Of a stretch of DNA of 64,000 nucleotides, positions 1 through 64,000 are shown in pieces. How positions within the stretch are numbered: position 1 is the first letter of the stretch; the number at the start of each line of letters is the position of its first letter. The notes below the pieces were generated by a model. That model was not told where the DNA came from. It did no database searches and was given only the letters and a program-made list of their open reading frames with translations. Origin of the DNA: an uncultured Chlorobiaceae bacterium (GTDB lineage: Bacteria; Bacteroidota; Chlorobiia; Chlorobiales; Chlorobiaceae); contig CAISRC010000070.1 in NCBI GenBank assembly GCA_903887845.1, positions 1 through 64,000 on the forward strand, written 5' to 3'. The translations under genes were made by a program, and so were the position numbers.

Positions 1-657
1 AAAGCTGATCTTTTCCCTTGTTTTTACCTGCATACCTGCAGTGTTCATAGCTTTCTGCATCTCTTCGTCACGAATCATCTGTATGGTTGTGCGGCGCTCT
101 TTTTTCGGAAAATAGCCGCCAATCCAGTGCTGGAAAGCAAGGATCTTATTATAAGGAGCATACGTGAAAATAATAGAGCCTTTTGTCAGGCTGCTCAAGT
201 TCTGGAAAGCCTGGGCAAACCCTTCGGCTGGATAATGGATCAGTACATCAAAGCAGACGACAGCATCGTATGTGCCGCTTACTGATTCAATGGTGTTGAC
301 TTCAAATTCAATGTTTTTGTGAACGCCCTGTTTGATGGCTTCAGCTTTTGCCTTGTCAACCATCTGTGAAGCAATATCGACCGACTTTACCTTGTAGCCT
401 GCCTTGGCAAGCCGGATACTGAAAAGCCCTGTTCCGCAACCGGCATCAAGCACGGTCGCGCCATTTGGCAGCCCAAGCTGCTGCAGCCAGTCAAATGCCT
501 TGTCCATCATGACGGCATGGCCCTGACGGACAGTATTGCGTACGGAAGAGAGTTTATCGTCTCCGTATATTGATGCCCATCGTTGAAAGCCCTGACCGTT
601 GAAATATGAACGGAGCATTTTTTTGTGTTCTTCAGCATTGAAAGTGGAGCTGCTCAT
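1..657 (-). CDS. bchM: Mg-protoporphyrin IX O-methyltransferase BchM (partial, 3' end outside window)
   Basis: Transfers a methyl group from S-adenosylmethionine to the C13 propionate of Mg-protoporphyrin IX, the step after magnesium insertion in bacteriochlorophyll synthesis. The ATG at 657 opens a frame that stays open to base 1 (219 codons). A class I SAM motif, [20 protein letters not shown], is followed by the acidic strand KSVDIA and then FDVLIHYP. The family is about 230 residues long, so only a short C-terminal piece is missing. It lies 60 bp downstream of two magnesium-chelatase large-subunit genes on the same strand, which fits the known physical coupling of BchH and BchM. Identification is strong from motif and context together. 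Confidence 0.93.
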
Positions 658-717
658 GGTATTAATTTTGACTGTTGTATTGTTTGATTCTGTAAAATAT
701 TGTGTTGCAGGCAGGTT

Positions 718-3700
718 TCAATGATGAACCCCCTCAATTCTTGATTCAAGATCTGCGTACAACTCCTGCAGCTCTTCAATGGTGCTCTCTTCAGCTTCCC
801 AGAATCCCCGGGAATGAGCTTCGAGCAGCCTCTTTGTCATCGACATGGTCGCATGAGGGTTAAGGCCGGCAAGTCGTTCAAGCATGGCTTTGTCATGCAG
901 AAAAGTTTCATTGAACTGATCATAGGTCCAGTTTTTAACTGCCGAAGCGGTAGCGCTCCATCCGTAGGTGTTGCTGAGATGGGATTCAATCTCTCTGACC
1001 CCTTCATAGCCGTGCTCAAGCATTGCTTCATACCATTTTGGATTCAGCAATTTTGTTCGTGACTCAAGCGAGACCATTTTTTCAAGTGAACAGATGCGCT
1101 GTTTTTTTCCTGTGCCGTCAATATCTCCAACCATCACCGTTGGCTTTGCCTTGCTGAGGTGTTCCACTGTTTTTGAAACTCCGCCAAGATACTCATAATA
1201 ATGATCAATATCAGAAATACCGATTTCATAGCTGTCGATATTCTGGAAGGTGAGGGTGACATGCTTTAGAGCAGAGCGAAGCGCTTCCGGGCACTCCTGC
1301 CAATGTCCATCGGGAGTTACGGCAAAACTTTTTCGACTCACAAAAGCTTCAGCAAGCTGGTTATCCTCTTCCCAGGTGCTGCTTTCAACCAGATGATTCA
1401 CATTGGCGCCGTAGTTTCCAGGTGCGTTGGAATAGACCCTGTTGGAGGCCTCCTCGAAGGTACAGCCTCTTTCGGACATTTCATGCTGTACATGTTTTCG
1501 TATAAAGTTCATCTCATCGGGTTCATCTGCGGCGGCTGCAAGACGGGCCGCCTTGTCGAGCAGTTTAACCTGCACAGAGAGCAGATCGCGGAATATACCG
1601 CTGATGGTCATGACGACGTCAATGCGGGGACGTCCCAGATCAGCAAGCGGGACAAGCTCAACATCGCCGATCTTGCCCAGTTCATCGGTTTTAGCCATCA
1701 CACCCATCAACGCAAGCGCCTGTGCAACCCCTTCGCCATCGCTTTTCAGATTGTCTGTTCCCCAGAGGATCAGGGCTATGGACTCCGGGTTATTTCCGCT
1801 CTCTTTGCGGTACTGCAGAAGCAGCTCTTCGGCCGAGAGCTTCCCGGCCTGCTGTGCAAAGGTTGTGGGAATGGTGTAGGGATCAAGACTGTGAATATTT
1901 CTGCCTGTTGGCACAATATCTGGGTTTCGAACAAGGTCATTGCCGGGTGATGGCGGGGTGTACTTTCCTTCAAGAGCATGCAGTACAGCCTTCAGCTCAT
2001 TGTTTTCGGCAAGATTTATGAGAACGATATTCAGGAACTGCCACAGGCGATTGAGTTCTCCAGGTTTTGTGCCAGCTTCGCGGTGCAGAAAATTATCGGC
2101 CTCCTCTTTTCTGACAATAAAGCTTCCTTCCAGCAGCATCGACGTTGGCAATGAGCTGTTGGTGTCGAAGTGTCCCGTAAAGCGCTTGACAGCTTCTCGG
2201 CAGATGGCCGATACCTTTTGCCATTTCTGCTGGGCATCCTGGTTCTGTGTCAGGTTGTCCACCATCTGTAGGTAATTGTAGCCGAGGTGATTGCTTACCA
2301 GTTCGGGCAGTGATTTTCCCTCAAGTTCAGGGCGGCTGTGCTCTGCCAGAAGTGCCAGATGATCGCTGACGCTTTCCGGTGAAGGTGCTTCTCCCATGAT
2401 ATGCAGTCCGAGAGGAATCATGCGTTCCTCAATCGTGTAGAGTTCACTGTGCAGTCGGGTGATATACTCTTCAGCGTCACTCTCCTCCCGGCTTCCGTCA
2501 ATTTCGAGAGCAAGAGCAAGTTCCCGGATCTCTTCAAACACCTCCTCCGCTGGTGATGTTCTGAAGCTCGCCACCAGATCCTTGAGTTTCCGCAGTCCTT
2601 TGTAGAGTCCCGCATGTTCAAGGGGTGGTGAGAGGTAGCTCACCAGTGTTGCGAATCCCCGTCGTTTGGCAATGGCTCCTTCGCTCGGGTTATTGACGCA
2701 GTAACAGTAAAAGTTTGGCAGACTGCCGATCAGCCGCTTTGGCCAGCACGAACTGGAGAGTCCAACCTGCTTGCCAGGCATGAACTCAAGGGCGCCATGC
2801 GTGCCGAAGTGCAGCACGGCATCAGCATCAAAACACTGTTCAATCCAGGTGTAGAAAGCAGCAAATGCGTGGTTTGGCGCGGCATCTTTGGCCATGAGCA
2901 GACGCATCGGGTCGCGTTCGTAGCCAAAACTTGGCTGCTGGCCGATAAAGATGTTGCCGAGTGAACAGCCGAGAATATGAAAGCGAGCACGGTCATTTAG
3001 GATTTCACCCGGAGCATCGCCCCAGAAAGGTTCGATTTTCTCGTAGGCAGGAAAGAGCCTGCGGTACTCCTCAACAGGAAAATGTGCATCAACATTGCCG
3101 TCGGTGCCGTAAATCAGTCGGTTTCCTTCCAGCAGGCGATCTCGCAGCGCCTCAGTTGTCTCTGGCACCTCAATCTGGTACCCAGCCATCTTCATCTCCT
3201 TCAGGAGGCGGTGAAGGCTCTCAAAAACATTGAGGTATGCCGCAGTACCGGCATTGCCGAGATTGGGTGGAAAATTAAAGAGAATAATGGCAATTTTTTT
3301 ATCAGCAGGATTTTTCTCCTGCAATCTCAGGAGTCGCTCGACTCGACCGGTAATGACCCGAATCTCCCCTTCAAGTGGAATGGTTCGGTCGCTTCCCATC
3401 TCGGTGCCAGCGTAAATCAGTGGTTCTATGGAGCCGTCCAGTTCCGTGACGGCAACACTCAGTGCCGTCTGGAGTGGTGTGAGGCCAAGATTGCTTTCAC
3501 GCCACTGCTCAACAGGCTGAAAGGAGAGTGGAATAAGATTGATGCAGGGGATATCAAGCTTTTTCAGCACGACAACCGCTTCGGGGGCCTTGTTTTCCGC
3601 AGGGCCGCCGACCAGTGAAAAACCTGTAGAATTGATTAACAGTGAAGGTTTCAGGGATCCGGGAGTGTCGGGATCAAAAAAGCTGTGGAGAGCAGGTCTG

Positions 3701-4542
3701 AAATCAAGGCCGCCGCTATAGGCGATACAGCTTTTTATTCCTTTTGCTTCGAGTGCTCGTACAAGATAGTTCAGGTGATCCATGTTCTTGCCAAGAACGG
3801 TCGAGCGCATGGCAAGAATGATCACCTCTCCATTTTTCAGCTCCGATTTGTTTTTTCGCTGCCACCCAAGAAATTGTTGTGCAGAAAAAAATGGTTCTGA
3901 GGCTTCGGGGTGGCATAGGGCTGCATCCGGGTAAAAGAGAGGGTCTTCCTGGGGCAGTTTGCCCTTCCAGCCAGGAACGTAGCGATCTACCAGCAGGGAG
4001 AGAAAACGCTCCATGTTTTCCTGTGAACCGTTGAGCCAGAACTGGTGGGCCGAAATGAAGGTGTGGATATCGCGTGCTTTTCCGGGAATATACTTCATTA
4101 CCTTGCTGACACTTCGTACCATGGCAAGTTGCCGCTGGCTCTCTCCGTGGCTCTGTTTGGGCATCAATTTTGCTGCCCATTGTTTGAAGACGTTTGTCTC
4201 CTTTGACTCTTCTTTTACAGGCTTGCGGAGTGAAAACTTTCCTACTCTCGTCTGGGTGATGAGGGCCGGGTTGCTGGTGATCATGCAGACCGGGCAGCTC
4301 AATCCTTCGAGCAACTTCTCCAGCGGTCGAACAATCTCTTCACTGAACAACATCGAACCAAAAACAAAATCAGCCTTTGGAAGAGTCTGTTCAAGCGTTT
4401 CCCAGAGTTGTTTACTGTTATGGAGACCAAGGCTGAAGACCGAAACCTCCAGACCGACATTGAACTTTCTGTTCAACTCACCAGCAGCAGCCTTCAGTGC
4501 ACTGTTGTTGGTAGCCTCCATGGTAAGGAAGACAAAATGCAT
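718..4542 (-). CDS. Magnesium-chelatase large-subunit paralogue (BchH family, probably BchS)
   Basis: A 1274-residue protein of the BchH/CobN family, which binds protoporphyrin IX and receives magnesium with the BchI/BchD AAA+ motor. Family hallmarks include the [20 protein letters not shown] segment, [21 protein letters not shown], the [11 protein letters not shown] motif and the C-terminal [22 protein letters not shown] block. It diverges clearly from the neighbouring BchH, especially in the N-terminal 250 residues. Green sulfur bacteria carry BchH, BchS and BchT. From memory, BchS is the paralogue linked to bchH, so BchS is the likeliest assignment, but I cannot separate S from T by eye. 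It probably shares transcripts with bchM, which lies 60 bp downstream. Confidence 0.9.
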
Positions 4543-4745
4543 AAGCTTGTAATCAGTCTATAACACGTAATGATCGTCAGTATTTTTTATTTCATACTGA
4601 ACCGTCCGGTATAGTTGAACCGTGAATTCTTTCCTGATGGTTGGGAAAAATGCATTTATCAATGTCCACAGGTGAATATTTTGTGGAATATACCAAACGA
4701 ATCAGCAAAAAGGAAACCGTGGTTATTGTTGTGAATTGGGGAAAT

Positions 4746-4775
4746 AAAAAAGCACGGGAGCGAGCCGTGCTTTTT
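4746..4775 (-). terminator. Rho-independent terminator after bchH
   Basis: A GCACGG/CCGTGC stem extended by A/T pairs, with a short gagcga-type loop and T runs on both sides, lies 30 bp past the bchH stop. Read on the minus strand it ends in a T tract, so it should end or attenuate bchH transcription before the downstream paralogue. Its symmetry would let it work in both directions. Confidence 0.8.
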
Positions 4776-4805
4776 TGAGTTGGGAACTATCACCACAAGA
4801 GTCAG

Positions 4806-7800
4806 TTAAACCTCAATACCCTCAAGGCGATCTTCAAGATCAGAGTAAATTTCCTGCAGTTTTTCGATCATGTCGGGATCTGCACTCCACATGCCTCGGC
4901 CACTTGCTTCGAGCATACGGCCTACGATGTTTTTAAAGGCTTTTGGATTTACCTTCATGAGGCGCTCACGCATTTTTGGATCCATGGCATACGTTTCAGC
5001 CGCCTCCTTGTAGACCCAGTCGTCAACGCCTTTGGTGACGGCATCCCAGCCAAGCATGTAGGTAAAGCGGTTGCTTATTTCTGCAGCACCACTGTGCCCC
5101 TGGTCGAGCATGGTCTCGAACCATTTCGGGTTGAGCAGTTTGCTGCGGAACTCCACCTTCAATGCCTTGTCGGCATCATCGATCTTTACATCCGCAGTAA
5201 AGGTCTCGACGTAGTTCAGTTTTACATTATCGCCTTTCGGGTTTCGACGGCGTGCGGAAAGCTGCAACGCTCCCGATGAGGAGAAGTAACGGTCAATGTC
5301 GGTAATGCCAAACTCTGCCGAGTCAACCTGCTGTACAACGCGATCAACGGTACTGAGGAGCCCTTTCAGAATATCAGTCTGCTGATCTCCATAGCGGTTT
5401 CCACCGTAGGCAAAGCCGGTGCGTTTGATGAACATGTTGTCAAGATCTTCCTCCGATTCCCATGCAGAATCTTCTACCAACTCTTCAACCTGAGAACCGT
5501 AGGCACCTGGCGCCTGGGTGAAGAGACGTGAGGTGGCGCTCTCGAAATCCTTGCCCTCTTTCAGAGCGGCGTCAACATGTTTTTTGATATGGTTCATCTC
5601 GTGTGGCTCAATTGCTCTCGCTGCATCCTTGACCAGTTTGTCGAGATGATCGACAAGTACGCCGAAGGTATCACGGAAGATTGAGCTGATCTGTATCAGG
5701 ACGTCAATTCTCGGGCGTCCAAGCTTTTCGAGCGGTACAAGACGGTAGTGACTGATTTTTCCCTGAGCGTCATAAGCGGGTTCGGCACCCATGAGGTGAA
5801 TGATGACGGCAACGGCTTCGCCCTTGCTCTTGATGGTGTCAAGTCCCCAGAGTACCTGAGCAATTGTTTCCGGATACTCGCCGTTATTCTCTTCAACGTG
5901 ACGGTTAAGGATGCTCTCGGCAATCTGTTTGCCCCGCTTGAAGGCAAGTTCAGAAGGAATGCGCCATGGGTCAATGGCGTGAATGTTACGCCCGGTCGGC
6001 AAAATGCCTGCGCCGTCGCGGACAAGATCACCGCCTGAACCAGAGGGGATATACTCACCGCAGAGGGCTCTCAGGAAGCCTTTCATCTCATTTTTGTTGT
6101 CCTCCAGCGCCCGTTTCAGAGCCAGTCCATCCTGCAGTGCGCTGTTGATAGCCTCAGCCATCTCCGCTGTTGCCTTTCCGCCGCCGGTCATCTGGCTGAA
6201 GACAGTTGTCGGATTGGTTTGGCCGAAAATACTTTTCTCGATAAACGCTCTGGTATGCTCGTCCACTGTTTCACGAGCCTTGAGAGCCACCTGTTCACCC
6301 TTTCGGGCTCGGGTTGCAAGCGAGGCATAATCGCCAAAGGTTTGGTCTTCACCAATAGCCTGCATAATAATTGATGGCAGCGATCTTTCATTGCCTCGCA
6401 CCTTCAGATATTCGGTGATGGTCGTAACCTGGGTATCAAGCCTCGGCGTCTCGCCAAAAACATGCAGTGAGTTGGAAATCAGACGTCCCTCCAGCTCCAT
6501 CATATAGGTGTAGAGGCGACTGATATAATCCTGGAAGTCCTCTCCCTGAACGCGTGGACAGTCGTCCGTCAGGTTGAGCTGCTGTGCCTTGGTGATGATG
6601 ACCTCTTCGGTCTCGGCATCTGCCGTCGTTTCAAGTCCGCGTTCGCGATAATCGTTCAGCATCTCCTTGAAGGCAGGCAGCTCCTTGTAGAGACCAGCTC
6701 GTGCCAGGGGAGGGATGTTGTGCGAAATCATGGTGGCATACCCGCGACGTTTGGCAATGTTGGCCTCGCTCGGGTTATTGATCGGGTAGATATAGAAATG
6801 GGGAACCTCACCGAGCAGTGCATCTGACCAGCAGTCGCCGGTAACGCCAAGCTGCAGCCCGGGCATCCACTCAGCCGTACCGTGCATACCGATGTGCACC
6901 AGAGCGTTTGCTCCAAAGACTCGGCTGATCCAGCGGTAGAAAGCGATATACTGATGGTGTGGTGTATTCTCTTTGTCAAAGAGCAGGCGCATGGGATCGC
7001 CCTGAATACCAAGACGCGGCTGTACGCCGATAAAGATATTGCCAAGAGTGATACCGCCGATAAAAAGCTTGTCAGGTTTGATCGGGGCTATCTCTCCGGG
7101 GAAACCGCTCCAGCGTCCTTCTATGCGCTCGCGTTCCCTGTTGCTGGTGATGCTGTTGAACTGTTCACGGTCTATGGAAAAGCACTCCTGCTCGTGTGCC
7201 TGAATTTCGTAGTCAGTGGCCTTGTCGAGCATGGCAAGCAGCGCTTCCGGTGATTCAGGTAACTCGCCGACGTTGTACCCTTCAGTGCGAAGCGTCTGGA
7301 TAATATTATAGATACTTTTCGGAACATCAAGCAAGGCGGCACTGGCCTTTTTGCCCATGCCTGGCGGATAGTCATAAACCACCAAAGCAACTTTTTTATC
7401 CTTGTTGGGGACCTGCCGCAGCTCTGAAAACTTTTTGGCAAGTCCGGCCAGTCGTTCCAAACGATCAGGAACGGTCTGCAAGCGTCCATCCTTGATCGCG
7501 CCGAGCACTACCGGGCAGACAGCGCCGTCCATTTCAGGCAACGAATAGGTCATGGCCGATTGCAGTGGTATAACCCCCTGAGATTTCCATGAGGCAAAAT
7601 CTTGAATAAAAAGCGGCTGTGAAACTACATAAGGCGCATTGATTTTGCCGAGAATCTCCTCGCGTGCGGCTGATGATGCACCTGGGGTGGTTGCGCCTGC
7701 GGGGCCGCCCACAAAGCCGAAGCCCATCATGTTGACCAGCATGTCGATGTTGTTGTGCGTAAACCACTCTCTTGCAGCAACGTGACCTTCAACACCCATC

Positions 7801-8609
7801 ACAAAGACCGGCAGGGGATTGAGTCCCTTGGCCGTAATGGCTCGGATGGTATTGTCGATATATTCTTTTTCCTGAAGAAGATGCTTGCGGAAGAAGAGCA
7901 GACCGATGTTGCGCTTTTTGTTTGCGCCTCGGTCGTGTTTGTGAAGCCATTTTTCGTAATGGTGCAGATCTTTGAGGTACTCCGGCGCATCCGGGTGGTA
8001 GAAACCCATGGTGGGGACCTCCTGTACCTTTTCAACCTTGACGCCAACCTCGAAGTATTCTGCCATGATGTAGTTGAACATCGAAGCCAGATTCTCGGTG
8101 GTGGGGTTCATCCAGTAGGTGTACACCTGCATCCAGTTCTTGAAATCCTTTGCCTTTTTCGGGATCAGGGGCAACATGGTGCGCATGATTTTAAGCAGCT
8201 TCATGTAGCCGTAGAGCGCATCTTCATCGCGTCCCTTCACCAGCATTTTCGCAACTTTTTTGACAATATCAGGCATACCGCTTCCATCGCCTGAAACCAC
8301 ATAATTGCCAATTTTGGTCATCTGCATCACTTCAGGCATCGACTCGTAGGCAAAAACAACCTTTACCTTCGACTTGTCGACCTGTTCCTGCAGCCAGTCT
8401 GCCTGGCCTTTGAACTGGATCAGTGTAGTGAAAATACAGTCGGCATGGTGAATAGCTTCAGCAGCTTCAGGGTTCTGATGTTCAAGATCTTGATCGGTCC
8501 ATTGAGTTAATTCGGCATGATCGGCTATTTTGGAGGTCACCTCGCGCCATACCCGCTGATTGCATTGTTCCATCCCGACAATAGCGGCAATTCTGATTTT
8601 ATCGTGCAT
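4806..8609 (-). CDS. bchH: Magnesium chelatase subunit H (BchH)
   Basis: A 1267-residue large subunit of Mg-chelatase, the porphyrin-binding catalytic subunit that commits protoporphyrin IX to bacteriochlorophyll. It has the canonical N-terminal region (SMPEVMQMTKIGNYV), the LVHIGMHGTAEWMPGLQLGV metal/porphyrin-site segment, GNIFIGVQPRLGIQGDPMRLL, PTGRNIHAIDPWRIPS, and the C-terminal LLNPKWFETMLDQGHSGAAEI block. Length is normal for BchH. It is followed on the same strand by a diverged paralogue and bchM, with a terminator-like hairpin between it and the paralogue. I call this copy bchH because it looks closest to the consensus. The H versus S/T assignment rests on that judgement. Confidence 0.92.
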   Translation of the reverse strand: MHDKIRIAAIVGMEQCNQRVWREVTSKIADHAELTQWTDQDLEHQNPEAAEAIHHADCIFTTLIQFKGQADWLQEQVDKSKVKVVFAYESMPEVMQMTKIGNYVVSGDGSGMPDIVKKVAKMLVKGRDEDALYGYMKLLKIMRTMLPLIPKKAKDFKNWMQVYTYWMNPTTENLASMFNYIMAEYFEVGVKVEKVQEVPTMGFYHPDAPEYLKDLHHYEKWLHKHDRGANKKRNIGLLFFRKHLLQEKEYIDNTIRAITAKGLNPLPVFVMGVEGHVAAREWFTHNNIDMLVNMMGFGFVGGPAGATTPGASSAAREEILGKINAPYVVSQPLFIQDFASWKSQGVIPLQSAMTYSLPEMDGAVCPVVLGAIKDGRLQTVPDRLERLAGLAKKFSELRQVPNKDKKVALVVYDYPPGMGKKASAALLDVPKSIYNIIQTLRTEGYNVGELPESPEALLAMLDKATDYEIQAHEQECFSIDREQFNSITSNRERERIEGRWSGFPGEIAPIKPDKLFIGGITLGNIFIGVQPRLGIQGDPMRLLFDKENTPHHQYIAFYRWISRVFGANALVHIGMHGTAEWMPGLQLGVTGDCWSDALLGEVPHFYIYPINNPSEANIAKRRGYATMISHNIPPLARAGLYKELPAFKEMLNDYRERGLETTADAETEEVIITKAQQLNLTDDCPRVQGEDFQDYISRLYTYMMELEGRLISNSLHVFGETPRLDTQVTTITEYLKVRGNERSLPSIIMQAIGEDQTFGDYASLATRARKGEQVALKARETVDEHTRAFIEKSIFGQTNPTTVFSQMTGGGKATAEMAEAINSALQDGLALKRALEDNKNEMKGFLRALCGEYIPSGSGGDLVRDGAGILPTGRNIHAIDPWRIPSELAFKRGKQIAESILNRHVEENNGEYPETIAQVLWGLDTIKSKGEAVAVIIHLMGAEPAYDAQGKISHYRLVPLEKLGRPRIDVLIQISSIFRDTFGVLVDHLDKLVKDAARAIEPHEMNHIKKHVDAALKEGKDFESATSRLFTQAPGAYGSQVEELVEDSAWESEEDLDNMFIKRTGFAYGGNRYGDQQTDILKGLLSTVDRVVQQVDSAEFGITDIDRYFSSSGALQLSARRRNPKGDNVKLNYVETFTADVKIDDADKALKVEFRSKLLNPKWFETMLDQGHSGAAEISNRFTYMLGWDAVTKGVDDWVYKEAAETYAMDPKMRERLMKVNPKAFKNIVGRMLEASGRGMWSADPDMIEKLQEIYSDLEDRLEGIEV

Positions 8610-8701
8610 AGAATTACAAAAGATGTGCGTTTGTTTGTGGTTTTAACAGGTTTGCAAAATGTAATAAAATCCCGCAATGTAAACTAACGATACTAACGAT
8701 T

Positions 8702-8740
8702 AAAAAAAGAGCCAGCCCCTTATGTGTTCAGGGGCTGGCT
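8702..8740 (-). terminator. Rho-independent terminator after the TonB receptor gene
   Basis: A perfect 11-bp stem, AGCCAGCCCCT paired with AGGGGCTGGCT around a 9-base loop, is followed on the minus strand by seven Ts. It lies 35 bp past the receptor stop and about 90 bp before bchH, so it insulates bchH from the receptor transcript. Confidence 0.9.
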
Positions 8741-8774
8741 GGGGTTATCATGATTTGTTGCTGATGAATTTGCT

Positions 8775-11327
8775 TCAGAAGGTGAAGTCCACTCCCGCAA
8801 CATAGCTGCGACCAGGAGCGCGGAACCACTCACCCTCTTCGTACTGTACGTTGCCGATATTTCTGCATGTAAGGCTTAATGATGTCGTTTCACCAGCCTG
8901 ATACTTTATGCCAGTATTGAGCAAAATGAAATCACCAGGGTAGTTTAAGCCAGCTTTGTTAGTATAGTTGTTTATAGCTTTGTACTTGCCGACATACCGT
9001 CCGTTAACGTTAATTGCCAATTTTCCGGTCGGTTTCCATGTGGCGCCAGCCGATGCAGTGTGTTCAGGTCGGTAAGGCAACCATGTAGGATCAGGGTTGT
9101 TAAAGTTGGCTGATGTAGGGTCTGCGACATAGGAACGGTTTTTGGCATTCATGTAGGTGTATGCCGCATTCAGAATCCACTCGTTAGCCGGTCTGTAGTT
9201 CAAGCCAACTTCCAGGCCATAGATGCGTGCTGTTGTGATATTCTTGAATTGGTATGTAGACCCTGTGATAACGGACTCAATAAGGTTATCATAGTTGTTG
9301 AGGAATCCCGCTATGTCCAGAGACACCTTGTCGCCGAACTGCTTGAACATGCCGAGCTCATAGGCGGTCATGGTCTCCTTGTCAAGCGCCGGGTTTGGCG
9401 TTCCGGTAAAAATACCAGCATCGCGGATAAAACGCTCGGAGAGAGTAGGAGCCCGGAAGCTTCTGCCCCATGAAGCACGAAATGACATATCTTCCATTGC
9501 CTTGTAATTGAAGGCTATGCGCGGGTTTAATGCTTCGACTGACTTGTGCTGGATGGTGACAAAATTACCTGCAGTTGTCTCAGCCTTGTCGGCATCAATA
9601 CCGCTCCAGTCGTAGCGTAGCGAAAGCAGAGAGGTCAGTTGGTCAGTAAGTTTCCACTCATCCTGAATAAACGCAGCAGCATTCTTTTCCTGAATCGGCT
9701 TCAGGGTGTTTTTCAATGTTCGTTCTGCGGAAACAGTTGTTGTCTGCAAATCAGTGATGTTGCCGTCAACTCCAAAAACAAAGCGATGGTAGTCATTGGC
9801 CCGCCAGTCCAGTTTTGTGCCTGCGCCATATCGGTTTGAATAGGTTTCATTGAACTGACCCGGGGTCTTGATACTTGGGTATTTTGGTGCTGCGAACATT
9901 GGGCCTGGAATGGCGCCACCTCCAGTTGGATACTCCTGATCGGCATTTGTCAAATTGTAATCGATGCGGGTGTCATTGTAGGTGTAGTATACCCTGGTGT
10001 CGAGGGAGAGCCGATCGCTGAACATGTTGACGTAGTTCAGACCTACCAAGGCATTTTCTCTCTTGATCATGTCGTCTTTGTAGACGTCATAAAGAGGATT
10101 ATAAACTGTCCCTGGAGTTGTCCCCACAACAGGAGCCGCAGAACCTGCAGAGTTCGAAAATGTAGAGTATATATCATAACTCACATTGGGGATCGGTGTC
10201 TGTGTATTGCTAACGCTGGTAAAACCAGGGGCTACATAAATTGCATTGTTATAGGGCCACGCATACGCATATCCGCCATTGCTCTCATTGTAAAAACTGC
10301 TGAGCACCAGGTACTGTTTGGCATCAATTTCATAACGGGCTTTCAGTTTGATATCGTCCAGTTTAGTTTGAGCATTTTGGCGATAGCCATCATCATTGCT
10401 GTGCGAATAGAGCAGGTTGTAGTTCAATTTGCCGCTCTTGTTGCCGAGGCCGAAGTAAGTGTTCCAGAACCAGGGGGTAAAATCCTTGCGGTAGAGGCTC
10501 TGGTCACTTGATGGTGTGGCATCGTAAAATCCACCGCTCATTCCTGCTTTTACTTCCAGTTTTTCCGGTAAATGGCCGAAAACGTTCACCACGCCACCCA
10601 TAGCTCCTGAACCATATAGTGTTGCAGCAGAGCCTTTCAGGACTTCGACTTTGTCGGCGGCATTCATGTTAACTGCTGGCCATGCAATTTCTCCTGATTC
10701 TGGTGCGTTTAGCGGGAAACCGTCATAGTAACCCTGTACGCGGGTACCTATTGCACCGCCCTGATAGGTGTTTGAGCCCCTGATCTGTATGTTTGCTGTG
10801 GTCTGCCCACCAGCGCGTGTGACCACAACACCGGGAACATCCTCAATCACCTTATCGAGTGTCGGGTTGGACTCCTGCTTGATCTTCTCCTGCGATACCA
10901 CATTTACAGTCACAGGAACATCAAGCCTATTCTGCTTGTAGGTTGATGCACCGACCACAACCTCAGAGGCCATAATAGTCGTCTGACCGATTTGCAGGCT
11001 CACTACGGCGGTCTGGCTAGGGCTCACAGTCACAACCTGGCTTGCCGGGGCGTAGCCGACGATGGACACAGATACTTTCTGCGATTTTGCCGGGACGTTC
11101 TGAAGGGTAAAGTTGCCATTCATGTCAGTTGCAGTCCCAATGGTGGTACCGGCAATGGTGACCGAAGCTCCATAAACGCCTTCACCGTCAGCCTTGTCAA
11201 TGACTTTGCCCTTTACCGTTCCGGTATCAGCTCCATAGGAGGGGAGTGGCACCAGCAATGTCATCAGGCAGAATGCAGACAGAACAAAACGGACGAAGCG
11301 ATACGCTTGTACATGTTTTGTTTTCAT
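8775..11327 (-). CDS. TonB-dependent outer-membrane receptor with N-terminal carboxypeptidase-regulatory-like domain
   Basis: About 850 residues. I chose the ATG at 11327 because the protein then begins with a classical signal peptide (MKTKHVQAYRFVRF, hydrophobic LSAFCLMTLLVPL, cleavage near SYGA); an 18-residue upstream extension would spoil it. After the signal comes a CarboxypepD-reg-like beta domain (GTVKGKVIDKADGEGVYGAS), then the plug (SNPTLDKVIEDVPGVVVTRAGG, QIRGSN, VEVLKGSAATLYGSGAMGGV). A 22-strand-type barrel follows, ending in the outer-membrane signature GVDFTF. The ligand is unknown. It lies directly upstream of bchH, which invites a link to corrinoid, porphyrin or metal uptake, but no cobalamin riboswitch was recognised upstream and the sequence does not fix the substrate. 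Confidence 0.9.
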   Translation of the reverse strand: MKTKHVQAYRFVRFVLSAFCLMTLLVPLPSYGADTGTVKGKVIDKADGEGVYGASVTIAGTTIGTATDMNGNFTLQNVPAKSQKVSVSIVGYAPASQVVTVSPSQTAVVSLQIGQTTIMASEVVVGASTYKQNRLDVPVTVNVVSQEKIKQESNPTLDKVIEDVPGVVVTRAGGQTTANIQIRGSNTYQGGAIGTRVQGYYDGFPLNAPESGEIAWPAVNMNAADKVEVLKGSAATLYGSGAMGGVVNVFGHLPEKLEVKAGMSGGFYDATPSSDQSLYRKDFTPWFWNTYFGLGNKSGKLNYNLLYSHSNDDGYRQNAQTKLDDIKLKARYEIDAKQYLVLSSFYNESNGGYAYAWPYNNAIYVAPGFTSVSNTQTPIPNVSYDIYSTFSNSAGSAAPVVGTTPGTVYNPLYDVYKDDMIKRENALVGLNYVNMFSDRLSLDTRVYYTYNDTRIDYNLTNADQEYPTGGGAIPGPMFAAPKYPSIKTPGQFNETYSNRYGAGTKLDWRANDYHRFVFGVDGNITDLQTTTVSAERTLKNTLKPIQEKNAAAFIQDEWKLTDQLTSLLSLRYDWSGIDADKAETTAGNFVTIQHKSVEALNPRIAFNYKAMEDMSFRASWGRSFRAPTLSERFIRDAGIFTGTPNPALDKETMTAYELGMFKQFGDKVSLDIAGFLNNYDNLIESVITGSTYQFKNITTARIYGLEVGLNYRPANEWILNAAYTYMNAKNRSYVADPTSANFNNPDPTWLPYRPEHTASAGATWKPTGKLAINVNGRYVGKYKAINNYTNKAGLNYPGDFILLNTGIKYQAGETTSLSLTCRNIGNVQYEEGEWFRAPGRSYVAGVDFTF

Positions 11328-11551
11328 GATTGTATGTGGTTTAGTTGCAATGATACGGACAAATAAAAACGGTGTCGACACCTCTTGTTACCATACCTGG
11401 TTTCATAAATCCCCAAAACTTTCTACACGCAACGCAGAACAGGAATCAATAGAACGTATAAGACTACGAATCTAATGAAAAAAATAATAGAAATGTTCAA
11501 CTATTGGGGTAAAACGGGGCACGGAGTTGTGTCTGCAACTAAATTGCTGAA

Positions 11552-11581
11552 ACAAAAAATCCCCGGTGGTTTCCGGGGATT
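11552..11581 (-). terminator. Rho-independent terminator after the SPT-like gene
   Basis: A perfect 9-bp stem, AATCCCCGG paired with CCGGGGATT with a 5-base loop, is followed on the minus strand by a run of Ts. It lies 31 bp downstream of the stop of the alpha-oxoamine synthase gene. Confidence 0.88.
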
Positions 11582-11612
11582 GCTCAATAGAGGATGGTAA
11601 AGGGTGAGTGCT

Positions 11613-12815
11613 TTAGATCACACCAAGTTCCCGGCCGATGGTGCAGAATTCGGTAATGACTTTGTCAAGATGCACGCGTTCGTGGGTTGCCATAAAGCTT
11701 GTGCGAAGCGCTTCGTGACCGGGCATGACGCCTGGCCGGATGAAAGCGTTTACGTAAACACCGGCATCAAAAAGTTTTTTCCAGAAGAGAAGAGTTTTTA
11801 TCTGGTCTTTTATCAGCACAGTGACGATAGCCGTGCGCGATGGCATAAGAGTAAATCCGGCGCTAAGCAGTGCCTGGCGAACATAATCCGTATTGGAAAT
11901 AAGCCGATCCATGAGCTCGGGCTCTGTGCGGATAATTTCGAGGGTGGTCAATACGGCGGCAACACTTGCCGGTGTGGGTGACGCGCTGAAGATAAGTGAT
12001 GCTGCGTTGTGCTTGATATAATTGATGACGGAACGGTCTCCTACAACGTAGCCTCCGAGTGAACCAAAGGTTTTTGAGAATGTCCCCATGATGAGGTCAA
12101 CCTCGTTAACAAGGCCAAACTCCGACGGGGTGCCTCGGCCATTTTTGCCTATCACTCCGACGGCATGAGCATCGTCAATGAGAATGCGGGCGCCATATTT
12201 TTTTGCCAATTTTACAAGGTTTGGAAGATCGACAATTTCACCGGAAACAGAGAATACTCCATCTGAAACGATCAGTCGGCTTGCAGCTTCCGGAATAGTT
12301 TGAAGAACGCGCTCCAGATCTTCCATGTTATTATGGTTATAGCGGACTTGGTTTGCTCCAGCTCCTTGCGCCATGATTGAGGCTGCCACAAGACTTGCAT
12401 GGTTGTCGCGATCTGAAACAATATATTCGCCACGTTGAACAAGCGTCGGAATAATCCCCTGTCCTGTCTGGTAGCCGGTGCTGAACAGCAGGCAGCGTTC
12501 CTTTTCAAAAAAGTCGGCAAGTTTTTCTTCCAGTTCGACGTGCAGGTTCACGGTGCCGGTCATGTAACGGGAGCCGCTGCAACTTGTGCCGTACTTGTTG
12601 ATGGCCTGAATTGAGGCAGACTTTACTCTCTGGTCGGCCGTAAGGCCAAGATAATTGTTCGAGCCTGCCATAACCAGCTTGCGTCCATCAAAAGAGACGA
12701 CCGGACCTTCATTTTCGTCTATCGGATGAAAAAAAGGATATATGCCCTGAGACTTTACCTCATCGGCAATAGTATACTCAATGCATTTTTTGAATAAATC
12801 TTTGGTTTTCTCCAC
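11613..12815 (-). CDS. PLP-dependent alpha-oxoamine synthase, serine palmitoyltransferase-like
   Basis: A 400-residue fold-type I PLP enzyme that condenses an amino acid with an acyl-CoA. Motifs: [14 protein letters not shown] near residue 52, [21 protein letters not shown] near 76, aldimine-stacking His in [21 protein letters not shown], and the internal-aldimine lysine in [12 protein letters not shown] (about K248). The N-terminal [12 protein letters not shown], the [11 protein letters not shown] stretch and the C-terminal [15 protein letters not shown] resemble bacterial serine palmitoyltransferases more than biotin-pathway BioF or Kbl. If so, it makes 3-ketosphinganine from serine and palmitoyl-CoA. 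It is divergent from an extended SDR. BioF, Kbl or a CqsA-like role cannot be excluded without a tree. Confidence 0.78.
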
Positions 12816-13060
12816 AGGAATACAATTTTACTTCAGCTATAAGCACAATAAAGCTGGAATTTCTTGTTTTTACGGTCGTTTCGTTTTTGTAATCTCTTTC
12901 GATGACCGGTTTTCAAGTAAGCAGATTTTGCTTCGAAACCGAAATGTATTAAAATTTTTATTTTTTTCTGTTACGACAAGGCCTGTTTTTTTGCTGCACG
13001 AAAAGCCCCCAAAAGTAATGAGCCGTTGGTTTGTCAGAATATATAAACATATAAGGTGTT

Positions 13061-14053
13061 ATGAGTGAAACAATACTTGTTACGGGGTCGACTGGTTTTA
13101 TCGGTGCGCGAGTCTTGATGCGTCTGCTGGAAGAAGGGGAGAGGGTAAAGGTTTTTTTGCGTCAAGAAAGCCATTCAGGCGCTTTGCCTGAAGGTGTGGA
13201 GGTCGTGCGGGGGAGTTTCAGCGATATGGAGTCTCTCGGTCAAGCGGTGCGTGATGTTGACCGGATTGTGCACCTTGCGGGGGTAACGAAAGCTCTTGAC
13301 GAGAAAGGGTATGATACGGGCAATGTGATGCCGGTGCAGAACTTGCTTGCTGCAATCAGAAAGCATAACCCTGAACTCAAGCGATTTCTCTTCGTGTCGT
13401 CGCTTACGGTTGCCGGCCCGGCGTCGGAAGGCATACAAGGAGTCAAAGAGTCTGATCCACCTCGTCCGGTGAGCGACTACGGTCGCAGCAAGTTAAGGGC
13501 AGAAACCTTATGTATGGAAAGTGCAGACCTGATTCCTGTTACCATTGTACGCCCTCCTGCAGTCTACGGCCCGGGGGATCGGGATGTGCTTCAGGTTTTT
13601 CAGATGCTTGCCAAAGGAGTTCTGGTGTCGGCCAGCAGTGCGGCGACACAGCGCTTCAGCCTGATTTATGTTGACGATCTTGTCAGAGGTATTATGGCTG
13701 CAGCTCGTTCGAAGAAAGCTGTTGGCCGGGTTTATTATATCACATCATCATGTTCATTGTCATGGGATGAACTGATTGCCGCAGCCCGACCGGTCCTCGG
13801 TTTTACGAAGCTCCACAGGATCTCACTGCCAGCTCCCCTTGTGTTTTTTGTTGGCACAATGATGGGAGTCATCGGATCCCTGCAGAATAAGCCAGCGTTA
13901 ATAAACCGTGACAAGGTCAATGAACTCTTGCAGAACTATTGGGTCTGTTCTCCACAGCAGGCTCAACGTGATCTTGGATTTATTGCAGAAACCACCCTTG
14001 CTGAAGGTGTGGAAAAAACGATTTCATGGTATCAGCGCAAAGGGTGGTTGTGA
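13061..14053 (+). CDS. Extended SDR, NAD(P)-dependent epimerase/dehydratase family
   Basis: A 330-residue extended short-chain dehydrogenase. The N-terminal dinucleotide motif is [11 protein letters not shown], followed by [12 protein letters not shown]. The catalytic Ser region is [12 protein letters not shown] and the Tyr-Lys pair sits in [19 protein letters not shown] and the C-terminal domain complete the fold. The ATG follows an AT-rich 245-bp intergenic region shared with the SPT-like gene on the other strand. Its last 30 bp overlap the convergent holA. Substrate is unknown. Its position beside an SPT-like gene suggests a possible keto-sphingolipid or oxidised-ceramide reductase (CerR-like), which is inference only; sugar-nucleotide epimerases have the same motifs. 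Confidence 0.8.
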
Positions 14054-15097
14054 ATGCTGTCCCAGTAGTTTCTGCATAAGTTGCAGGAGCAGATATTTTT
14101 CATCAGGGTAGGGAAGCAGTCCTTTGAGTGCAGCATCCGCCTCTCTCAGCGCAGTTATAGCGCGCTCGGCATCCTGCAGCGAAAATGATTGAGTGTATGC
14201 AAGGTAGTTTTTTGCAAAGTATTCCTGCTTGCCATACAAGCCAAGAATTTTTGCAATTTCAGCTTGCGGAAGCTGCTTAACTTCCGGCAGCGAAAGTTTC
14301 CAGAGCCGGATATAAAAGGTTGTCAGAAAGCGGACTATGTTGCTGAGCCCCTCTTTTTGTCCCTCTTGATCCATGATCATGAGTGAGATGCCGCTGCAGA
14401 GTCTCAGGTTGCGTGCTGAAAGGGCTTTTTCAAGCTCAAAAACATTATAGGTGCGAGAGATTCCGACGCAATCATAGACATCGGGTGCTGTAATGAGCTT
14501 TTCGCCGCTTCGGCCGGACGTGTACAAGATTATTTTTTCAATTTCCTGGCATATTTCACGTGCAGAAGGCTGGATATAGGCAGTAAAAGCCTTAAGCGCG
14601 TCGGGATCAAATTCCCATCCAAACATTTTTGCCCTGTTGCAGGCGAAGAGGTCAGGAGCCTTGATGACAGGGAACTCGTGGCGATATTTTTTCAGCGTAC
14701 GGAAGGGAAGTTTTTCAATCTCTTTTTTATCAATCAGATCGGCATCGAGTATCAGAACTGTAAAGTCCGCCGGATTTGCGATATAGCGGCTGAATTTTTC
14801 ATCGTGCTGTTTCTGCATCTCTTTTGTCGTGGGCTTTTTGATTTTTTCAAATTGCCGGACAATAATAAGCTGTTTTGAGGTAAACATCGGGTATTCGGAA
14901 GCCTTCGATACCAGATCTCCATGAGTCAAATCAGGGCCGTACAGAATATGCGTGTTGCTTGCCGCATCACTTTCCGAGGGAAAAATTGCTGTTCTGATTA
15001 CGCCGGCAAGCTCTTCCTTGAGATAGCTTTCAGGGCCATACAGGAAATAAACCGGCGAAATAGTGCCAGCCAGAATCTTTTTTTTTAGTGCATCCAT
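14024..15097 (-). CDS. holA: DNA polymerase III subunit delta
   Basis: A 357-residue clamp-loader delta subunit, which opens the beta sliding clamp. It begins [30 protein letters not shown], where [10 protein letters not shown] is the degenerate Walker-type segment typical of Hol[16 protein letters not shown] and [28 protein letters not shown] follow in the expected order. Its final 30 bp overlap the tail of the convergent SDR gene. It lies 57 bp downstream of ssb in the same direction with a GC-rich hairpin between, so co-transcription of two replication genes is plausible. Confidence 0.93.
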
Positions 15098-15117
15098 TGG
15101 TGATGTCAGGCATCATG

Positions 15118-15137
15118 GGGCGCGCCGCAGCGCGCCC
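15118..15137. other. GC-rich hairpin between ssb and holA
   Basis: An 8-bp perfect stem GGGCGCGC/GCGCGCCC with a 4-base loop sits in the 57-bp gap between ssb and holA. On the minus strand the T-rich stretch lies before the hairpin rather than after it, so it is not a standard intrinsic terminator. It may tune holA expression or RNA stability. Confidence 0.5.
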
Positions 15138-15154
15138 TGAAAATTAAAAAACGT

Positions 15155-15634
15155 TCAGAAAGGCAGGTCGTCCTTTTCGTTTTCAAGCATAGATACTGAT
15201 GGAGAACTGGTTTGCGGCAGAGTATATGAGGTGCTCTGTGGGCGATCGTAAGCTTGCGAAACACCTTCGTTGCTGTTTTGTCCGCCACCCTGTTCCCGCT
15301 GTCCGCCGAGCATCTGCATGTCGGAGCAGACAATCTCTGTTGCATATTTCTTTTCACCGCTTTTGGCATCGTCCCAGCTTCTGGTCTGCAAACGACCTTC
15401 GACGTAAACCTGTCGTCCTTTTTTCAAGTATTGGTTGCATATTTCGGCAAGTTTACCCCATGTAATAATTCTGTGCCATTCGGTTCTTTCCTGTAAATTG
15501 CCATTGCTGTCCTTGAAATTTTCATTGGTAGCTAACGTAAAATTAGCCACTGACTGACCTGAGGTTGTCGTTCTTAATTCAGGGTCGTTGCCGAGATGGC
15601 CGATCAGCATTACTTTGTTGAGTCCTTTTGCCAT
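15155..15634 (-). CDS. ssb: Single-stranded DNA-binding protein
   Basis: A 159-residue SSB. The OB fold runs from [20 protein letters not shown] through [35 protein letters not shown] Gly/Gln/Ser-rich disordered linker follows, and the acidic C-terminal tip DDLPF is the docking peptide for RecO, PriA, exonuclease I and polymerase III partners. Length and architecture are standard. It lies upstream of holA on the same strand. Confidence 0.96.
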
Positions 15635-15732
15635 AATAGTTGGAGATTCGTTGAAAAAACGTTCGGGAAATATCTTCCCTTTATGTATGTCATGGTATGT
15701 TTATACCTAATATAATACAATATTTTTACTTC

Positions 15733-16539
15733 TTATTCTGCAAATAGTTTTGCGTCTATGACAGGACCCTCCCTGCAGAGGAGGATGCTTCGGATGCTTC
15801 CATCCGGATCCTTGACTTCAACGCTGCAGCCGTAGCAGATACCGATGCCGCAACCCATCATTGATTCAAGTGAAATTTCGCATGGCAGGTGGTGTTCATG
15901 GCAGAACCCGGCAAGTGCTTTCAGCATTGGATTGGGGCCGCATGCAAAAACTTTCAGGGATCCCTCATTATTGAGATCGGGAAGTTCTGAACGGAGCAGA
16001 TCGACGACAGTGCCCTTGAATCCTGTTGAACCGTCATCTGTTGCAAACCGGCAGTTGGTAAGGTATTGCGAGAGCAGGTCATCTTTCGATCTTCCTCCAA
16101 TCAGGTTAATGACCTTTCGGCCTTCTGCTGCAAGTTTTTTTTCAAGAAAAAGCATGGGAGCCGTGCCGATTCCGCCGGAAACAAGCACTGCGGTCTGGAA
16201 GGTTTCACTATTTTGGTTGAAATGGTTTCCCAGCGGGCCGAGCACCATTACTGTTGAGCCCTCAGAGGTATCGCAGAAAAGAGTCGTGCCGGCACCTATT
16301 GATTTTACCATAATCTCGATGAGAGTTCCCCGGACGTCATGAATGGAAAATGGTCTTCTGAGTAGTGGCTGTGTTGCGTTATTAACCTTTATATTGACAA
16401 AGTTACCTGGGTTTGCCATAGCCGCAATTTCGGGGCATTCAAGGGTTATGATGCTGACGTCACTGCTGATCCGGTATGTTTTGACGATGGTTGCCCGGAT
16501 ATCGACTGGAGAGTTTGTTTCGAGCATAGTAAGGCTCAT
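15733..16539 (-). CDS. pyrK: Dihydroorotate dehydrogenase electron-transfer subunit (PyrK)
   Basis: A 268-residue ferredoxin-NADP-reductase-type flavoprotein. The FAD motif is LLRRPFSIHDV, the NAD-binding region VLVSGGIGTAPMLFL, and a C-terminal [2Fe-2S] cluster segment is MMGCGIGICYGCSVEV with a later Cys in ILLCREGPVID. PyrK passes electrons from PyrD (class 1B dihydroorotate dehydrogenase) to NAD+. No pyrD gene lies beside it here, so pairing is assumed from family knowledge. The divergent 270-bp gap to arsA1 probably holds both promoters. Confidence 0.9.
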   Translation of the reverse strand: MSLTMLETNSPVDIRATIVKTYRISSDVSIITLECPEIAAMANPGNFVNIKVNNATQPLLRRPFSIHDVRGTLIEIMVKSIGAGTTLFCDTSEGSTVMVLGPLGNHFNQNSETFQTAVLVSGGIGTAPMLFLEKKLAAEGRKVINLIGGRSKDDLLSQYLTNCRFATDDGSTGFKGTVVDLLRSELPDLNNEGSLKVFACGPNPMLKALAGFCHEHHLPCEISLESMMGCGIGICYGCSVEVKDPDGSIRSILLCREGPVIDAKLFAE

Positions 16540-16809
16540 TTACAGATAGATAATAAATAAAGAACCTTAATTAAACGAGCAGAGCACTCATTTGCAAGCA
16601 GTTTTCGGCCATTGTCTTTAGTCGGCTTGTTCCAAAAGGAATGCACTATTATTTTGGGGAGCGGCATAGCTCTGTGAAAAAGAAAATTTATAAGTATGGC
16701 CCGTTAAAATTAAAGTGTGTATGTTAGATCTTTTGTAGTGTCAGCTTAGAGTTATATCTTTAACTTTTTCTGATTTTTCCACTGTATTCCCAAATCCAAA
16801 GTTCGGTTC

Positions 16810-18036
16810 ATGCGTATTTTAACTTTTACAGGTAAAGGTGGGGTTGGTAAAACAAGCGTCTCTGCGGCAACGGCTGTCCGCTTGTCGGAGCTTGGCTATC
16901 GTACTCTCGTTCTTTCAACCGATCCGGCACATAGTTTGTCTGATTCGTTTAACCTGCCTCTTGGCGCAGAACCTACAAAAATTAAGGAGAATCTTCATGC
17001 CATTGAGGTCAATCCTTATGTTGATCTCAAGCAGAACTGGCAGTCTGTCCAGAAGTACTACACCAGGATTTTTATGGCTCAGGGCATTTCCGGGGTTATG
17101 GCAGATGAAATGACCATCCTGCCCGGCATGGAAGAGCTTTTTTCCCTCTTGAGGATAAAGCGCTATAAAGCCTCCGGGCTTTATGATGTTCTTGTGCTTG
17201 ATACGGCGCCTACAGGTGAAACCCTGCGCCTGCTCTCCCTTCCCGACACCCTTGCCTGGGGCATGAAAGCGGTGAAAAACGTCAATAAGTATCTTATCAA
17301 GCCGCTGAGCAAGCCTCTTTCAAAAATGTCTGATAGAATTGCATTTTTTATCCCGCCTGCAGATGCTATTGAGTCGGTTGATCAGGTTTTTGATGAGCTG
17401 GAGGATATCCGCGAGATCCTCACCGATAATCAGAAATCGACAGTGCGGCTGGTCATGAATGCTGAGAAAATGTCGATCAAGGAGACTATGCGAGCTCTCA
17501 CCTATCTGAACCTCTACGGCTTCAAAGTGGATATGGTGCTTGTCAACAGGCTGCTTGATACGAACGAGGATAGTGGATATCTTGAAAACTGGAAAGCTAT
17601 ACAGCAGAAATACCTCGGAGAGATAGAGGAAGGTTTTTCTCCGCTTCCGGTGAAAAAACTCAGGATGTATGAACAGGAAATTGTTGGCCTCAAGTCACTT
17701 GAGATGTTTGCCAGGGATATGTACGGTGATACCGATCCATCTGATATGATGTATGATGAACCGCCGATAAAGTTTGTCCGTAGCGGTGATGTTTACGAGG
17801 TACAGTTAAAGCTGATGTTTGCAAATCCTGTAGATATCGATGTATGGGTAACTGGCGATGAGTTGTTTGTACAAATTGGTAATCAGCGCAAAATCATTAC
17901 GCTTCCGATCAGTCTGACGGGGTTGGAGCCGGGTGATGCTGTCTTCAAAGACAAATGGCTTCACATCCCCTTTGATCTTGATCGTCAAAACCACACGCGG
18001 TCACAAAAGGAACAAAAAGCGTACGATAGAGGATAA
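16810..18036 (+). CDS. ArsA/Get3-type ATPase with C-terminal Hsp20-like domain (copy 1)
   Basis: A 408-residue single-module ATPase of the ArsA/Get3 (GET3/TRC40) family. The deviant P-loop is [16 protein letters not shown] near residue 6, switch I is STDPAHSLSDSF, and the DTAPTGETLRLLSLP motif is at about 136. The C-terminal 90 residues (EVQLKLMFANPVDIDVWVTGDELFVQIG) look like the alpha-crystallin/Hsp20-like domain found in many bacterial ArsA proteins. The metal-coordinating cysteines of true arsenite pumps are not evident and there are no arsenic genes nearby. It lies 125 bp upstream of csmC. A role in chaperoning chlorosome envelope proteins is inferred from position and family. Confidence 0.88.
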   Translation: MRILTFTGKGGVGKTSVSAATAVRLSELGYRTLVLSTDPAHSLSDSFNLPLGAEPTKIKENLHAIEVNPYVDLKQNWQSVQKYYTRIFMAQGISGVMADEMTILPGMEELFSLLRIKRYKASGLYDVLVLDTAPTGETLRLLSLPDTLAWGMKAVKNVNKYLIKPLSKPLSKMSDRIAFFIPPADAIESVDQVFDELEDIREILTDNQKSTVRLVMNAEKMSIKETMRALTYLNLYGFKVDMVLVNRLLDTNEDSGYLENWKAIQQKYLGEIEEGFSPLPVKKLRMYEQEIVGLKSLEMFARDMYGDTDPSDMMYDEPPIKFVRSGDVYEVQLKLMFANPVDIDVWVTGDELFVQIGNQRKIITLPISLTGLEPGDAVFKDKWLHIPFDLDRQNHTRSQKEQKAYDRG

Positions 18037-18161
18037 TGACTCATGTGGAGGAGTATTTGTTTTGATAGATATTTATGTTTAAATTTCACTAAAAGTAATT
18101 CAGTTGGTTTTAATGTAACAGGGGCGTTGCTTGATAAAGCCTCACTTCAATGGAGAAAAAT

Positions 18162-18581
18162 ATGTCTGAGTCTTACCAGAAACTGCGTCAGGATTTTAAA
18201 GAACTTGACTTTACTGATCGTCTAACCTTTCTTGCAGAAAGCGTGCTCCTGACTGGGCAGAGCGCTGTTGTTGGCGGTCTGAATCTTGCAGGCAATCTCT
18301 TTGATACCGTTACCGGTACTGTGGGTGCTGTTATTGATGCTTCAGGTATTGGTAATCTGCTTGGCAGTACAGGCGGAGTTGTTGGTGAAACTATTGACAG
18401 AGTCGCCATTACCGTTAAAGACGCATCAAGAACTGCTAGTGCGTTGTACGTCAACGCTGTTGAGACCGTTGAGAATGCGACAGGAAATGCAGCGACAGCC
18501 GTTGGTGATGCAGGGGTATCTGCATCGGAAGTCGTTAAAAATTTTGCAGGTTCCTTTCAGAAAGGACCGGTGAGAAAATAA
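18162..18581 (+). CDS. csmC: Chlorosome envelope protein CsmC
   Basis: About 139 residues, a structural protein of the chlorosome monolayer envelope. I chose the ATG at 18162 because a GGAG sits 8 bases upstream; the in-frame ATG at 18150 is part of that Shine-Dalgarno region. The sequence begins [21 protein letters not shown]. It continues with alternating Gly/Ala/Val/Ile-rich stretches ([32 protein letters not shown] cut here for length) without charged residues, suited to lie in the lipid monolayer. Its place directly before csmA matches the csmCA gene order known from other Chlorobi. CsmD is a homologue and is the main alternative. Confidence 0.85.
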
Positions 18582-18712
18582 GAGGATTTTTGTTTTTGCG
18601 GTTTGCTTCTGCTGAAAATGAAAATCTTTTTCTTGTTTTTGTTTTTTAATACCGTAAATTAATTGAAGAATACCGTTTTGAATTTTTGATAACTTTCCAA
18701 TAATTAAATTTC

Positions 18713-18720
18713 GAGGAGGA
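18713..18720 (+). promoter_or_regulatory. Strong Shine-Dalgarno of csmA
   Basis: GAGGAGGA directly precedes the csmA ATG with a 3-base gap. Most genes in this window have weak or no purine-rich leader, so this near-perfect site fits the very high abundance of the baseplate protein. The 142-bp csmC-csmA gap is long enough for a separate csmA promoter or processing site. Confidence 0.75.
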
Positions 18721-18723
18721 ACT

Positions 18724-18966
18724 ATGAGTGGTGGTGGCGTTTTTACCGATATCCTGGCTGCAGCCGGACGTATTTTTGAAGTCATGGTTGAAGGGCATTG
18801 GGAGACTGTAGGTATGTTGTTTGATTCTTTGGGCAAAGGCACAATGAGAATCAATCGCAATGCTTATGGCAGCATGGGCGGAGGCACAAGCCTTCGTGGT
18901 TCATCACCTGAAGTTTCAGGTTATGCTGTTCCTACAAAAGCTGTTGAATCCAAGTTCGCCGAGTAA
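18724..18966 (+). CDS. csmA: Chlorosome baseplate protein CsmA precursor
   Basis: An 80-residue precursor of the bacteriochlorophyll a-binding protein that forms the paracrystalline chlorosome baseplate and passes energy to the FMO protein. The N-terminal amphipathic region [20 protein letters not shown] leads to the BChl a ligand His25 in VEGHWETVG. It is followed by [23 protein letters not shown]. From family knowledge, about 20 C-terminal residues (region [19 protein letters not shown]) are removed on maturation, leaving 59. It is preceded by csmC and a strong ribosome-binding site and followed by a strong terminator. Confidence 0.98.
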
Positions 18967-18990
18967 GCATATCTGTTATGCTCTTTGCAC

Positions 18991-19030
18991 AGGCAGTGAA
19001 AAGCTCAAAACTTTCACTGCCTTTTTTATT
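18991..19030 (+). terminator. Rho-independent terminator after csmA
   Basis: An 11-bp stem AGGCAGTGAAA paired with TTTCACTGCCT, with a 10-base loop, is followed by TTTTTATTTT. It lies 25 bp past the csmA stop and should end the csmCA transcript before the 508-codon gene. Confidence 0.93.
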
Positions 19031-19141
19031 TTCCCAAAAAGCCGACCTCTCTCGATTGATTGAGTAATTTCTGTTTATTATAAAATTTTCATAAATTTGA
19101 TTTCAATCGGCTTGTAAGTATTAAGTGAATGGGTATGGGTA

Positions 19142-20668
19142 ATGGCTAATGTGTCTGTGTACGTTTCGGGTCAAACCGAACAGAGTGATGTAACTGAGTT
19201 TTTTCAGAAAGGCCTCATGAGCGCCGGTGAAAATCCCATTGCATTTTTTGAAGGTGTTTTTTATGAATCACATCAGGAGCGAGTCGGTAATATTGCCTTT
19301 CAGGATTATCTGATCTATTCCGACAAGGCTGTTTACCTCTGGGCAAGAGGTTTGAACAAGGATTACCTTGACAGGTTTAATCTTGGATCTGTTTCTGTTA
19401 ACAGCCGGAATAAAGATCATGATTTTGCGACGCTTAATCTTAAGATTCGTCGCGAGGGGAAGGAGCCGGTCTATGTTATCTTTGATATGGTTGAACTTCG
19501 GGAGGCAGACTTGATGATCAGACTTCATACTCTCATAGAGTCTATCATAGAAGAGCGTCTTGGCCTTAATTACAGAAAAAATCTTCCTGATGAGGTCTCT
19601 GCACATATTTTGCAGGGCGCCAGGGGGGTTTGTGTGCCCCAGGCAATTTCTTTCCGATTTGAAGCTCCTGATCCGGTTCAGCAGGAAAGCCATATAGGTT
19701 ATGGCCAGGATTTGTTGGAGCAGTATAAAGCAAGTCTTGGTTATGCACCTGATGAGCGCTCACCCCAACAGGCAGGAGAGCATAAACACGAAGGGTTTTC
19801 TCCAGCGGATGCTATCAAGGGAATTGAAAATATGCTTCCCACAGATCCGGCAACATTGAAAAGAATTGCTGGTTCAATAAAGGAGCTGATCGGAGATGCT
19901 CCGTTCAAGATTCGTGATCAGGTCAAGAGTGACCTTCAGCATGTTCCAGGCATGCTCACTGCCCTCAATGAACTGCTGAACAGCATAGCAGATAATCCTC
20001 AGGCTGAGCGCTTTGTCATAAATATTGTTAAAACTGCTGTCAGAAATGACGGGATGATCGGATCGGTTGGAAAGCTGTTACGGCTTTCTTCCAATTTTGG
20101 TGAGACTTCGAAGAGAAGGACGCAAAGGCCTTCTCCAAAAACGGATCATGCAGAAACAAATGATGACTTCCATCAAGGCAGGCGTCGCAATGCAGATGAT
20201 GCAGATGACGCTTTTCCCAAAAGAAAGAGTGTTCACATAACAAGCGATGATGAGATGACCTTGAATGCTGATTGTTTCGGTAGCAATGATGCAAGGAATG
20301 ACAAAGATAAGAGTGCAGTGGTCTCCGCAGAGAGAAAACAGAAAGAAGATGACTTTGAAGGAGTGCCGACACGTAAAAATATTACCATCAAATCTCTTGA
20401 CGAAAACATACCATCAATTGTGAAAAACATGATGAGTATGGATGATATTTCTGCAAAACCAGTAGGTACCGGCATACCTGGTGCTGCTGAAAGTGGTTCA
20501 AGAAAAAAAATCATGATCAGATCGGATTCGGAAACAGGCAATGTTCAGTCGCCTGACAAGAATATTTCAGCAGTACATGCTGGTGAGGATGCGTCGGACA
20601 CCAAAAACTTTGACGCAAGCCAGCTTACTGGCAATGAACACGATAACGAAGGAGCAACTCCTCCATAA
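19142..20668 (+). CDS. Uncharacterised 508-aa protein of the chlorosome locus with three C-terminal RK-I-I-S-DE motifs
   Basis: Not recognised as a characterised family. Residues 1-145 look like a compact domain of beta strands plus a helix (IAFQDYLIYSDKAVYLWARG, FATLNLKIR, PVYVIFDMVE) and could be PH-like. Residues about 220-315 are helical. Residues 320-508 are charged, low in hydrophobics and probably disordered. This tail contains three copies of a short motif: PKRKSVHITSDDE (about 359), PTRKNITIKSLDE (about 409) and GSRKKIMIRSDSE (about 452). There is no signal peptide or membrane helix, so it is cytoplasmic. It lies between the csmA terminator and the second ArsA gene (48-bp gap), suggesting a shared function with that ATPase. 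Confidence 0.72.
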   Translation: MANVSVYVSGQTEQSDVTEFFQKGLMSAGENPIAFFEGVFYESHQERVGNIAFQDYLIYSDKAVYLWARGLNKDYLDRFNLGSVSVNSRNKDHDFATLNLKIRREGKEPVYVIFDMVELREADLMIRLHTLIESIIEERLGLNYRKNLPDEVSAHILQGARGVCVPQAISFRFEAPDPVQQESHIGYGQDLLEQYKASLGYAPDERSPQQAGEHKHEGFSPADAIKGIENMLPTDPATLKRIAGSIKELIGDAPFKIRDQVKSDLQHVPGMLTALNELLNSIADNPQAERFVINIVKTAVRNDGMIGSVGKLLRLSSNFGETSKRRTQRPSPKTDHAETNDDFHQGRRRNADDADDAFPKRKSVHITSDDEMTLNADCFGSNDARNDKDKSAVVSAERKQKEDDFEGVPTRKNITIKSLDENIPSIVKNMMSMDDISAKPVGTGIPGAAESGSRKKIMIRSDSETGNVQSPDKNISAVHAGEDASDTKNFDASQLTGNEHDNEGATPP

Positions 20669-20716
20669 AAAAGATTTCAGTCAAGATCAAGTTTACTCAA
20701 TAGTTTTATTATCAAC

Positions 20717-21871
20717 ATGAGAATTATTCTTTACCTGGGTAAAGGAGGGGTAGGCAAAACTACCGTTTCAGCTTCATCTGCAACCGCAATTGCCCGACGA
20801 GGACAAAGGGTTTTGATTATGAGTACTGATGTAGCTCACAGTCTTGCCGATGCGTTGAATGCTGAGCTCTCTTCTACACCTGTTGAGGTTGAAAAAAATC
20901 TTTTTGCTATGGAGGTGAATGTTCTTGCAGAAATCAGGGAAAACTGGACTGAACTCTACTCCTATTTTTCATCGATTTTAATGCATGACGGTGCTAATGA
21001 AGTTGTTGCTGAAGAGCTTGCCATTATGCCTGGTATGGAGGAGATGATCAGTCTTCGTTATATCTGGAAAGCCGCCAAGTCAGGTAATTATGATGTCGTC
21101 GTTGTTGATGCAGCTCCAACCGGGGAGACCATGCGTTTGCTTGGTATGCCTGAATCTTATGGCTGGTATGCTGATAAAATTGGCGGCTGGCATTCAAAAG
21201 CTATTGGTTTTGCAGCTCCTCTCCTGAGCAAGTTCATGCCTAAGAAAAACATCTTCAAGCTTATGCCTGAAGTGAATGCGCACATGAAGGAACTCCACGC
21301 CATGCTTCAGGATAAAGCCATAACAACGTTTCGGGTTGTTCTTAATCCTGAAAATATGGTTATCAAGGAAGCGTTACGGGTACAGACCTATCTCAATCTT
21401 TTCGGTTATAAGCTTGATGCTGCTGTGGTCAACAAGATTCTTCCTTCAAGCTCCTCCGACAGCTATCTGCAGAGTCTTATAGATATTCAGAGCAAGTATC
21501 TCAAAGTGATTGAAAACTGTTTTTATCCTGTCCCTATTTTCAGAGTCAAACAGTCTACAGCAGAAATTATCAATACCGACAGACTTTACGAGTTGAGTAA
21601 AGAAATGTTTGGCGACAAAAATCCTGCTGATATTCTTTACAGTAGTGACAAAACCCAGATGCTGGAGAAAATTAACGGGAAATATGTTTTGAGCCTTTAC
21701 CTGCCGAATGTTGAGGTGAAAAAGCTCAATGTGAATATCAAAGGCGATGAACTGCTGGTAGATATCAATAACTTCCGCAAAAGCATTATTCTTCCCAATG
21801 TGCTGGTCGGCAGAAAAACGGAAGGCGCTGATTTTATAGAAGGTAATCTTAATATTACTTTTGCCAACTGA
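20717..21871 (+). CDS. ArsA/Get3-type ATPase with C-terminal Hsp20-like domain (copy 2)
   Basis: A 384-residue paralogue of the ATPase upstream of csmC. The P-loop is [16 protein letters not shown], then [33 protein letters not shown] and a C-terminal beta-rich Hsp20-like domain ([22 protein letters not shown]). In switch I, AHSLAD retains the family pattern, but DVAHS replaces DPAHS. Like copy 1 it has one ATPase module, as in Get3. It probably forms an operon with the 508-aa gene. A chaperone or targeting role for chlorosome proteins is inferred. Homodimer versus heterodimer with copy 1 is open. Confidence 0.87.
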
Positions 21872-21881
21872 GAGAACTCAA

Positions 21882-22454
21882 TCAGCTTGTTGTACGATTC
21901 GGTAAGCTTGTAGAGGCGGACTCCTGTAGCGGGAAGTCCGTCTTTTTTTTTATCTCTACGCTTTCTTTTATCCTTACCGGAACTGAGCGGTCAGGACAGC
22001 ATTTGAGGAGCTGCAGAATGGTTTGCTGTATGACGGGATGCACAGGATTGGCAATGTCGAGCATAGGGATAAGGACAAATTTTCGGCGATGAAGCTCTGA
22101 ATGGGGTATTGAGAGTGTTTCGGAGTGGATGCATGTGCTGTCATAAAGCAGAATGTCGAGGTCGATCACCCTTGGGCTCCAACGAGAATAGGTGTCCGGG
22201 CGTCCGAGCTCCTGTTCAATAGTTTTGCACCGTACACGAAGCTCTTCCGGTGAAAATGAGGTCTCAAGCAGGATAACACCGTTATAAAACCGATGTTGTT
22301 CAGTATCGCCGATTGGTTCAGTCATGTAAATTGATGATACCGCACATACTGATGTCTCGTGAAGAAGGTTAAGCCGGCTTACAGCTTCCTGAAGGTGGCA
22401 GAGGCGGTTCCCGATATTGGAGCCTATCCCGATAAATACCTTATGAGCCTGCAT
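21882..22454 (-). CDS. folK: 2-amino-4-hydroxy-6-hydroxymethyldihydropteridine pyrophosphokinase (HPPK)
   Basis: Transfers pyrophosphate from ATP to 6-hydroxymethyl-7,8-dihydropterin in folate synthesis. I start at the ATG at 22454 (MQAHKVFIGIGSNIGNRLCH), because the fold begins there and it lies 4 bases past the folB stop; the frame extends 27 codons further upstream into folB. Motifs: SSIYMTEPIG, FYNGVILLET, ELGRPDTYSRWSPRVIDLDILLYD with the catalytic Asp residues, and the LHRRKFVLIPMLDI block. A 30-residue polar C-terminal tail beyond the family domain is read through the arsA2 terminator on the opposite strand. Confidence 0.93.
   Translation of the reverse strand: MQAHKVFIGIGSNIGNRLCHLQEAVSRLNLLHETSVCAVSSIYMTEPIGDTEQHRFYNGVILLETSFSPEELRVRCKTIEQELGRPDTYSRWSPRVIDLDILLYDSTCIHSETLSIPHSELHRRKFVLIPMLDIANPVHPVIQQTILQLLKCCPDRSVPVRIKESVEIKKKTDFPLQESASTSLPNRTTS
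21914..21951 (+). terminator. Terminator of arsA2, embedded in the 3' end of folK
   Basis: A 9-bp stem AGGCGGACT paired with AGTCCGTCT (one G-T pair), with a 12-base loop, is followed by eight Ts. It ends transcription from the plus-strand arsA2 whose stop is about 40 bp upstream. The same bases encode the last residues of the convergent FolK, where the T run reads as consecutive lysine codons. Confidence 0.85.
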
Positions 22455-22458
22455 GATT

Positions 22459-22836
22459 TCAGTGAGGGGCGGTGGAGTACTCGGCCTCTGCATAATCGCA
22501 GATACCGTCAACGGGAGGATTGCGCTTACGAACATTTATGGCAACGTTGTCGAGAACCGAAAAGTCTCTGAGAAGGTCTTGGGCGATCTCATAGGCTACA
22601 GCTTCAATGAGAAAGTATTTTTTCAGGGTTAGTGCCTCCTTTATTTTTCTGTACACTGTACCGTAATCCACGGTTTTCGTGATGTCATCGTTGATTGCTG
22701 CATCAGTGAAGTCGAAAGAGAGTTCAACATCGACTTCATATTTGGCACCCACGGTATGCTCTTCCTTTCGCACTCCGTGGTGGGCATAAAAAACCATGTT
22801 CACGAGCCTTACGCATGATTTAGTTTGCCGTTTCAT
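22459..22836 (-). CDS. folB: Dihydroneopterin aldolase
   Basis: A 125-residue enzyme that cleaves 7,8-dihydroneopterin to the FolK substrate and glycolaldehyde. The N-terminal pattern [31 protein letters not shown] is diagnostic, with the [15 protein letters not shown] and [15 protein letters not shown] (catalytic-region Glu) segments and the C-terminal [18 protein letters not shown]. Its ATG shares a base with the stop of the upstream YopX-like gene (TAATG) and folK starts 4 bp after its stop, so the three are probably translationally coupled. Confidence 0.94.
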
Positions 22837-23171
22837 TATGACTTGGCTCTTTTTTCGTATTTATTGCCGATAACCTTACACTCAGGCAAGCAATACCAAA
22901 GGAGCATGTCGGCGTTGCCCTCATTCAAAACTTTAAAACTTCCAGCTTCAAAGACAACCTCAACGGTAAAGTTCGCCCACTGTAAAAGATCTCCCTCAAA
23001 AATTTCATGTCCATCCTTGTCGTGCAGTCCGGTAAACTGAAGCCATTCTGAACGTTGCCTGAAATTAAGAAAATCGACGTCTCGGGTATTTACTGTAGAG
23101 AAGCGCCAAATATTTTGCAGTGAGGCAACATCCTGAAACAATGCCTTAAATTTGATGTTATTGATATCCAT
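22836..23171 (-). CDS. YopX-like small protein
   Basis: About 111 residues from the ATG at 23171 ([14 protein letters not shown]), the first start that gives a normal N-terminus; 29 upstream codons look like noise. The core [23 protein letters not shown] and the ending KVIGNKYEK match the YopX family, best known from phages and mobile elements, whose function is not known. Here it heads a folate operon with a one-base overlap to folB, which is an unusual place for it. It may be a domesticated gene. Confidence 0.7.
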
Positions 23172-23436
23172 ATGTTCATAACTATAAAAAAGCCTCGAAA
23201 CCGGGCAGCGCTTCGAGATTATTTTATAAATTGATAACCTGCCCTCTATCCCTGTCAAGAATACTAATAATATAACAATTCTCTACCTCGTTCTACAATG
23301 AGGCATAAAATCACACTCTGATGGAAAGTCGAGGGCACTTGCATGACTGGTGGCCTTAAGACTCCAAAAAGAGTATAAAATTCACTACCTTTATTGCATT
23401 GTGCTTATTTTGCAACGTATAAAGAATGAAGCAATT

Positions 23437-24315
23437 ATGAATAACAGTACACGTCACGATTTTTACGAGGGGTGCCGTGCAAGGGCTATTATGCTTGCCC
23501 TTGAAGAAGATCGTTATACTGGTGATGTTACCACTTTGGCCACGATTAGCCCCCTTCAGGAGGGCGGCGCGGTTATGAGAGCCAAAGCTAACGGCGTTTT
23601 GGCGGGTCTTGATGTTGTTATGCAGGTTTTTGCGGCCTGTGATCCGGGGCTTTCTGTCCAACTTTATCGCAAGGATGGGGAAGCTGTGCTCTGCGGTGAA
23701 ATGATACTTGAAGCAACTGGCAAGCTGGCTCCTCTTCTTGTCGGAGAACGCACCGCCCTTAATTTTATGCAGCGTATGTCAGGGATAGCCACCAGAACGA
23801 GGGAATATGTTGATAAGGTGAGCCATACAGGGGTGAAAATTCTTGATACTCGGAAAACAGCCCCGGGGTTGCGCTATTTTGACAAAGAGGCTGTCAAAAT
23901 TGGAGGCGGGCAGAATCACCGTTTTGGTCTGTTCGATTTGATCCTTATCAAGGACAACCATATTGATGCTTCCGGTGGCGTGGCTTCGGCTATTCGTCGT
24001 GCACAGATATACCGTGAGAAGCAACAACTTGATGTGAAGATAGAAACCGAGGTTCGTTCCATGGATGAGTTAAGTAAAGCGCTGGTCTGTTTACCGGATA
24101 TTATTCTGCTTGATAACTTTACCCCTGATCTGATGAAAGAGGCAGTCGATTATGTTAAAACCGCTTGCAGTACTGTTCTTCTTGAAGCATCAGGTAATAT
24201 AGGGATGCACAATGTGGTTGATGTGGCTGAAACCGGCGTTGATTTTATTTCTATCGGTGAACTGACGCACAGTGTCAAGGCCCTTGATCTTTCAATGACA
24301 ATCAGGCTTGTCTAA
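23437..24315 (+). CDS. nadC: Nicotinate-nucleotide pyrophosphorylase (quinolinate phosphoribosyltransferase)
   Basis: About 292 residues; converts quinolinate and PRPP to nicotinate mononucleotide and CO2 in NAD synthesis. The ATG at 23437 (MNNSTRHDFYEGCRARAIMLALEEDRYTGDVTT) is chosen over a 29-codon upstream extension. Diagnostic parts: GERTALNFMQRMSGIATRTREYVD, ILDTRKTAPGLRYFDKEAVKIGGGQNHRFGL, LIKDNHID, the KIETEVRS and DIILLDNF strands, and LEASGNIGMHNV. It is followed 12 bp later by acpS. Confidence 0.95.
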   Translation: MNNSTRHDFYEGCRARAIMLALEEDRYTGDVTTLATISPLQEGGAVMRAKANGVLAGLDVVMQVFAACDPGLSVQLYRKDGEAVLCGEMILEATGKLAPLLVGERTALNFMQRMSGIATRTREYVDKVSHTGVKILDTRKTAPGLRYFDKEAVKIGGGQNHRFGLFDLILIKDNHIDASGGVASAIRRAQIYREKQQLDVKIETEVRSMDELSKALVCLPDIILLDNFTPDLMKEAVDYVKTACSTVLLEASGNIGMHNVVDVAETGVDFISIGELTHSVKALDLSMTIRLV

Positions 24316-24327
24316 AGAGGCGGGAAT

Positions 24328-24690
24328 ATGGAGGTTGGCATAGACATTGTTGATCTTGATCGGATTGAAACTTTATACAGTCGCTATGGCATGAAGTTTC
24401 TCCAGCGGTTTCTTTCTGAAGAAGAGATTGCTCTTTGTTTACAGAAACCTCAGGTTATTGCCAGTATTGCCGGTCGCTTCGCCGCCAAGGAGGCCGTAGT
24501 CAAAGCTCTTGGAACAGGGTTTTCCGGAGGGGTTCACTGGAAGAGTTTTGAGATACTCAATAATAAACAGGGTAGGCCTTATGTGCGGCCAGCTTATGCG
24601 CAATGCATTCCTGCAGGTTGTTCGATTAAGGTTTCGATTGCCCACGACCGTCATGCTGCGGTTGCTACGGCACTGATTGAAGGGCTATAA
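24328..24690 (+). CDS. acpS: Holo-[acyl-carrier-protein] synthase
   Basis: A 120-residue enzyme that moves 4'-phosphopantetheine from CoA to a serine of acyl carrier protein. The opening MEVGIDIVDLDRIETLYSRYG holds the Mg-binding Asp, and the second metal-binding motif is GRFAAKEAVVKALGTGF. The ending VSIAHDRHAAVATALIE is typical. Length is normal. It lies 12 bp after nadC with a purine-rich GAGGCGGG leader, so the two form an operon ending at the hairpin downstream. Confidence 0.95.
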   Translation: MEVGIDIVDLDRIETLYSRYGMKFLQRFLSEEEIALCLQKPQVIASIAGRFAAKEAVVKALGTGFSGGVHWKSFEILNNKQGRPYVRPAYAQCIPAGCSIKVSIAHDRHAAVATALIEGL

Positions 24691-24704
24691 AGGGTTATAA
24701 AACA

Positions 24705-24737
24705 ATAAGCAGAAGTCCCTTTAAAACTTCTGCTTAT
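24705..24737. terminator. Bidirectional terminator between acpS and tig
   Basis: A 12-bp perfect stem ATAAGCAGAAGT/ACTTCTGCTTAT with a 9-base loop lies in the 71-bp gap between the convergent acpS and tig genes. The minus-strand side continues into a T-rich stretch (TTGTTTTATAA), so it suits tig best and may also stop acpS transcripts. Confidence 0.75.
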
Positions 24738-24761
24738 GTTGCTCTCTGAATGTTCGAAAAA

Positions 24762-26045
24762 TCAGCTTTTATGAACAGGAAGAGGCTTTTCTTCCTCGGT
24801 GATCGTTACCTTCGATTTAATAATATCGTAGATCTTCTCTTTGAGGATGGTATCTGTAATGTAATCCCTGAATTCGGCTGACATATAGGTGTTCAGGAGA
24901 TCTTCGACAGTCATGGATTCATTTTTCCCTGCCTCTTTTTCCGCGAAAGCCTTGATGTCGTCGTCAGATACTTCCAGCTTGTTGAGCTCGGCTATTTTCT
25001 GGCTGATAAGAAGCCATTGTGCGTGTTTTTCAGCATTTGGCCTCATTGCTACATGAAACTGTTTTTCGTCCAGCTCTTTTGGGAAGCTGCCGCCTATCTG
25101 GCGTTTGGCATTTTCAACGAGCATGTTCGAGAAAGATTCAATCATGGACTTTGGAGCAGGTACAGGATTTTCTTCAATCAGTTTTGCCGAGATGGACTCG
25201 ATGAACTCTTCTTCAGACTTCATTATAAAGTGCTGTTCGAGCTGGATTCGGACGTCTGCGGTGAAATCTCCAACTGATTCAAACCGTTGTCCAGTAATCT
25301 CTTTGACCAGCTCGTCGGTAAGTTCGGGAAGTTCAAGTCGTTTTACCTCACTGATGGTAACACGGAAGCGGGAGATTTCTGCATCAGCGTCTTGCTGTTC
25401 GTTTTCAACGTCAACAACTTCCCCTGCTTTTTTCCCTGTCAAAGCTTTGCGGAAAGGGTTTTCTTCAGGAAGATACTCCAGGGTAAAGTGATGGTTTTCA
25501 GTCTTTTGATCCCCTTCAGGTTCTCCTGCCTCGTTAAGTCTGACGACATCACCGATAACAGTGTCGCTTGCTGATGCAGCTTCATCAATACTGATCAACG
25601 TTCCGTGACTTTTAAGAACAAGTTTTATTTCGCGGTCGACATCCTCATCAGTAATGGTATAATGGGCTTTGGTAAAAGTATAATCGCTGAAATCCTTGAG
25701 TTCGAATTCGGGATGAATTTCGTAGGAGAGCTGGATTGTCAGTTGATCTGGCGTAAAGGAGAAATCGATAATCTGTGCGCGGCTTGCCGGCTTAATGTTT
25801 TCGGCTTCAGCAATCTCACCAAAATATTTTGATGCCATTTTTTCAGCTACGGTCGTCTCAATAGATGGTCCTGCCAGTTTTTTAATCAGGCTTTCAGGGG
25901 CGTGCCCTTTTCTGAACCCCTTGATTTGTACGCTCCTCTTGGCTTCTTCCAGTTCCAGTTTATATTCGGCACCAAACTCTTCAGGGGAAAGAATAATTTC
26001 CAATACCTGTTCGGTTTCGCTGACGTTCTTGATATTCTTTTGCAA
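24762..26045 (-). CDS. tig: Trigger factor (ribosome-associated chaperone and prolyl isomerase)
   Basis: A 427-residue chaperone that binds near the ribosomal exit tunnel. The N-terminal ribosome-binding signature is present as [20 protein letters not shown] PPIase-like middle domain follows ([42 protein letters not shown]), then the helical C-terminal substrate cradle. The FKBP core is diverged from the enterobacterial form, as is usual in Bacteroidota/Chlorobiota relatives. Single gene with its own hairpin downstream. Confidence 0.93.
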
Positions 26046-26138
26046 GGCTCTTTTGGTTAATGAGTCATTGAGAAAAATTAAAAGTAAACAAGGTACGAAT
26101 TATTCCTGTTTTTTTAAAATAGCGCTTGGTCTTGAGTT

Positions 26139-27410
26139 TCATCGTCCTGGTTTATAGACCAGCGTTGCATAAGGCGCATCATGCAGCATTCTTATAGCAG
26201 CTTCGGTGATATCTTCAACCGTGACCGCTGCGATAGCGGCTGTTTTTTCCGCAGGTTCGATGTACCGTCCGAAGTAGGAAAGATCGGAAGCGGTCTGTGA
26301 CATTCTGCGTGTCATTTTTTCCATTCCCATAATATGGTACCCGAGCAGTTTTTTTTTCGCGGCCTGCACCTCTTCCGGGTCAGGATTTTTCAGCGCATCG
26401 CTCTGGAGCAGCTCCCTGATGAGTTCCAGGGTGACCTTTGTTTTGTTGCTGTCGGTACCCGCATAAATATTAATTGCGGTCAGATCGTCAAAAAAGGTGA
26501 CTGAAGAATAGACGTTGTAAGCCAATCCCCTTTTCTCCCGAAGTTCCAGATTAAGGATAGAACTCATGCCGTTACCGAGCATGGAGTTGAGCACCATCAA
26601 GCTGTAATAGAGTGGATCATGCCGTGTTATAGCTGTTCCGAGTACAATCTGCGCCTGACAGACCCTTTTTTTTAGCGAGAGTGTAAAGGGTGTGTAATGT
26701 TCAGCAAGGAATGGCTGGCGAACATATTCGTTGCCGGGCGATTCTCCAAGCGCTCCGAGAAAACGTTCGCTTAACCGCATGATTTCGTCGTGACAAACCT
26801 GACCGGTAGCGGTGAGCAACATTTTTTTCGGTATATAATGCTGGCGCATGAAGCTTTTCAGATCATCATCAGTAAAGGCTTCAACGCTCTCTTCTGTCCC
26901 GAGGATCGGTTTACCAAGCGGGTGGGTTGGAAACGAGCGCAGGTCGAACTCCTCAAAAACAAGCTCTTCAGGGGTGTCATTAACACTGCTGATCTCCTCA
27001 ATAACAACCTCTTTTTCCTTATCGATCTCTTCAGGGGGAAAAATCGGGTCACAGACAAGATCAGAGAGCAAGTCAAAAGAGGGCTCAAGGTGTTCTGCCA
27101 GACAGCGCAGATAAATACAGGTGTGTTCCTTGGTTGTGTAGGCATCAAGGTAACCACCGTTTTTTTCAATATTTCTGGCAATGTCAATGTAGGTGCGCCG
27201 CCGGGTTCCTTTAAAAAGTGCGTGCTCAATGAAATGAGCGAGTCCCTGACTTTTTTCAGGATCATCGCGTGAACCAGCATCAATCTGGATGCCGAGGGTA
27301 ATGCTTTGTACATAAGGAACGGTATCAGTGACGATTCTCAACCCGTTCACCAGAACATCCTGATGAACTGAAAAGGGTACTGCCAGCGGCTGCGAATTAA
27401 CTGTCGTCAT
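26139..27410 (-). CDS. M16-family zinc metallopeptidase
   Basis: A 423-residue insulinase-like peptidase. The inverted zinc motif HxxEH is present in GLAHFIEHALFKGT (about residues 60-64), with the distal zinc-ligand region EKEVVIEEISSVNDTPEE. Two homologous halves are present; the second (LSLKKRVCQAQIVLGTAITR, LREKRGLAYNVYSSV) is the inactive substrate-clamping lobe. One-chain members of about 420 residues act as dimers of this type and degrade peptides, like mitochondrial processing peptidase relatives. No signal peptide, so cytoplasmic. It lies 93 bp upstream of tig on the same strand. Confidence 0.9.
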   Translation of the reverse strand: MTTVNSQPLAVPFSVHQDVLVNGLRIVTDTVPYVQSITLGIQIDAGSRDDPEKSQGLAHFIEHALFKGTRRRTYIDIARNIEKNGGYLDAYTTKEHTCIYLRCLAEHLEPSFDLLSDLVCDPIFPPEEIDKEKEVVIEEISSVNDTPEELVFEEFDLRSFPTHPLGKPILGTEESVEAFTDDDLKSFMRQHYIPKKMLLTATGQVCHDEIMRLSERFLGALGESPGNEYVRQPFLAEHYTPFTLSLKKRVCQAQIVLGTAITRHDPLYYSLMVLNSMLGNGMSSILNLELREKRGLAYNVYSSVTFFDDLTAINIYAGTDSNKTKVTLELIRELLQSDALKNPDPEEVQAAKKKLLGYHIMGMEKMTRRMSQTASDLSYFGRYIEPAEKTAAIAAVTVEDITEAAIRMLHDAPYATLVYKPGR

Positions 27411-27647
27411 GACGGAAATAATTTTCTGAAGCTTGTGACCGGAATTGAGTGCAATGTAGTTTTAATTCTTATTTTTACGAACAGTGAAGCTCTGCCCTCA
27501 TTTATACATTACATTACTGAACTATTTCTTTTGGATTCAGGCGAAAAAATAACGTATTATCACTTAAGGAAAGACAGGCAGTTGTTCACAAAGGTTTCAC
27601 GAGGTAACGTGTCGGGAAAACGATAAGGCGGAAATATTCAGCGTTTA

Positions 27648-28637
27648 ATGCTCAAGTCATCAATTGTCATTACCGGGGCTACCGGATATATAGGCTCACA
27701 GATCCTTCTTGCGCTGCTCTCACGATATTCCGGAGAGGTCAAATGCAGGGTGATTGCACGCAACAGTTCGGACTGCTCTTTTCTGAATAGGTTGCCTGTT
27801 GATATTGTCAGGGCAGATATTCTTGATCCTCTTGCTCTCAATGAGGCATTCAAGGGAGCAGAGACGGTGTTTCATTGTGCAGGCCTGATTTCCTATACAA
27901 GGAATTTTCGTAATGCTCTCTATGAAACCAATGTGCTCGGGACTCGGAACGTGGTGAATGCTTCTCTTTTCAATAATGTCCAAAGGCTTGTTCTGACCAG
28001 CTCAATCGCAGCCGTTGGTGTTCCTGAGGATGGTTCTGCGGCCAATGAAACAGCATCTTTTCAGGAGTGGCAACGCAGGAACGGATATATGGAAGCCAAA
28101 CATCTTGCTGAACTTGAGGGGCTTCGTGGTCTGGCAGAGGGGCTTGACGTTGTGCTGGTCAATCCCGGTGTCGTGATCGGCGTTGACCCACAGAACCTGT
28201 CATCGGTCAGTTCTTCGAACGAACTACTGCGGTTGATTTATCAAGGCAGATTGCCGATTTTTCCTTCAGGAAGCACTGGCTTTGTTGATGTTCGGGATGT
28301 CGCCGATGCGCATATTGCTGCGTTGGAAAAGGGCCGTTCAGGGGAACGTTATATTGTTGTCGGTCATAACCTTACTTTCCGGGAGCTTGTCTCTCGTATC
28401 AAGAGTTTTGAAGGCAGTCGCACTGGACAAACATTTATGGTTCCGAATGGCCTTGGGATGCTTGCCGGCCTCGGCGGTGAATGCTGGTCGATGCTGTCGA
28501 ACCGTCCCTCTTTTATCAGCCTGGAAAGCTTACGAATATCTTCAAGGAAGCTTGCATACAGTAACATGAGGTCTGTTCAGGAGTTGAGCTTGCGTTACCG
28601 GGATCTTCCTGAAACGCTCAAGAGCATTATAACCTGA
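27648..28637 (+). CDS. Extended SDR, NAD-dependent epimerase/dehydratase family
   Basis: A 329-residue extended SDR. The nucleotide-binding motif is [30 protein letters not shown], the [16 protein letters not shown] serine region and [14 protein letters not shown] follow. The expected YxxxK appears as YMEAKHLAE, so the catalytic pair is retained. Similar proteins are annotated as dihydroflavonol-reductase-like or sterol/NDUFA9-like, and the true substrate is unknown. It lies 41 bp upstream of recA on the same strand, which may be incidental. Confidence 0.78.
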
Positions 28638-28678
28638 AAAGATTCCGTTTTCTCCAATTTTATCATGCTTTATTAATT

Positions 28679-29731
28679 ATGGATACTCAGAAAACAGAAC
28701 AAAGTTCAGTCGTTGTTGATCCGGCAAAGCTTAAACAACTTAATTTGGCGGTCGAAGCCCTCGAAAAACAGTTCGGCAAGGGAGCTATCATGCGGATGGG
28801 AGATGGTTCGGCGGGGCTGACGGTGCAGTCGATCTCGACAGGATCGATGGCGCTTGATTTTGCACTCGGCGTTGGCGGGTTGCCGCGAGGAAGGGTTACT
28901 GAAATTTACGGCCCGGAATCTTCGGGCAAAACAACCCTTGCTTTACATGTTATTGCTGAAGCACAGAAAGAGGGTGGCATAGCGGCTATTGTCGATGCCG
29001 AACATGCCTTTGACCCAACGTATGCCCGCAAGCTCGGTGTTGACATCAACGCTCTCCTCATCAGCCAGCCGGAATCAGGCGAACAGGCGCTTTCCATTGT
29101 CGAGACGCTGGTTCGCAGTGGCGCCATTGATGTTGTTGTGGTTGATTCCGTTGCGGCTCTGGTGCCGCAGGCAGAGCTTGAGGGAGAGATGGGCGACAGT
29201 GTCATGGGATTGCAGGCCAGGCTTATGAGTCAGGCACTGCGTAAACTCACCGGCGCTATCTCAAAATCGTGCGCCGTCTGTATTTTCATCAACCAGCTTC
29301 GCGATAAAATCGGAGTCATGTATGGCAGCCCGGAAACAACGACCGGCGGCAAGGCCCTGAAGTTTTATGCCTCAGTACGTCTCGATATTCGTAAAATTGC
29401 CCAGATCAAGGATGGTGATGAGAGTACCGGAAACCGCACCAGAGTCAAGGTTGTCAAGAACAAGGTGGCGCCTCCCTTCAAGACTGCCGAGTTTGATATT
29501 CTTTACGGAGAAGGTATTTCAGCAATAGGTGAGCTTATTGATCTCGGTGTTGAATTCGGGGTGATCAAAAAGGCCGGTTCATGGTTCAGTTATGGTCAGG
29601 AAAAACTTGGGCAGGGGCGTGAAACGGTGAAAAAAGCCCTTCGTGAAGATCCTCTGCTCTATAAAAAGATTCATGCGCAGGTCAAGGAGTTGATGATCGG
29701 ACCAGCGGAGATTATTACCGGGTCGGAATGA
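28679..29731 (+). CDS. recA: Recombinase RecA
   Basis: A 350-residue homologous recombination ATPase. Walker A is [12 protein letters not shown], then [19 protein letters not shown], the Walker B region [21 protein letters not shown], and the DNA-binding loop L2 region [35 protein letters not shown] (shown in part by its ends). The C-terminus is short and mildly acidic. Its stop overlaps the start of dusB by 4 bp (ATGA), so the two are translated from one message. I did not identify a LexA-type operator. Confidence 0.98.
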
Positions 29732-30771
29732 AAATCGGAATACTTGATATAGATCGCCCTGTTATTCTTGCCCCGATGGAAGATGTGACTGACAGGGCTT
29801 TCAGGCAACTCTGCAAGCGCCATGGGGCCGATATTGTCTATACCGAGTTTATCAGCGCAGAAGCCCTGCGCAGAGGTGTTGAAAAGTCCTTGCGCAAGCT
29901 GAAGACAGATCCTGTTGAGAGGCCCTTTGCCATCCAGATTTTTGGCAACAGTGTGGAATCGATGGTTGAGGCTGCCGTCATTGCTGAGGAGTATGGCCCT
30001 GACTATCTCGATATTAATTTCGGATGCCCGACCAAAAAGGTTGCAGGCAAAGGTGCAGGAGCGGCGCTGCTGAGGGAGCCGGAGAAGATGGCGCAGATTT
30101 CCGAAGCGGTTGTCAACGCGGTAAAAATTCCGGTGACAGCCAAAACAAGAATTGGCTGGGATCTTGAATCGATCAATATTCTTGATATTCTTCCCCGACT
30201 TGAGGATGCCGGTATTCAGGCGTTGGCCCTGCATGGGCGCACGCGGAGCCAGATGTACAAGGGAAAGGCCGACTGGAGCTGGATTCGTGCCACGAAGGAG
30301 AAGGCGCGGATACCGATTATCGCCAATGGTGATATCTGGTCAGCCGAAGATGCTGTGGCAATGTTTGCCGAGACCGGAGCGGATGGTGTGATGATTGGCC
30401 GTGGCGCCATAGGCAACCCCTTTATCTTTGAACAGGCAAAGCAGCTTATTAAAACCGGCGAGCCGATGCCGATGCCCGATTTTCGGCAAAGGATACATGC
30501 CGCGATCGATCACCTGACCCTCTCTGTGCAGTTCAAAGGGGAGAAGTACGGAAATCTTGAGATGCGTCGTCACTATTCCACCTACCTGAAGGCGCTGCCG
30601 ATGGTCTCGCGGGTGCGCAACAAGCTGGTGCGTGAGGATGGGTGGGAGCAGGTTATCCAGATTCTTCTCGACTACGAAGCTGAGTGTGAGGGATATGCAC
30701 GGGAAGGAAAGATTTATGACGATACAGAGAGTTTGAATGACCATTCAGATAAACTGGTACTGAATTATTAA
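29728..30771 (+). CDS. dusB: tRNA-dihydrouridine synthase (DusB type)
   Basis: A 347-residue FMN enzyme that reduces specific uridines in tRNA. It opens with [31 protein letters not shown]. The catalytic cysteine sits in [22 protein letters not shown], followed by [26 protein letters not shown] and the phosphate-binding [35 protein letters not shown]. It overlaps recA by 4 bp and is followed by asd after 21 bp, forming a recA-dusB-asd cluster. Confidence 0.94.
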
Positions 30772-30792
30772 GTTAAAACCATAAAACAAGTT

Positions 30793-31815
30793 ATGAGCAG
30801 TTCGGATTTTCGCTGTCGGGTAGCGGTACTTGGCGCAACTGGTCTGGTTGGCCGCACCATGATCAAGGTTCTGGAAGAGAGAAATTTTCCGGTAACTGAC
30901 TTTGTTCCTATTGCTTCAGCAAGAAGCGCCGGTCAGTCTGTGACCTTCAATGGCAAGGAGTATATTATCCGTGAACCATCTGCCGAAGTGTTCCGTGGTG
31001 TCGATATTGCACTCTTTTCCGCTGGAGCAACAGCCAGTAGAGAGTGGGCTCCGATTGCTGCCGCCGAAGGGGCCATTGTGATCGACAACTCTTCGGCGTT
31101 CCGGATGGATACTGATGTTCCTCTGGTTGTGCCGGAAGTCAATCCCGGAGACATTTTTAAAGCGGATGGCACACCAGAGTCGATTATTGCCAACCCCAAC
31201 TGTTCGACCATTCAGATGGTCGTGGTGCTCAAACCATTGTACGACCACTTCGGCATCAAGAGAGTGGTTGTTTCGACCTATCAGTCAGTGACTGGCAAAG
31301 GCAAGGCAGGGCGCGACGCCCTCGAAAGCGAGCTTGCCGGTGATGAACAGGAGCAGTTTACCCATTTTCACCAGATAGCCTTCAATGCTGTGCCGCAGAT
31401 TGATGCGTTTACGGAGAACGGCTACACCAAGGAGGAGATGAAGATGGTGAACGAGACCAAAAAAATCATGGGCGATGATGCCATCAGCGTCTCTCCCACG
31501 ACGGTCCGCATTCCTGTTTATGGTGGCCACGGCGAGTCGCTCAACATTGAACTGGCAAAAGATTTCGACATCGACGAAGTCCGCGAGCTTCTTCGTACTT
31601 CACCGGGCATTATCCTGCAGGATGATCCGTCGGCGCGCCTCTATCCCATGCCGCTGACCTCCTACGAGCGCGACGAGGTCTTTGTCGGGCGAGTTCGTCG
31701 CGATTACTGGCATCCGCAGACGCTGAATATGTGGATTGTGGCAGATAATCTGCGCAAAGGCGCCGCCACCAATGCGGTGCAGATTGCCGAGGTTATTGTG
31801 GCGAAGAATTTATAG
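30793..31815 (+). CDS. asd: Aspartate-semialdehyde dehydrogenase
   Basis: A 340-residue enzyme that reduces aspartyl phosphate to the semialdehyde for lysine, threonine, methionine and diaminopimelate synthesis. The NADP motif is VAVLGATGLVGRTMIKVLEE. The catalytic cysteine is in IANPNCSTIQMV, and the substrate-binding VYGGHGESLNIEL and VGRVRRDYWHPQTLNMWIVADNLRKGAATNAVQIAE follow. Length and motifs are typical. A terminator follows its stop by about 20 bp. Confidence 0.96.
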   Translation: MSSSDFRCRVAVLGATGLVGRTMIKVLEERNFPVTDFVPIASARSAGQSVTFNGKEYIIREPSAEVFRGVDIALFSAGATASREWAPIAAAEGAIVIDNSSAFRMDTDVPLVVPEVNPGDIFKADGTPESIIANPNCSTIQMVVVLKPLYDHFGIKRVVVSTYQSVTGKGKAGRDALESELAGDEQEQFTHFHQIAFNAVPQIDAFTENGYTKEEMKMVNETKKIMGDDAISVSPTTVRIPVYGGHGESLNIELAKDFDIDEVRELLRTSPGIILQDDPSARLYPMPLTSYERDEVFVGRVRRDYWHPQTLNMWIVADNLRKGAATNAVQIAEVIVAKNL

Positions 31816-31833
31816 GATTCTTGTTTTTTTCTG

Positions 31834-31869
31834 AAAGAGCTGTCAGTGTTGCGCTGACGGCTCTTTTGT
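31834..31869 (+). terminator. Rho-independent terminator after asd
   Basis: The stem AAGAGC-T-GTCAG pairs with CTGAC-G-GCTCTT around a 7-base loop, followed by a short T run. It lies 18 bp past asd and before the convergent minus-strand gene at 31893. Confidence 0.82.
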
Positions 31870-31892
31870 GGCAGGGTCGTCTAACCCACCGC

Positions 31893-32762
31893 TCAAAGCT
31901 GCTCCAGCGCCATCACCGCCGCGCTGATGGCTTTAACCACCGCTGGCGTCGAGGTGTTCAATTGTTGGGGATTACTGATCGACAGTGATGGCGGTATGCT
32001 GAGCGGCTTCAGGGGAGAGGATGTTTCTGCACCGATCAGCGACATCATGGCCTTGTCAGCTCTTGTACCAGTTACCTGCACCGCTGTTTGTCGGCAGATC
32101 GGATTCTCCATCAGCTTGTTCATCGTGAAATATTCAGCCTCTTCACGGTTATTTACCCGATGAAAAGAGAACTTTTCCAGAGTTCCATGGTGCGCTATAG
32201 TCAAAAGTACAGAGCTGTTCTCAAGTTCAAGGAGAACCTGCGGCTCCTCCGTAAATTTCGACAGATAGACAAGAGGGAGGTGCGCTGTACCCGCGAAAAG
32301 TATCTGGTGCTCATCAGACAAGTATGTTTCTACCCTGCTGCATGGTTCAGCAGGGTAGAAAAGCAGAAGCCTGTTATTATCTGTTGCATGACCATTGGCA
32401 TACCTGACAATGTCGTAACCATACTCTTCGGGTTTGTTCAAAAAGTACTCCGCCTCAATGCGGCAATATGCTCGTGACTCCTCCGGGGTTGCATCTTCGG
32501 GAAAGCATGCAGGGAGGGGCAGCAAGCTCTCCGTGCCGACACAGAGCGCAAGCTCCTCATCCTTCCATGCGCCGCAGAAGCTTTTCAGCTTGCCGAGAAG
32601 ACGCTTCTCATGACCTGATGCAAGGCTCTGGAGGCCAAGAGGCAGCGTTTTACAGCCAGAAAGGGTGTACCCGTTACTGCCGGATGTTTTAAGCCGGACA
32701 ACAGCCGATTCTGTATGGTCGATGATGCAGGCGATAATGCTCTTGCTCGCTCGGTGATCCAT
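31893..32762 (-). CDS. Uncharacterised 289-aa protein, partner of a ComEA-like gene
   Basis: Not recognised with confidence. The protein starts MDHRASKSIIACIIDHTESAVVRLKTSG and alternates beta strands and helices (LALCVGTESLLPLPACFP, YCRIEAEYFLNKPEEYGYDIV, LFAGTAHLPLVYLSK), without signal peptide or membrane helix. The pattern of an early IDHTESAVV turn and a later strand pair is loosely like actin-fold PilM proteins of pilus assembly, but this is weak. Its ATG shares one base with the stop of the upstream helix-hairpin-helix gene, so the two are translationally coupled. That supports a role linked to DNA uptake or pili rather than proving it. Confidence 0.6.
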   Translation of the reverse strand: MDHRASKSIIACIIDHTESAVVRLKTSGSNGYTLSGCKTLPLGLQSLASGHEKRLLGKLKSFCGAWKDEELALCVGTESLLPLPACFPEDATPEESRAYCRIEAEYFLNKPEEYGYDIVRYANGHATDNNRLLLFYPAEPCSRVETYLSDEHQILFAGTAHLPLVYLSKFTEEPQVLLELENSSVLLTIAHHGTLEKFSFHRVNNREEAEYFTMNKLMENPICRQTAVQVTGTRADKAMMSLIGAETSSPLKPLSIPPSLSISNPQQLNTSTPAVVKAISAAVMALEQL

Positions 32763-33277
32763 TATTCGAGGGTGAAATATTTTTTAAGAAATTCGAGCTT
32801 TTTTTCGCCTACCCCCTTGACCTCAAGAAACTCCTGGAAGTCGTGCACTTTTCCCCCTTTTGCGGTTCTGAAGGTAATCAGTCGTTCGGCCATGACCGGG
32901 CCGACTCCGGGAATCTTCTGCAACTGCCCTTTGCTCGCTTTATTGAAAGAGAGGGTTCCATTAAAGAGCTTTTTTTCTGACGAGTGTTGTGATGCTCTCT
33001 TTTGAGTTTCAGGTTTCTCTTCCCCTGTTTCCGCACCCCGCATGACATCCTCTTTGACCGTAGCCTGAGCCACAGAAGCAAGGGCAAGAAGGCTGTCGAC
33101 CTCCTCTTCACGATATCGGGCGGTTTCGACTTTTTTGACAAGCGTCTCTGCCTTTTCTACTGAACGGATGTTTTTAAGGACTCCACCAAGCACCAAAAAT
33201 CCAAGCAGAGCAGAGACCAGTGTTATTTCTGCTTTGGTCAAACTGAGTTTGACGGCCAGTTTTTCGAAGAGCTTCAT
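32762..33277 (-). CDS. ComEA-like helix-hairpin-helix protein
   Basis: A 171-residue membrane-anchored protein. An N-terminal segment (EITLVSALLGFLVLGGVL) forms one transmembrane helix after a short basic cytoplasmic stretch. A charged coiled linker follows. The C-terminal 60 residues carry two HhH motifs: LSFNKASKGQLQKIPGVGPVMAERLITFR and FQEFLEVKGVGEKKLEFLKKYF (given in part). This is the architecture of ComEA, the periplasmic DNA receptor of natural competence. It overlaps alr upstream by 4 bp and the 289-aa gene downstream by 1 bp. DNA binding is inferred from the HhH repeats. Confidence 0.82.
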   Translation of the reverse strand: MKLFEKLAVKLSLTKAEITLVSALLGFLVLGGVLKNIRSVEKAETLVKKVETARYREEEVDSLLALASVAQATVKEDVMRGAETGEEKPETQKRASQHSSEKKLFNGTLSFNKASKGQLQKIPGVGPVMAERLITFRTAKGGKVHDFQEFLEVKGVGEKKLEFLKKYFTLE

Positions 33278-34425
33278 ACAAAGATCCGTTTAACTCTGGA
33301 AGAGACCGAACAGAGCGTTTCGTAGCTGATGGTGCCGGTAATATCAGCAATCTCTTCGGCTGAAAGCCCTTCCCATCCAAAGAGAATTGCTTTGTCTCCT
33401 TTTTTGACATCGTGCTTTGTGCCGAGGTCAACCATGATCTGGTCCATCGTGACCGTGCCGACCTGCGGGTAAGATTTTCCATTGATCATCACTGTTGCCC
33501 GGCCGGACAGGGCTCTTGAATAACCGTCTGCGTATCCTGCGGCTATGGTTGCAATAGAGCTTGCTTCCGGAGCTTTCCAGGTTCGGTTATAGCTGACGGT
33601 GGTTCCAGCCGTTACAGGTTTGATAAAAATCACTGTAGACTCGACCTGCATCACCGGTTTTACCGCAAGTCGGCAAGAGGTGTTTTTTGCGGGATGGTAA
33701 CCGTAAAGTAGAATGCCGGGCCTGACCATATCAAGCCACGACTCTTCAGCCGAAAGGATTGCCCCGCTGTTGGCCGCGTGTTTGCTGACCGTCCGGCCTG
33801 AAGTGTGTTCATATTCTGCGGTCAAATTCCTGAATGCCGAAAGCTGTTGATGGGTGAACCCCCGAGGTGTTGCACTTTCGGCAAAGTGGGTATAGATACC
33901 GGTAAGTTCAAGGAAGGGTGAGCGATCGATTTCTCTGAGAAGCTCCATCGCTGATGACGGTAAGATGCCGAGCCGACCCATACCAGTATCGACTTTGACC
34001 TGAACAGCAAGTGTTTTATTATGCGCGGCAGCAATTTCCCCGGCGGCATGAAGCGTTTCGCTGTCGCAGAGGGTCATGTCGATCCCGTACCTCAGAAAAT
34101 ATTCAATATGGGAGGCCAGCGGAGAGGAAAAGGCCAGAATCGTTGCCGATTTTTTAAGAGCACCGCCGGTTTTCAGCTCAAGAGCTTCATGGATGTTTGC
34201 CACACCAAAATCACTGACTCCTGAAGCTTCAAGTGCTCCGGCTACCTTGTGGACGTTATGGCCATAGCCATTTGCCTTGACGATGCCCATGATACGCGCC
34301 TTCCCGTTAATTCTTTCACGAATCTGGCGTGTATTCCAGACAAGGTGCTCCAAAGAGATACGAGCCTCGGTCATATTTTCTGCAGGAATTTCCCTGGTCG
34401 AAAAGCCTGCTGTGTTTTCGTCCAT
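33274..34425 (-). CDS. alr: Alanine racemase
   Basis: A 383-residue PLP enzyme converting L- to D-alanine for peptidoglycan. The PLP lysine is in RIMGIVKANGYGHNVHKVA, VKVDTGMGRLG follows, and GIYTHFAESA and VRPGILLYGYHP are the expected inner motifs. The second catalytic base is the Tyr of TVSYNRTWKAPE, and TVTMDQIMVDLG is also conserved. The first 17 residues precede the usual N-terminus (an internal Met at 34374 is an alternative start). It is first in an operon with the ComEA-like gene. Confidence 0.94.
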   Translation of the reverse strand: MDENTAGFSTREIPAENMTEARISLEHLVWNTRQIRERINGKARIMGIVKANGYGHNVHKVAGALEASGVSDFGVANIHEALELKTGGALKKSATILAFSSPLASHIEYFLRYGIDMTLCDSETLHAAGEIAAAHNKTLAVQVKVDTGMGRLGILPSSAMELLREIDRSPFLELTGIYTHFAESATPRGFTHQQLSAFRNLTAEYEHTSGRTVSKHAANSGAILSAEESWLDMVRPGILLYGYHPAKNTSCRLAVKPVMQVESTVIFIKPVTAGTTVSYNRTWKAPEASSIATIAAGYADGYSRALSGRATVMINGKSYPQVGTVTMDQIMVDLGTKHDVKKGDKAILFGWEGLSAEEIADITGTISYETLCSVSSRVKRIFV

Positions 34426-34651
34426 AACGCGCGTGCCGTTTTGCTGTTAAAAGTTTTATTGTCTAAAGAGATTTGAGCGGTGCGTTTTTCGACAGTTGGA
34501 ACGTCCATCAAAAAAAACATATTTTGTTCCTGATTTTCAAACATGAAATGCGCTTATTTCTCTGGTGTCATGAATTAATCAATTAATGTATATTTTCCGT
34601 TGAATGTGACGAGGGTTTCTTGTCACTTTAATTCATTTTTCAGTTACTATC

Positions 34652-36025
34652 ATGCCGAACCACGATATCTTCGGGCTTCCAGCAGAAACGCCTCTGGTTC
34701 TTGTCAAACAGATGACCCGCCATATCAAGCCAAAGGTCATGGCGAAACTTGAGTACATGAATCCCGCCTGGTCGCACTATTACCGGGTGGCGTGTGCCAT
34801 TGTCAAAGATGCTGAAGAGCGTCATCTGATTCATCCGGGCATGACTCTTGTGGACTGGAGCTTCGGCAATAGCGGTATCGCTCTGGCAATGGCCAGTGTG
34901 AGTCGAGGCTACAAGCTGCTTCTGGCTGTCCCCGATAAAATATCGCGGGAAAAACAGGATATGCTGCGGGCCATTGGTGCCGAACTGGTTATCACCCCTT
35001 CGGATGCTTTGCCCGGAGAGCAACGCAGTTGCATGAATGTGGCCGAAAGTCTGGTGAAGAGCATTCCTAACGCATTTTTTACCGGAATGTATGAGAATCC
35101 TCTCAGCCTTCAGGTTCACAGCGATGCAACAGGTAGTGAAATTTTTCGCCAGACGGATGGGCGGGTTACTCATGTGTTTGTGCCTATGGGTTCCGGCGCA
35201 ATGGTTTTCGGGATCGGTCGCTTTCTGAAAGCACAGAATTCCGCGATCCGTATTGTCGGCGTTGAGTCGCAGGGTTCAATATATGCAGGCCTTTTCAAAG
35301 ATGGAAAACCGGGAGCTCCGGCATTTTCAGAACTTGAAGAAATAGGTTCTCAACAGGCTTCCGTTTTTTGGGATCCGTCGGTTATCGATGAAGTGATGCA
35401 GGTAAGCGATTATGAGGCATTCAACTGCGGCAGGGAACTCTTGCGGATGGAAGCTGTTTTTGCCGGTGGAGCATCGGGTGCGGTGATGGCCGCAGCCCTT
35501 CAGGCTTCTGCGGGGTATGGGGAGAATGACTGTGTTGTTGTGGTGATGAATGATTTCGGGGGTTACTATCTCAGCAAGATGTACCGGGATGACTGGATGC
35601 GGAAACGGGGCTTTTACCGGAAAGCGAAATCGGCACTTGAGCAGATTACCGCAGAGGATATTCTCCAGTTGAAAGCGCGTCGGGATCTGATTTTTGCCTG
35701 GCCGGAACATACGCTTGCGGAGGTGTTTGAAATGATGAAGCAGAACGATGTTTCCCAGCTTCCGATTGTCTCCTATAACGCTCCGATCGGGAGTATCAGC
35801 GAAAACAAGATTCTGTCCATACTTATTGAAAACGATGATGCGATGAATGCAAAGGTTGTCGGATTCATGGAGAAACCATTTCCTGTCTGTACTCTGGATG
35901 CCACAATTTCCGAATTATCTGCGAAATTGCAGCAAAACGCATCCGGCGTACTGATAAATATGTCGGATGGAAGACTTCAACTAATTACAAAATCTGATCT
36001 TATCGATGCCTTGACCCATAAATAA
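34652..36025 (+). CDS. Cystathionine beta-synthase/cysteine synthase-like protein without PLP lysine, with C-terminal CBS-domain pair
   Basis: A 457-residue protein collinear with cystathionine beta-synthase, including a C-terminal CBS-domain pair (about residues 340-457). Where the family has GGSVKDR with the Schiff-base lysine, this protein has AWSHYYR, placing Tyr43 at the lysine position. The substrate loop PTSGNTG is WSFGNSG (about 69-75) and the phosphate-binding GTGGTITG loop is changed to GSGAMVFG. The remaining fold is well preserved (KDAEERHLIHPGMTLVD, AFFTGMYENPLSLQ, VFAGGASGAVMAAAL, RDDWMRKRGF). It is therefore probably a non-PLP pseudoenzyme, perhaps a nucleotide sensor through its CBS pair. 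It is a single gene; no cysteine or methionine genes adjoin it. Confidence 0.85.
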   Translation: MPNHDIFGLPAETPLVLVKQMTRHIKPKVMAKLEYMNPAWSHYYRVACAIVKDAEERHLIHPGMTLVDWSFGNSGIALAMASVSRGYKLLLAVPDKISREKQDMLRAIGAELVITPSDALPGEQRSCMNVAESLVKSIPNAFFTGMYENPLSLQVHSDATGSEIFRQTDGRVTHVFVPMGSGAMVFGIGRFLKAQNSAIRIVGVESQGSIYAGLFKDGKPGAPAFSELEEIGSQQASVFWDPSVIDEVMQVSDYEAFNCGRELLRMEAVFAGGASGAVMAAALQASAGYGENDCVVVVMNDFGGYYLSKMYRDDWMRKRGFYRKAKSALEQITAEDILQLKARRDLIFAWPEHTLAEVFEMMKQNDVSQLPIVSYNAPIGSISENKILSILIENDDAMNAKVVGFMEKPFPVCTLDATISELSAKLQQNASGVLINMSDGRLQLITKSDLIDALTHK

Positions 36026-36193
36026 GCCTCATTACATTATCTGGTTGTTTTTTTGGATGGATTTACTATAATTAAGCAAGTTAAGAACATTCTTTTTTTT
36101 CAGGCACCATGCACTATATTGCGCCATGAAGCTGGAGAAAAACAGTGAAGATCCTGACGACTTTGAGCCGAGTTAACAACCAGCCAGTATTAT

Positions 36194-36754
36194 ATGAAGG
36201 TAGAGTCCAAAAAAAGGCAGTTTATTTTGGAGGGTAAGATCAAGGCTTGCTTCTGTGAAGGATGCGGTCAGATTACTGAGAAAGTGTTTGTCGGCGAATG
36301 GATGCCGAGTGATAAGCCGAAATATGACGATTTTTTAACCTCATCTCCGGTTAAAAAGCAAAAAGAGGGTAAGAATGGTGCGGTCAATGTTCAGCCAGCG
36401 GCCGAAAATCAGTACTGGATTCGTTGTTCCGAGTGTCAACAGGTTTACCTTCTCAAAGAGTGGCAGATACAGATTGACCGGGAAGTCAGTCCTGGTGAAC
36501 TGAATGCTGAAGAGTGTCAGGTCTATTCTCCGCATGGTATTTATGCCAAAGGCGATGCACTCTATCATCAGGCTCTCGGCGAAGTTGGAGTAGTCAGGGA
36601 AAAACAGGCGACTGGCAGTGGCGCCTTTATCATTATTGTAGAATTCTGTAAAAGCGGCAGAAAACAGCTTCTCGAAAACGTGCAGATTAATGCTGCAAAT
36701 GGAAAACATTCGGAAAGCGTTACTGATATTATTAAACTTAAACTAAGACGTTAA
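36194..36754 (+). CDS. Zinc-ribbon protein of unknown function upstream of rpsU
   Basis: A 186-residue protein I do not recognise. Two cysteine pairs, CEGCGQ (about residues 21-24) and CSECQQ (about 78-81), look like a zinc ribbon split by a charged insert. The C-terminal part (SPHGIYAKGDALYHQALGEVGVV, then IIIVEFCKSGRKQLLENV) resembles small beta-barrel domains of the CarD/Tudor-like kind that bind RNA polymerase or nucleic acid. It lies 40 bp upstream of rpsU in the same direction. A translation or transcription role is suggested by the ribbon, the barrel and the neighbour, but is not established. Confidence 0.65.
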   Translation: MKVESKKRQFILEGKIKACFCEGCGQITEKVFVGEWMPSDKPKYDDFLTSSPVKKQKEGKNGAVNVQPAAENQYWIRCSECQQVYLLKEWQIQIDREVSPGELNAEECQVYSPHGIYAKGDALYHQALGEVGVVREKQATGSGAFIIIVEFCKSGRKQLLENVQINAANGKHSESVTDIIKLKLRR

Positions 36755-36794
36755 GTCTGAAGATTGTTGATCTTTTAAAAGGGGGTGAATTACA

Positions 36795-36992
36795 TTGGTC
36801 AGTGTGCAGATAAATGATAATGAATCAATCGATAAAATGCTGAAGCGCTTCAAGAAGAAGTACGAGCGTGCAGGTATTTTAAAGGAGTTTCGTGCAAACG
36901 CATACTTTGTTAAACCTTCAGTGGATGGCCGTTTGAAACGCTCAAGAAGCAGACGGAGAGCCCAGCGGGCAAACGAAGAACGCAATTCATGA
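36795..36992 (+). CDS. rpsU: 30S ribosomal protein S21
   Basis: A 65-residue ribosomal protein, [31 protein letters not shown] and a basic [10 protein letters not shown] tail. Translation appears to start at TTG at 36795: there is no ATG in range, the residues from that codon match the family N-terminus, and a GGGGGTGA ribosome-binding site lies 7 bases upstream. A rare start codon could limit or regulate its synthesis. A strong terminator follows. Confidence 0.93.
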
Positions 36993-37019
36993 TCATGATG
37001 ATCTGAAAAGTTAAGCAAG

Positions 37020-37050
37020 GCAGCTCCTTTACGGGAGTTGCTTTTTTTTT
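37020..37050 (+). terminator. Rho-independent terminator after rpsU
   Basis: The stem GCAGCTCC/GGAGTTGC (one G-T pair) with a 6-base loop is followed by nine Ts. It separates rpsU from aroA, whose ATG is 23 bp beyond the T run. Confidence 0.92.
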
Positions 37051-37072
37051 GTCAACACCAATCCACTGACTC

Positions 37073-38374
37073 ATGAGAGTTTTCAAAGGTGAAATTACAG
37101 CATTGCCGCCCGACAAGTCGATCTCCCATCGGGCCGCCCTCATTGGCGCCTTGTCGGAAGGCACAACAGAGATAACAAACTTTTCCAGAGGATTTGACAA
37201 TCAGTCAACCCTCGGTGTCCTGAAAGATGCAGGGATAACGCTTCGGCAGGAAGAGGCAGACGGTGCTTATGGTCGCTGCATCAAGCGGGTAATTATTGAG
37301 TCACAAGGATTATGGAGCTTTCAGCCTCCATCGGCTCCGTTGATGTGCAACAATTCAGGCAGCACCATGCGCATGTTTGCCGGAATTCTTGCTGCTCAGC
37401 CCTTTTCGAGCGAGTTGATCGGCGACAGTTCCCTGATGAAGCGCCCCATGAAACGGGTTGCCGATCCGTTGCGCTTTATGGGTGCCACAATTGAACTTTC
37501 CGCTTCAGGAACCGCACCAATTTTGATCAAGGGAACAAAAGAGCTCAAGGCTATTGAGTATCGGCTGCCAGTTCCTTCAGCGCAGGTGAAGTCACTCGTG
37601 GCGTTTGCCGCCCTTCATGCTGAAGGTGAAACGAGAATAATCGAACCCTTACTCTCGCGTGACCATACCGAAGTGATGCTCGGGCTTGAGAGCATCGAAT
37701 GCAACGGCGAAAGGGTCATTGTGGTGCCCGGCAGAAAAGCTGTTGCCGCAAAGCCCTTCTTTATTCCAGCCGATCCCTCTGCGGCATGTTTTATTGTCGC
37801 GCTTGGTCTGCTTGCCCGAGGTTCAGAAATCATCATCCGGGATGTCTGCCTCAACCCTACCAGAGCGGCATTTCTCGGTATTCTTTCAGAAGCCGGGGCA
37901 GGGTTATCCATAGAAAATCAGCGAGTGATTGGAGGCGAAACCATCGGCGACATTCTTGTGCAGAACAAAGTGGGGCTTGAGCCTCTCGCCATCAGCGATC
38001 CGCAGCTCGTTGCCTTTATCATTGATGAAATACCGATGCTGGCCGTGCTTTCAGCCTTTGCCTCAGGCCGGTTTGAACTGCATAACGCCGCAGAGCTGAG
38101 AACGAAAGAGAGCGACAGGATTGACGCGCTTGTCGTTAACCTTCAGCGGCTTGGTTTTGAATGCGAGCAATATCCTGATGGTTTTGTGGTCAAAGGGCGC
38201 AAGATGACCCCATCAACCACCGTCGTGGTGGACAGTTTTGACGACCACAGGATTGCCATGAGCTTTGCCATTGCCAGCAAAGCAACAGGATGCGCGATTG
38301 ACATTACCGATATCGATGTGGTTGGTGTCTCGTTCCCTAACTTTTTTGAACTGCTTGATAGTCTGGAAGTGTGA
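37073..38374 (+). CDS. aroA: 3-phosphoshikimate 1-carboxyvinyltransferase (EPSP synthase)
   Basis: A 433-residue enzyme of the shikimate pathway. Motifs in order: [135 protein letters not shown] and [14 protein letters not shown]. All active-site signatures are intact. The last 38 bp overlap the convergent hydrolase gene. Confidence 0.96.
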
Positions 38375-39146
38375 CAAGATGGTCAAGCAGCGCACGGTTG
38401 AACGCTTCAGGCTGCTCCATGTTCGAAATATGACCGGCTCCAGCCAGCAACCGGAGCTGTGAACCCGGTATCAGGGCATGAATGCTTTCAGCCGTATCCT
38501 TTGTGGTGAGCTTGTCTTCCTCTCCGTTCAGCACCAGTACCGGGCAATAAATAGCGGAGAGAAGTGACGTTGCATCAGAACGCGTCATGATTGCCCGCAT
38601 GGCAGCGTTGATGACCGCTGGAGACTGCTTGATGATCATGGCTTCAGCCTGTGCAGCCAGGTCTGGCCTCATGGTAGAGGCGTTTTCAGTAAAGTAGTTC
38701 GGTATCATGCGTCCCGCAGCCTCTCCTGCACCTTTTCTTTCCACTGCGCTGATGAACTCCTCTCTTGCCGATCGCGCAGCGGGAGCATCAGCTTCTGCAC
38801 GGGTGTCGCAGAGTACCAGCGACGCCGTTTTGCCGGGATAGAGCCGGTAAAATTCAAAAGCCTGATATCCACCCATCGAAAGGCCCACGACCGTTGCATT
38901 CTCAATCTTCAATGAATCAAGAAGTGACGCAAGCTTATGGGCATACTCGGTAAACGTCCATCCCTCTTTTTCCTCAGACCCGTCAATACCAAAAGAGTTA
39001 GGGGCTATGACGGTACATCCAGCCTTGCCGAGCACCTCAATCTGCGGCTGCCACATAGCGGCCGAGAGCGGAAAGGCGTGCAAAAAGAGTATGGCATGTT
39101 TTTCAACGCCACTCGTTGCGGTGTTCGCCTGGAGGTGTGTCAGCAT
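38337..39146 (-). CDS. Alpha/beta-hydrolase fold protein
   Basis: About 269 residues. The ATG at 39146 is preferred over the TTG directly before it. The oxyanion region is [20 protein letters not shown], the nucleophile elbow is [14 protein letters not shown] (Ser in GLSMGG), the acid lies near [13 protein letters not shown] and the His in [18 protein letters not shown]. The catalytic triad therefore looks complete. It resembles 3-oxoadipate enol-lactonase, BioH-like and other carboxylesterases; the substrate cannot be told. It starts 3 bp past the stop of the YtxH-like gene, so the two are co-transcribed, and it overlaps the end of aroA by 38 bp. Confidence 0.86.
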
Positions 39147-39149
39147 CAA

Positions 39150-39476
39150 TCAGTTTTCCTTGGTTTTCGGATACCCTTTGATATCCCGGATAATATTGTT
39201 TGCCTCGTTCAAAATTTTTTTTGCTTCGTCACGAGCGGTGTTGATGATCTCCTGAGAGCGGGTTTTCGCCTCATTGCTGTAGACGCCGTCATGTTCACTG
39301 CTCTCGTAAAAATCATTGGCCTTGTCGAGCATACTTTTGACCTTGCCGGAAATAATCTGCTGCGTCTCTCTCCCCTTGTAGGGAGCAAAAAGCAACCCCA
39401 TAATAGTCCCGACTGCAGCGCCCAGTGCGGCTCCGAAAAAAAGCCCCTTGTAAAACTTGTCCTGTTGTTGTTCCAT
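39150..39476 (-). CDS. YtxH-like protein
   Basis: A 108-residue protein with one N-terminal hydrophobic Gly-zipper segment (KGLFFGAALGAAVGTIMGLLFAP) followed by YKGRETQQIISGKVKSML and a helical, charged, coiled-coil-prone tail. This is the YtxH layout, a membrane-anchored family linked to stress responses in other bacteria, of unknown mechanism. It is coupled to the alpha/beta-hydrolase gene downstream. Confidence 0.82.
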   Translation of the reverse strand: MEQQQDKFYKGLFFGAALGAAVGTIMGLLFAPYKGRETQQIISGKVKSMLDKANDFYESSEHDGVYSNEAKTRSQEIINTARDEAKKILNEANNIIRDIKGYPKTKEN

Positions 39477-39767
39477 AGTGCAATGATGTTTTGGTTTACG
39501 TAATATAAGGATAAAGTGGGGAATGCTCTTTTCCTTTTTTTTATCTTTTTACGATCTTTGCGATGCAATCAAGCTTAATGTTGCTGTTGGTATTTTTCAG
39601 ACAAAAATTGGCACAGATACCGTTATTTTTTTCGATATAACAAAGATAATGGCGAGAATGTCAATTTTATTTCCAATGAAACTGTTTCATGAAAAGGTTT
39701 AATAGAGTACCGGACGCGAAGCTTGAAAAGGAAATTTTTTTCAACAATCATAATCGGAGCCGTTCAC

Positions 39768-40292
39768 ATGAAAAAACTTTTGTTCCTCTGTTTTCTCCTG
39801 CTTGCAGGATGTACCGGTATCCCTCAGGGAGTCACGGTTGTTGAGGATTTTTCTCTTGATCGTTATCTCGGGACATGGCATGAAATCGTTCGTCTCGATA
39901 ACCGGTTTGAAAAGGAGCTTGATCCGGTGTCGGCCACCTACTCGCTTGCCCCGGATGGCAGTGTCAAAGTGCTGAACAAAGGGTACGACCTGAAAAAACA
40001 GGAGTGGAAAACTATTCAGGGGCGCGGTGTTTTTCTCGATGATAAAAAGACGACTCAGGGTGCCCTGAAAGTCTCCTTTTTCGGCCCTTTTTATGCAAGC
40101 TACAATGTGATTGATCTCGACAGGCCCGGGTATCGCTGGGCGATGGTGTGCGGTCGCGACAAATCATATTTCTGGATTTTGTCGAAAGATTCGGTCATGG
40201 AGCAGGCTCAACTCAAGGCGCTTGTGGCCAAAGCGGGAACACTCGGCTTCGATACCGCCAAACTGCGCTATCTGGGCAAGCCGAAGCCGTAA
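39768..40292 (+). CDS. Outer-membrane lipocalin (Blc family lipoprotein)
   Basis: About 174 residues from the ATG at 39768, supported by GGAG 8 bases upstream and by the lipoprotein signal MKKLLFLCFLLLAGC with lipobox LAGC. The lipocalin signature is LDRYLGTWHEIVRLDNRFEK, followed by DPVSATYSLAPDGSVKVLNKG and WAMVCGRDKSYFWILS, as in bacterial Blc. It binds hydrophobic ligands such as lysophospholipids in other bacteria. The 290 bp upstream (39477-39767) are AT-rich and hold no gene that I can see. Confidence 0.9.
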   Translation: MKKLLFLCFLLLAGCTGIPQGVTVVEDFSLDRYLGTWHEIVRLDNRFEKELDPVSATYSLAPDGSVKVLNKGYDLKKQEWKTIQGRGVFLDDKKTTQGALKVSFFGPFYASYNVIDLDRPGYRWAMVCGRDKSYFWILSKDSVMEQAQLKALVAKAGTLGFDTAKLRYLGKPKP

Positions 40293-40456
40293 AAATAGTT
40301 GTATCATAAAACTCAGCGTTCGCTTGTTTTTTTAAGCAACATTTAAGTGTTCATTTATCAGCATTTAAGAATTCTGAATGTACTTTGTTTACAATCAATC
40401 GAAAAGATTCGGTTGAAACAGCACTGTAGATTTTTTCATTATTCTTAATCACTGCT

Positions 40457-40651
40457 ATGATGAACACTAACTCTAAATTTCGTCTAACTCCGCTTGCAAT
40501 TGGGGCATTTATTCTTTCTGTCATTGCGGGACTTCTGATTTTCTTGACTGTCTTCATGGGGATGACTCAGCCAGTGCAGGTGTGGTTGAGCTTTATCTTT
40601 GTTCTTGGTGTTGTCGTTCACACTGCTATAAACTGGAAGCAGTTTACCTGA
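40457..40651 (+). CDS. Small two-helix membrane protein
   Basis: A 64-residue protein with two transmembrane helices (LAIGAFILSVIAGLLIFLTVF and VWLSFIFVLGVVVHTAINW). The ending HTAINWKQF recalls the DUF4405-type heme-binding-like small membrane proteins, but this is tentative. Translation may start at either of two adjacent Met codons. It lies 37 bp upstream of the SDR gene in the same direction, and may share its transcript. Confidence 0.6.
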   Translation: MMNTNSKFRLTPLAIGAFILSVIAGLLIFLTVFMGMTQPVQVWLSFIFVLGVVVHTAINWKQFT

Positions 40652-40688
40652 TTTTTCCCGAAAAAGTTCATGAAAGAGCAAGAGTAAC

Positions 40689-41474
40689 ATGGCAAAAACA
40701 GTCGTCATAACCGGCAGCAGCAGGGGCATAGGCTTTGGCCTTGCCTGTCGCTTTCTTGAGAGAGGGTTTAACGTGGTGCTTAACGGCAGCTCTCCTGAAA
40801 GTACCCTTAAAGCCACAGAGCGGCTTCAGGGTTATCGTGAACGTCTGAGCGCTGTTTCTGCCGATATCAGCAGCAGGGAAGGAATTATTTACCTCTATGA
40901 CGAGGCGGTCAGCCATTTTGGGCGTGTTGATATCTGGATCAATAATGCGGGTATTGGCCATGAGATGCGCAACGCATGGGAGGTTGACTCTAACGAACTC
41001 AGCCAGGTACTGAAGGTCAATCTTGACGGGGTGGTGTCGGGCACGATTATTCCTTTCCAGCGCATGAAAGAGCAGGGCGGGGGGAAGATTTTCAATATGG
41101 AGGGGCTTGGCAGTGACGGCTTTATGCTTGATGGTATGACCATTTACGGCACAACCAAAAGTGCGCTCAGCTATTTTACCCGCTCTTTTGCCCATGAGGC
41201 TCGCGGTACTGCAGTGCAGATAGGAACGATCAGTCCCGGGATGGTGGTGACCGACATGCTTCGCCGTACGGTCAGTGACGGTTCTCCGGAAAGCCTCAAA
41301 AAACAGCAATTTTTCAATATCATGGCTGATGATGTTGCGACTGTTGCCGCTTTTCTTACCGAAAAAATGCTTGCTGCGACCGCTCAATCTCCAAGAATAC
41401 GATGGCTTACCAAACCAAGAATGGCTGGCAAGCTCCTTATGGCGCCGTTCAGGAGACGGAACTTCTTTTCCTGA
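40689..41474 (+). CDS. Short-chain dehydrogenase resembling chlorophyll b reductase (NYC1/NOL)
   Basis: A 261-residue classical SDR. Cofactor motif TGSSRGIGFGLACRFLERG, then VDIWINNAGIGHEM, GGGKIFNMEGLGSDG, and the Tyr-Lys pair in YGTTKSALSYF. Several stretches resemble plant NYC1/NOL rather than generic SDRs: DIWINNAG, the IFNMEGxGS loop in place of the usual ISS, SPGMVVTDML, KKQQFFNIMADDVATVAAFL and RIRWLTKPRM near the C-terminus. NYC1/NOL reduce the 7-formyl group of chlorophyll b to 7-hydroxymethyl. It is convergent, 12 bp apart, with a BciB/HCAR homologue. The activity on a bacteriochlorophyll is inference; a different keto or formyl pigment or lipid is possible. Confidence 0.78.
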   Translation: MAKTVVITGSSRGIGFGLACRFLERGFNVVLNGSSPESTLKATERLQGYRERLSAVSADISSREGIIYLYDEAVSHFGRVDIWINNAGIGHEMRNAWEVDSNELSQVLKVNLDGVVSGTIIPFQRMKEQGGGKIFNMEGLGSDGFMLDGMTIYGTTKSALSYFTRSFAHEARGTAVQIGTISPGMVVTDMLRRTVSDGSPESLKKQQFFNIMADDVATVAAFLTEKMLAATAQSPRIRWLTKPRMAGKLLMAPFRRRNFFS

Positions 41475-41486
41475 AATTCTCTTCTT

Positions 41487-42719
41487 TCAAAGGGGAAGCG
41501 AGTATTCTTCAAGGATAACCCTGACATGCCGGGGAACCAGCTTTTCCAGCAATTCCGGGTGACGGAATTTGACGTAGTAGTAATGCCTGATCAGATGAAA
41601 ATCAACCGAATAGTGGGCAAACCCAATCCCTTTCGGCCCTATTATGCCAAGCAGACCGGCAAGGATATGGCCAAGCCAGAGGGGAATCCTGCTTTTTGAA
41701 GAGTATTCTTTTTCCTCTGGCTTCATGCTTTCGATGATGCGTTTCGTGGTGTTCTGGACAAACGAGTGGCACTCCCATTTGCCTGTTTCAGGAAAACGTT
41801 CAAGTTCAGCCTCGATAAGTTTCAGCAGTTTGCGCCCTGTTTCAGTCCGTACCAGAATCCACTGTCTCTTTTGTTCCGGTAGCAGTTCTGCCCCGATATA
41901 GCCCACGGTAATGTCGGCCAGACTGTTGAGATAATCAAAACAGCTCATACAGGCTGAGGGAAAAATAGCGGGGTTAGAGAGTTCTTCCGGAAGGCTGAAG
42001 AAAGGAACTTTTTCAATGCGGCCGTTTTTGTGCTTGATGTGAATCCTGAAATCCTGCATAAACTCCATAAAGCAGGCGGTATCGGGCGATTGCGACATTC
42101 GTTCCAGAATCCACGGCCATTTTGAGCGAGCGACATTATCGACGCAGGGAATCCCGATGGTCAGGATCTCCATCTCCCTGAGGTAATCAAAGCGCTCCTG
42201 AAAATCCCGAAGGGTGTGCAAATGACATGCGGCTCCGATGACAAGGACTTTTTTCAATCCTTGACGATATGCGCTTTCCAGAGAGTATAAAACAGGGGAG
42301 AGCACCGGTTTATTGCCTCGTGTCGCATGGATCTCATCCAGATTTTGGGCCAGGACTGGTTGAGAGAAAAAATGGTGGCCAGGTGTGTGCTGCAGCGACA
42401 CAACTCCGTCCACAAGCTTCTCTTCAAAAGCTCTCATGGCCATTCGGGTAATGATGCCGCTCCACTGCGAACCGGGTACGGGGTTCTTCAGTTGAGCGGT
42501 AAAGCGGTCGATCGTCATGCCAAAACGCATTTCTACCGGATCATCAAGACGTCGTTCCCTGCCGAACAACTTTTTCTCCCTCTCACCGAGCCATCCATTT
42601 TTAAAAACACAGCTTTTGATGCTTTGTTCAACCTGCCATGCCTGAATGGAACAGAGGCCGCATGAACTGCAAAGCCCGTGTAGTTCCTTTTTATGCTCGA
42701 CTGCTTCAATGCTGGTCAT
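41487..42719 (-). CDS. bciB: BciB/HCAR-type ferredoxin-dependent (bacterio)chlorophyllide reductase
   Basis: A 410-residue flavin/iron-sulfur protein of the F420-hydrogenase beta-subunit (FrhB) family. N-terminal LCSSCGLC and central [20 protein letters not shown] provide cluster ligands. [23 protein letters not shown] and the C-terminal [26 protein letters not shown] agree closely with cyanobacterial BciB and plant HCAR. BciB reduces the C8 vinyl of divinyl chlorophyllide; HCAR reduces 7-hydroxymethyl to 7-methyl. These are one family and cannot be told apart by eye. The neighbouring SDR resembling chlorophyll b reductase raises the HCAR-like alternative. Confidence 0.85.
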
Positions 42720-42810
42720 GGTGTTCTTAATGAAGATTTCATTGCCCGCGTCTGCAACTGAAATTGCAAGGTGGTTGATATTTCAGCTAACGAGCTGAAT
42801 GTGTAATATG

Positions 42811-44232
42811 TTATCGAAACAGGTCAAGATCATTGGCCATCAGGCACATAATTGCTTCGCGTGACTCCACAATGCGTTCAACCAGATCGGGGCGGCAGAG
42901 CAGCCTGAACTTTTTGGTGTACCGCTCAAAGGCGAGAATAAAGTCTGACTGAAAGACCGACTCATTCAGATCATCAAACCGGACATACTCTGACGTACAC
43001 TGCATGGCGTAGTGGATGTGCTCCGAGCGTGTCGGGTAGACCCGAAGCTCTTTGAGGTCGGCGTAATCGAAAATATCCTTTTTCGAAGGCGGATCAATCA
43101 GCACCTCATGACCATGCAGCCCGAGATGGTAGCGCTTGTTGAGAAACTCACAGATCTCCAGCTCCATCTTGCGGCGCATCTTGTTGTCGCTGTTATAGAC
43201 AAACCACCGCTCATCCTCTTTGGAGGAGTCGCTCAGATAGGGTTGTACCGTTATTGCTCTTTTGTAGACCCGTCGCATGAGGATATCGTCAAGCAGGGCA
43301 GAGACTGGATGATTCTTCCCCGGCAGCAGTTGTTTCAGTTCATGCAGCACCCGGTCATCGGCATTACCGTAAAAAAGCTCACGCAATGCTTCTGGCGAGA
43401 GCATCCCTTCATTGGCAATATCCTGTAACAGCCTGCGGAGCATGGCCGAGAGAGCCCGGCTGGTATGGTGCCAGTAGACATTGCGCATCATCATGTACTT
43501 CGCAAACATCAGGCTCTCCAACGGCGCAATACCCTTTTCCGTGATGGCAAACCGCTCACGCTGCGGGTCGGGCACAAACGATTCAATCAGTCGCTCAATA
43601 TCAATGCTCCCGTAAGGAATATTGCAGTGATGCGCGTCACGCATGAGATAGTCCATCTTGTCAGGGTCAAGCGTGCCGCTGATGAGCTTGCTGAAGCGTG
43701 TTTTGCCCACAATCAGTTCAATAACCGATTCAGGCGATACCTTCCATTCATCATGCAGAATATCCGCAATTGTCGGAACTCCAGGCTGTTGTTCGTAGAT
43801 AAAGTGACGACAAAGCTCCTCATGATGCGAGAAGACTGGGACATTGCCGAACTGGGGAATTTGCTCCTCAATAATGTGGGCATGGGGAAAGTGGCCAATA
43901 TCGTGCAGGAGAGAAGCCGACAGCAGCACCCGGCAGTTGTGGTCATCAAACCGGAACTGCTCATCCTGAAGGCTCTGGGCCAGAGGGTTGGTCAACATGC
44001 GCTGCAAAATCAGCTTCATCAGATGATAGACCCCGATCGAGTGCTCAAATCGAGTGTGTGTTGCCCCGGGGTAGACCTGCTGCGAGAATGAGAGCTGCCG
44101 AATCCCCTTGAGGCGAAGGAACGAAGGGTGCGACAAAATTTTTTTCAGCGGCCCGCTGAGGGGGATGTGGCCCCAGATCGGGATGCGAATAAATCCTCCA
44201 TCAGATTGAAAAAGAAGGTGTTCGGCTATCAT
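42811..44232 (-). CDS. HD-domain phosphohydrolase (dGTPase-like, COG1078 type)
   Basis: A 473-residue cytoplasmic protein. The HD-superfamily metal motif is split in the usual way: YPGATHTRFEHSIGVYHLMKL, then LLSASLLHDIGHFPHAHIIEEQ (the HD pair), and later SGTLDPDKMDYLMRDAHHCNIPYG carrying the distal Asp. This pattern belongs to dNTP triphosphohydrolase-like enzymes (SAMHD1/YwfO relatives), which hydrolyse dNTPs or related nucleotides. Substrate is inferred from family. It marks the left edge of the accessory island. Confidence 0.87.
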   Translation of the reverse strand: MIAEHLLFQSDGGFIRIPIWGHIPLSGPLKKILSHPSFLRLKGIRQLSFSQQVYPGATHTRFEHSIGVYHLMKLILQRMLTNPLAQSLQDEQFRFDDHNCRVLLSASLLHDIGHFPHAHIIEEQIPQFGNVPVFSHHEELCRHFIYEQQPGVPTIADILHDEWKVSPESVIELIVGKTRFSKLISGTLDPDKMDYLMRDAHHCNIPYGSIDIERLIESFVPDPQRERFAITEKGIAPLESLMFAKYMMMRNVYWHHTSRALSAMLRRLLQDIANEGMLSPEALRELFYGNADDRVLHELKQLLPGKNHPVSALLDDILMRRVYKRAITVQPYLSDSSKEDERWFVYNSDNKMRRKMELEICEFLNKRYHLGLHGHEVLIDPPSKKDIFDYADLKELRVYPTRSEHIHYAMQCTSEYVRFDDLNESVFQSDFILAFERYTKKFRLLCRPDLVERIVESREAIMCLMANDLDLFR

Positions 44233-44608
44233 GGGGACGCTCAGATTTTATGGGATTGAACTAGAAGATACGCAAGAAAGTGGGGGGTGGCAAATGGTTG
44301 GCTAATGACGTATTCTCTTGCAACCTGATTTCCCGATAATATTATAACGAGCCAGCGCCAAACGGCACAGCAATATTTCTAATTCCGTGAATTACAGGTT
44401 ATTCGGTAAGGATGTATCGCAATCTTTGAGCTTATACCCGGGAACGCCGAGCTCCAGCTCGGCCTGGTGTTGATAACCAATGCGTTCTGGCTATTGGGAT
44501 TCCTGGATAAAAGACGGTTTGTTATTTTGACGAATGGTTTTTCAAAGAAGAGCCAGAAATCACGAGTTACTATCTTTTTACAAGTTCAATTATTATTTCA
44601 TGTATTTC
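44233..44608. other. Gene-free stretch at the left edge of the accessory island
   Basis: 376 bp without a convincing gene between the HD phosphohydrolase start and the toxin pseudogene. It is AT-rich apart from a palindromic element at 44446-44463. No promoter, tRNA or terminator is evident apart from that palindrome. Confidence 0.6.
44446..44463. repeat. Palindrome GCCGAGCT-CC-AGCTCGGC
   Basis: A perfect 8-bp inverted repeat with a 2-base centre, preceded by cgggaac. This type of GC-rich 'gccgagctccagctcggc' element recurs as a dispersed repeat in several unrelated bacterial genomes, by my recollection. I see only one copy in this window. Confidence 0.5.
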
Positions 44609-44890
44609 CTATGAGTCACCATAATGACCTCGGAGGGAAAGAACCTGCACGGTTACTACTGAATCAAAAATTTTGTAGATGATTCGCTCCTTCTTATTCA
44701 CTCTTCAATACCCCGATAAATCGCCCTTCATTCGCTCAGCTTTACCTGTACCTGTACCTGTGGCTGGATGCTCTGAGAGTTCAAGTAAAATTTTTTCAAT
44801 CTTTCTGAGGGTAGACTTATCTCCAATTTTATGCCAAATTCTCAACTCATCCGTTGCTTCTGGTGTCAGTATTACAGTATACTTGCCCAT
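44609..44890 (-). pseudogene. YoeB-type mRNA-interferase toxin with internal stop codon
   Basis: The frame [20 protein letters not shown] and [32 protein letters not shown] is RelE/YoeB-like and meets TGA at 44705-44707. In the same frame it continues [31 protein letters not shown] to a TAG at 44609. Family members have LSGFWSRRI... here, so two codons seem lost and the Trp codon became TGA; one 6-bp deletion would explain both. A hexamer ACAGGT is also repeated in tandem near 44752. The YefM-like antitoxin gene overlaps its start by 19 bp. Confidence 0.8.
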
Positions 44891-45129
44891 ATATTTTTTG
44901 GGTCTTTAATCTCAGTAAACCTGCCAGCAGCAACATCTTCCTCACCTCTCTTCAATACCTCCAACAACCTGGAATTGTCGAAGGATTCATCCTTCACCGT
45001 AACTTTTTGCCCAGGCACAATCTCAACAGTCTCACCCTTGTTAAACCGAACCACAACTTTTTCCCTGGTTGCCAGGTTCAGGTATTTTTTGAGGTTCTTG
45101 CGTAACTCTGTTGTGCTGATCGCTATCAT
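44872..45129 (-). CDS. Phd/YefM-type antitoxin
   Basis: About 85 residues from the ATG at 45129 ([40 protein letters not shown]), a YefM/Phd fold that binds and represses the toxin and its promoter in intact systems. A 17-codon upstream extension is rejected because the family fold starts at MIAIS. The C-terminal toxin-wrapping part is [26 protein letters not shown]. It looks intact, while the partner toxin carries a stop codon, so it may persist as an orphan antitoxin or repressor. Confidence 0.8.
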
Positions 45130-45266
45130 GATTATTTTTCCAGCGTTGTGTTTCCAGTACGTTGCACGAAGTATAAACATTTTTTCGTCAAAACCATCAA
45201 GGAGCTGTGCCTAAGGATGGTTGTGCTCAAGCAGACCAAAAAAAGAGGCAAGGTTAGCGAGTCAAG

Positions 45267-45642
45267 ATGAGATATTATTACGGTAAAGCGCTTGCAAGGC
45301 CAGAGTTTCAATTGCTTAAAACTCCGGCATTTTTCAACGGCGTTCGGGTTAGAAATCAAAAAAACACGTCCTGCGATTATTGTTAGCAAAAATGAAATCG
45401 GTATTTTACCTCTGAAAATCATTGTTCCAATTACCGATTGGAAAGAGCAATATAGCCATGCGCAATGGATGATTAAGCTATCTCCAGATAAGCAGAATGC
45501 ACTTCAAAAAGTCTCTGCTGCCGATACGTTTCAAGTTTGTTCTATCTCCAGGGAGCGCTTTATAAAACAACTTGGCGTAGTTGATGAAATAACCATGCAA
45601 CTGATCAAGCAAGGCTTGGTGTGTGTGCTTGATATCAAATAA
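45267..45642 (+). pseudogene. PemK/MazF-type toxin gene with start region disrupted by a DUF2442 gene fragment
   Basis: The MazF/PemK body is intact from GLEIKKTRPAIIVSKNEIGIL through ITDWKEQYSHAQWMIKL to KVSAADTFQVCSISRERFIKQLGVVDEI. In its frame the 5' end reads TGA (45268) then DIITVK, the expected MazF start after its initiator, and then 61 bp at 45290-45350 copied from a DUF2442 gene. No ATG remains in the toxin frame upstream of the catalytic region; TTG at 45292 is the only candidate start. The ATG at 45267 reads into DUF2442 residues and stops soon after the junction. Probably inactive, possibly still made from the TTG. Confidence 0.75.
45290..45350 (+). repeat. 61-bp direct repeat, copy 1 (inside the PemK/MazF pseudogene)
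   Basis: Matches 47401-47461 with one mismatch (T at 45316 versus G). In the second copy this segment encodes ARPEFQLLKTPAFFNGVRV of an intact DUF2442 gene, so copy 1 is the displaced fragment. Confidence 0.95.
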
Positions 45643-45654
45643 AGAGGAAAAATT

Positions 45655-45861
45655 ATGGAATTATCTGCTGTAGTAACTCCCGCCACTGAAGGTGGTTATG
45701 TTGCGTTCAATCCTGAAACAGGGACGACAACTCAGGGTGAAACCATTGAAGAGTCCCTCGCGAATTTGCGGGAAGCAACTGAATTGTATCTGGAGGAGTT
45801 TCCTCTGATTCATTCAGGGCGTTCTTTGCTGACAACATTTCAAGTGACCGCGCATGCCTAA
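45655..45861 (+). CDS. hicB: HicB-family antitoxin
   Basis: A 68-residue protein of the HicB fold: MELSAVVTPATEGGYVAFNPETGTTTQGETIEESLANLREATELYLEEF. It lacks the extra C-terminal DNA-binding domain of long HicB proteins. Antitoxin comes first and overlaps hicA by 8 bp, a common reversed order. A purine-rich AAAGAGGAAA leader precedes the ATG. Both genes look intact. Confidence 0.88.
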   Translation: MELSAVVTPATEGGYVAFNPETGTTTQGETIEESLANLREATELYLEEFPLIHSGRSLLTTFQVTAHA

Positions 45862-46075
45862 ATTACCCGTTGTTTCTGGGTCTGAAGTCATTCGCGCTTT
45901 GCAACGTCTCGGGTTTATTGTGATTCGTCAGCGCGGAAGTCATGTTATTCTTCGCCGAGGCTCGCAAGGTTGTGTTGTGCCTGACCACCGTGAAGTTAAG
46001 ACAGGAACTTTGGCTGGTTTGCTGAAACAAGCAGGAGTTTCCGTTGATGAATTTATTCGTGCTCTTAATGCTTAA
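45854..46075 (+). CDS. hicA: HicA-family mRNA-interferase toxin
   Basis: A 73-residue dsRBD-like toxin. Motifs: VSGSEVIRALQRLGFIVIRQRGSHVILRRG, where the catalytic His is in GSHVI, and VVPDHREVKTGTLAGLLKQAGVSVDEFI. It cleaves mRNA when not bound by HicB. The stop overlaps the start of the truncated DUF2971 frame. Confidence 0.9.
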   Translation: MPKLPVVSGSEVIRALQRLGFIVIRQRGSHVILRRGSQGCVVPDHREVKTGTLAGLLKQAGVSVDEFIRALNA

Positions 46076-46307
46076 GCCGTCTCGCATTTTTAAATACGAA
46101 GCATTTACTGCTCGTAGTCTTCAGAATCTGAAGGAACAAATAATCTATTTTGGATCACCCCCAAATTTTAATGATCCGTACGATTGTTCTCTATCTCCAG
46201 GCATTAAAGAGATTATGGATCAGGATATAGAGCGACTACGTTTGCATTACATTGAAATGCCGAATATTGAGCCAAGTGCAAAGATGCTGTTTATTTTACG
46301 ATTTTAA
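46068..46307 (+). pseudogene. DUF2971 gene, truncated
   Basis: The frame MLKPSRIFKYEAFTARSLQNLKEQIIYFGSPPNFNDPYDCSLSPG matches the N-terminus of DUF2971 proteins (KY...NLK...YF..P..FNDPFD). Family members are 250-300 residues; this frame stops after 79, so most is missing. Its start lies within the end of hicA, which suggests it was fused there by a deletion. Function of the family is unknown. Confidence 0.7.
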
Positions 46308-46355
46308 AGGTATCTGATTAATGCTAACTCATTGTCGTATGAGGACGTAACTGAA

Positions 46356-46772
46356 ATGAATTCTGTTGACAAAAAAGGCTATGATATGGCTGAGATCTGT
46401 CGAGTCATGATACGTAGTGAAGCCGAGCAACTCCACCGTCGACTTACCTGGTTGGCGACACTTCAAGGCTTTTTATTTGCTGGCGTTGGCTTAGCCTGGA
46501 AATTACCAGATTCCGGGCTTCTCGTGGGAGTCTTGGGAATACTTGGCATGATCGTGGCTCTGCTCGTTTTCATTGCCATCTTTGCGCCTATCTTGGCGAT
46601 CGAAAAAATCCGCTTATTTTGGCGAGAACACAAACCTGGGGATTATGATGGACCAGATATATCTGGATTTTATCCTGATAAGGCACCATGGAGTGTTTGG
46701 ATAACCCCAGAGACTCTTATACCGCTTGCGTTTGCTGGCGCATGGTTTGTCCTGTTAATCCTCCGGCAATAG
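46356..46772 (+). CDS. Small membrane protein of unknown function
   Basis: About 138 residues from the ATG at 46356 (MNSVDKKGYDMAEICRVMIRSEAEQLHRRL); an upstream TTG extension is less likely. Two or three transmembrane helices: WLATLQGFLFAGVGLAWKL, GLLVGVLGILGMIVALLVFIAIF and LIPLAFAGAWFVLLILR. Similar small proteins occur beside mobile and defence genes, but I cannot name a function. Confidence 0.6.
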   Translation: MNSVDKKGYDMAEICRVMIRSEAEQLHRRLTWLATLQGFLFAGVGLAWKLPDSGLLVGVLGILGMIVALLVFIAIFAPILAIEKIRLFWREHKPGDYDGPDISGFYPDKAPWSVWITPETLIPLAFAGAWFVLLILRQ

Positions 46773-47034
46773 GCTACTAAGTGCCTGAAAGGAAACCTGT
46801 GTTTTTTGAAAATTTGACAACTTCCCGCCGGATCAAAAACCGTTTTTTATGATCAATTAAAGGCGTTGTTTTGCTGATTTGAACACTCCCTGAGCAAGAG
46901 CACACCCATGCTTTGAAAACGGCAAAAAACTTGCGATATTTATGCAGTAACAGTTCGTCCCCGAACATTTATATCCCAGAAATGCTTATAGCTTGAGAAT
47001 TATCAGCTAAATGAAACAATGAGGAGGTCAGTTT

Positions 47035-47289
47035 ATGCCTGTTATTGCGAGATTTTACGGCATAATCATCAAGATGTACTTTATCCAGAACGAGCATGGG
47101 GTTGCTCATTTTCATGCAATCTATGGTGAGTTTAATGCTGTTTTCGGTATTGACTCACTGTAGATGATTGAAGGAGATTTACCAGGAAGGGCACAATTGC
47201 TTGTCAAAGAGTGGGCAAAGTATTATCAAAAAGAGCTTCAGGAGATGTGGGATTCTCAGAAATTTATGCAACTGCCAGGATTGGAGTAG
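47035..47289 (+). pseudogene. DUF4160 gene with in-frame amber codon
   Basis: The frame MPVIARFYGIIIKMYFIQNEHGVAHFHAIYGEFNAVFGIDSL meets TAG at 47161, then continues in frame MIEGDLPGRAQLLVKEWAKYYQKELQEMWDSQKFMQLPGLE to TAG at 47287. The two halves together make a full DUF4160 protein, where a charged residue is usual at the amber position. A strong GAGGAGGT ribosome-binding site precedes it. DUF4160 commonly pairs with DUF2442, and such a gene follows 7 bp later. Confidence 0.82.
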
Positions 47290-47296
47290 GATAAAG

Positions 47297-47545
47297 ATGG
47301 AACAGATACCAAAAATTACGGCGATAAAAACCGGAGAGAAGACGCTGTTAAGGGTGACGTTTGAGTGTGGCACTGAAAAACTGTATGATTGCAGCAGACT
47401 GCTTGCAAGGCCAGAGTTTCAATTGCTGAAAACTCCGGCATTTTTCAACGGCGTTCGGGTTGACCCGGGAGGTTATGGCATTTCATGGAATGATGACGTT
47501 GATATCAGTGAATATGAACTTTGGACGAATGGCAAAACTGTTTAA
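47297..47545 (+). CDS. DUF2442 protein
   Basis: An 82-residue protein from the ATG at 47297 (MEQIPKITAIKTGEKTLLRVTFECGTEKLYDCSRLL). The ending VDPGGYGISWNDDVDISEYELWTNG is diagnostic for DUF2442, a small family often encoded next to DUF4160 and suspected to form toxin-antitoxin-like pairs. It is intact and shares a 61-bp segment with the disrupted PemK gene 2.1 kb upstream. Confidence 0.83.
   Translation: MEQIPKITAIKTGEKTLLRVTFECGTEKLYDCSRLLARPEFQLLKTPAFFNGVRVDPGGYGISWNDDVDISEYELWTNGKTV
47401..47461 (+). repeat. 61-bp direct repeat, copy 2 (inside DUF2442)
   Basis: The parental copy of the segment found at 45290-45350, with one mismatch. It lies in frame within the intact DUF2442 gene. Confidence 0.95.
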
Positions 47546-47659
47546 ACGGCAAAGTTTTTGTAAACCAACACCGATTTTGCGCTCTTATGTCAATCAAAGG
47601 TAAACGGTCATGCTTTTCAACAGGGAGAGTTTATGGCCGACCAGTGTGACACAAAAAAA

Positions 47660-47878
47660 TTATGCCACGACAGTCGATAACGCATAGACCTTTTTTGCGT
47701 ATGTACTGGCTGCCGCAACATCACCCGACTGGAGTGCCTCTCTTACCCTGTCGAGTTTTAACGCATCATCAAGACTCATATAAGGCGCCCAGCCATCTTC
47801 AGAATCAATAATTTCAATTTCTACTTCGGCAGCATAGTTACCTGCATGAACAAACTTTGTATGTTTTCTGGTATTCAT
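47660..47878 (-). CDS. Small antitoxin-like protein
   Basis: A 72-residue protein from the ATG at 47878 (MNTRKHTKFVHAGNYAAEVEIEIIDSEDGWAPYMSLDDALKLDRVREALQSGD). Proteins of this appearance often follow DUF4258 or RelE-like toxin genes, and a DUF4258 remnant lies directly upstream. It has no obvious DNA-binding motif. Function is inferred only from neighbours. Confidence 0.6.
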   Translation of the reverse strand: MNTRKHTKFVHAGNYAAEVEIEIIDSEDGWAPYMSLDDALKLDRVREALQSGDVAAASTYAKKVYALSTVVA

Positions 47879-47885
47879 CTTTTCT

Positions 47886-47975
47886 TCCTGGTGATTCTTT
47901 TCCTCGAGCGATTCCCCAAACAATATGAACAGGTTGCCTGTTTTTATCCTCTTGTAACACAAGCACACACGGACC
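47886..47975 (-). pseudogene. Remnant of a DUF4258-type toxin
   Basis: One frame here reads VLVLQEDKNRQPVHIVWGIARGKESPG, like the C-terminal part of DUF4258 proteins (PVHVVWGIPKG...). The 5' part is absent, ending at the type IIG gene, and the usual C-terminal strand is replaced by the start of the antitoxin-like gene. About 30 codons remain. Confidence 0.4.
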
Positions 47976-47976
47976 T

Positions 47977-50900
47977 TTATTCCACAACAACCCCATCAAT
48001 CTCCCCCATAATCCTTGCTGTCTCGGTAAGTGCGACGATGATGCGCTGGTAATGGCGGACATCCTCGAAGCTGAGTTCGCGGCTTTTGCGGTCTTTGAGC
48101 CATTTTTGTGCGGGCTGGTAGCCGCCGATGTAGAATTCCCATGCGATTGATGGGACACCATCGAAATACTGGGTTTCGTTGATGTACACTTTCCCGTCAT
48201 GATAGTGCAGTTTGCCCACCATGTTATCGCCGCTGACGGGATAGGTGGTCAAGCGTTGGTCAACGGTCGGGCTTTCGAGCAGGTGGAGTTGCCGCAGTTC
48301 GCTGCCAAGAGCGACGAGTTGGCGGAAGGTTTGCTGATCTTTCGGGTATGGCACTCTTGGGAAGTCGATCTTCAGGAACTCTTTGTATTTCTCGCGGTAG
48401 CTCGGGCTGTGGAGCACGGCGTAGATGTAGTCGAGAATGTCGATCGGGGCGAAGGTTCCTGCGGTTTCTTCTTTTTCCGGGGTGAAGGTTAAACCGAGTG
48501 CTGTTGCAATTTCATCGACAATTGCTTTGTTGAGGTTTGGGGTGCGCAGTTGCTGGCCATCGGTGGTAATCTGATTACTTGATTCGGGATAGAGGTAGAG
48601 CGGGAAAATATATCCCCGCTCTTTGGTTCTATTCGATATTCTTGAATCATCGGCGATATGTTTTGTGAGCCCTATATGTTCCCATGTCTCAACTGCGGAT
48701 TGTCGGCAAGTCATCAATCCAATATTTTTTCCGTTCAAGAAGTGCATCATAACCTCTTTTCTTGATCGCTCAATAAATAATGGATCGTAATACAAAAATC
48801 TGTTATCAAAGGGTCGATAAGAGATCTTCTGAATAAAATCAGGCGAATAACCATTTGCAAGCTGCTTGACTTTATCAATTTTCCATAAGCTGTTTTCTTT
48901 AAGCTCATATTTTTTAATCAATTCTTCTTTTTCGGAAGAAAAGAACTCCTGAACACGGCGTTCGAGATCAGGTTTACAAAAGTCTGTCACAAAGTGGTCT
49001 CTTGCCGTTACAATCCCCACCGAATTGATTGGGTAAAGCTCATGCACTGCAAAGCCCTCACTATACTGTTTCAACCCGTTCAAATCTTTCTGCACAAAAA
49101 AATATTGCGGCGCAGAGAGGCCGAGAGCGGTAAAGTCAACCGTTGCAAGGTTGTTTGCCCAGAGGAAATCGTATTTGAAGGCGCGCTCACCATAAAGGTC
49201 ATAATGCAGCACTTCGGCCAGTTCCCCTTTTTTCTTTTTGCCGGTTTTCACAAAGAGATTGATGCTTACGCCCTGCTGAATATCGAAGACGTTCTTGTCG
49301 GGCGAACCATCAGGGCAGGTCTCCTTTTTCTTTGAGTTGCCGTGGAGATCAAGAATGTAGATTCGGTCAAAGGTGGAGAGCAGATGCCATCGCATTCCCC
49401 TGAAGGTGGGGTTGTCGAGAAAGCTGTGGTTGTTGATGAAGGCGAGAATCCCGTCGCCGTTTTTTTCGACAAAGTGCTGCCCGTAGCGGATGAACTTCAC
49501 ATAGTCGTCATTGAGCCATTTCGGATTTTTCTCCTTTAGTTTGCCGCCGCCGGGCTCCTGCTTGTAATCTTCCAGAAGCCTTTCAATCCATTCCCCTTTA
49601 TTTGAAGAGTGACCGCTATAGGGCGGATTGCCCAACACCACCATCACCGGTGTATCCCGTTTGATGTAGTTGGCTTCGTTGGCCTCCTGCGACAGCCAAC
49701 CGGCAAAGAGTGTGCCGGTTTCAGGGTGGTGCTCTTCAAGCGAATTGGTCAGGAAAACGCGGAAGCGCTGTTCAATGGTTGGTTTATAGCCGGTCTCGGC
49801 AAGAAGCAGGTCAAGCTTCAGGTGGGCCATGGCGTAGGAGGCCATCAGGATTTCAAAGCCGTTCAGCCTCGGGATGAGGTGATGCTCGACGTAGTTGCTC
49901 CAGACTCCCTCCTGCCCGGCAAACTGTTTATGGATGTGCTTGATAATCTCCGCAAGAAAGGTGCCTGTGCCGGTTGCCGGATCGAGCATCTGCACTTTAT
50001 GAACCTCAATCTGCTGGGTGGTGTAGCCATCTTTTGAGCGCTTGTCGGTTGTTGCGCGTTTGATGTCAACAGTGGTTTTGCTGGTATCGGCAAGGCCATC
50101 CTTGAGGCCGAACTCAGTTTTGAGAATGTCGTCAACGGCGCGGACAATAAAGTTGACTACCGGTTCCGGCGTGTACCAGACACCCCGGCTTTTGCGCAGT
50201 GCCGGGTCGTATTCTGCAAGGAAGGTTTCGTAAAAATGGATGATGGGGTCGTGCTGCTGGGTGGCTTTGCCGAAATCCTTGAGCAGGGCTGCGACATCGG
50301 TGGCTTTGAAGAGGTCGGCCAGGGCATCAACAATCCAGACAATCCGGCTGTCGAGATCGTAGCCTGCGATGTACTGAAAGAGCTTGCGGAGAAAGGGATT
50401 TGTCTTTGGAATCAGTTCTGCCGCCTCTTTTCGGTTGAAATCTTCCAGGGTAGGGTCGTGCAAACGGGCGGCAAACATCCCATAAGCAATGGTTTGCGCA
50501 TAAATATCGGCAAACTGTTTTGGGGTAATGTCATGAATGAGCACATCCTTGAACCCCTCCAACTGCTCTTTCAGACTGTTGTTTGCTTCGTGAAGCATTG
50601 CGCTCGCTTCACCGGTAGTAGAGAGCGCTTTTTCAATCACGTCAGCCAGTAACCGGGCTTTTGCCGCCATCATCGTTGAAAGTTTCGATGCGGAGGTGAT
50701 AGTTTGCCCTTTGTATCGGCTGAATTCCTGAATCAGGTCGGTGAATGCCTTGAAGTTCTCGGGTCGGGCAACAATTTTGCCATTCTGTATTTCGGCAAGA
50801 ACAATGGTGGTCGACCAGATGCCTTCCAGATAGAGCCGGAATTCGAGGTAATCGGTAATGATCAGGTTTGGCAAAGAGCTTTGGTAACGGGCAAATTGCT

Positions 50901-51147
50901 CATGGTAGAGCTTGTTGTCGAGCGACTTGCCGATGTCCTTTGCCTCGATGTAGCCGACGGGAATGCCCTTGCGGGTCAGGATGTAGTCAGGAGCGCCGCA
51001 ATCAATGCGCTGCGGTTCGTTGGTGACCTCGACGTGGGGCGCCAGTGCTTTCAACAGGTTTTGCAGATCTCCACGGTAACTGTGCTCGGTTGCATTGCCA
51101 GCCTTGTATCGCCTGTTGATGGTCTCGATGTACTCTTGAATAGTCAT
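47977..51147 (-). CDS. Type IIG restriction-modification enzyme (fused nuclease and N6-adenine methyltransferase)
   Basis: About 1056 residues from MTIQEYIETINRRYKAGNATEHSYRGDLQN at 51147; the frame extends 10 codons further but then overlaps the upstream gene. The N-terminal nuclease has the PD...E-x-K pattern in GAPDYILTRKGIPVGYIEAKD. The methyltransferase core has motif I LDPATGTGTFLAEI and motif IV VVLGNPPYSGHS. The last 350 residues should hold target recognition (VWYTPEPVVNFIVRAVDDIL lies just before the core). No helicase is present, which separates it from type ISP enzymes. It cuts and methylates by itself. It belongs to the accessory island. Confidence 0.85.
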   Translation of the reverse strand: MTIQEYIETINRRYKAGNATEHSYRGDLQNLLKALAPHVEVTNEPQRIDCGAPDYILTRKGIPVGYIEAKDIGKSLDNKLYHEQFARYQSSLPNLIITDYLEFRLYLEGIWSTTIVLAEIQNGKIVARPENFKAFTDLIQEFSRYKGQTITSASKLSTMMAAKARLLADVIEKALSTTGEASAMLHEANNSLKEQLEGFKDVLIHDITPKQFADIYAQTIAYGMFAARLHDPTLEDFNRKEAAELIPKTNPFLRKLFQYIAGYDLDSRIVWIVDALADLFKATDVAALLKDFGKATQQHDPIIHFYETFLAEYDPALRKSRGVWYTPEPVVNFIVRAVDDILKTEFGLKDGLADTSKTTVDIKRATTDKRSKDGYTTQQIEVHKVQMLDPATGTGTFLAEIIKHIHKQFAGQEGVWSNYVEHHLIPRLNGFEILMASYAMAHLKLDLLLAETGYKPTIEQRFRVFLTNSLEEHHPETGTLFAGWLSQEANEANYIKRDTPVMVVLGNPPYSGHSSNKGEWIERLLEDYKQEPGGGKLKEKNPKWLNDDYVKFIRYGQHFVEKNGDGILAFINNHSFLDNPTFRGMRWHLLSTFDRIYILDLHGNSKKKETCPDGSPDKNVFDIQQGVSINLFVKTGKKKKGELAEVLHYDLYGERAFKYDFLWANNLATVDFTALGLSAPQYFFVQKDLNGLKQYSEGFAVHELYPINSVGIVTARDHFVTDFCKPDLERRVQEFFSSEKEELIKKYELKENSLWKIDKVKQLANGYSPDFIQKISYRPFDNRFLYYDPLFIERSRKEVMMHFLNGKNIGLMTCRQSAVETWEHIGLTKHIADDSRISNRTKERGYIFPLYLYPESSNQITTDGQQLRTPNLNKAIVDEIATALGLTFTPEKEETAGTFAPIDILDYIYAVLHSPSYREKYKEFLKIDFPRVPYPKDQQTFRQLVALGSELRQLHLLESPTVDQRLTTYPVSGDNMVGKLHYHDGKVYINETQYFDGVPSIAWEFYIGGYQPAQKWLKDRKSRELSFEDVRHYQRIIVALTETARIMGEIDGVVVE

Positions 51148-51157
51148 GGAATGTAGT

Positions 51158-52075
51158 TCAGTTCGGGCTTCCTCCATCGAACCGAATGGTTAAAATACTC
51201 AACGGCCAGTCGCAGGTGACGGTATGATCTCTTTTACCGGTAGCAATCTCCGCAATAAGATCAAGCTCCAGTTCGCTGTAAAATTTTCGGGCCGAAATAA
51301 GTCCGTCAAGGGCAAATGAAGGAATACACTGTATGCTTGCCATGAGGGGGACGCCGCCAGTGAGCAGAATGCTGCGGTATCCATCAATACCGACAAACGC
51401 TGTTTTTGTCTGTTGTGCTGCCTGGGCGATCATGATGGCGAGTTGACCGGGGGTGAAGTGGTGGAGACTCTGGGAGATGACCATGAGGTCAAAGGAACCT
51501 TCAGGGAAGAGTGGCAGGTTGAAGGCATTGAGGAGTTGAAAGTTTACTGGCAGTTGTTTTGCGGTGGCCTGCCGGTTGCCCGCCTCAACAAATTTCGGCA
51601 CGATATCTGAACCGGTAACAGAGATGGGCAGATTTTTTCGCAATGCCTCTTCGGCGAGTGCCAGCGCCAACCCTCCTGAACCGCTTGCCAATTCCAGTAC
51701 CCGCATCTTTTGTTGTTCACCTGTTGTGACTTCTTCAAGAAGGGAAAGAAGCAGTTCGACATATCGGGGATAGAGCTGCATTTTATGATTTTGCCGGTCA
51801 AGCGCCAGTACCAGTTCCAGCTTTTCGGCTTCAGACAATTTGGTGTCGTCCATACATTCTGTGTCTGAAGTGCGCAGTACCCTGTCGAGCAGTTCTGTCA
51901 AAAGAGAGCCGCCCCCAAGTTCTCTCGACACCTTGAATCTTTCATCAAGATAACGCGACACAATGTCGTTGGTTTTGGTTTCAAGTTCCTCCATGCTTTG
52001 CCAGGAAGGAGGAAAGCTCCCTTCTGAGCGGAGGTTTTCAAGAGCCTGACTTCCAGCTTTTTTTAATTGAAGCAT
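51158..52075 (-). CDS. Class I SAM-dependent methyltransferase
   Basis: A 305-residue protein. A helical N-terminal domain of about 120 residues precedes the Rossmann methyltransferase fold: VLELASGSGGLALALAEEAL (motif I), SVTGSDIVPKFVE (motif II), and FDLMVISQSLHHFTPGQLA (motif IV region with LHHF). Acceptor unknown. It lies 51 bp downstream of a B12-binding radical SAM gene on the same strand, so both may act on one metabolite. Confidence 0.78.
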   Translation of the reverse strand: MLQLKKAGSQALENLRSEGSFPPSWQSMEELETKTNDIVSRYLDERFKVSRELGGGSLLTELLDRVLRTSDTECMDDTKLSEAEKLELVLALDRQNHKMQLYPRYVELLLSLLEEVTTGEQQKMRVLELASGSGGLALALAEEALRKNLPISVTGSDIVPKFVEAGNRQATAKQLPVNFQLLNAFNLPLFPEGSFDLMVISQSLHHFTPGQLAIMIAQAAQQTKTAFVGIDGYRSILLTGGVPLMASIQCIPSFALDGLISARKFYSELELDLIAEIATGKRDHTVTCDWPLSILTIRFDGGSPN

Positions 52076-52126
52076 GATGTAATCAGAAAGTTTGTTGTCG
52101 GCAATACCCTGCCTGCATTACAAATG

Positions 52127-53629
52127 CTATCCTGCCGCCCGTTGCGTTTCCTTCAAATGCAGTTTGCAGACCTTGCGGAAGTGATGTCCATAGATAGCCA
52201 GCGTTATGGCATGAGGGAGAGCTCGCTGGCGGTGAAAAAAGGTCCAGATCAGCATCTTCCAGTACTGGAACCGTTCTCTGCCAACCATGCCAAGCAGCAC
52301 CGTTGAGCGCAAAAAAGCCATAAGATGACTGAAGCGGAATCTCTCTTTGGACTTCGGTGTCCGATATTCAAGCAACAGTGTCCGGATTCTTTTATAGTAT
52401 TGTTTTGGAGTATAGAGTTGCGTCATCATCTCGGTATATCCCCTGCGCAAAATTTCTATATCCATTTTTGGCACGATATTGGTATTGCTGTCGGCATTGT
52501 CACCGCTGGAGTTGTGCAGCAGTCGCCCCTCATTTTGCATCCGCTCGTACAGTCTGGTGCCGGGAAGCGCCTGAAGAATGCCGACCATCGCCGTGACAAT
52601 GCCGCTCTTCTGGATGAATTCAATCTGCTTCTGGAAAATCGATGGTGTGTCGCTGTCAAAACCAACGATAAAGCCGCCCTGTACTTCCATGCCTGCCTGC
52701 TGGATTCTTTTGATGTTGCCGAGCATGTCCCTTGAGGTGTTGTGCTGTTTGCCGCAGGCCTCAAGTGCCGTGTTTTCAGGTGTCTCAATGCCGATAAAGA
52801 CCTGATAGAATCCTGCCTGGAACATCAGCTCCATCAGTTCTGGATCATCGGCAAGATTGATTGAGCATTCGGTATAAAATTTGGTCGTTGTTTTGTTTTT
52901 TTTCTGCCATTCGATCAACCGGGGAAGCAGCTCTTTTTTCAGGTAACTCTTGTGGGCAATGAAGTTGTCATCGACAAAAAAGATGCTGTCCTGCCATCCC
53001 ATCCGGTGTATTCCCTCCAGTTCAGCAATAATCTGGGCGCTGGTTTTTGTGCGGATTTTATGGCCTAATAGCGCAGTGACGTTGCAGAAATCGCATTGGT
53101 AAGGGCAGCCTCTGGAAAACTGCAGCGCCATTGATGCGTACTTATTTATGTCGAGCAAATTCCACTGCGGGATGGGTGTGCGGGTAATATCAGCAAAGAG
53201 TTCTGACGAGTAGACTCTTTTTGGTGTTCCCTTACTCAGGTCATCGAGAAATGGCTGAAGGGTAAGTTCGGCTTCGTTCAGCACAAAATGATCGACCAAC
53301 GGGAAAGCTTCGTGCTCTGATGTGAAGAGCGGTCCTCCGGCAATTACTTTCAGGCCAGCCTTGTTGCACAGGGTAATTATCTTTCGGGCGGATTCCTGCT
53401 GTACGGCCATTGCGCTTATGAACGCCATATCGGCCCATGCAATATCTTTGGTGGTAAGAGGTGAGACATTGAGATCGACGAGTCTCCTCAGCCAGCTTTC
53501 CGGAAGCATCGAGGCTATCGTTAAAAGGCCAAGCGGCGGAAGGGAAGCCTTTTTGTTCACAAACTTCAGGGCGTGCTTGAAACTCCAGAAGGTGTCGGGA
53601 AATTCGGGGTAGATCAGAAGAATATTCAT
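52127..53629 (-). CDS. B12-binding radical SAM protein with DUF4070 domain
   Basis: A 500-residue protein. The N-terminal B12-binding domain starts MNILLIYPEFPDTFWSFKHALKFVNKK and includes AGGPLFTSEHEAFPLVDHFV. The radical SAM cluster motif is SRGCPYQCDFCNV (CxxxCxxC), with SIFFVDDNFIAHKSYLK and FIGIETPENTALEACGK following. The C-terminal DUF4070 region carries QYYKRIRTLLLEYR. The family includes hopanoid C-3 methylase and many uncharacterised radical methylases. In green sulfur bacteria BchQ/BchR methylases are relatives in mechanism, but nothing here identifies this as one of them. Confidence 0.85.
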   Translation of the reverse strand: MNILLIYPEFPDTFWSFKHALKFVNKKASLPPLGLLTIASMLPESWLRRLVDLNVSPLTTKDIAWADMAFISAMAVQQESARKIITLCNKAGLKVIAGGPLFTSEHEAFPLVDHFVLNEAELTLQPFLDDLSKGTPKRVYSSELFADITRTPIPQWNLLDINKYASMALQFSRGCPYQCDFCNVTALLGHKIRTKTSAQIIAELEGIHRMGWQDSIFFVDDNFIAHKSYLKKELLPRLIEWQKKNKTTTKFYTECSINLADDPELMELMFQAGFYQVFIGIETPENTALEACGKQHNTSRDMLGNIKRIQQAGMEVQGGFIVGFDSDTPSIFQKQIEFIQKSGIVTAMVGILQALPGTRLYERMQNEGRLLHNSSGDNADSNTNIVPKMDIEILRRGYTEMMTQLYTPKQYYKRIRTLLLEYRTPKSKERFRFSHLMAFLRSTVLLGMVGRERFQYWKMLIWTFFHRQRALPHAITLAIYGHHFRKVCKLHLKETQRAAG

Positions 53630-53765
53630 TCTTGCATTGCCTCCGGCCTTTCAGTCGGCATTATAATTTCAAACAAGAATATCTAAAGCCCTCCAATGCG
53701 CTTACTCTACATCGAACACGGAATATCTGCTTCAAAGTTTCATAATATGCAATTTATGAGTGTGG

Positions 53766-54500
53766 TTAATACCTTTCGAGGGTGAATTTTTCGCCGAGGT
53801 ACATTTTTCTGACCTCAGGATTGGCAGCGATCTCTTCCGAGGTGCCCTGCATGAAGATGCTTCCGTCAAAAAGCAGGTAGGCGTGACTGGTAATGGAAAG
53901 AGTTTCGTGGACATTATGGTCGGTGATAAGCACTCCGATGTTGCGTTTGGCAAGTCCATTGACGATCTGCTGGATATCTTCGACAGCAATGGGGTCAACC
54001 CCGGCAAAGGGCTCGTCAAGCAGAATAAATTTCGGGTTAAGCGCCAAAGCTCTCGCTATTTCTGTGCGGCGGCGTTCACCGCCCGAGAGTGCATAGCCCA
54101 TGCTTTTGCGGATAGGGGAGATGTTCAGCTCTTCGAGCATCATGTCGGCTCGCTCCTTTCTTTCCGTTTTTGAGAGCGTGGTGAATTCGAGAACGCCCAG
54201 AATGTTCTCCTCGACGGTCAGATTTCGGAACACGGAGGCTTCCTGGGGAAGATAGCCAATACCGAGGCGCGCCCGCTTGTACATGGGCAGTCGGGTAATA
54301 TTTGTTGCATCAAGAAAAACGTCGCCTCCGTCTGGACGTACCAGTCCAACAATCATGTAGAATGTTGTTGTTTTGCCTGCACCGTTCGGCCCGAGAAGCC
54401 CCACGATCTCACCCTGCTTCACCTCAATGGATGAGCTTTTGACAACGGCTCGTTTATTGTAGATTTTCTTTAACTTGCTGCAGCTCAGTGTTGCTTTCAT
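53766..54500 (-). CDS. lptB: Lipopolysaccharide export ABC transporter ATP-binding protein
   Basis: A 244-residue ATPase driving LptFG extraction of LPS from the inner membrane. Walker A is [19 protein letters not shown], then the [22 protein letters not shown]-loop, the signature [19 protein letters not shown], Walker [21 protein letters not shown], and H-loop [13 protein letters not shown]. The EASVFR and GVDP elements are those of LptB. The rest of the Lpt system is not adjacent. Confidence 0.93.
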
Positions 54501-54536
54501 GCCGATGAAGTTACTTTTCCGGGTGGGTGGTGCAAT

Positions 54537-54565
54537 AAAAAACGAGGCAAAAAACCTCGTTTTTT
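54537..54565. terminator. Terminator between csmE and lptB
   Basis: The stem AAAAACGAGG/CCTCGTTTTT with a 7-base loop is flanked by A and T runs, so it can act in either direction. It lies between the csmE stop and the lptB start, ending csmE transcription on the minus strand. Confidence 0.85.
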
Positions 54566-54579
54566 AAAGACGTTAATGA

Positions 54580-54599
54580 TGACCGGGAAAACCCGGTCA
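54580..54599. other. Second hairpin downstream of csmE
   Basis: A perfect 8-bp stem TGACCGGG/CCCGGTCA with a 4-base loop lies between the csmE stop and the terminator hairpin. It lacks a T tract and may stabilise the csmE messenger 3' end or boost termination. Confidence 0.6.
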
Positions 54600-54615
54600 G
54601 AAACCGGGATTTTCG

Positions 54616-54867
54616 TTAATCCTTGAATCGTTGTCCAACTTCCTTTGTTGGTTGTGCATAACCCGACTTATCAGGAGAAGTTCCCCTGAGCCCTGATGAG
54701 GTTCCGCCGTAGAGATGCGGATAAGCGTTGGCTCCCAGTCTTTTGGTGGTTTTTCCAATATTTTCGAGTGCGTCGCCAACAACCCACCAGTGACCATCTA
54801 TGAAAACTTCAAGAAACTTTCCATAGGCCGTAGCCGCGTTTGTAAAAGCCCCTGATATATTTGGCAT
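54616..54867 (-). CDS. csmE: Chlorosome envelope protein CsmE (CsmA paralogue)
   Basis: An 83-residue CsmA relative: MPNISGAFTNAATAYGKFLEVFIDGHWWVVGDALENIGKTTKRLGANAYP. His26 in DGHWW aligns with the BChl a ligand of CsmA, and the C-terminal LRGTSPDKSGYAQPTKEVG matches the region removed from CsmA on maturation. It should therefore be processed in the same way and bind BChl a in the baseplate. It lies far from csmCA (35 kb) and is transcribed alone, with two hairpins downstream. Confidence 0.93.
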   Translation of the reverse strand: MPNISGAFTNAATAYGKFLEVFIDGHWWVVGDALENIGKTTKRLGANAYPHLYGGTSSGLRGTSPDKSGYAQPTKEVGQRFKD

Positions 54868-55051
54868 CGTTGCGTGTTTAGTTTTTTAATTCCTTTATAA
54901 ACAAACTTAATAAATCTCCTCATCAATAAAAAATATTTTATGTTCAGTAGATGAGATAATTCTTTAACACTGAGTGTTCTGAACGGATGGTTTGTGAGGC
55001 AAACGTATAAGTCCGGGCATGATTTTTTAAATATTATAAAATTACAGGATT

Positions 55052-55579
55052 ATGGGAAAAGTGATGTCTTACAAGGGCGTCTGGCCGCAACTTCATGACA
55101 CGGTGTTTATGACGGACGGAGCTTATGTTATTGGTGACGTGCATATCGGCGCCAATTCGAGTATCTGGTTCAATGCGGTTGTCCGGGGTGATGTCTGTCC
55201 GATTCGCATCGGGGAGAAAACCAGTGTGCAGGATAATGTGACCCTTCATGTCACGCATGATACCGGCCCTCTGAACATAGGAAACTGTGTTACTATTGGC
55301 CATGGTGCTGTGCTGCACGCCTGTACGGTCAAAGATTATGTGTTGATCGGGATGGGCGCGGTTTTGCTTGATGACTGTGTTATTGAACCCTGGTCGATTG
55401 TCGCTGCCGGTTCACTGGTCAGGCAGGGATTTACCGTGCCATCAGGGATGCTGGTTGCAGGTGTTCCCGCAAAAGTGATGCGTCCGATCACTGAGGAAGA
55501 GCGTCAAAATATAGAGGAGTCGCCAGAAAACTATGTGCGATACTCGCAAAACTATCGGGAAGAGGAAAAACAGCGATAA
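55052..55579 (+). CDS. Gamma-carbonic-anhydrase-like hexapeptide-repeat protein
   Basis: A 175-residue left-handed beta-helix protein. Hexapeptide turns run from YVIGDVHIGANSSIWFNAVVRGD to LIGMGAVLLDDCVIEPWSIVAAGSLV. The metal histidines are in NVTLHVTHDTGP and VTIGHGAVLHACTV, giving the three-His site of the gamma class. It ends with a helix (TEEERQNIEESPENYVRYSQNY). Relatives (PaaY, YrdA, Cam) are hydratases or acyltransferase-like; carbonic anhydrase activity is not proven by sequence. Confidence 0.87.
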   Translation: MGKVMSYKGVWPQLHDTVFMTDGAYVIGDVHIGANSSIWFNAVVRGDVCPIRIGEKTSVQDNVTLHVTHDTGPLNIGNCVTIGHGAVLHACTVKDYVLIGMGAVLLDDCVIEPWSIVAAGSLVRQGFTVPSGMLVAGVPAKVMRPITEEERQNIEESPENYVRYSQNYREEEKQR

Positions 55580-55671
55580 TTACAAGCGGTCTTCTTCCTT
55601 GATTTCACTAAATTGCGCCCGGAAGTTAGTCCTGTTTTTTTTAACAGTTATTCGGTAATTCTTTGTCTCTT

Positions 55672-56868
55672 ATGATGCAAAACGATGTTGTAGTAGTCGG
55701 CGGTGGTATAAGCGGCTTGAGCCTTGCCTTTTATAGTGTCGATGCAGGTTTTAAAACCACCCTGCTTGAAAAGAGTGATACTCTCGGAGGCTCTTTTGCT
55801 TCTCCCCAGTACAACGGAAATGGAAAGAAATTTTGGTTGGAACTTGGAGCGCACACCTGTTACAGCTCTTATCAGAATCTGCTCGACATTGTTGAATCTT
55901 GCGGAATCACAGAATCAATCATTCCGCGCGAAAAAGTGCCGTTTACCCTGCTGGTGAATGATAAAATCAAGTCTATTGTTTCCCGGCTCAATATTCTGGA
56001 ACTGCTTCTTTCAGCTCCTAATTTCTTTAAACTGAAGAAAGACGGCCTGAGTGTGAAGTCCTATTACTCAAAAATTGTGGGAGAGAAGAACTACAATGAG
56101 GTAATCAGTCATTTCTTCAATGCAGTGCCTTCGCAGAAAACCGATGACTTTCCTGCTGACATGATGTTCAAAAGCAGGGAAAAAAGAAAGGATATGCTGA
56201 AGAACTACACCTTCAAGGGAGGTATGCAGAGTGTTGCCCGGGTGATTGCGGCAAAAAGCGGGCTGAACGTCTTTACCAGCCAGGATGTGAACTCTGTGAA
56301 GTATGAGAATGGGTTATATATAATCAGGAACGCCAGTGGCGGAGAATATTCGGCTAAAACCCTTGTTATGGCAACGCCATCTTCGGTCGCCTCGAAGCTG
56401 CTGTGGGATATCAATCCTGATATTGCCAACCATCTCGGTCAGCTCAAGGCGGCTGAGGTCGACTCTGTCGGGGTTATTGTTCGCAAGGATACGGTTACCC
56501 TTAAGCCGGTAGCTGCAATGATTTCGCCAAACGATGTATTTTTCTCGATAGTCTCCCGCGATACGGTTCCTGACGACAACTATCGTGGTTTTACGTTTCA
56601 TTTCAAGCCCGGCCTTGATGACAAGACCAAAAGAAGCCGCATAACCGAGGTGCTCGGGGTGAGCTTTTCAAAGATAGAGCATACCATTTCAAAGATCAAT
56701 ACGGTTCCTACGCTGGGGATGGGGCATCATAAATGGCTGGAAAAAACCGATATGCTGCTGAAGGGGAAAAAGAACCTTCTCCTGACCGGCAACTATTTTG
56801 GCGGAATGGCCATTGAGGATTGTGTGAGTCGCTCGAAGAGTGAAATTGCAAGGCTGAAAGAAGGGTAG
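55672..56868 (+). CDS. FAD-dependent oxidase of the protoporphyrinogen-oxidase/amine-oxidase family
   Basis: About 398 residues. The N-terminal FAD motif is DVVVVGGGISGLSLAFYSVDAGF, followed by TTLLEKSDTLGGS. WLELGAHTCYSSYQNLLDIVESC and TFKGGMQSVARVIAAKSG follow, and the C-terminal FAD-contact segment is LLTGNYFGGMAIEDCVSRSK. The ending GGMAIEDCV resembles HemY/HemG2-type protoporphyrinogen oxidases. A role in tetrapyrrole synthesis would suit a pigment-rich organism, but related carotenoid and amine oxidases share the fold. ATG at 55672 is preferred over the TTG upstream. Confidence 0.78.
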   Translation: MMQNDVVVVGGGISGLSLAFYSVDAGFKTTLLEKSDTLGGSFASPQYNGNGKKFWLELGAHTCYSSYQNLLDIVESCGITESIIPREKVPFTLLVNDKIKSIVSRLNILELLLSAPNFFKLKKDGLSVKSYYSKIVGEKNYNEVISHFFNAVPSQKTDDFPADMMFKSREKRKDMLKNYTFKGGMQSVARVIAAKSGLNVFTSQDVNSVKYENGLYIIRNASGGEYSAKTLVMATPSSVASKLLWDINPDIANHLGQLKAAEVDSVGVIVRKDTVTLKPVAAMISPNDVFFSIVSRDTVPDDNYRGFTFHFKPGLDDKTKRSRITEVLGVSFSKIEHTISKINTVPTLGMGHHKWLEKTDMLLKGKKNLLLTGNYFGGMAIEDCVSRSKSEIARLKEG

Positions 56869-56920
56869 GTTATAAAAAAAACAGCTTAAGAGGGTTTCTT
56901 GCGGCTTTGATTATGGTTAG

Positions 56921-57970
56921 ATGCCTATGGATACAACAGTGAATTTATGGAATTCGCCGCAGGGTGTTTACCTGATACCGGCGATAATTGTTGTCTTTGC
57001 CCTGCTCTTTTATGTGGGGGCAAATTCCCTTTTCAGAAAGGTTATAGCTGTGATTCGCTCATCGGTCAGGGATGTCACTATTCCTCTTGAGCTTATGGCT
57101 TTGCCTTTCAGGGTGCTGGTCTCTCTGGTTGGTCTGGCCATTCTTGTTCGTTATGTGCCGGTAGATTCGGCTATAAAGGATCTGCTTCATCATACGCTCC
57201 TTATTTTTGCCATTTTCGGGTTTTCATGGTTCGTCATGCGGTTACTCATGGTGCTGGAGCAGTCTATCCTGAAACACTATGCAGCGAAAGTCGGTGAAAA
57301 TGAAGCAGCAAAAAAAATTGCCACACCTGTTCATCTGGCTCGCAAGATTCTGACTGTGCTCTGTGTGCTTCTGGCTATTTCCGGCGTCTTGATGACCTTT
57401 GATACCGTTCGACAGGTTGGGCTGAGCATTCTTGCCTCAGCAGGTATTGCCGGTGTAATGCTTGGTTTTGCGGCCCAGAAAAGTCTTACAACCCTGATAG
57501 CCGGGATCCAGATTGCGATAACGCAGCCGATCAGTATTGGCGACGTGGTTGTTGTTGAAAATGAAAGAGGCGTGATTGAAGAGATTTCTCTCACCTACGT
57601 CGTTGTGCAACTCTGGGATCAGCGCCGGATGATTGTACCCATTACATGGTTTATTGATCGTCCGTTTCAGAACTGGACCAGGACATCGTCAGAGCTTCTT
57701 GGTACGGTTTATCTCCATACAGATTATACAATTCCACCAGAAACGCTTCGTGATGAGCTTGAGAGAATTGTCTCAGCAACACCGTTATGGGATAAGAGGG
57801 TGGCAAAAATACAGGTAACCAATACTACGGAGAAGTCGGTCGAGATTCGGGCGCTTGTCAGTGCGGCGAACTCTTCGGATGTCTGGGAGTTGCGTTGTTT
57901 TGTTCGTGAACAGTTGATTGCGTTCCTGAGGCTTAACTATCCGGGAAGTTTGCCGAAAGTTACAGGATAA
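56921..57970 (+). CDS. MscS-family mechanosensitive channel
   Basis: A 349-residue inner-membrane channel. Four predicted transmembrane helices: YLIPAIIVVFALLFYVGANSL, PFRVLVSLVGLAILVRYV, LLIFAIFGFSWFVMRLLMVL and the pair after KILTVLCVLLAISGVLM. The pore-lining MscS helix is ASAGIAGVMLGFAAQKSLTTLIAGIQIAITQPI (given by its ends), followed by the beta domain GDVVVVENERGVIEEISLTYVVVQLWDQRRMIVP. It opens under membrane tension to release solutes. It is in the same direction as the FKBP gene 87 bp downstream. Confidence 0.9.
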   Translation: MPMDTTVNLWNSPQGVYLIPAIIVVFALLFYVGANSLFRKVIAVIRSSVRDVTIPLELMALPFRVLVSLVGLAILVRYVPVDSAIKDLLHHTLLIFAIFGFSWFVMRLLMVLEQSILKHYAAKVGENEAAKKIATPVHLARKILTVLCVLLAISGVLMTFDTVRQVGLSILASAGIAGVMLGFAAQKSLTTLIAGIQIAITQPISIGDVVVVENERGVIEEISLTYVVVQLWDQRRMIVPITWFIDRPFQNWTRTSSELLGTVYLHTDYTIPPETLRDELERIVSATPLWDKRVAKIQVTNTTEKSVEIRALVSAANSSDVWELRCFVREQLIAFLRLNYPGSLPKVTG

Positions 57971-58057
57971 ATGGAGGCAGGTGGAGTAGAGGGCGTTTGT
58001 AAAGGTTAAGGTATAATACAGGTAAGTCGTTTTGACAAGAAAAAAAAGGAGGAGTGC

Positions 58058-58486
58058 ATGGCGCAAGCAAAACAAGGTGACACGGTGAGAGTTCATTATA
58101 CCGGAACGCTTGATGACGGTACAATGTTTGATACTTCCGTTGAACGCGAACCGCTGGAGTTTACGATTGGGGGAGGAGATGTTATTCCCGGATTTGATAG
58201 AGCCGTCCTTGATTTGTCACCCGGCGAGGTCAGGGTTTCGGTTATTTCTGCTGCAGAGGCTTATGGAGAGCACAGAGCAGAGCTTGTTACTGACGTCGAT
58301 CGGGAGCGTTTTCCCGCCGATATGGAACTTGAAATAGGTCAACAGCTTCAGGTCAATCTTGCTGACAATCAGCAGGCGATTGTGATGGTTGTTGACTTGA
58401 GTGACACCTCAGTGACGCTTGATGCCAACCATCCGCTTGCCGGTCAGCAGCTCACTTTTGAGATTGAGCTTGTGGAGATTCTCTGA
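58058..58486 (+). CDS. FKBP-type peptidyl-prolyl isomerase (SlyD-like)
   Basis: A 142-residue isomerase: [45 protein letters not shown], then an inserted flap domain ([23 protein letters not shown] ... [20 protein letters not shown]) and the return [18 protein letters not shown]. This FKBP plus IF domain order is that of SlyD. There is no His-rich tail, so nickel handling is not indicated. A GGAGGAG leader precedes the ATG. A nickel hydrogenase operon converges on it from the other side. Confidence 0.92.
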
Positions 58487-58492
58487 GTGCAG

Positions 58493-58522
58493 ATGCAGGG
58501 AAGCAGGCCCGCTTCCCTGCAT
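58493..58522. other. 12-bp hairpin between the convergent FKBP and hydrogenase genes
   Basis: ATGCAGGGAAGC pairs with GCTTCCCTGCAT around a 6-base loop, in the 55-bp gap between two convergent genes. It has no T tract on either side. It may still serve as a bidirectional terminator or an mRNA 3' stabiliser. Confidence 0.6.
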
Positions 58523-58541
58523 TGTACATACGCATACTCTC

Positions 58542-59816
58542 TCAATGCACCGAGCATGATATACAGGGGTCGTAAGAACGTACCACCATCTCACAAAGTT
58601 TTGTAATCTCCCCGTCTTTTTTTCCCTCCCTGAGCGCCTGTTCAACGAGTGCCCGCAGATCATCATGGATGTTGCCATTATTCTGCGTCGTTGGAATGAT
58701 GCAGTCTGCCTTGGCCACTTTGCCCTGCTCATCAATTTCGATATGGTGATAGAGTACCCCGCGCGGCGCTTCAACAGCTCCGGTGGCTATGCCGGCTTTT
58801 GGCGTGTAAGGTGTTTTTATCTCTGAAAGATCACTGTCAAGCAGCGAGTTAACAAGATCCCCGGCATCCTCAAGAATATGAACACATTCGACGAGCTGGG
58901 CGATGTTGTTCATAAAGGGGTTGTGACACACCGGCTGAAGCCCGAAGCTTTCGGCGACCTCCTTTGCTTTCGGGTGCAGAAGATCGTAGTTATTGTTGAA
59001 ACGTGCCAATGCTCCTGCCGCAGAGGATTGCCGGCTGAGACGGGTGAATTTTGAAGTGGAGAACTCCTGCGTGTACTCGTTGGTCATCAGGAGATAGTCA
59101 TTTTCCTCCAGGTTAACCCCGTCCGATGAGACAAGACGCCCGCCAATTGAAGGATAGGTTGATCCGTTGGAGAGCGAGATAAATTCGGTTTCCCGGCTGA
59201 AAGCAGGAATGGTGAGTGTGTGGAAAAAAGAGCACGTTGTCTCAAGCGCTGGTTTTCTCTCCTGAATCATCGTACGAAGCTGTAACAGCCTCTCTTTGTC
59301 AGGGGCCTTGCTGAGACCACCGACAACGAGGCTGACGGGGTGGGTGCAGCGCCCGGTTGTTACTGTGCTGATTTCGTTGCCGAGCTCTTTGAGTTGCAGT
59401 CCCGCCCTGACCAGATCGGGGTGCGACTGAATCAGAGGGAGGACACTGGAGGTGCCCGCAAAATCAGGGGCTATGAGAAAAAAAAGATGGAGGGCATGGC
59501 TCTGGAGAGTTTCGCCGTGCATTGCCAGCAGCCTTGTTTTTTCTGCTGCAATCGGTGGCACAATGTCCATTGCCCGTTCAACCGCCCTGATGCTTGCAAG
59601 TGAATGGCTGATGGAGCAGATCCCGCAGATTCTTGAAGTCAGAAATGGCACCCGCTCGGCGCTCATCCCCTTGAGCATCACCTCAAAAAAGCGTGGGGTC
59701 TCAACGATAGCCCAACGGGCATCAACAAGCTGACCATCCCTGACCGTGATCTGGATGTCGGCGTGCCCCTCCACTCTGGTCAGGTGATGGATATCAAGTG
59801 AGTAGTCACGTTTCAT
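58542..59816 (-). CDS. [NiFe] hydrogenase large (alpha) subunit, group 3 cytoplasmic type
   Basis: About 424 residues from the ATG at 59816 ([21 protein letters not shown]); 12 upstream codons are rejected. The Ni-Fe site ligands are [14 protein letters not shown] and the C-terminal DPCISCSVH. The protein ends at that final His, with no C-terminal peptide for the usual endopeptidase. The set beta-gamma-delta-alpha matches the sulfhydrogenase/group 3b hydrogenases of Chlorobi (HydBGDA/HyhBGSL naming), which couple H2 to NAD(P)H. It overlaps the small-subunit gene by 11 bp and is last in the operon. Confidence 0.92.
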
Positions 59817-60570
59817 CAGTAGCGAATGGTTCAAAGGCGTTATAAAAGGCAAGCATTTCGTGCAGGTCGTCGAGGCTTAGTGCCCTGTCTTTTACCAGCT
59901 CAAAAAAAGCTGGCATATTAAGCTCCTCTGCAGGACCACGGCACCCGAGGCAGGCGCTCTTTCCTGTTGTGCATACCGCATTGCAGCCAGCGCGGGTAAT
60001 CGGCCCGAGGCAGAGTTCGCCAAGGTCGAAGAGGCAGGTGTTCAACTGTTGCTTGCAGTCCACGCAAACCGGGTACGTCGGCAAGCTGACCTGCGAACGG
60101 GTGACAATACCAACCAAAATCTGTTCTACCTCATCTTTGGAAACCGGGCAACCGGGAATAGAGTGATCGACCTGGACGACGTCGCTGATTTTCATGGAGG
60201 GCATTGTCTCGACCGCTTTGTTGTCATAGACCTCACGGATTGCCTCCTCTTGAGGAATTCGGTTCTTGAGACTGTTGACCCCGCCGAAACAGGCGCAGGT
60301 GCCGAAAGCGATTAACACTTTTGCTTTTGCGCGGATGGCCTTCAAACGCTCAATCTCGTCAGGGCGCGTGATGCTTCCCTCGACAAGGGCGATATCGTAG
60401 TCGTCGAGTCGCTCGGAGGATATTTCCCTGAAGTTGCGGATATCGAGGAGGGCGAGGAAATCAGGCAAGGTCGATTCCTTGTTGGCCAACTGCAGTTGGC
60501 ACCCTTCGCAGCAGGTAAAGTCGAACGATCCGATCTTCACCTTTTCCATTTCAAAACCAAGATGGTTCAT
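59806..60570 (-). CDS. [NiFe] hydrogenase small (delta) subunit
   Basis: A 254-residue iron-sulfur subunit that relays electrons from the Ni-Fe site. Proximal cluster ligands: [12 protein letters not shown] near the N-terminus, FGTCACFGG, and [11 protein letters not shown]. More cluster cysteines follow in [31 protein letters not shown] and [10 protein letters not shown]. No twin-arginine signal is present, so it stays in the cytoplasm. Starts 10 bp past the gamma-subunit stop with an AGGA leader, and overlaps the alpha gene. Confidence 0.92.
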
Positions 60571-60580
60571 GAGGTTTTTC

Positions 60581-61498
60581 CTAAATCGCTTCTTTGAGGT
60601 TCATGACCGACCAGTAGTCAAACACCGGGCCGTCGAGGCATGTAAAGGTGGAACCGACCATGCACCGGCAGCATTTGCCCATGCCGCAGTGCATGCGGCG
60701 CTCCAGCGACACAAACATCCTGTTCATCGGAATGCCCAGCCGGTCAAGATGGCTGCAGACAAACTTGAACATGACCGGAGGGCCGCAGACGATCGCGTAG
60801 GTCTCCTTGGGGTCAAAGGCGAATTCGTCGAGCAGGGCGGTGATCATGCCGCTTCGGCCTGTCCAGGATGCATCGGGGTTTTCGACGATAGTGCTCATCT
60901 GCACATGGCTGACCTTTTTCCACTCTTCGAACTGGTACGTGAAGAGCATCTGTGATGGTTCCTTGGCTCCGTAGAGAAGGAAGACCTCCTTGTACTTGTC
61001 GCGGTGGTCGTTGATCCAGAAAAGGGGTGCGCGCATCGGCGCTATGCCAAGCCCTCCGGCAATCAGGAGCACGTTCTGATCCTGCATCTCCGCCATAGGG
61101 AAGGCTGTCCCGAACGGGCCCCTGATGGAAACGAAGGCCCCCTGGGAGGCTTCGAAGAGCGCTGAGGTGACATGGCCAGCCTTGCGGATGCAGAGTTCGA
61201 TAAACTCGTGGTTGCTGGTTGAACTTGATATTGATATCGGTGCTTCACCGTATCCCGGTACTTCGAGCATAAGGAACTGACCGGGTCTGAAGTTGAACAC
61301 TTCCCGCTCGAGCGGATCGATGATACGGAGCTGGAAGAGGCGTTCAAGGCCGGAGAGCGGCACGATGTTGGTAATCCTGCACTTGTAGCCCCTGTCGGTG
61401 ATCATGACCTCTGACTTTTTCTGAAAATCCGGGATCTTGACGGCGAAAGGTTCACGGTTCAGGTCTTGTCCGGGGATGGTGAAACGCATATCATGCAT
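60581..61498 (-). CDS. Hydrogenase gamma subunit, FAD/NAD(P)-binding diaphorase
   Basis: About 305 residues from the ATG at 61498 ([20 protein letters not shown]), which overlaps the end of the beta gene by 40 bp. An internal Met at 61405 is an alternative start. The FAD domain has [22 protein letters not shown], and the NAD domain [20 protein letters not shown] and [16 protein letters not shown]-terminal [2Fe-2S] site is [19 protein letters not shown] with a later C-x-D-G-P. It exchanges electrons between NAD(P)H and the small subunit. Confidence 0.9.
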
Positions 61499-62538
61499 GA
61501 TTCTCGCTCTAGTCTGAGGTCGTTGATGACGTCTTTCGGGTTGATGTCGGCAAGGCAGGCCCGTCCGCAACGGTTGCAGCCTACGCAGATCTGCTGGTTG
61601 TCGTTGGCCGCAAATCCACGGTAATGGTGGTAGTAGCGATACTTGAGGCGGTCGCCGGTTTTCGGTCTGAAGTTGTGTCCGCCGGTGACCTGCGCAAAAT
61701 CAACCAGATTGCATGAGTAGAGATGGTTCTGCCGTGTCGAGCCTTTAAGATCAATATCGAAACACTCTTCCACGCTATAGCAGTAGCAGGTCGGGCAGAC
61801 CATTGCGCAGGAGCCGCAACTGAGACACTTGTCGCCCCATTTCTGCCAAATCGGAGAGTCAAATTCGATATCGAGGAAACAGGGCAGTCCGGACACCTCA
61901 ATTTTGGTTTCAAAGCTGTTCTTGATGTTCTTGCGCCGTTCAATCAGGAGGCAATTGTCCTCATACGTCGGCTCTTCGATTTTGAACTCCTTGAGGAAGT
62001 TGAATGCTTTCGAGGAGTTGATCGAAAGGTAATAACTGTCGCCGATGTCGGAGCAGAAGAGGTTGAATCCATGATTGACGGTGTGCCGGTTCATCGAATG
62101 GCAGAAGCAGTCCGGCAGAGGCATGTGGTCCATGCCGATAATGAAATTGTTTTTCCGGCGTGCCAGATAGTAGGGAGAAGGGTAGGCGCCATGGAGCATC
62201 ACATCGTCAAGAATGTTGACCGCATTGATGTCGCAGGGTCTGAGCCCGATAAGAATGATGGGTGGAGCCTCGTAACGTATCTCCTGTTCCCAGTTTCCGT
62301 CGCTGAAGTTGAAGTGGGAAAGCTCGTCTCGGTAAGGCAGAAAAAAGTGCTTGGCCGATGAGTGTGTTACGGTGTAATCAAAATCGATTTCATCGACCGA
62401 CTTCACGGGCATAAACTGATAGATCGGTTTTCCGTTGCTTCCGGTATCTACCTTTCGAGGTCCGAAAGAGCTGTTATTCTGAACAAGTGCGTCAATAAAA
62501 GCCTTGAACTCACCTTTGGAAATGACTTTATAGATCAT
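61459..62538 (-). CDS. Hydrogenase beta subunit, [4Fe-4S] electron-transfer protein
   Basis: A 359-residue subunit of the HydB/AsrA type. Two ferredoxin-like cluster motifs are [16 protein letters not shown] and [17 protein letters not shown] near the C-terminus. The N-terminal part ([38 protein letters not shown]) is shared with sulfite reductase subunit A. First gene of the operon beta-gamma-delta-alpha. A gene-free 293-bp stretch upstream (62539-62831) should hold its promoter; I could not identify a clear site. Confidence 0.9.
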
Positions 62539-62769
62539 TGCTCATGTTCCCGATTCAGGCATTGCTGAGAAGCGCTGTAACCAACATGGAAACCTTCTAT
62601 TGAAAGCTACATAAAAGGCCGTGCAATTGAAAACGCAAAATACCCTTTCTTAACTGACAGCAGCGCTTTTAAATTGGAGTGGCAAGGTATCTGGCAAAAA
62701 AATCCGACTTGGAGAGTATCAGATGCTCAGGATAGCTGTTGCTTGCGATCGCCCTTGAAAATAAGCAAT

Positions 62770-62805
62770 AAAAAAGCCGCCTCCTGATCGTTCAGGAGAC
62801 GGCGG
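62770..62805 (-). terminator. Rho-independent terminator after the outer-membrane barrel gene
   Basis: GCCGCCTCCTGA pairs with TCAGGAGACGGCGG (one bulge) around a 4-base loop and is followed on the minus strand by TTTTTT. It lies 27 bp past the barrel-protein stop. Confidence 0.9.
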
Positions 62806-62831
62806 AACATTGTGCATTCAATACGCCTCAG

Positions 62832-63422
62832 TTACTGAAAGTCATAGCGAATACCGGCAAGGATATTGCTGCTGGAAGCAGTGTACTCACCATAATTATC
62901 TTTGAACTTTGATGGCTTCAGGTAACGATAGCCAAGGTCAACGGTAAGGTTATTTGCTGCCTTGATGCCAATCCCGGTACCAATCTGCCATGCAAACACA
63001 GAGTTTGATTTATCACTTTCACCTTCAACCTTTGATGTGATGCTTGCTCCACCAAGACCAGCCGTAACATAAGGAGAGATGCTTTTGCTTTTTACATCAA
63101 CGTCATAATAGCCGTTGACCATATACGTAAATGTTGAAACCGAGTCGTTTCTGGTATCTGTCACATGATTAAATGTGTCCACATCATTAGTCTGATAACC
63201 CAGAGCAGCTTCAACGCGGTATGCACCGTTCTTGATACCTACGGCCCCACCAAAAGGAACTCCCGATTTGTAGGTTTGCCCATCTTTATCTGTTATGCCC
63301 GAATCTGTTACGTCAGCGTTACCAAAAATACCTACGCCAACTGAGCCGCTGATGTAAGGAGCCGCTAAAGCTGGAGTTGCTGACACACCGGCAATCAATG
63401 CGGTCAATAATAACTTTTTCAT
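62832..63422 (-). CDS. Outer-membrane beta-barrel protein
   Basis: A 196-residue protein with signal peptide MKKLLLTALIAGVSATPALA and an eight-strand-type barrel of alternating residues (YISGSVGVGIFGNADV, YRVEAALGYQTNDVD, FTYMVNGYYDVDV, LTVDLGYRYLKPSKF). It ends ILAGIRYDFQ; the aromatic-x-aromatic terminus suits BAM insertion. It looks like an OmpA-N/OmpX/P44-type surface protein of unknown role. The 195 bp upstream are AT-rich with no recognised operator. Confidence 0.85.
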   Translation of the reverse strand: MKKLLLTALIAGVSATPALAAPYISGSVGVGIFGNADVTDSGITDKDGQTYKSGVPFGGAVGIKNGAYRVEAALGYQTNDVDTFNHVTDTRNDSVSTFTYMVNGYYDVDVKSKSISPYVTAGLGGASITSKVEGESDKSNSVFAWQIGTGIGIKAANNLTVDLGYRYLKPSKFKDNYGEYTASSSNILAGIRYDFQ

Positions 63423-63617
63423 CTTTTTTGAAATGTTAAATTATGTTAACTACAACAACTACGTTGTCCTATACTAATAAGTTAAATAAAAAAAAATACA
63501 TTTTCACAAAAAAAGTTACTTCAGCCTGAAGCGCTTTTCTATCCCGATATTTCACCGATTTCCAGTAACAGGGAAGAATGCGGCTTTTTTACTCTTTGCT
63601 GACGAGAGAATATCGTG

Positions 63618-64000
63618 CTATATTCTTTTTGCGAGCAGATAAACCTTGTCGTTTTTTCTTACCGTTGCACACTTGATGGTGACGCTGTCGCCTTTTACTG
63701 CATCAATATCCGGCAGGTCGTTTGTAAAAAAAGCATCAGCCATTACCGTGACTACTCCTGTTTTCGGTCCCAGAATAGAGAGCTTGTCGCCCTGCTTGAG
63801 GCCATGGGAGTAGATGAGCATTTCTGCCACTCCCGCTTTTGGATAGTATTTTTTTATCTCACCGATATAGGTTTTTTTCTCCTGAGCAAGTGAGCCGTAC
63901 TCTCTTGTCCATGCATCAAGAGGTTTTCCAAAATAAAACCCTGTTGAAAATCCACGGTTATAGACCTTGGCCAGATCACTCTTGAGGCTCATGGTCAGTT
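63618..64000 (-). CDS. U32-family peptidase, C-terminal part (5' end outside window)
   Basis: The frame is open to the right edge of the window. It reads [45 protein letters not shown], then a small beta domain ([50 protein letters not shown]). [13 protein letters not shown] is characteristic of the C-terminal region of U32 peptidases (YegQ/RlhA-TrhP relatives), some of which act in tRNA or 23S rRNA hydroxylation. The first in-window Met at 63992 is not taken as the start because the family is far longer. Confidence 0.85.

Follow-up and report, generated by a model that had tools for sequence, protein, structure and literature searches.

The ligands of CBS-domain pairs (Bateman modules) are numerous, and certain pairs may do no more than dimerise. 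In human cystathionine beta-synthase (CBS), residues F443, Q445, T535 and D538 take part in the binding of SAM (PMC9232105). The PLP lysine of Rv1077, the CBS of Mycobacterium tuberculosis, is Lys44; when it is mutated to Ala (K44A), the peak at 412 nm disappears (PMC9232105). Other relatives of the same fold type have dropped catalysis. TSB-like, a plant pseudoenzyme of tryptophan synthase beta, has kept allosteric control of its partner (PMC12727527). CYSL-1, a CysK homologue of C. elegans, is reported to be a cysteine-synthase-type protein that has a signalling role and no biosynthetic activity (PMC5562914, citing Ma et al. 2012).

The window analysed here, a stretch of 64 kb from a Chlorobium-type genome of the Chlorobiaceae, contains a gene for a CBS-like protein of 457 aa without the PLP lysine (P0001; 34652-36025, +), with an ATG start and zero internal stops. 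A fold-type II domain is followed by a pair of CBS domains. The PLP-fold domain (PALP), predicted to be dead, covers residues 10-310 (34679-35581, +) according to Pfam PF00291, AlphaFold and Foldseek, with the Pfam match itself at residues 10-299 (E 2.7e-57). CBS domain 1 (residues 339-396; 35666-35839, +) carries a VSQLP motif with Gln369 and is the single CBS domain scored by Pfam (PF00571, residues 342-392, 8.9e-14). CBS domain 2 (residues 397-455; 35840-36016, +), which carries Thr446 and Asp449 in a TKSD motif, was missed by Pfam and is seen in the full-length alignment to Rv1077 and in its conservation. The best NCBIfam match is TIGR01137 (cystathionine beta-synthase; residues 4-452), whose score of 326 bits lies below the cut-off of 510; this is a weak criterion, because four lysine-retaining relatives, at 468-507, also score below it. 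The best PDB relatives are the SAM-regulated Rv1077 and CapA1 of Capnocytophaga, followed by animal CBS; CapA1, going by its name, is presumably of the cysteate synthase type. Foldseek with the PLP-fold domain also leads to CBS enzymes, the overall fold being kept, and the linker motif D-x-W-M is common to this protein and the M. tuberculosis and human enzymes. The AlphaFold model, made from a shallow alignment, is mostly good in the PLP domain (pLDDT 71-97 in most 10-residue blocks, near 60 in two). No Rfam match was found within the window, and RNA regulation was rejected.

A sequence-only reading of this gene had proposed that the protein aligns with CBS from end to end and that its Schiff-base lysine has become Tyr43, and alignments to Rv1077 and human CBS bear out both points. 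The lysine motif S-x-K-D-R corresponds to S41-H-Y43-Y-R45 (34772-34786, +), Lys44 of Rv1077 falls on Tyr43, and the Tyr43 codon is at 34778-34780; in the family Tyr43 is encoded by TAT or TAC, two base changes away from Lys. The former phosphate loop, GTGGT in relatives, is G180-S-G-A-M184 (35189-35203, +), altered as that reading had said. Its claim for the substrate loop held in part: W69-S-F-G-N-S-G stands in place of PTSGNTG, and the full motif DWSFGNSG (residues 68-75; 34853-34876, +) differs from the E[WGACS]T[AS]GNTG of most lysine-retaining relatives, but the Trp is no part of the loss, since sister families already have EWTAGNTG. Ala274 (35471-35473, +; GGASG against GGSSG) stands where CBS has a Ser in contact with PLP N1, Ser349 in the human enzyme.

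These changes extend over the family, which was sampled as 85 distinct full-length sequences from two genera only, Chlorobium and Chlorobaculum (Prosthecochloris was apparently left out). Position 43 is Tyr in 83 of the 85, Asp in one, Ser in one and Lys in none. Most have xSGAM and GGASG, GTGGT is found in 0/85, and the Asn that contacts PLP O3' (Asn73) is kept in 57/85. By contrast, all 50 CBS proteins sampled in other Bacteroidota and in the sister families of Chlorobiales have Lys at the equivalent of position 43 (a first set of 30, drawn from sister families f3 and f4 and other Bacteroidota, and 20 added later), and the GTGGT and GGSSG motifs are intact in the sister families. Sister orthologues with the lysine, which the sequence-only reading had named as evidence against itself, therefore exist at the level of families only; with Lys kept in the sister families and absent in Chlorobiaceae, the loss is dated to the family stem and the claim is not refuted. 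Judged by these residues, loss of catalysis is nearly certain, and the label "cystathionine beta-synthase enzyme" (EC 4.2.1.22) would fail on the features that define it: the Schiff-base lysine, the GTGGT phosphate loop and the N1-contacting Ser. Descent of the protein from a CBS, with the regulatory half retained, has good support. Because the cofactor residues are lost, the protein is predicted neither to bind PLP nor to make cystathionine. A replacement lysine in the pocket was sought and rejected, as the lysines conserved in Chlorobiaceae and absent in relatives (326, 425 and 457) sit in the linker, the CBS module and the C-terminus.

New residues, mostly fixed and in several cases bulky, now occupy the pocket (Tyr43, Met146, Met184, Tyr305 and Ala274). 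Seventeen sites are near-invariant within Chlorobiaceae and within the lysine-retaining group yet differ between the two; 43, 68, 74, 181, 183, 274 and 305, which surround the former cofactor site, are among them. One position of the substrate loop is now variable, mostly Phe, Tyr or Cys. The lysine-retaining Chlorobiales orthologues (L103-L112) have EWTAGNTG at this loop versus EGTSGNTG in most Bacteroidota CBS; these two differences, the Trp and the Ser-to-Ala change, came before the loss of the lysine. A rebuilt pocket could catalyze a new, PLP-free reaction, as might be suggested by the several fixed new residues and by the pocket motifs, which within the PLP domain still change least in Chlorobiaceae (2.7 vs 6.3 changes per site by parsimony). 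We consider this improbable: the side chains that have entered the pocket are for the most part hydrophobic or small (Tyr, Met, Ala, Leu), the pocket has gained no new conserved lysine, and the most constrained part of the protein is the CBS module rather than the pocket domain. It is more improbable still that PLP or a PLP-like cofactor is bound without the lysine, the protein serving as its sensor or store. The kept overall fold speaks for such a role, but the phosphate-loop Thr and the N1 Ser are lost besides the Lys, and even Asn73 is kept in only part of the family.

The Chlorobiaceae gene is under purifying selection, with a median pairwise dN/dS of 0.080 overall (276 pairs; estimates from pairwise counts), 0.098 in the PLP domain and 0.043 in the CBS module. 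A value this low, about 0.08, indicates that the gene is not decaying, in agreement with the sequence-only reading, which had argued for selection after the lysine loss and for an intact frame and CBS pair. We give almost no credence to a decaying pseudogene or a sequencing or assembly error. The long stem of the family and a PLP domain that evolves faster might point that way, but decay is ruled out by dN/dS and by frames intact across the family, chance or assembly error is ruled out by 85 family members of which none has Lys, and the prevalence of Tyr43 and the high conservation of the CBS module speak against both.

Constraint on the two domains is reversed between Chlorobiaceae and their relatives. 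With one tree per group and a separate rate per domain (iqtree), the relative rates of PLP domain and CBS module are 1.30:0.33 in Chlorobiaceae, 0.76:1.50 in sister families and 0.61:1.92 in other Bacteroidota; the PLP domain outpaces the CBS module about 4-fold in Chlorobiaceae and is 2-3 times slower than it in the lysine-retaining relatives. Parsimony gives PLP/CBS ratios of 2.81 (95% 2.09-3.96), 0.60 (0.47-0.75) and 0.42 (0.36-0.49) for the same three groups. The CBS module, CBS domain 1 included, is the most conserved part of the Chlorobiaceae protein. Contrary to the earlier statement, divergence is not confined to the active site. Mean identity to other Bacteroidota CBS is 71% in sister families and 43% in Chlorobiaceae for the active-site motifs, falls from 52% to 38% for the PLP domain outside these motifs, and is unchanged at 33-34% for the CBS module, so that divergence spans the whole PLP domain. 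The change is domain-wide, and once the lysine had been lost the regulatory module became the most protected part.

An orthologue at 67-98% identity is present in nearly all Chlorobiaceae genomes, and those without the gene or with fragments are mainly draft assemblies. The lysine-retaining orthologues of the sister families (L103-L112) are 44-47% identical to the Chlorobiaceae protein. In Chlorobiaceae and at most sister loci, the gene adjoins one for a 186-aa protein with two CxxC motifs (Cys4 protein; 36194-36754, +), and aroA, encoding EPSP synthase (37073-38374, +), is a conserved neighbour. The order CBS-like gene, Cys4 gene, aroA is common to Chlorobiaceae and most lysine-retaining sister-family genes: at most readable f3 and f4 loci the lysine-retaining gene is followed by the Cys4 gene and, in most of those, by aroA too. 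The Chlorobiaceae gene is therefore the positional orthologue of the lysine-retaining sister genes. In the full-length tree, the Chlorobiaceae proteins form one clade (support 96) that is sister to the lysine-retaining Chlorobiales proteins (support 100 for the pair), on a stem of 0.78 substitutions per site compared with 0.10 for the sister group. Shared gene order and a monophyletic clade on a long stem indicate that the enzyme was inactivated in place and once, on the Chlorobiaceae stem.

The Cys4 protein, which has no Pfam or NCBIfam match, is kept across Chlorobiales, beside aroA at most loci, and its residues of about 65-165 show weak conservation across other Bacteroidota. In genome G086 (family f2), aroA directly neighbours the Cys4 gene, and that stretch (L167) yielded no CBS-like gene, which is a separate loss. 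The otherwise conserved neighbourhood also contains a fast-diverging 289-aa protein (31893-32762, -), without a Pfam match and with 31-35% identity to its Chlorobaculum copies. At three other Bacteroidota loci, the lysine-retaining form lies directly beside a gene of the cystathionine gamma-synthase/lyase type, and at sister-family locus L110 such a gene lies about 650 bases away; because of these neighbours, the ancestor was plausibly a transsulfuration enzyme. A correlation with cystathionine gamma-synthase/lyase across genomes does not discriminate, since PF01053 is found in all 98 genomes of the class. The Chlorobium-type genome G043 has, in addition to the gene without the lysine, a second and distant CBS with Lys (L113:4481-7017), directly followed by a gene of the cystathionine gamma-synthase/lyase type; this second copy was perhaps acquired laterally.

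The residues of the CBS pair that would contact an adenosyl ligand are largely retained. The counterparts of human F443 and Q445 are Val367 and Gln369 in the alignment with the human enzyme, and those of T535 and D538 are Thr446 and Asp449, from the alignment with Rv1077 and the TxxD motif. Gln369 and Asp449 are found in 85/85 Chlorobiaceae proteins and Thr446 in 80/85, the other five having Asn, so that the ribose- and adenine-site residues of a Bateman-module adenosyl sensor are kept. With these residues retained and the PLP body dead, sensing of SAM or an adenine nucleotide, which the sequence-only reading had raised as a possibility, is the likeliest working. On balance it is probable that the protein is a family-wide pseudoenzyme, the Bateman module of which binds an adenosyl ligand while the PLP-fold body relays the state to a partner. 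A working PLP-dependent CBS was inherited vertically and in place, and lost its Schiff-base lysine, phosphate-loop threonines and N1 serine on the Chlorobiaceae stem. The module may still bind its ligand at Gln369, Thr446 and Asp449, most likely SAM and possibly AMP or ATP, and the dimeric PLP-fold body may pass on the ligand state by binding another protein, perhaps an enzyme of sulfur metabolism. Several observations count against sensing: the conserved neighbours (the Cys4 protein and aroA) give no hint of sulfur metabolism, some members have Asn for Thr446, the F443 counterpart is Val, the ligands of CBS pairs are varied, and it is precisely the CBS module that AlphaFold models with low confidence.

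The pseudoenzyme might instead act mainly by binding and steering another enzyme through its remodelled PLP-fold body, with the CBS pair as an oligomerisation clamp without ligand; CysK, an enzyme of Cys or Met metabolism or the neighbouring Cys4 protein would be candidate partners. We regard this as rather unlikely. In its favour, there are fold-type II precedents in TSB-like, which activates TSA (PMC12727527), and CYSL-1, which binds EGL-9 (PMC5562914); the M. tuberculosis CBS tetramerises via its Bateman module (PMC9232105), and the PLP domain has fixed new residues. Against it, Thr446 and Asp449 of the ribose site could be dispensed with if the pair were a mere clamp, the PLP domain evolves faster than the CBS module, and peptide binding of the CYSL-1 kind would use the substrate loop, which is now variable at one position.

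No earlier description of a CBS without the lysine in Chlorobiaceae was found in the literature searched on green sulfur bacteria, Chlorobaculum tepidum and CBS pseudoenzymes. Pseudoenzymes are already known, and the evolutionary signature of this case is unusually clear. Automatic annotation will probably label the gene cystathionine beta-synthase, TIGR01137 being its best NCBIfam match, albeit one below the cut-off, and the label would wrongly credit Chlorobiaceae with a transsulfuration step predicted to be impossible for this protein. The family boundary offers a clean natural experiment on allostery, since a single gene at a single locus is an enzyme on one side and a dead enzyme across from it, and the shift of constraint from the catalytic domain to the regulatory one can be measured. 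More tentatively, and as a possibility we would not yet call probable, a whole family may have turned its CBS-domain cystathionine beta-synthase, in place and with no duplication, into a regulator that stands alone and is gated by SAM or an adenylate; the main function would then lie in what was the regulatory module, with the one-time enzyme as scaffold.

Compared with its nearest relatives, the lysine-retaining CBS of the sister families (L103-L112), the protein shares its position and the Trp of EWTAGNTG, whereas theirs have all cofactor residues intact and a fast-evolving CBS module. With Rv1077 and human CBS it shares the full-length domain order, the fold, the D-x-W-M linker and the adenosyl-site residues; it differs in lacking the PLP lysine, the GTGGT loop and the N1 Ser, in having Met146 for the substrate-site Gln, and in its reversed domain constraint. 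CYSL-1 is not known to have a CBS pair. It reportedly keeps its bisulfide site and binds a C-terminal Ile tail (PMC5562914). Like TSB-like, the protein is a fold-type II PLP enzyme that would have lost catalysis by consistent substitutions and been retained to control a partner. TSB-like, however, arose by duplication, with E190 and D386 as the key reported changes (PMC12727527), while in Chlorobiaceae conversion affected the original gene, which has lost the lysine together with most contacts to the cofactor and whose product also carries a CBS pair. TSB-like and CYSL-1 are both fold-type II precedents for dropped catalysis with kept control, which differ from the Chlorobiaceae protein in their origin and in what was lost.
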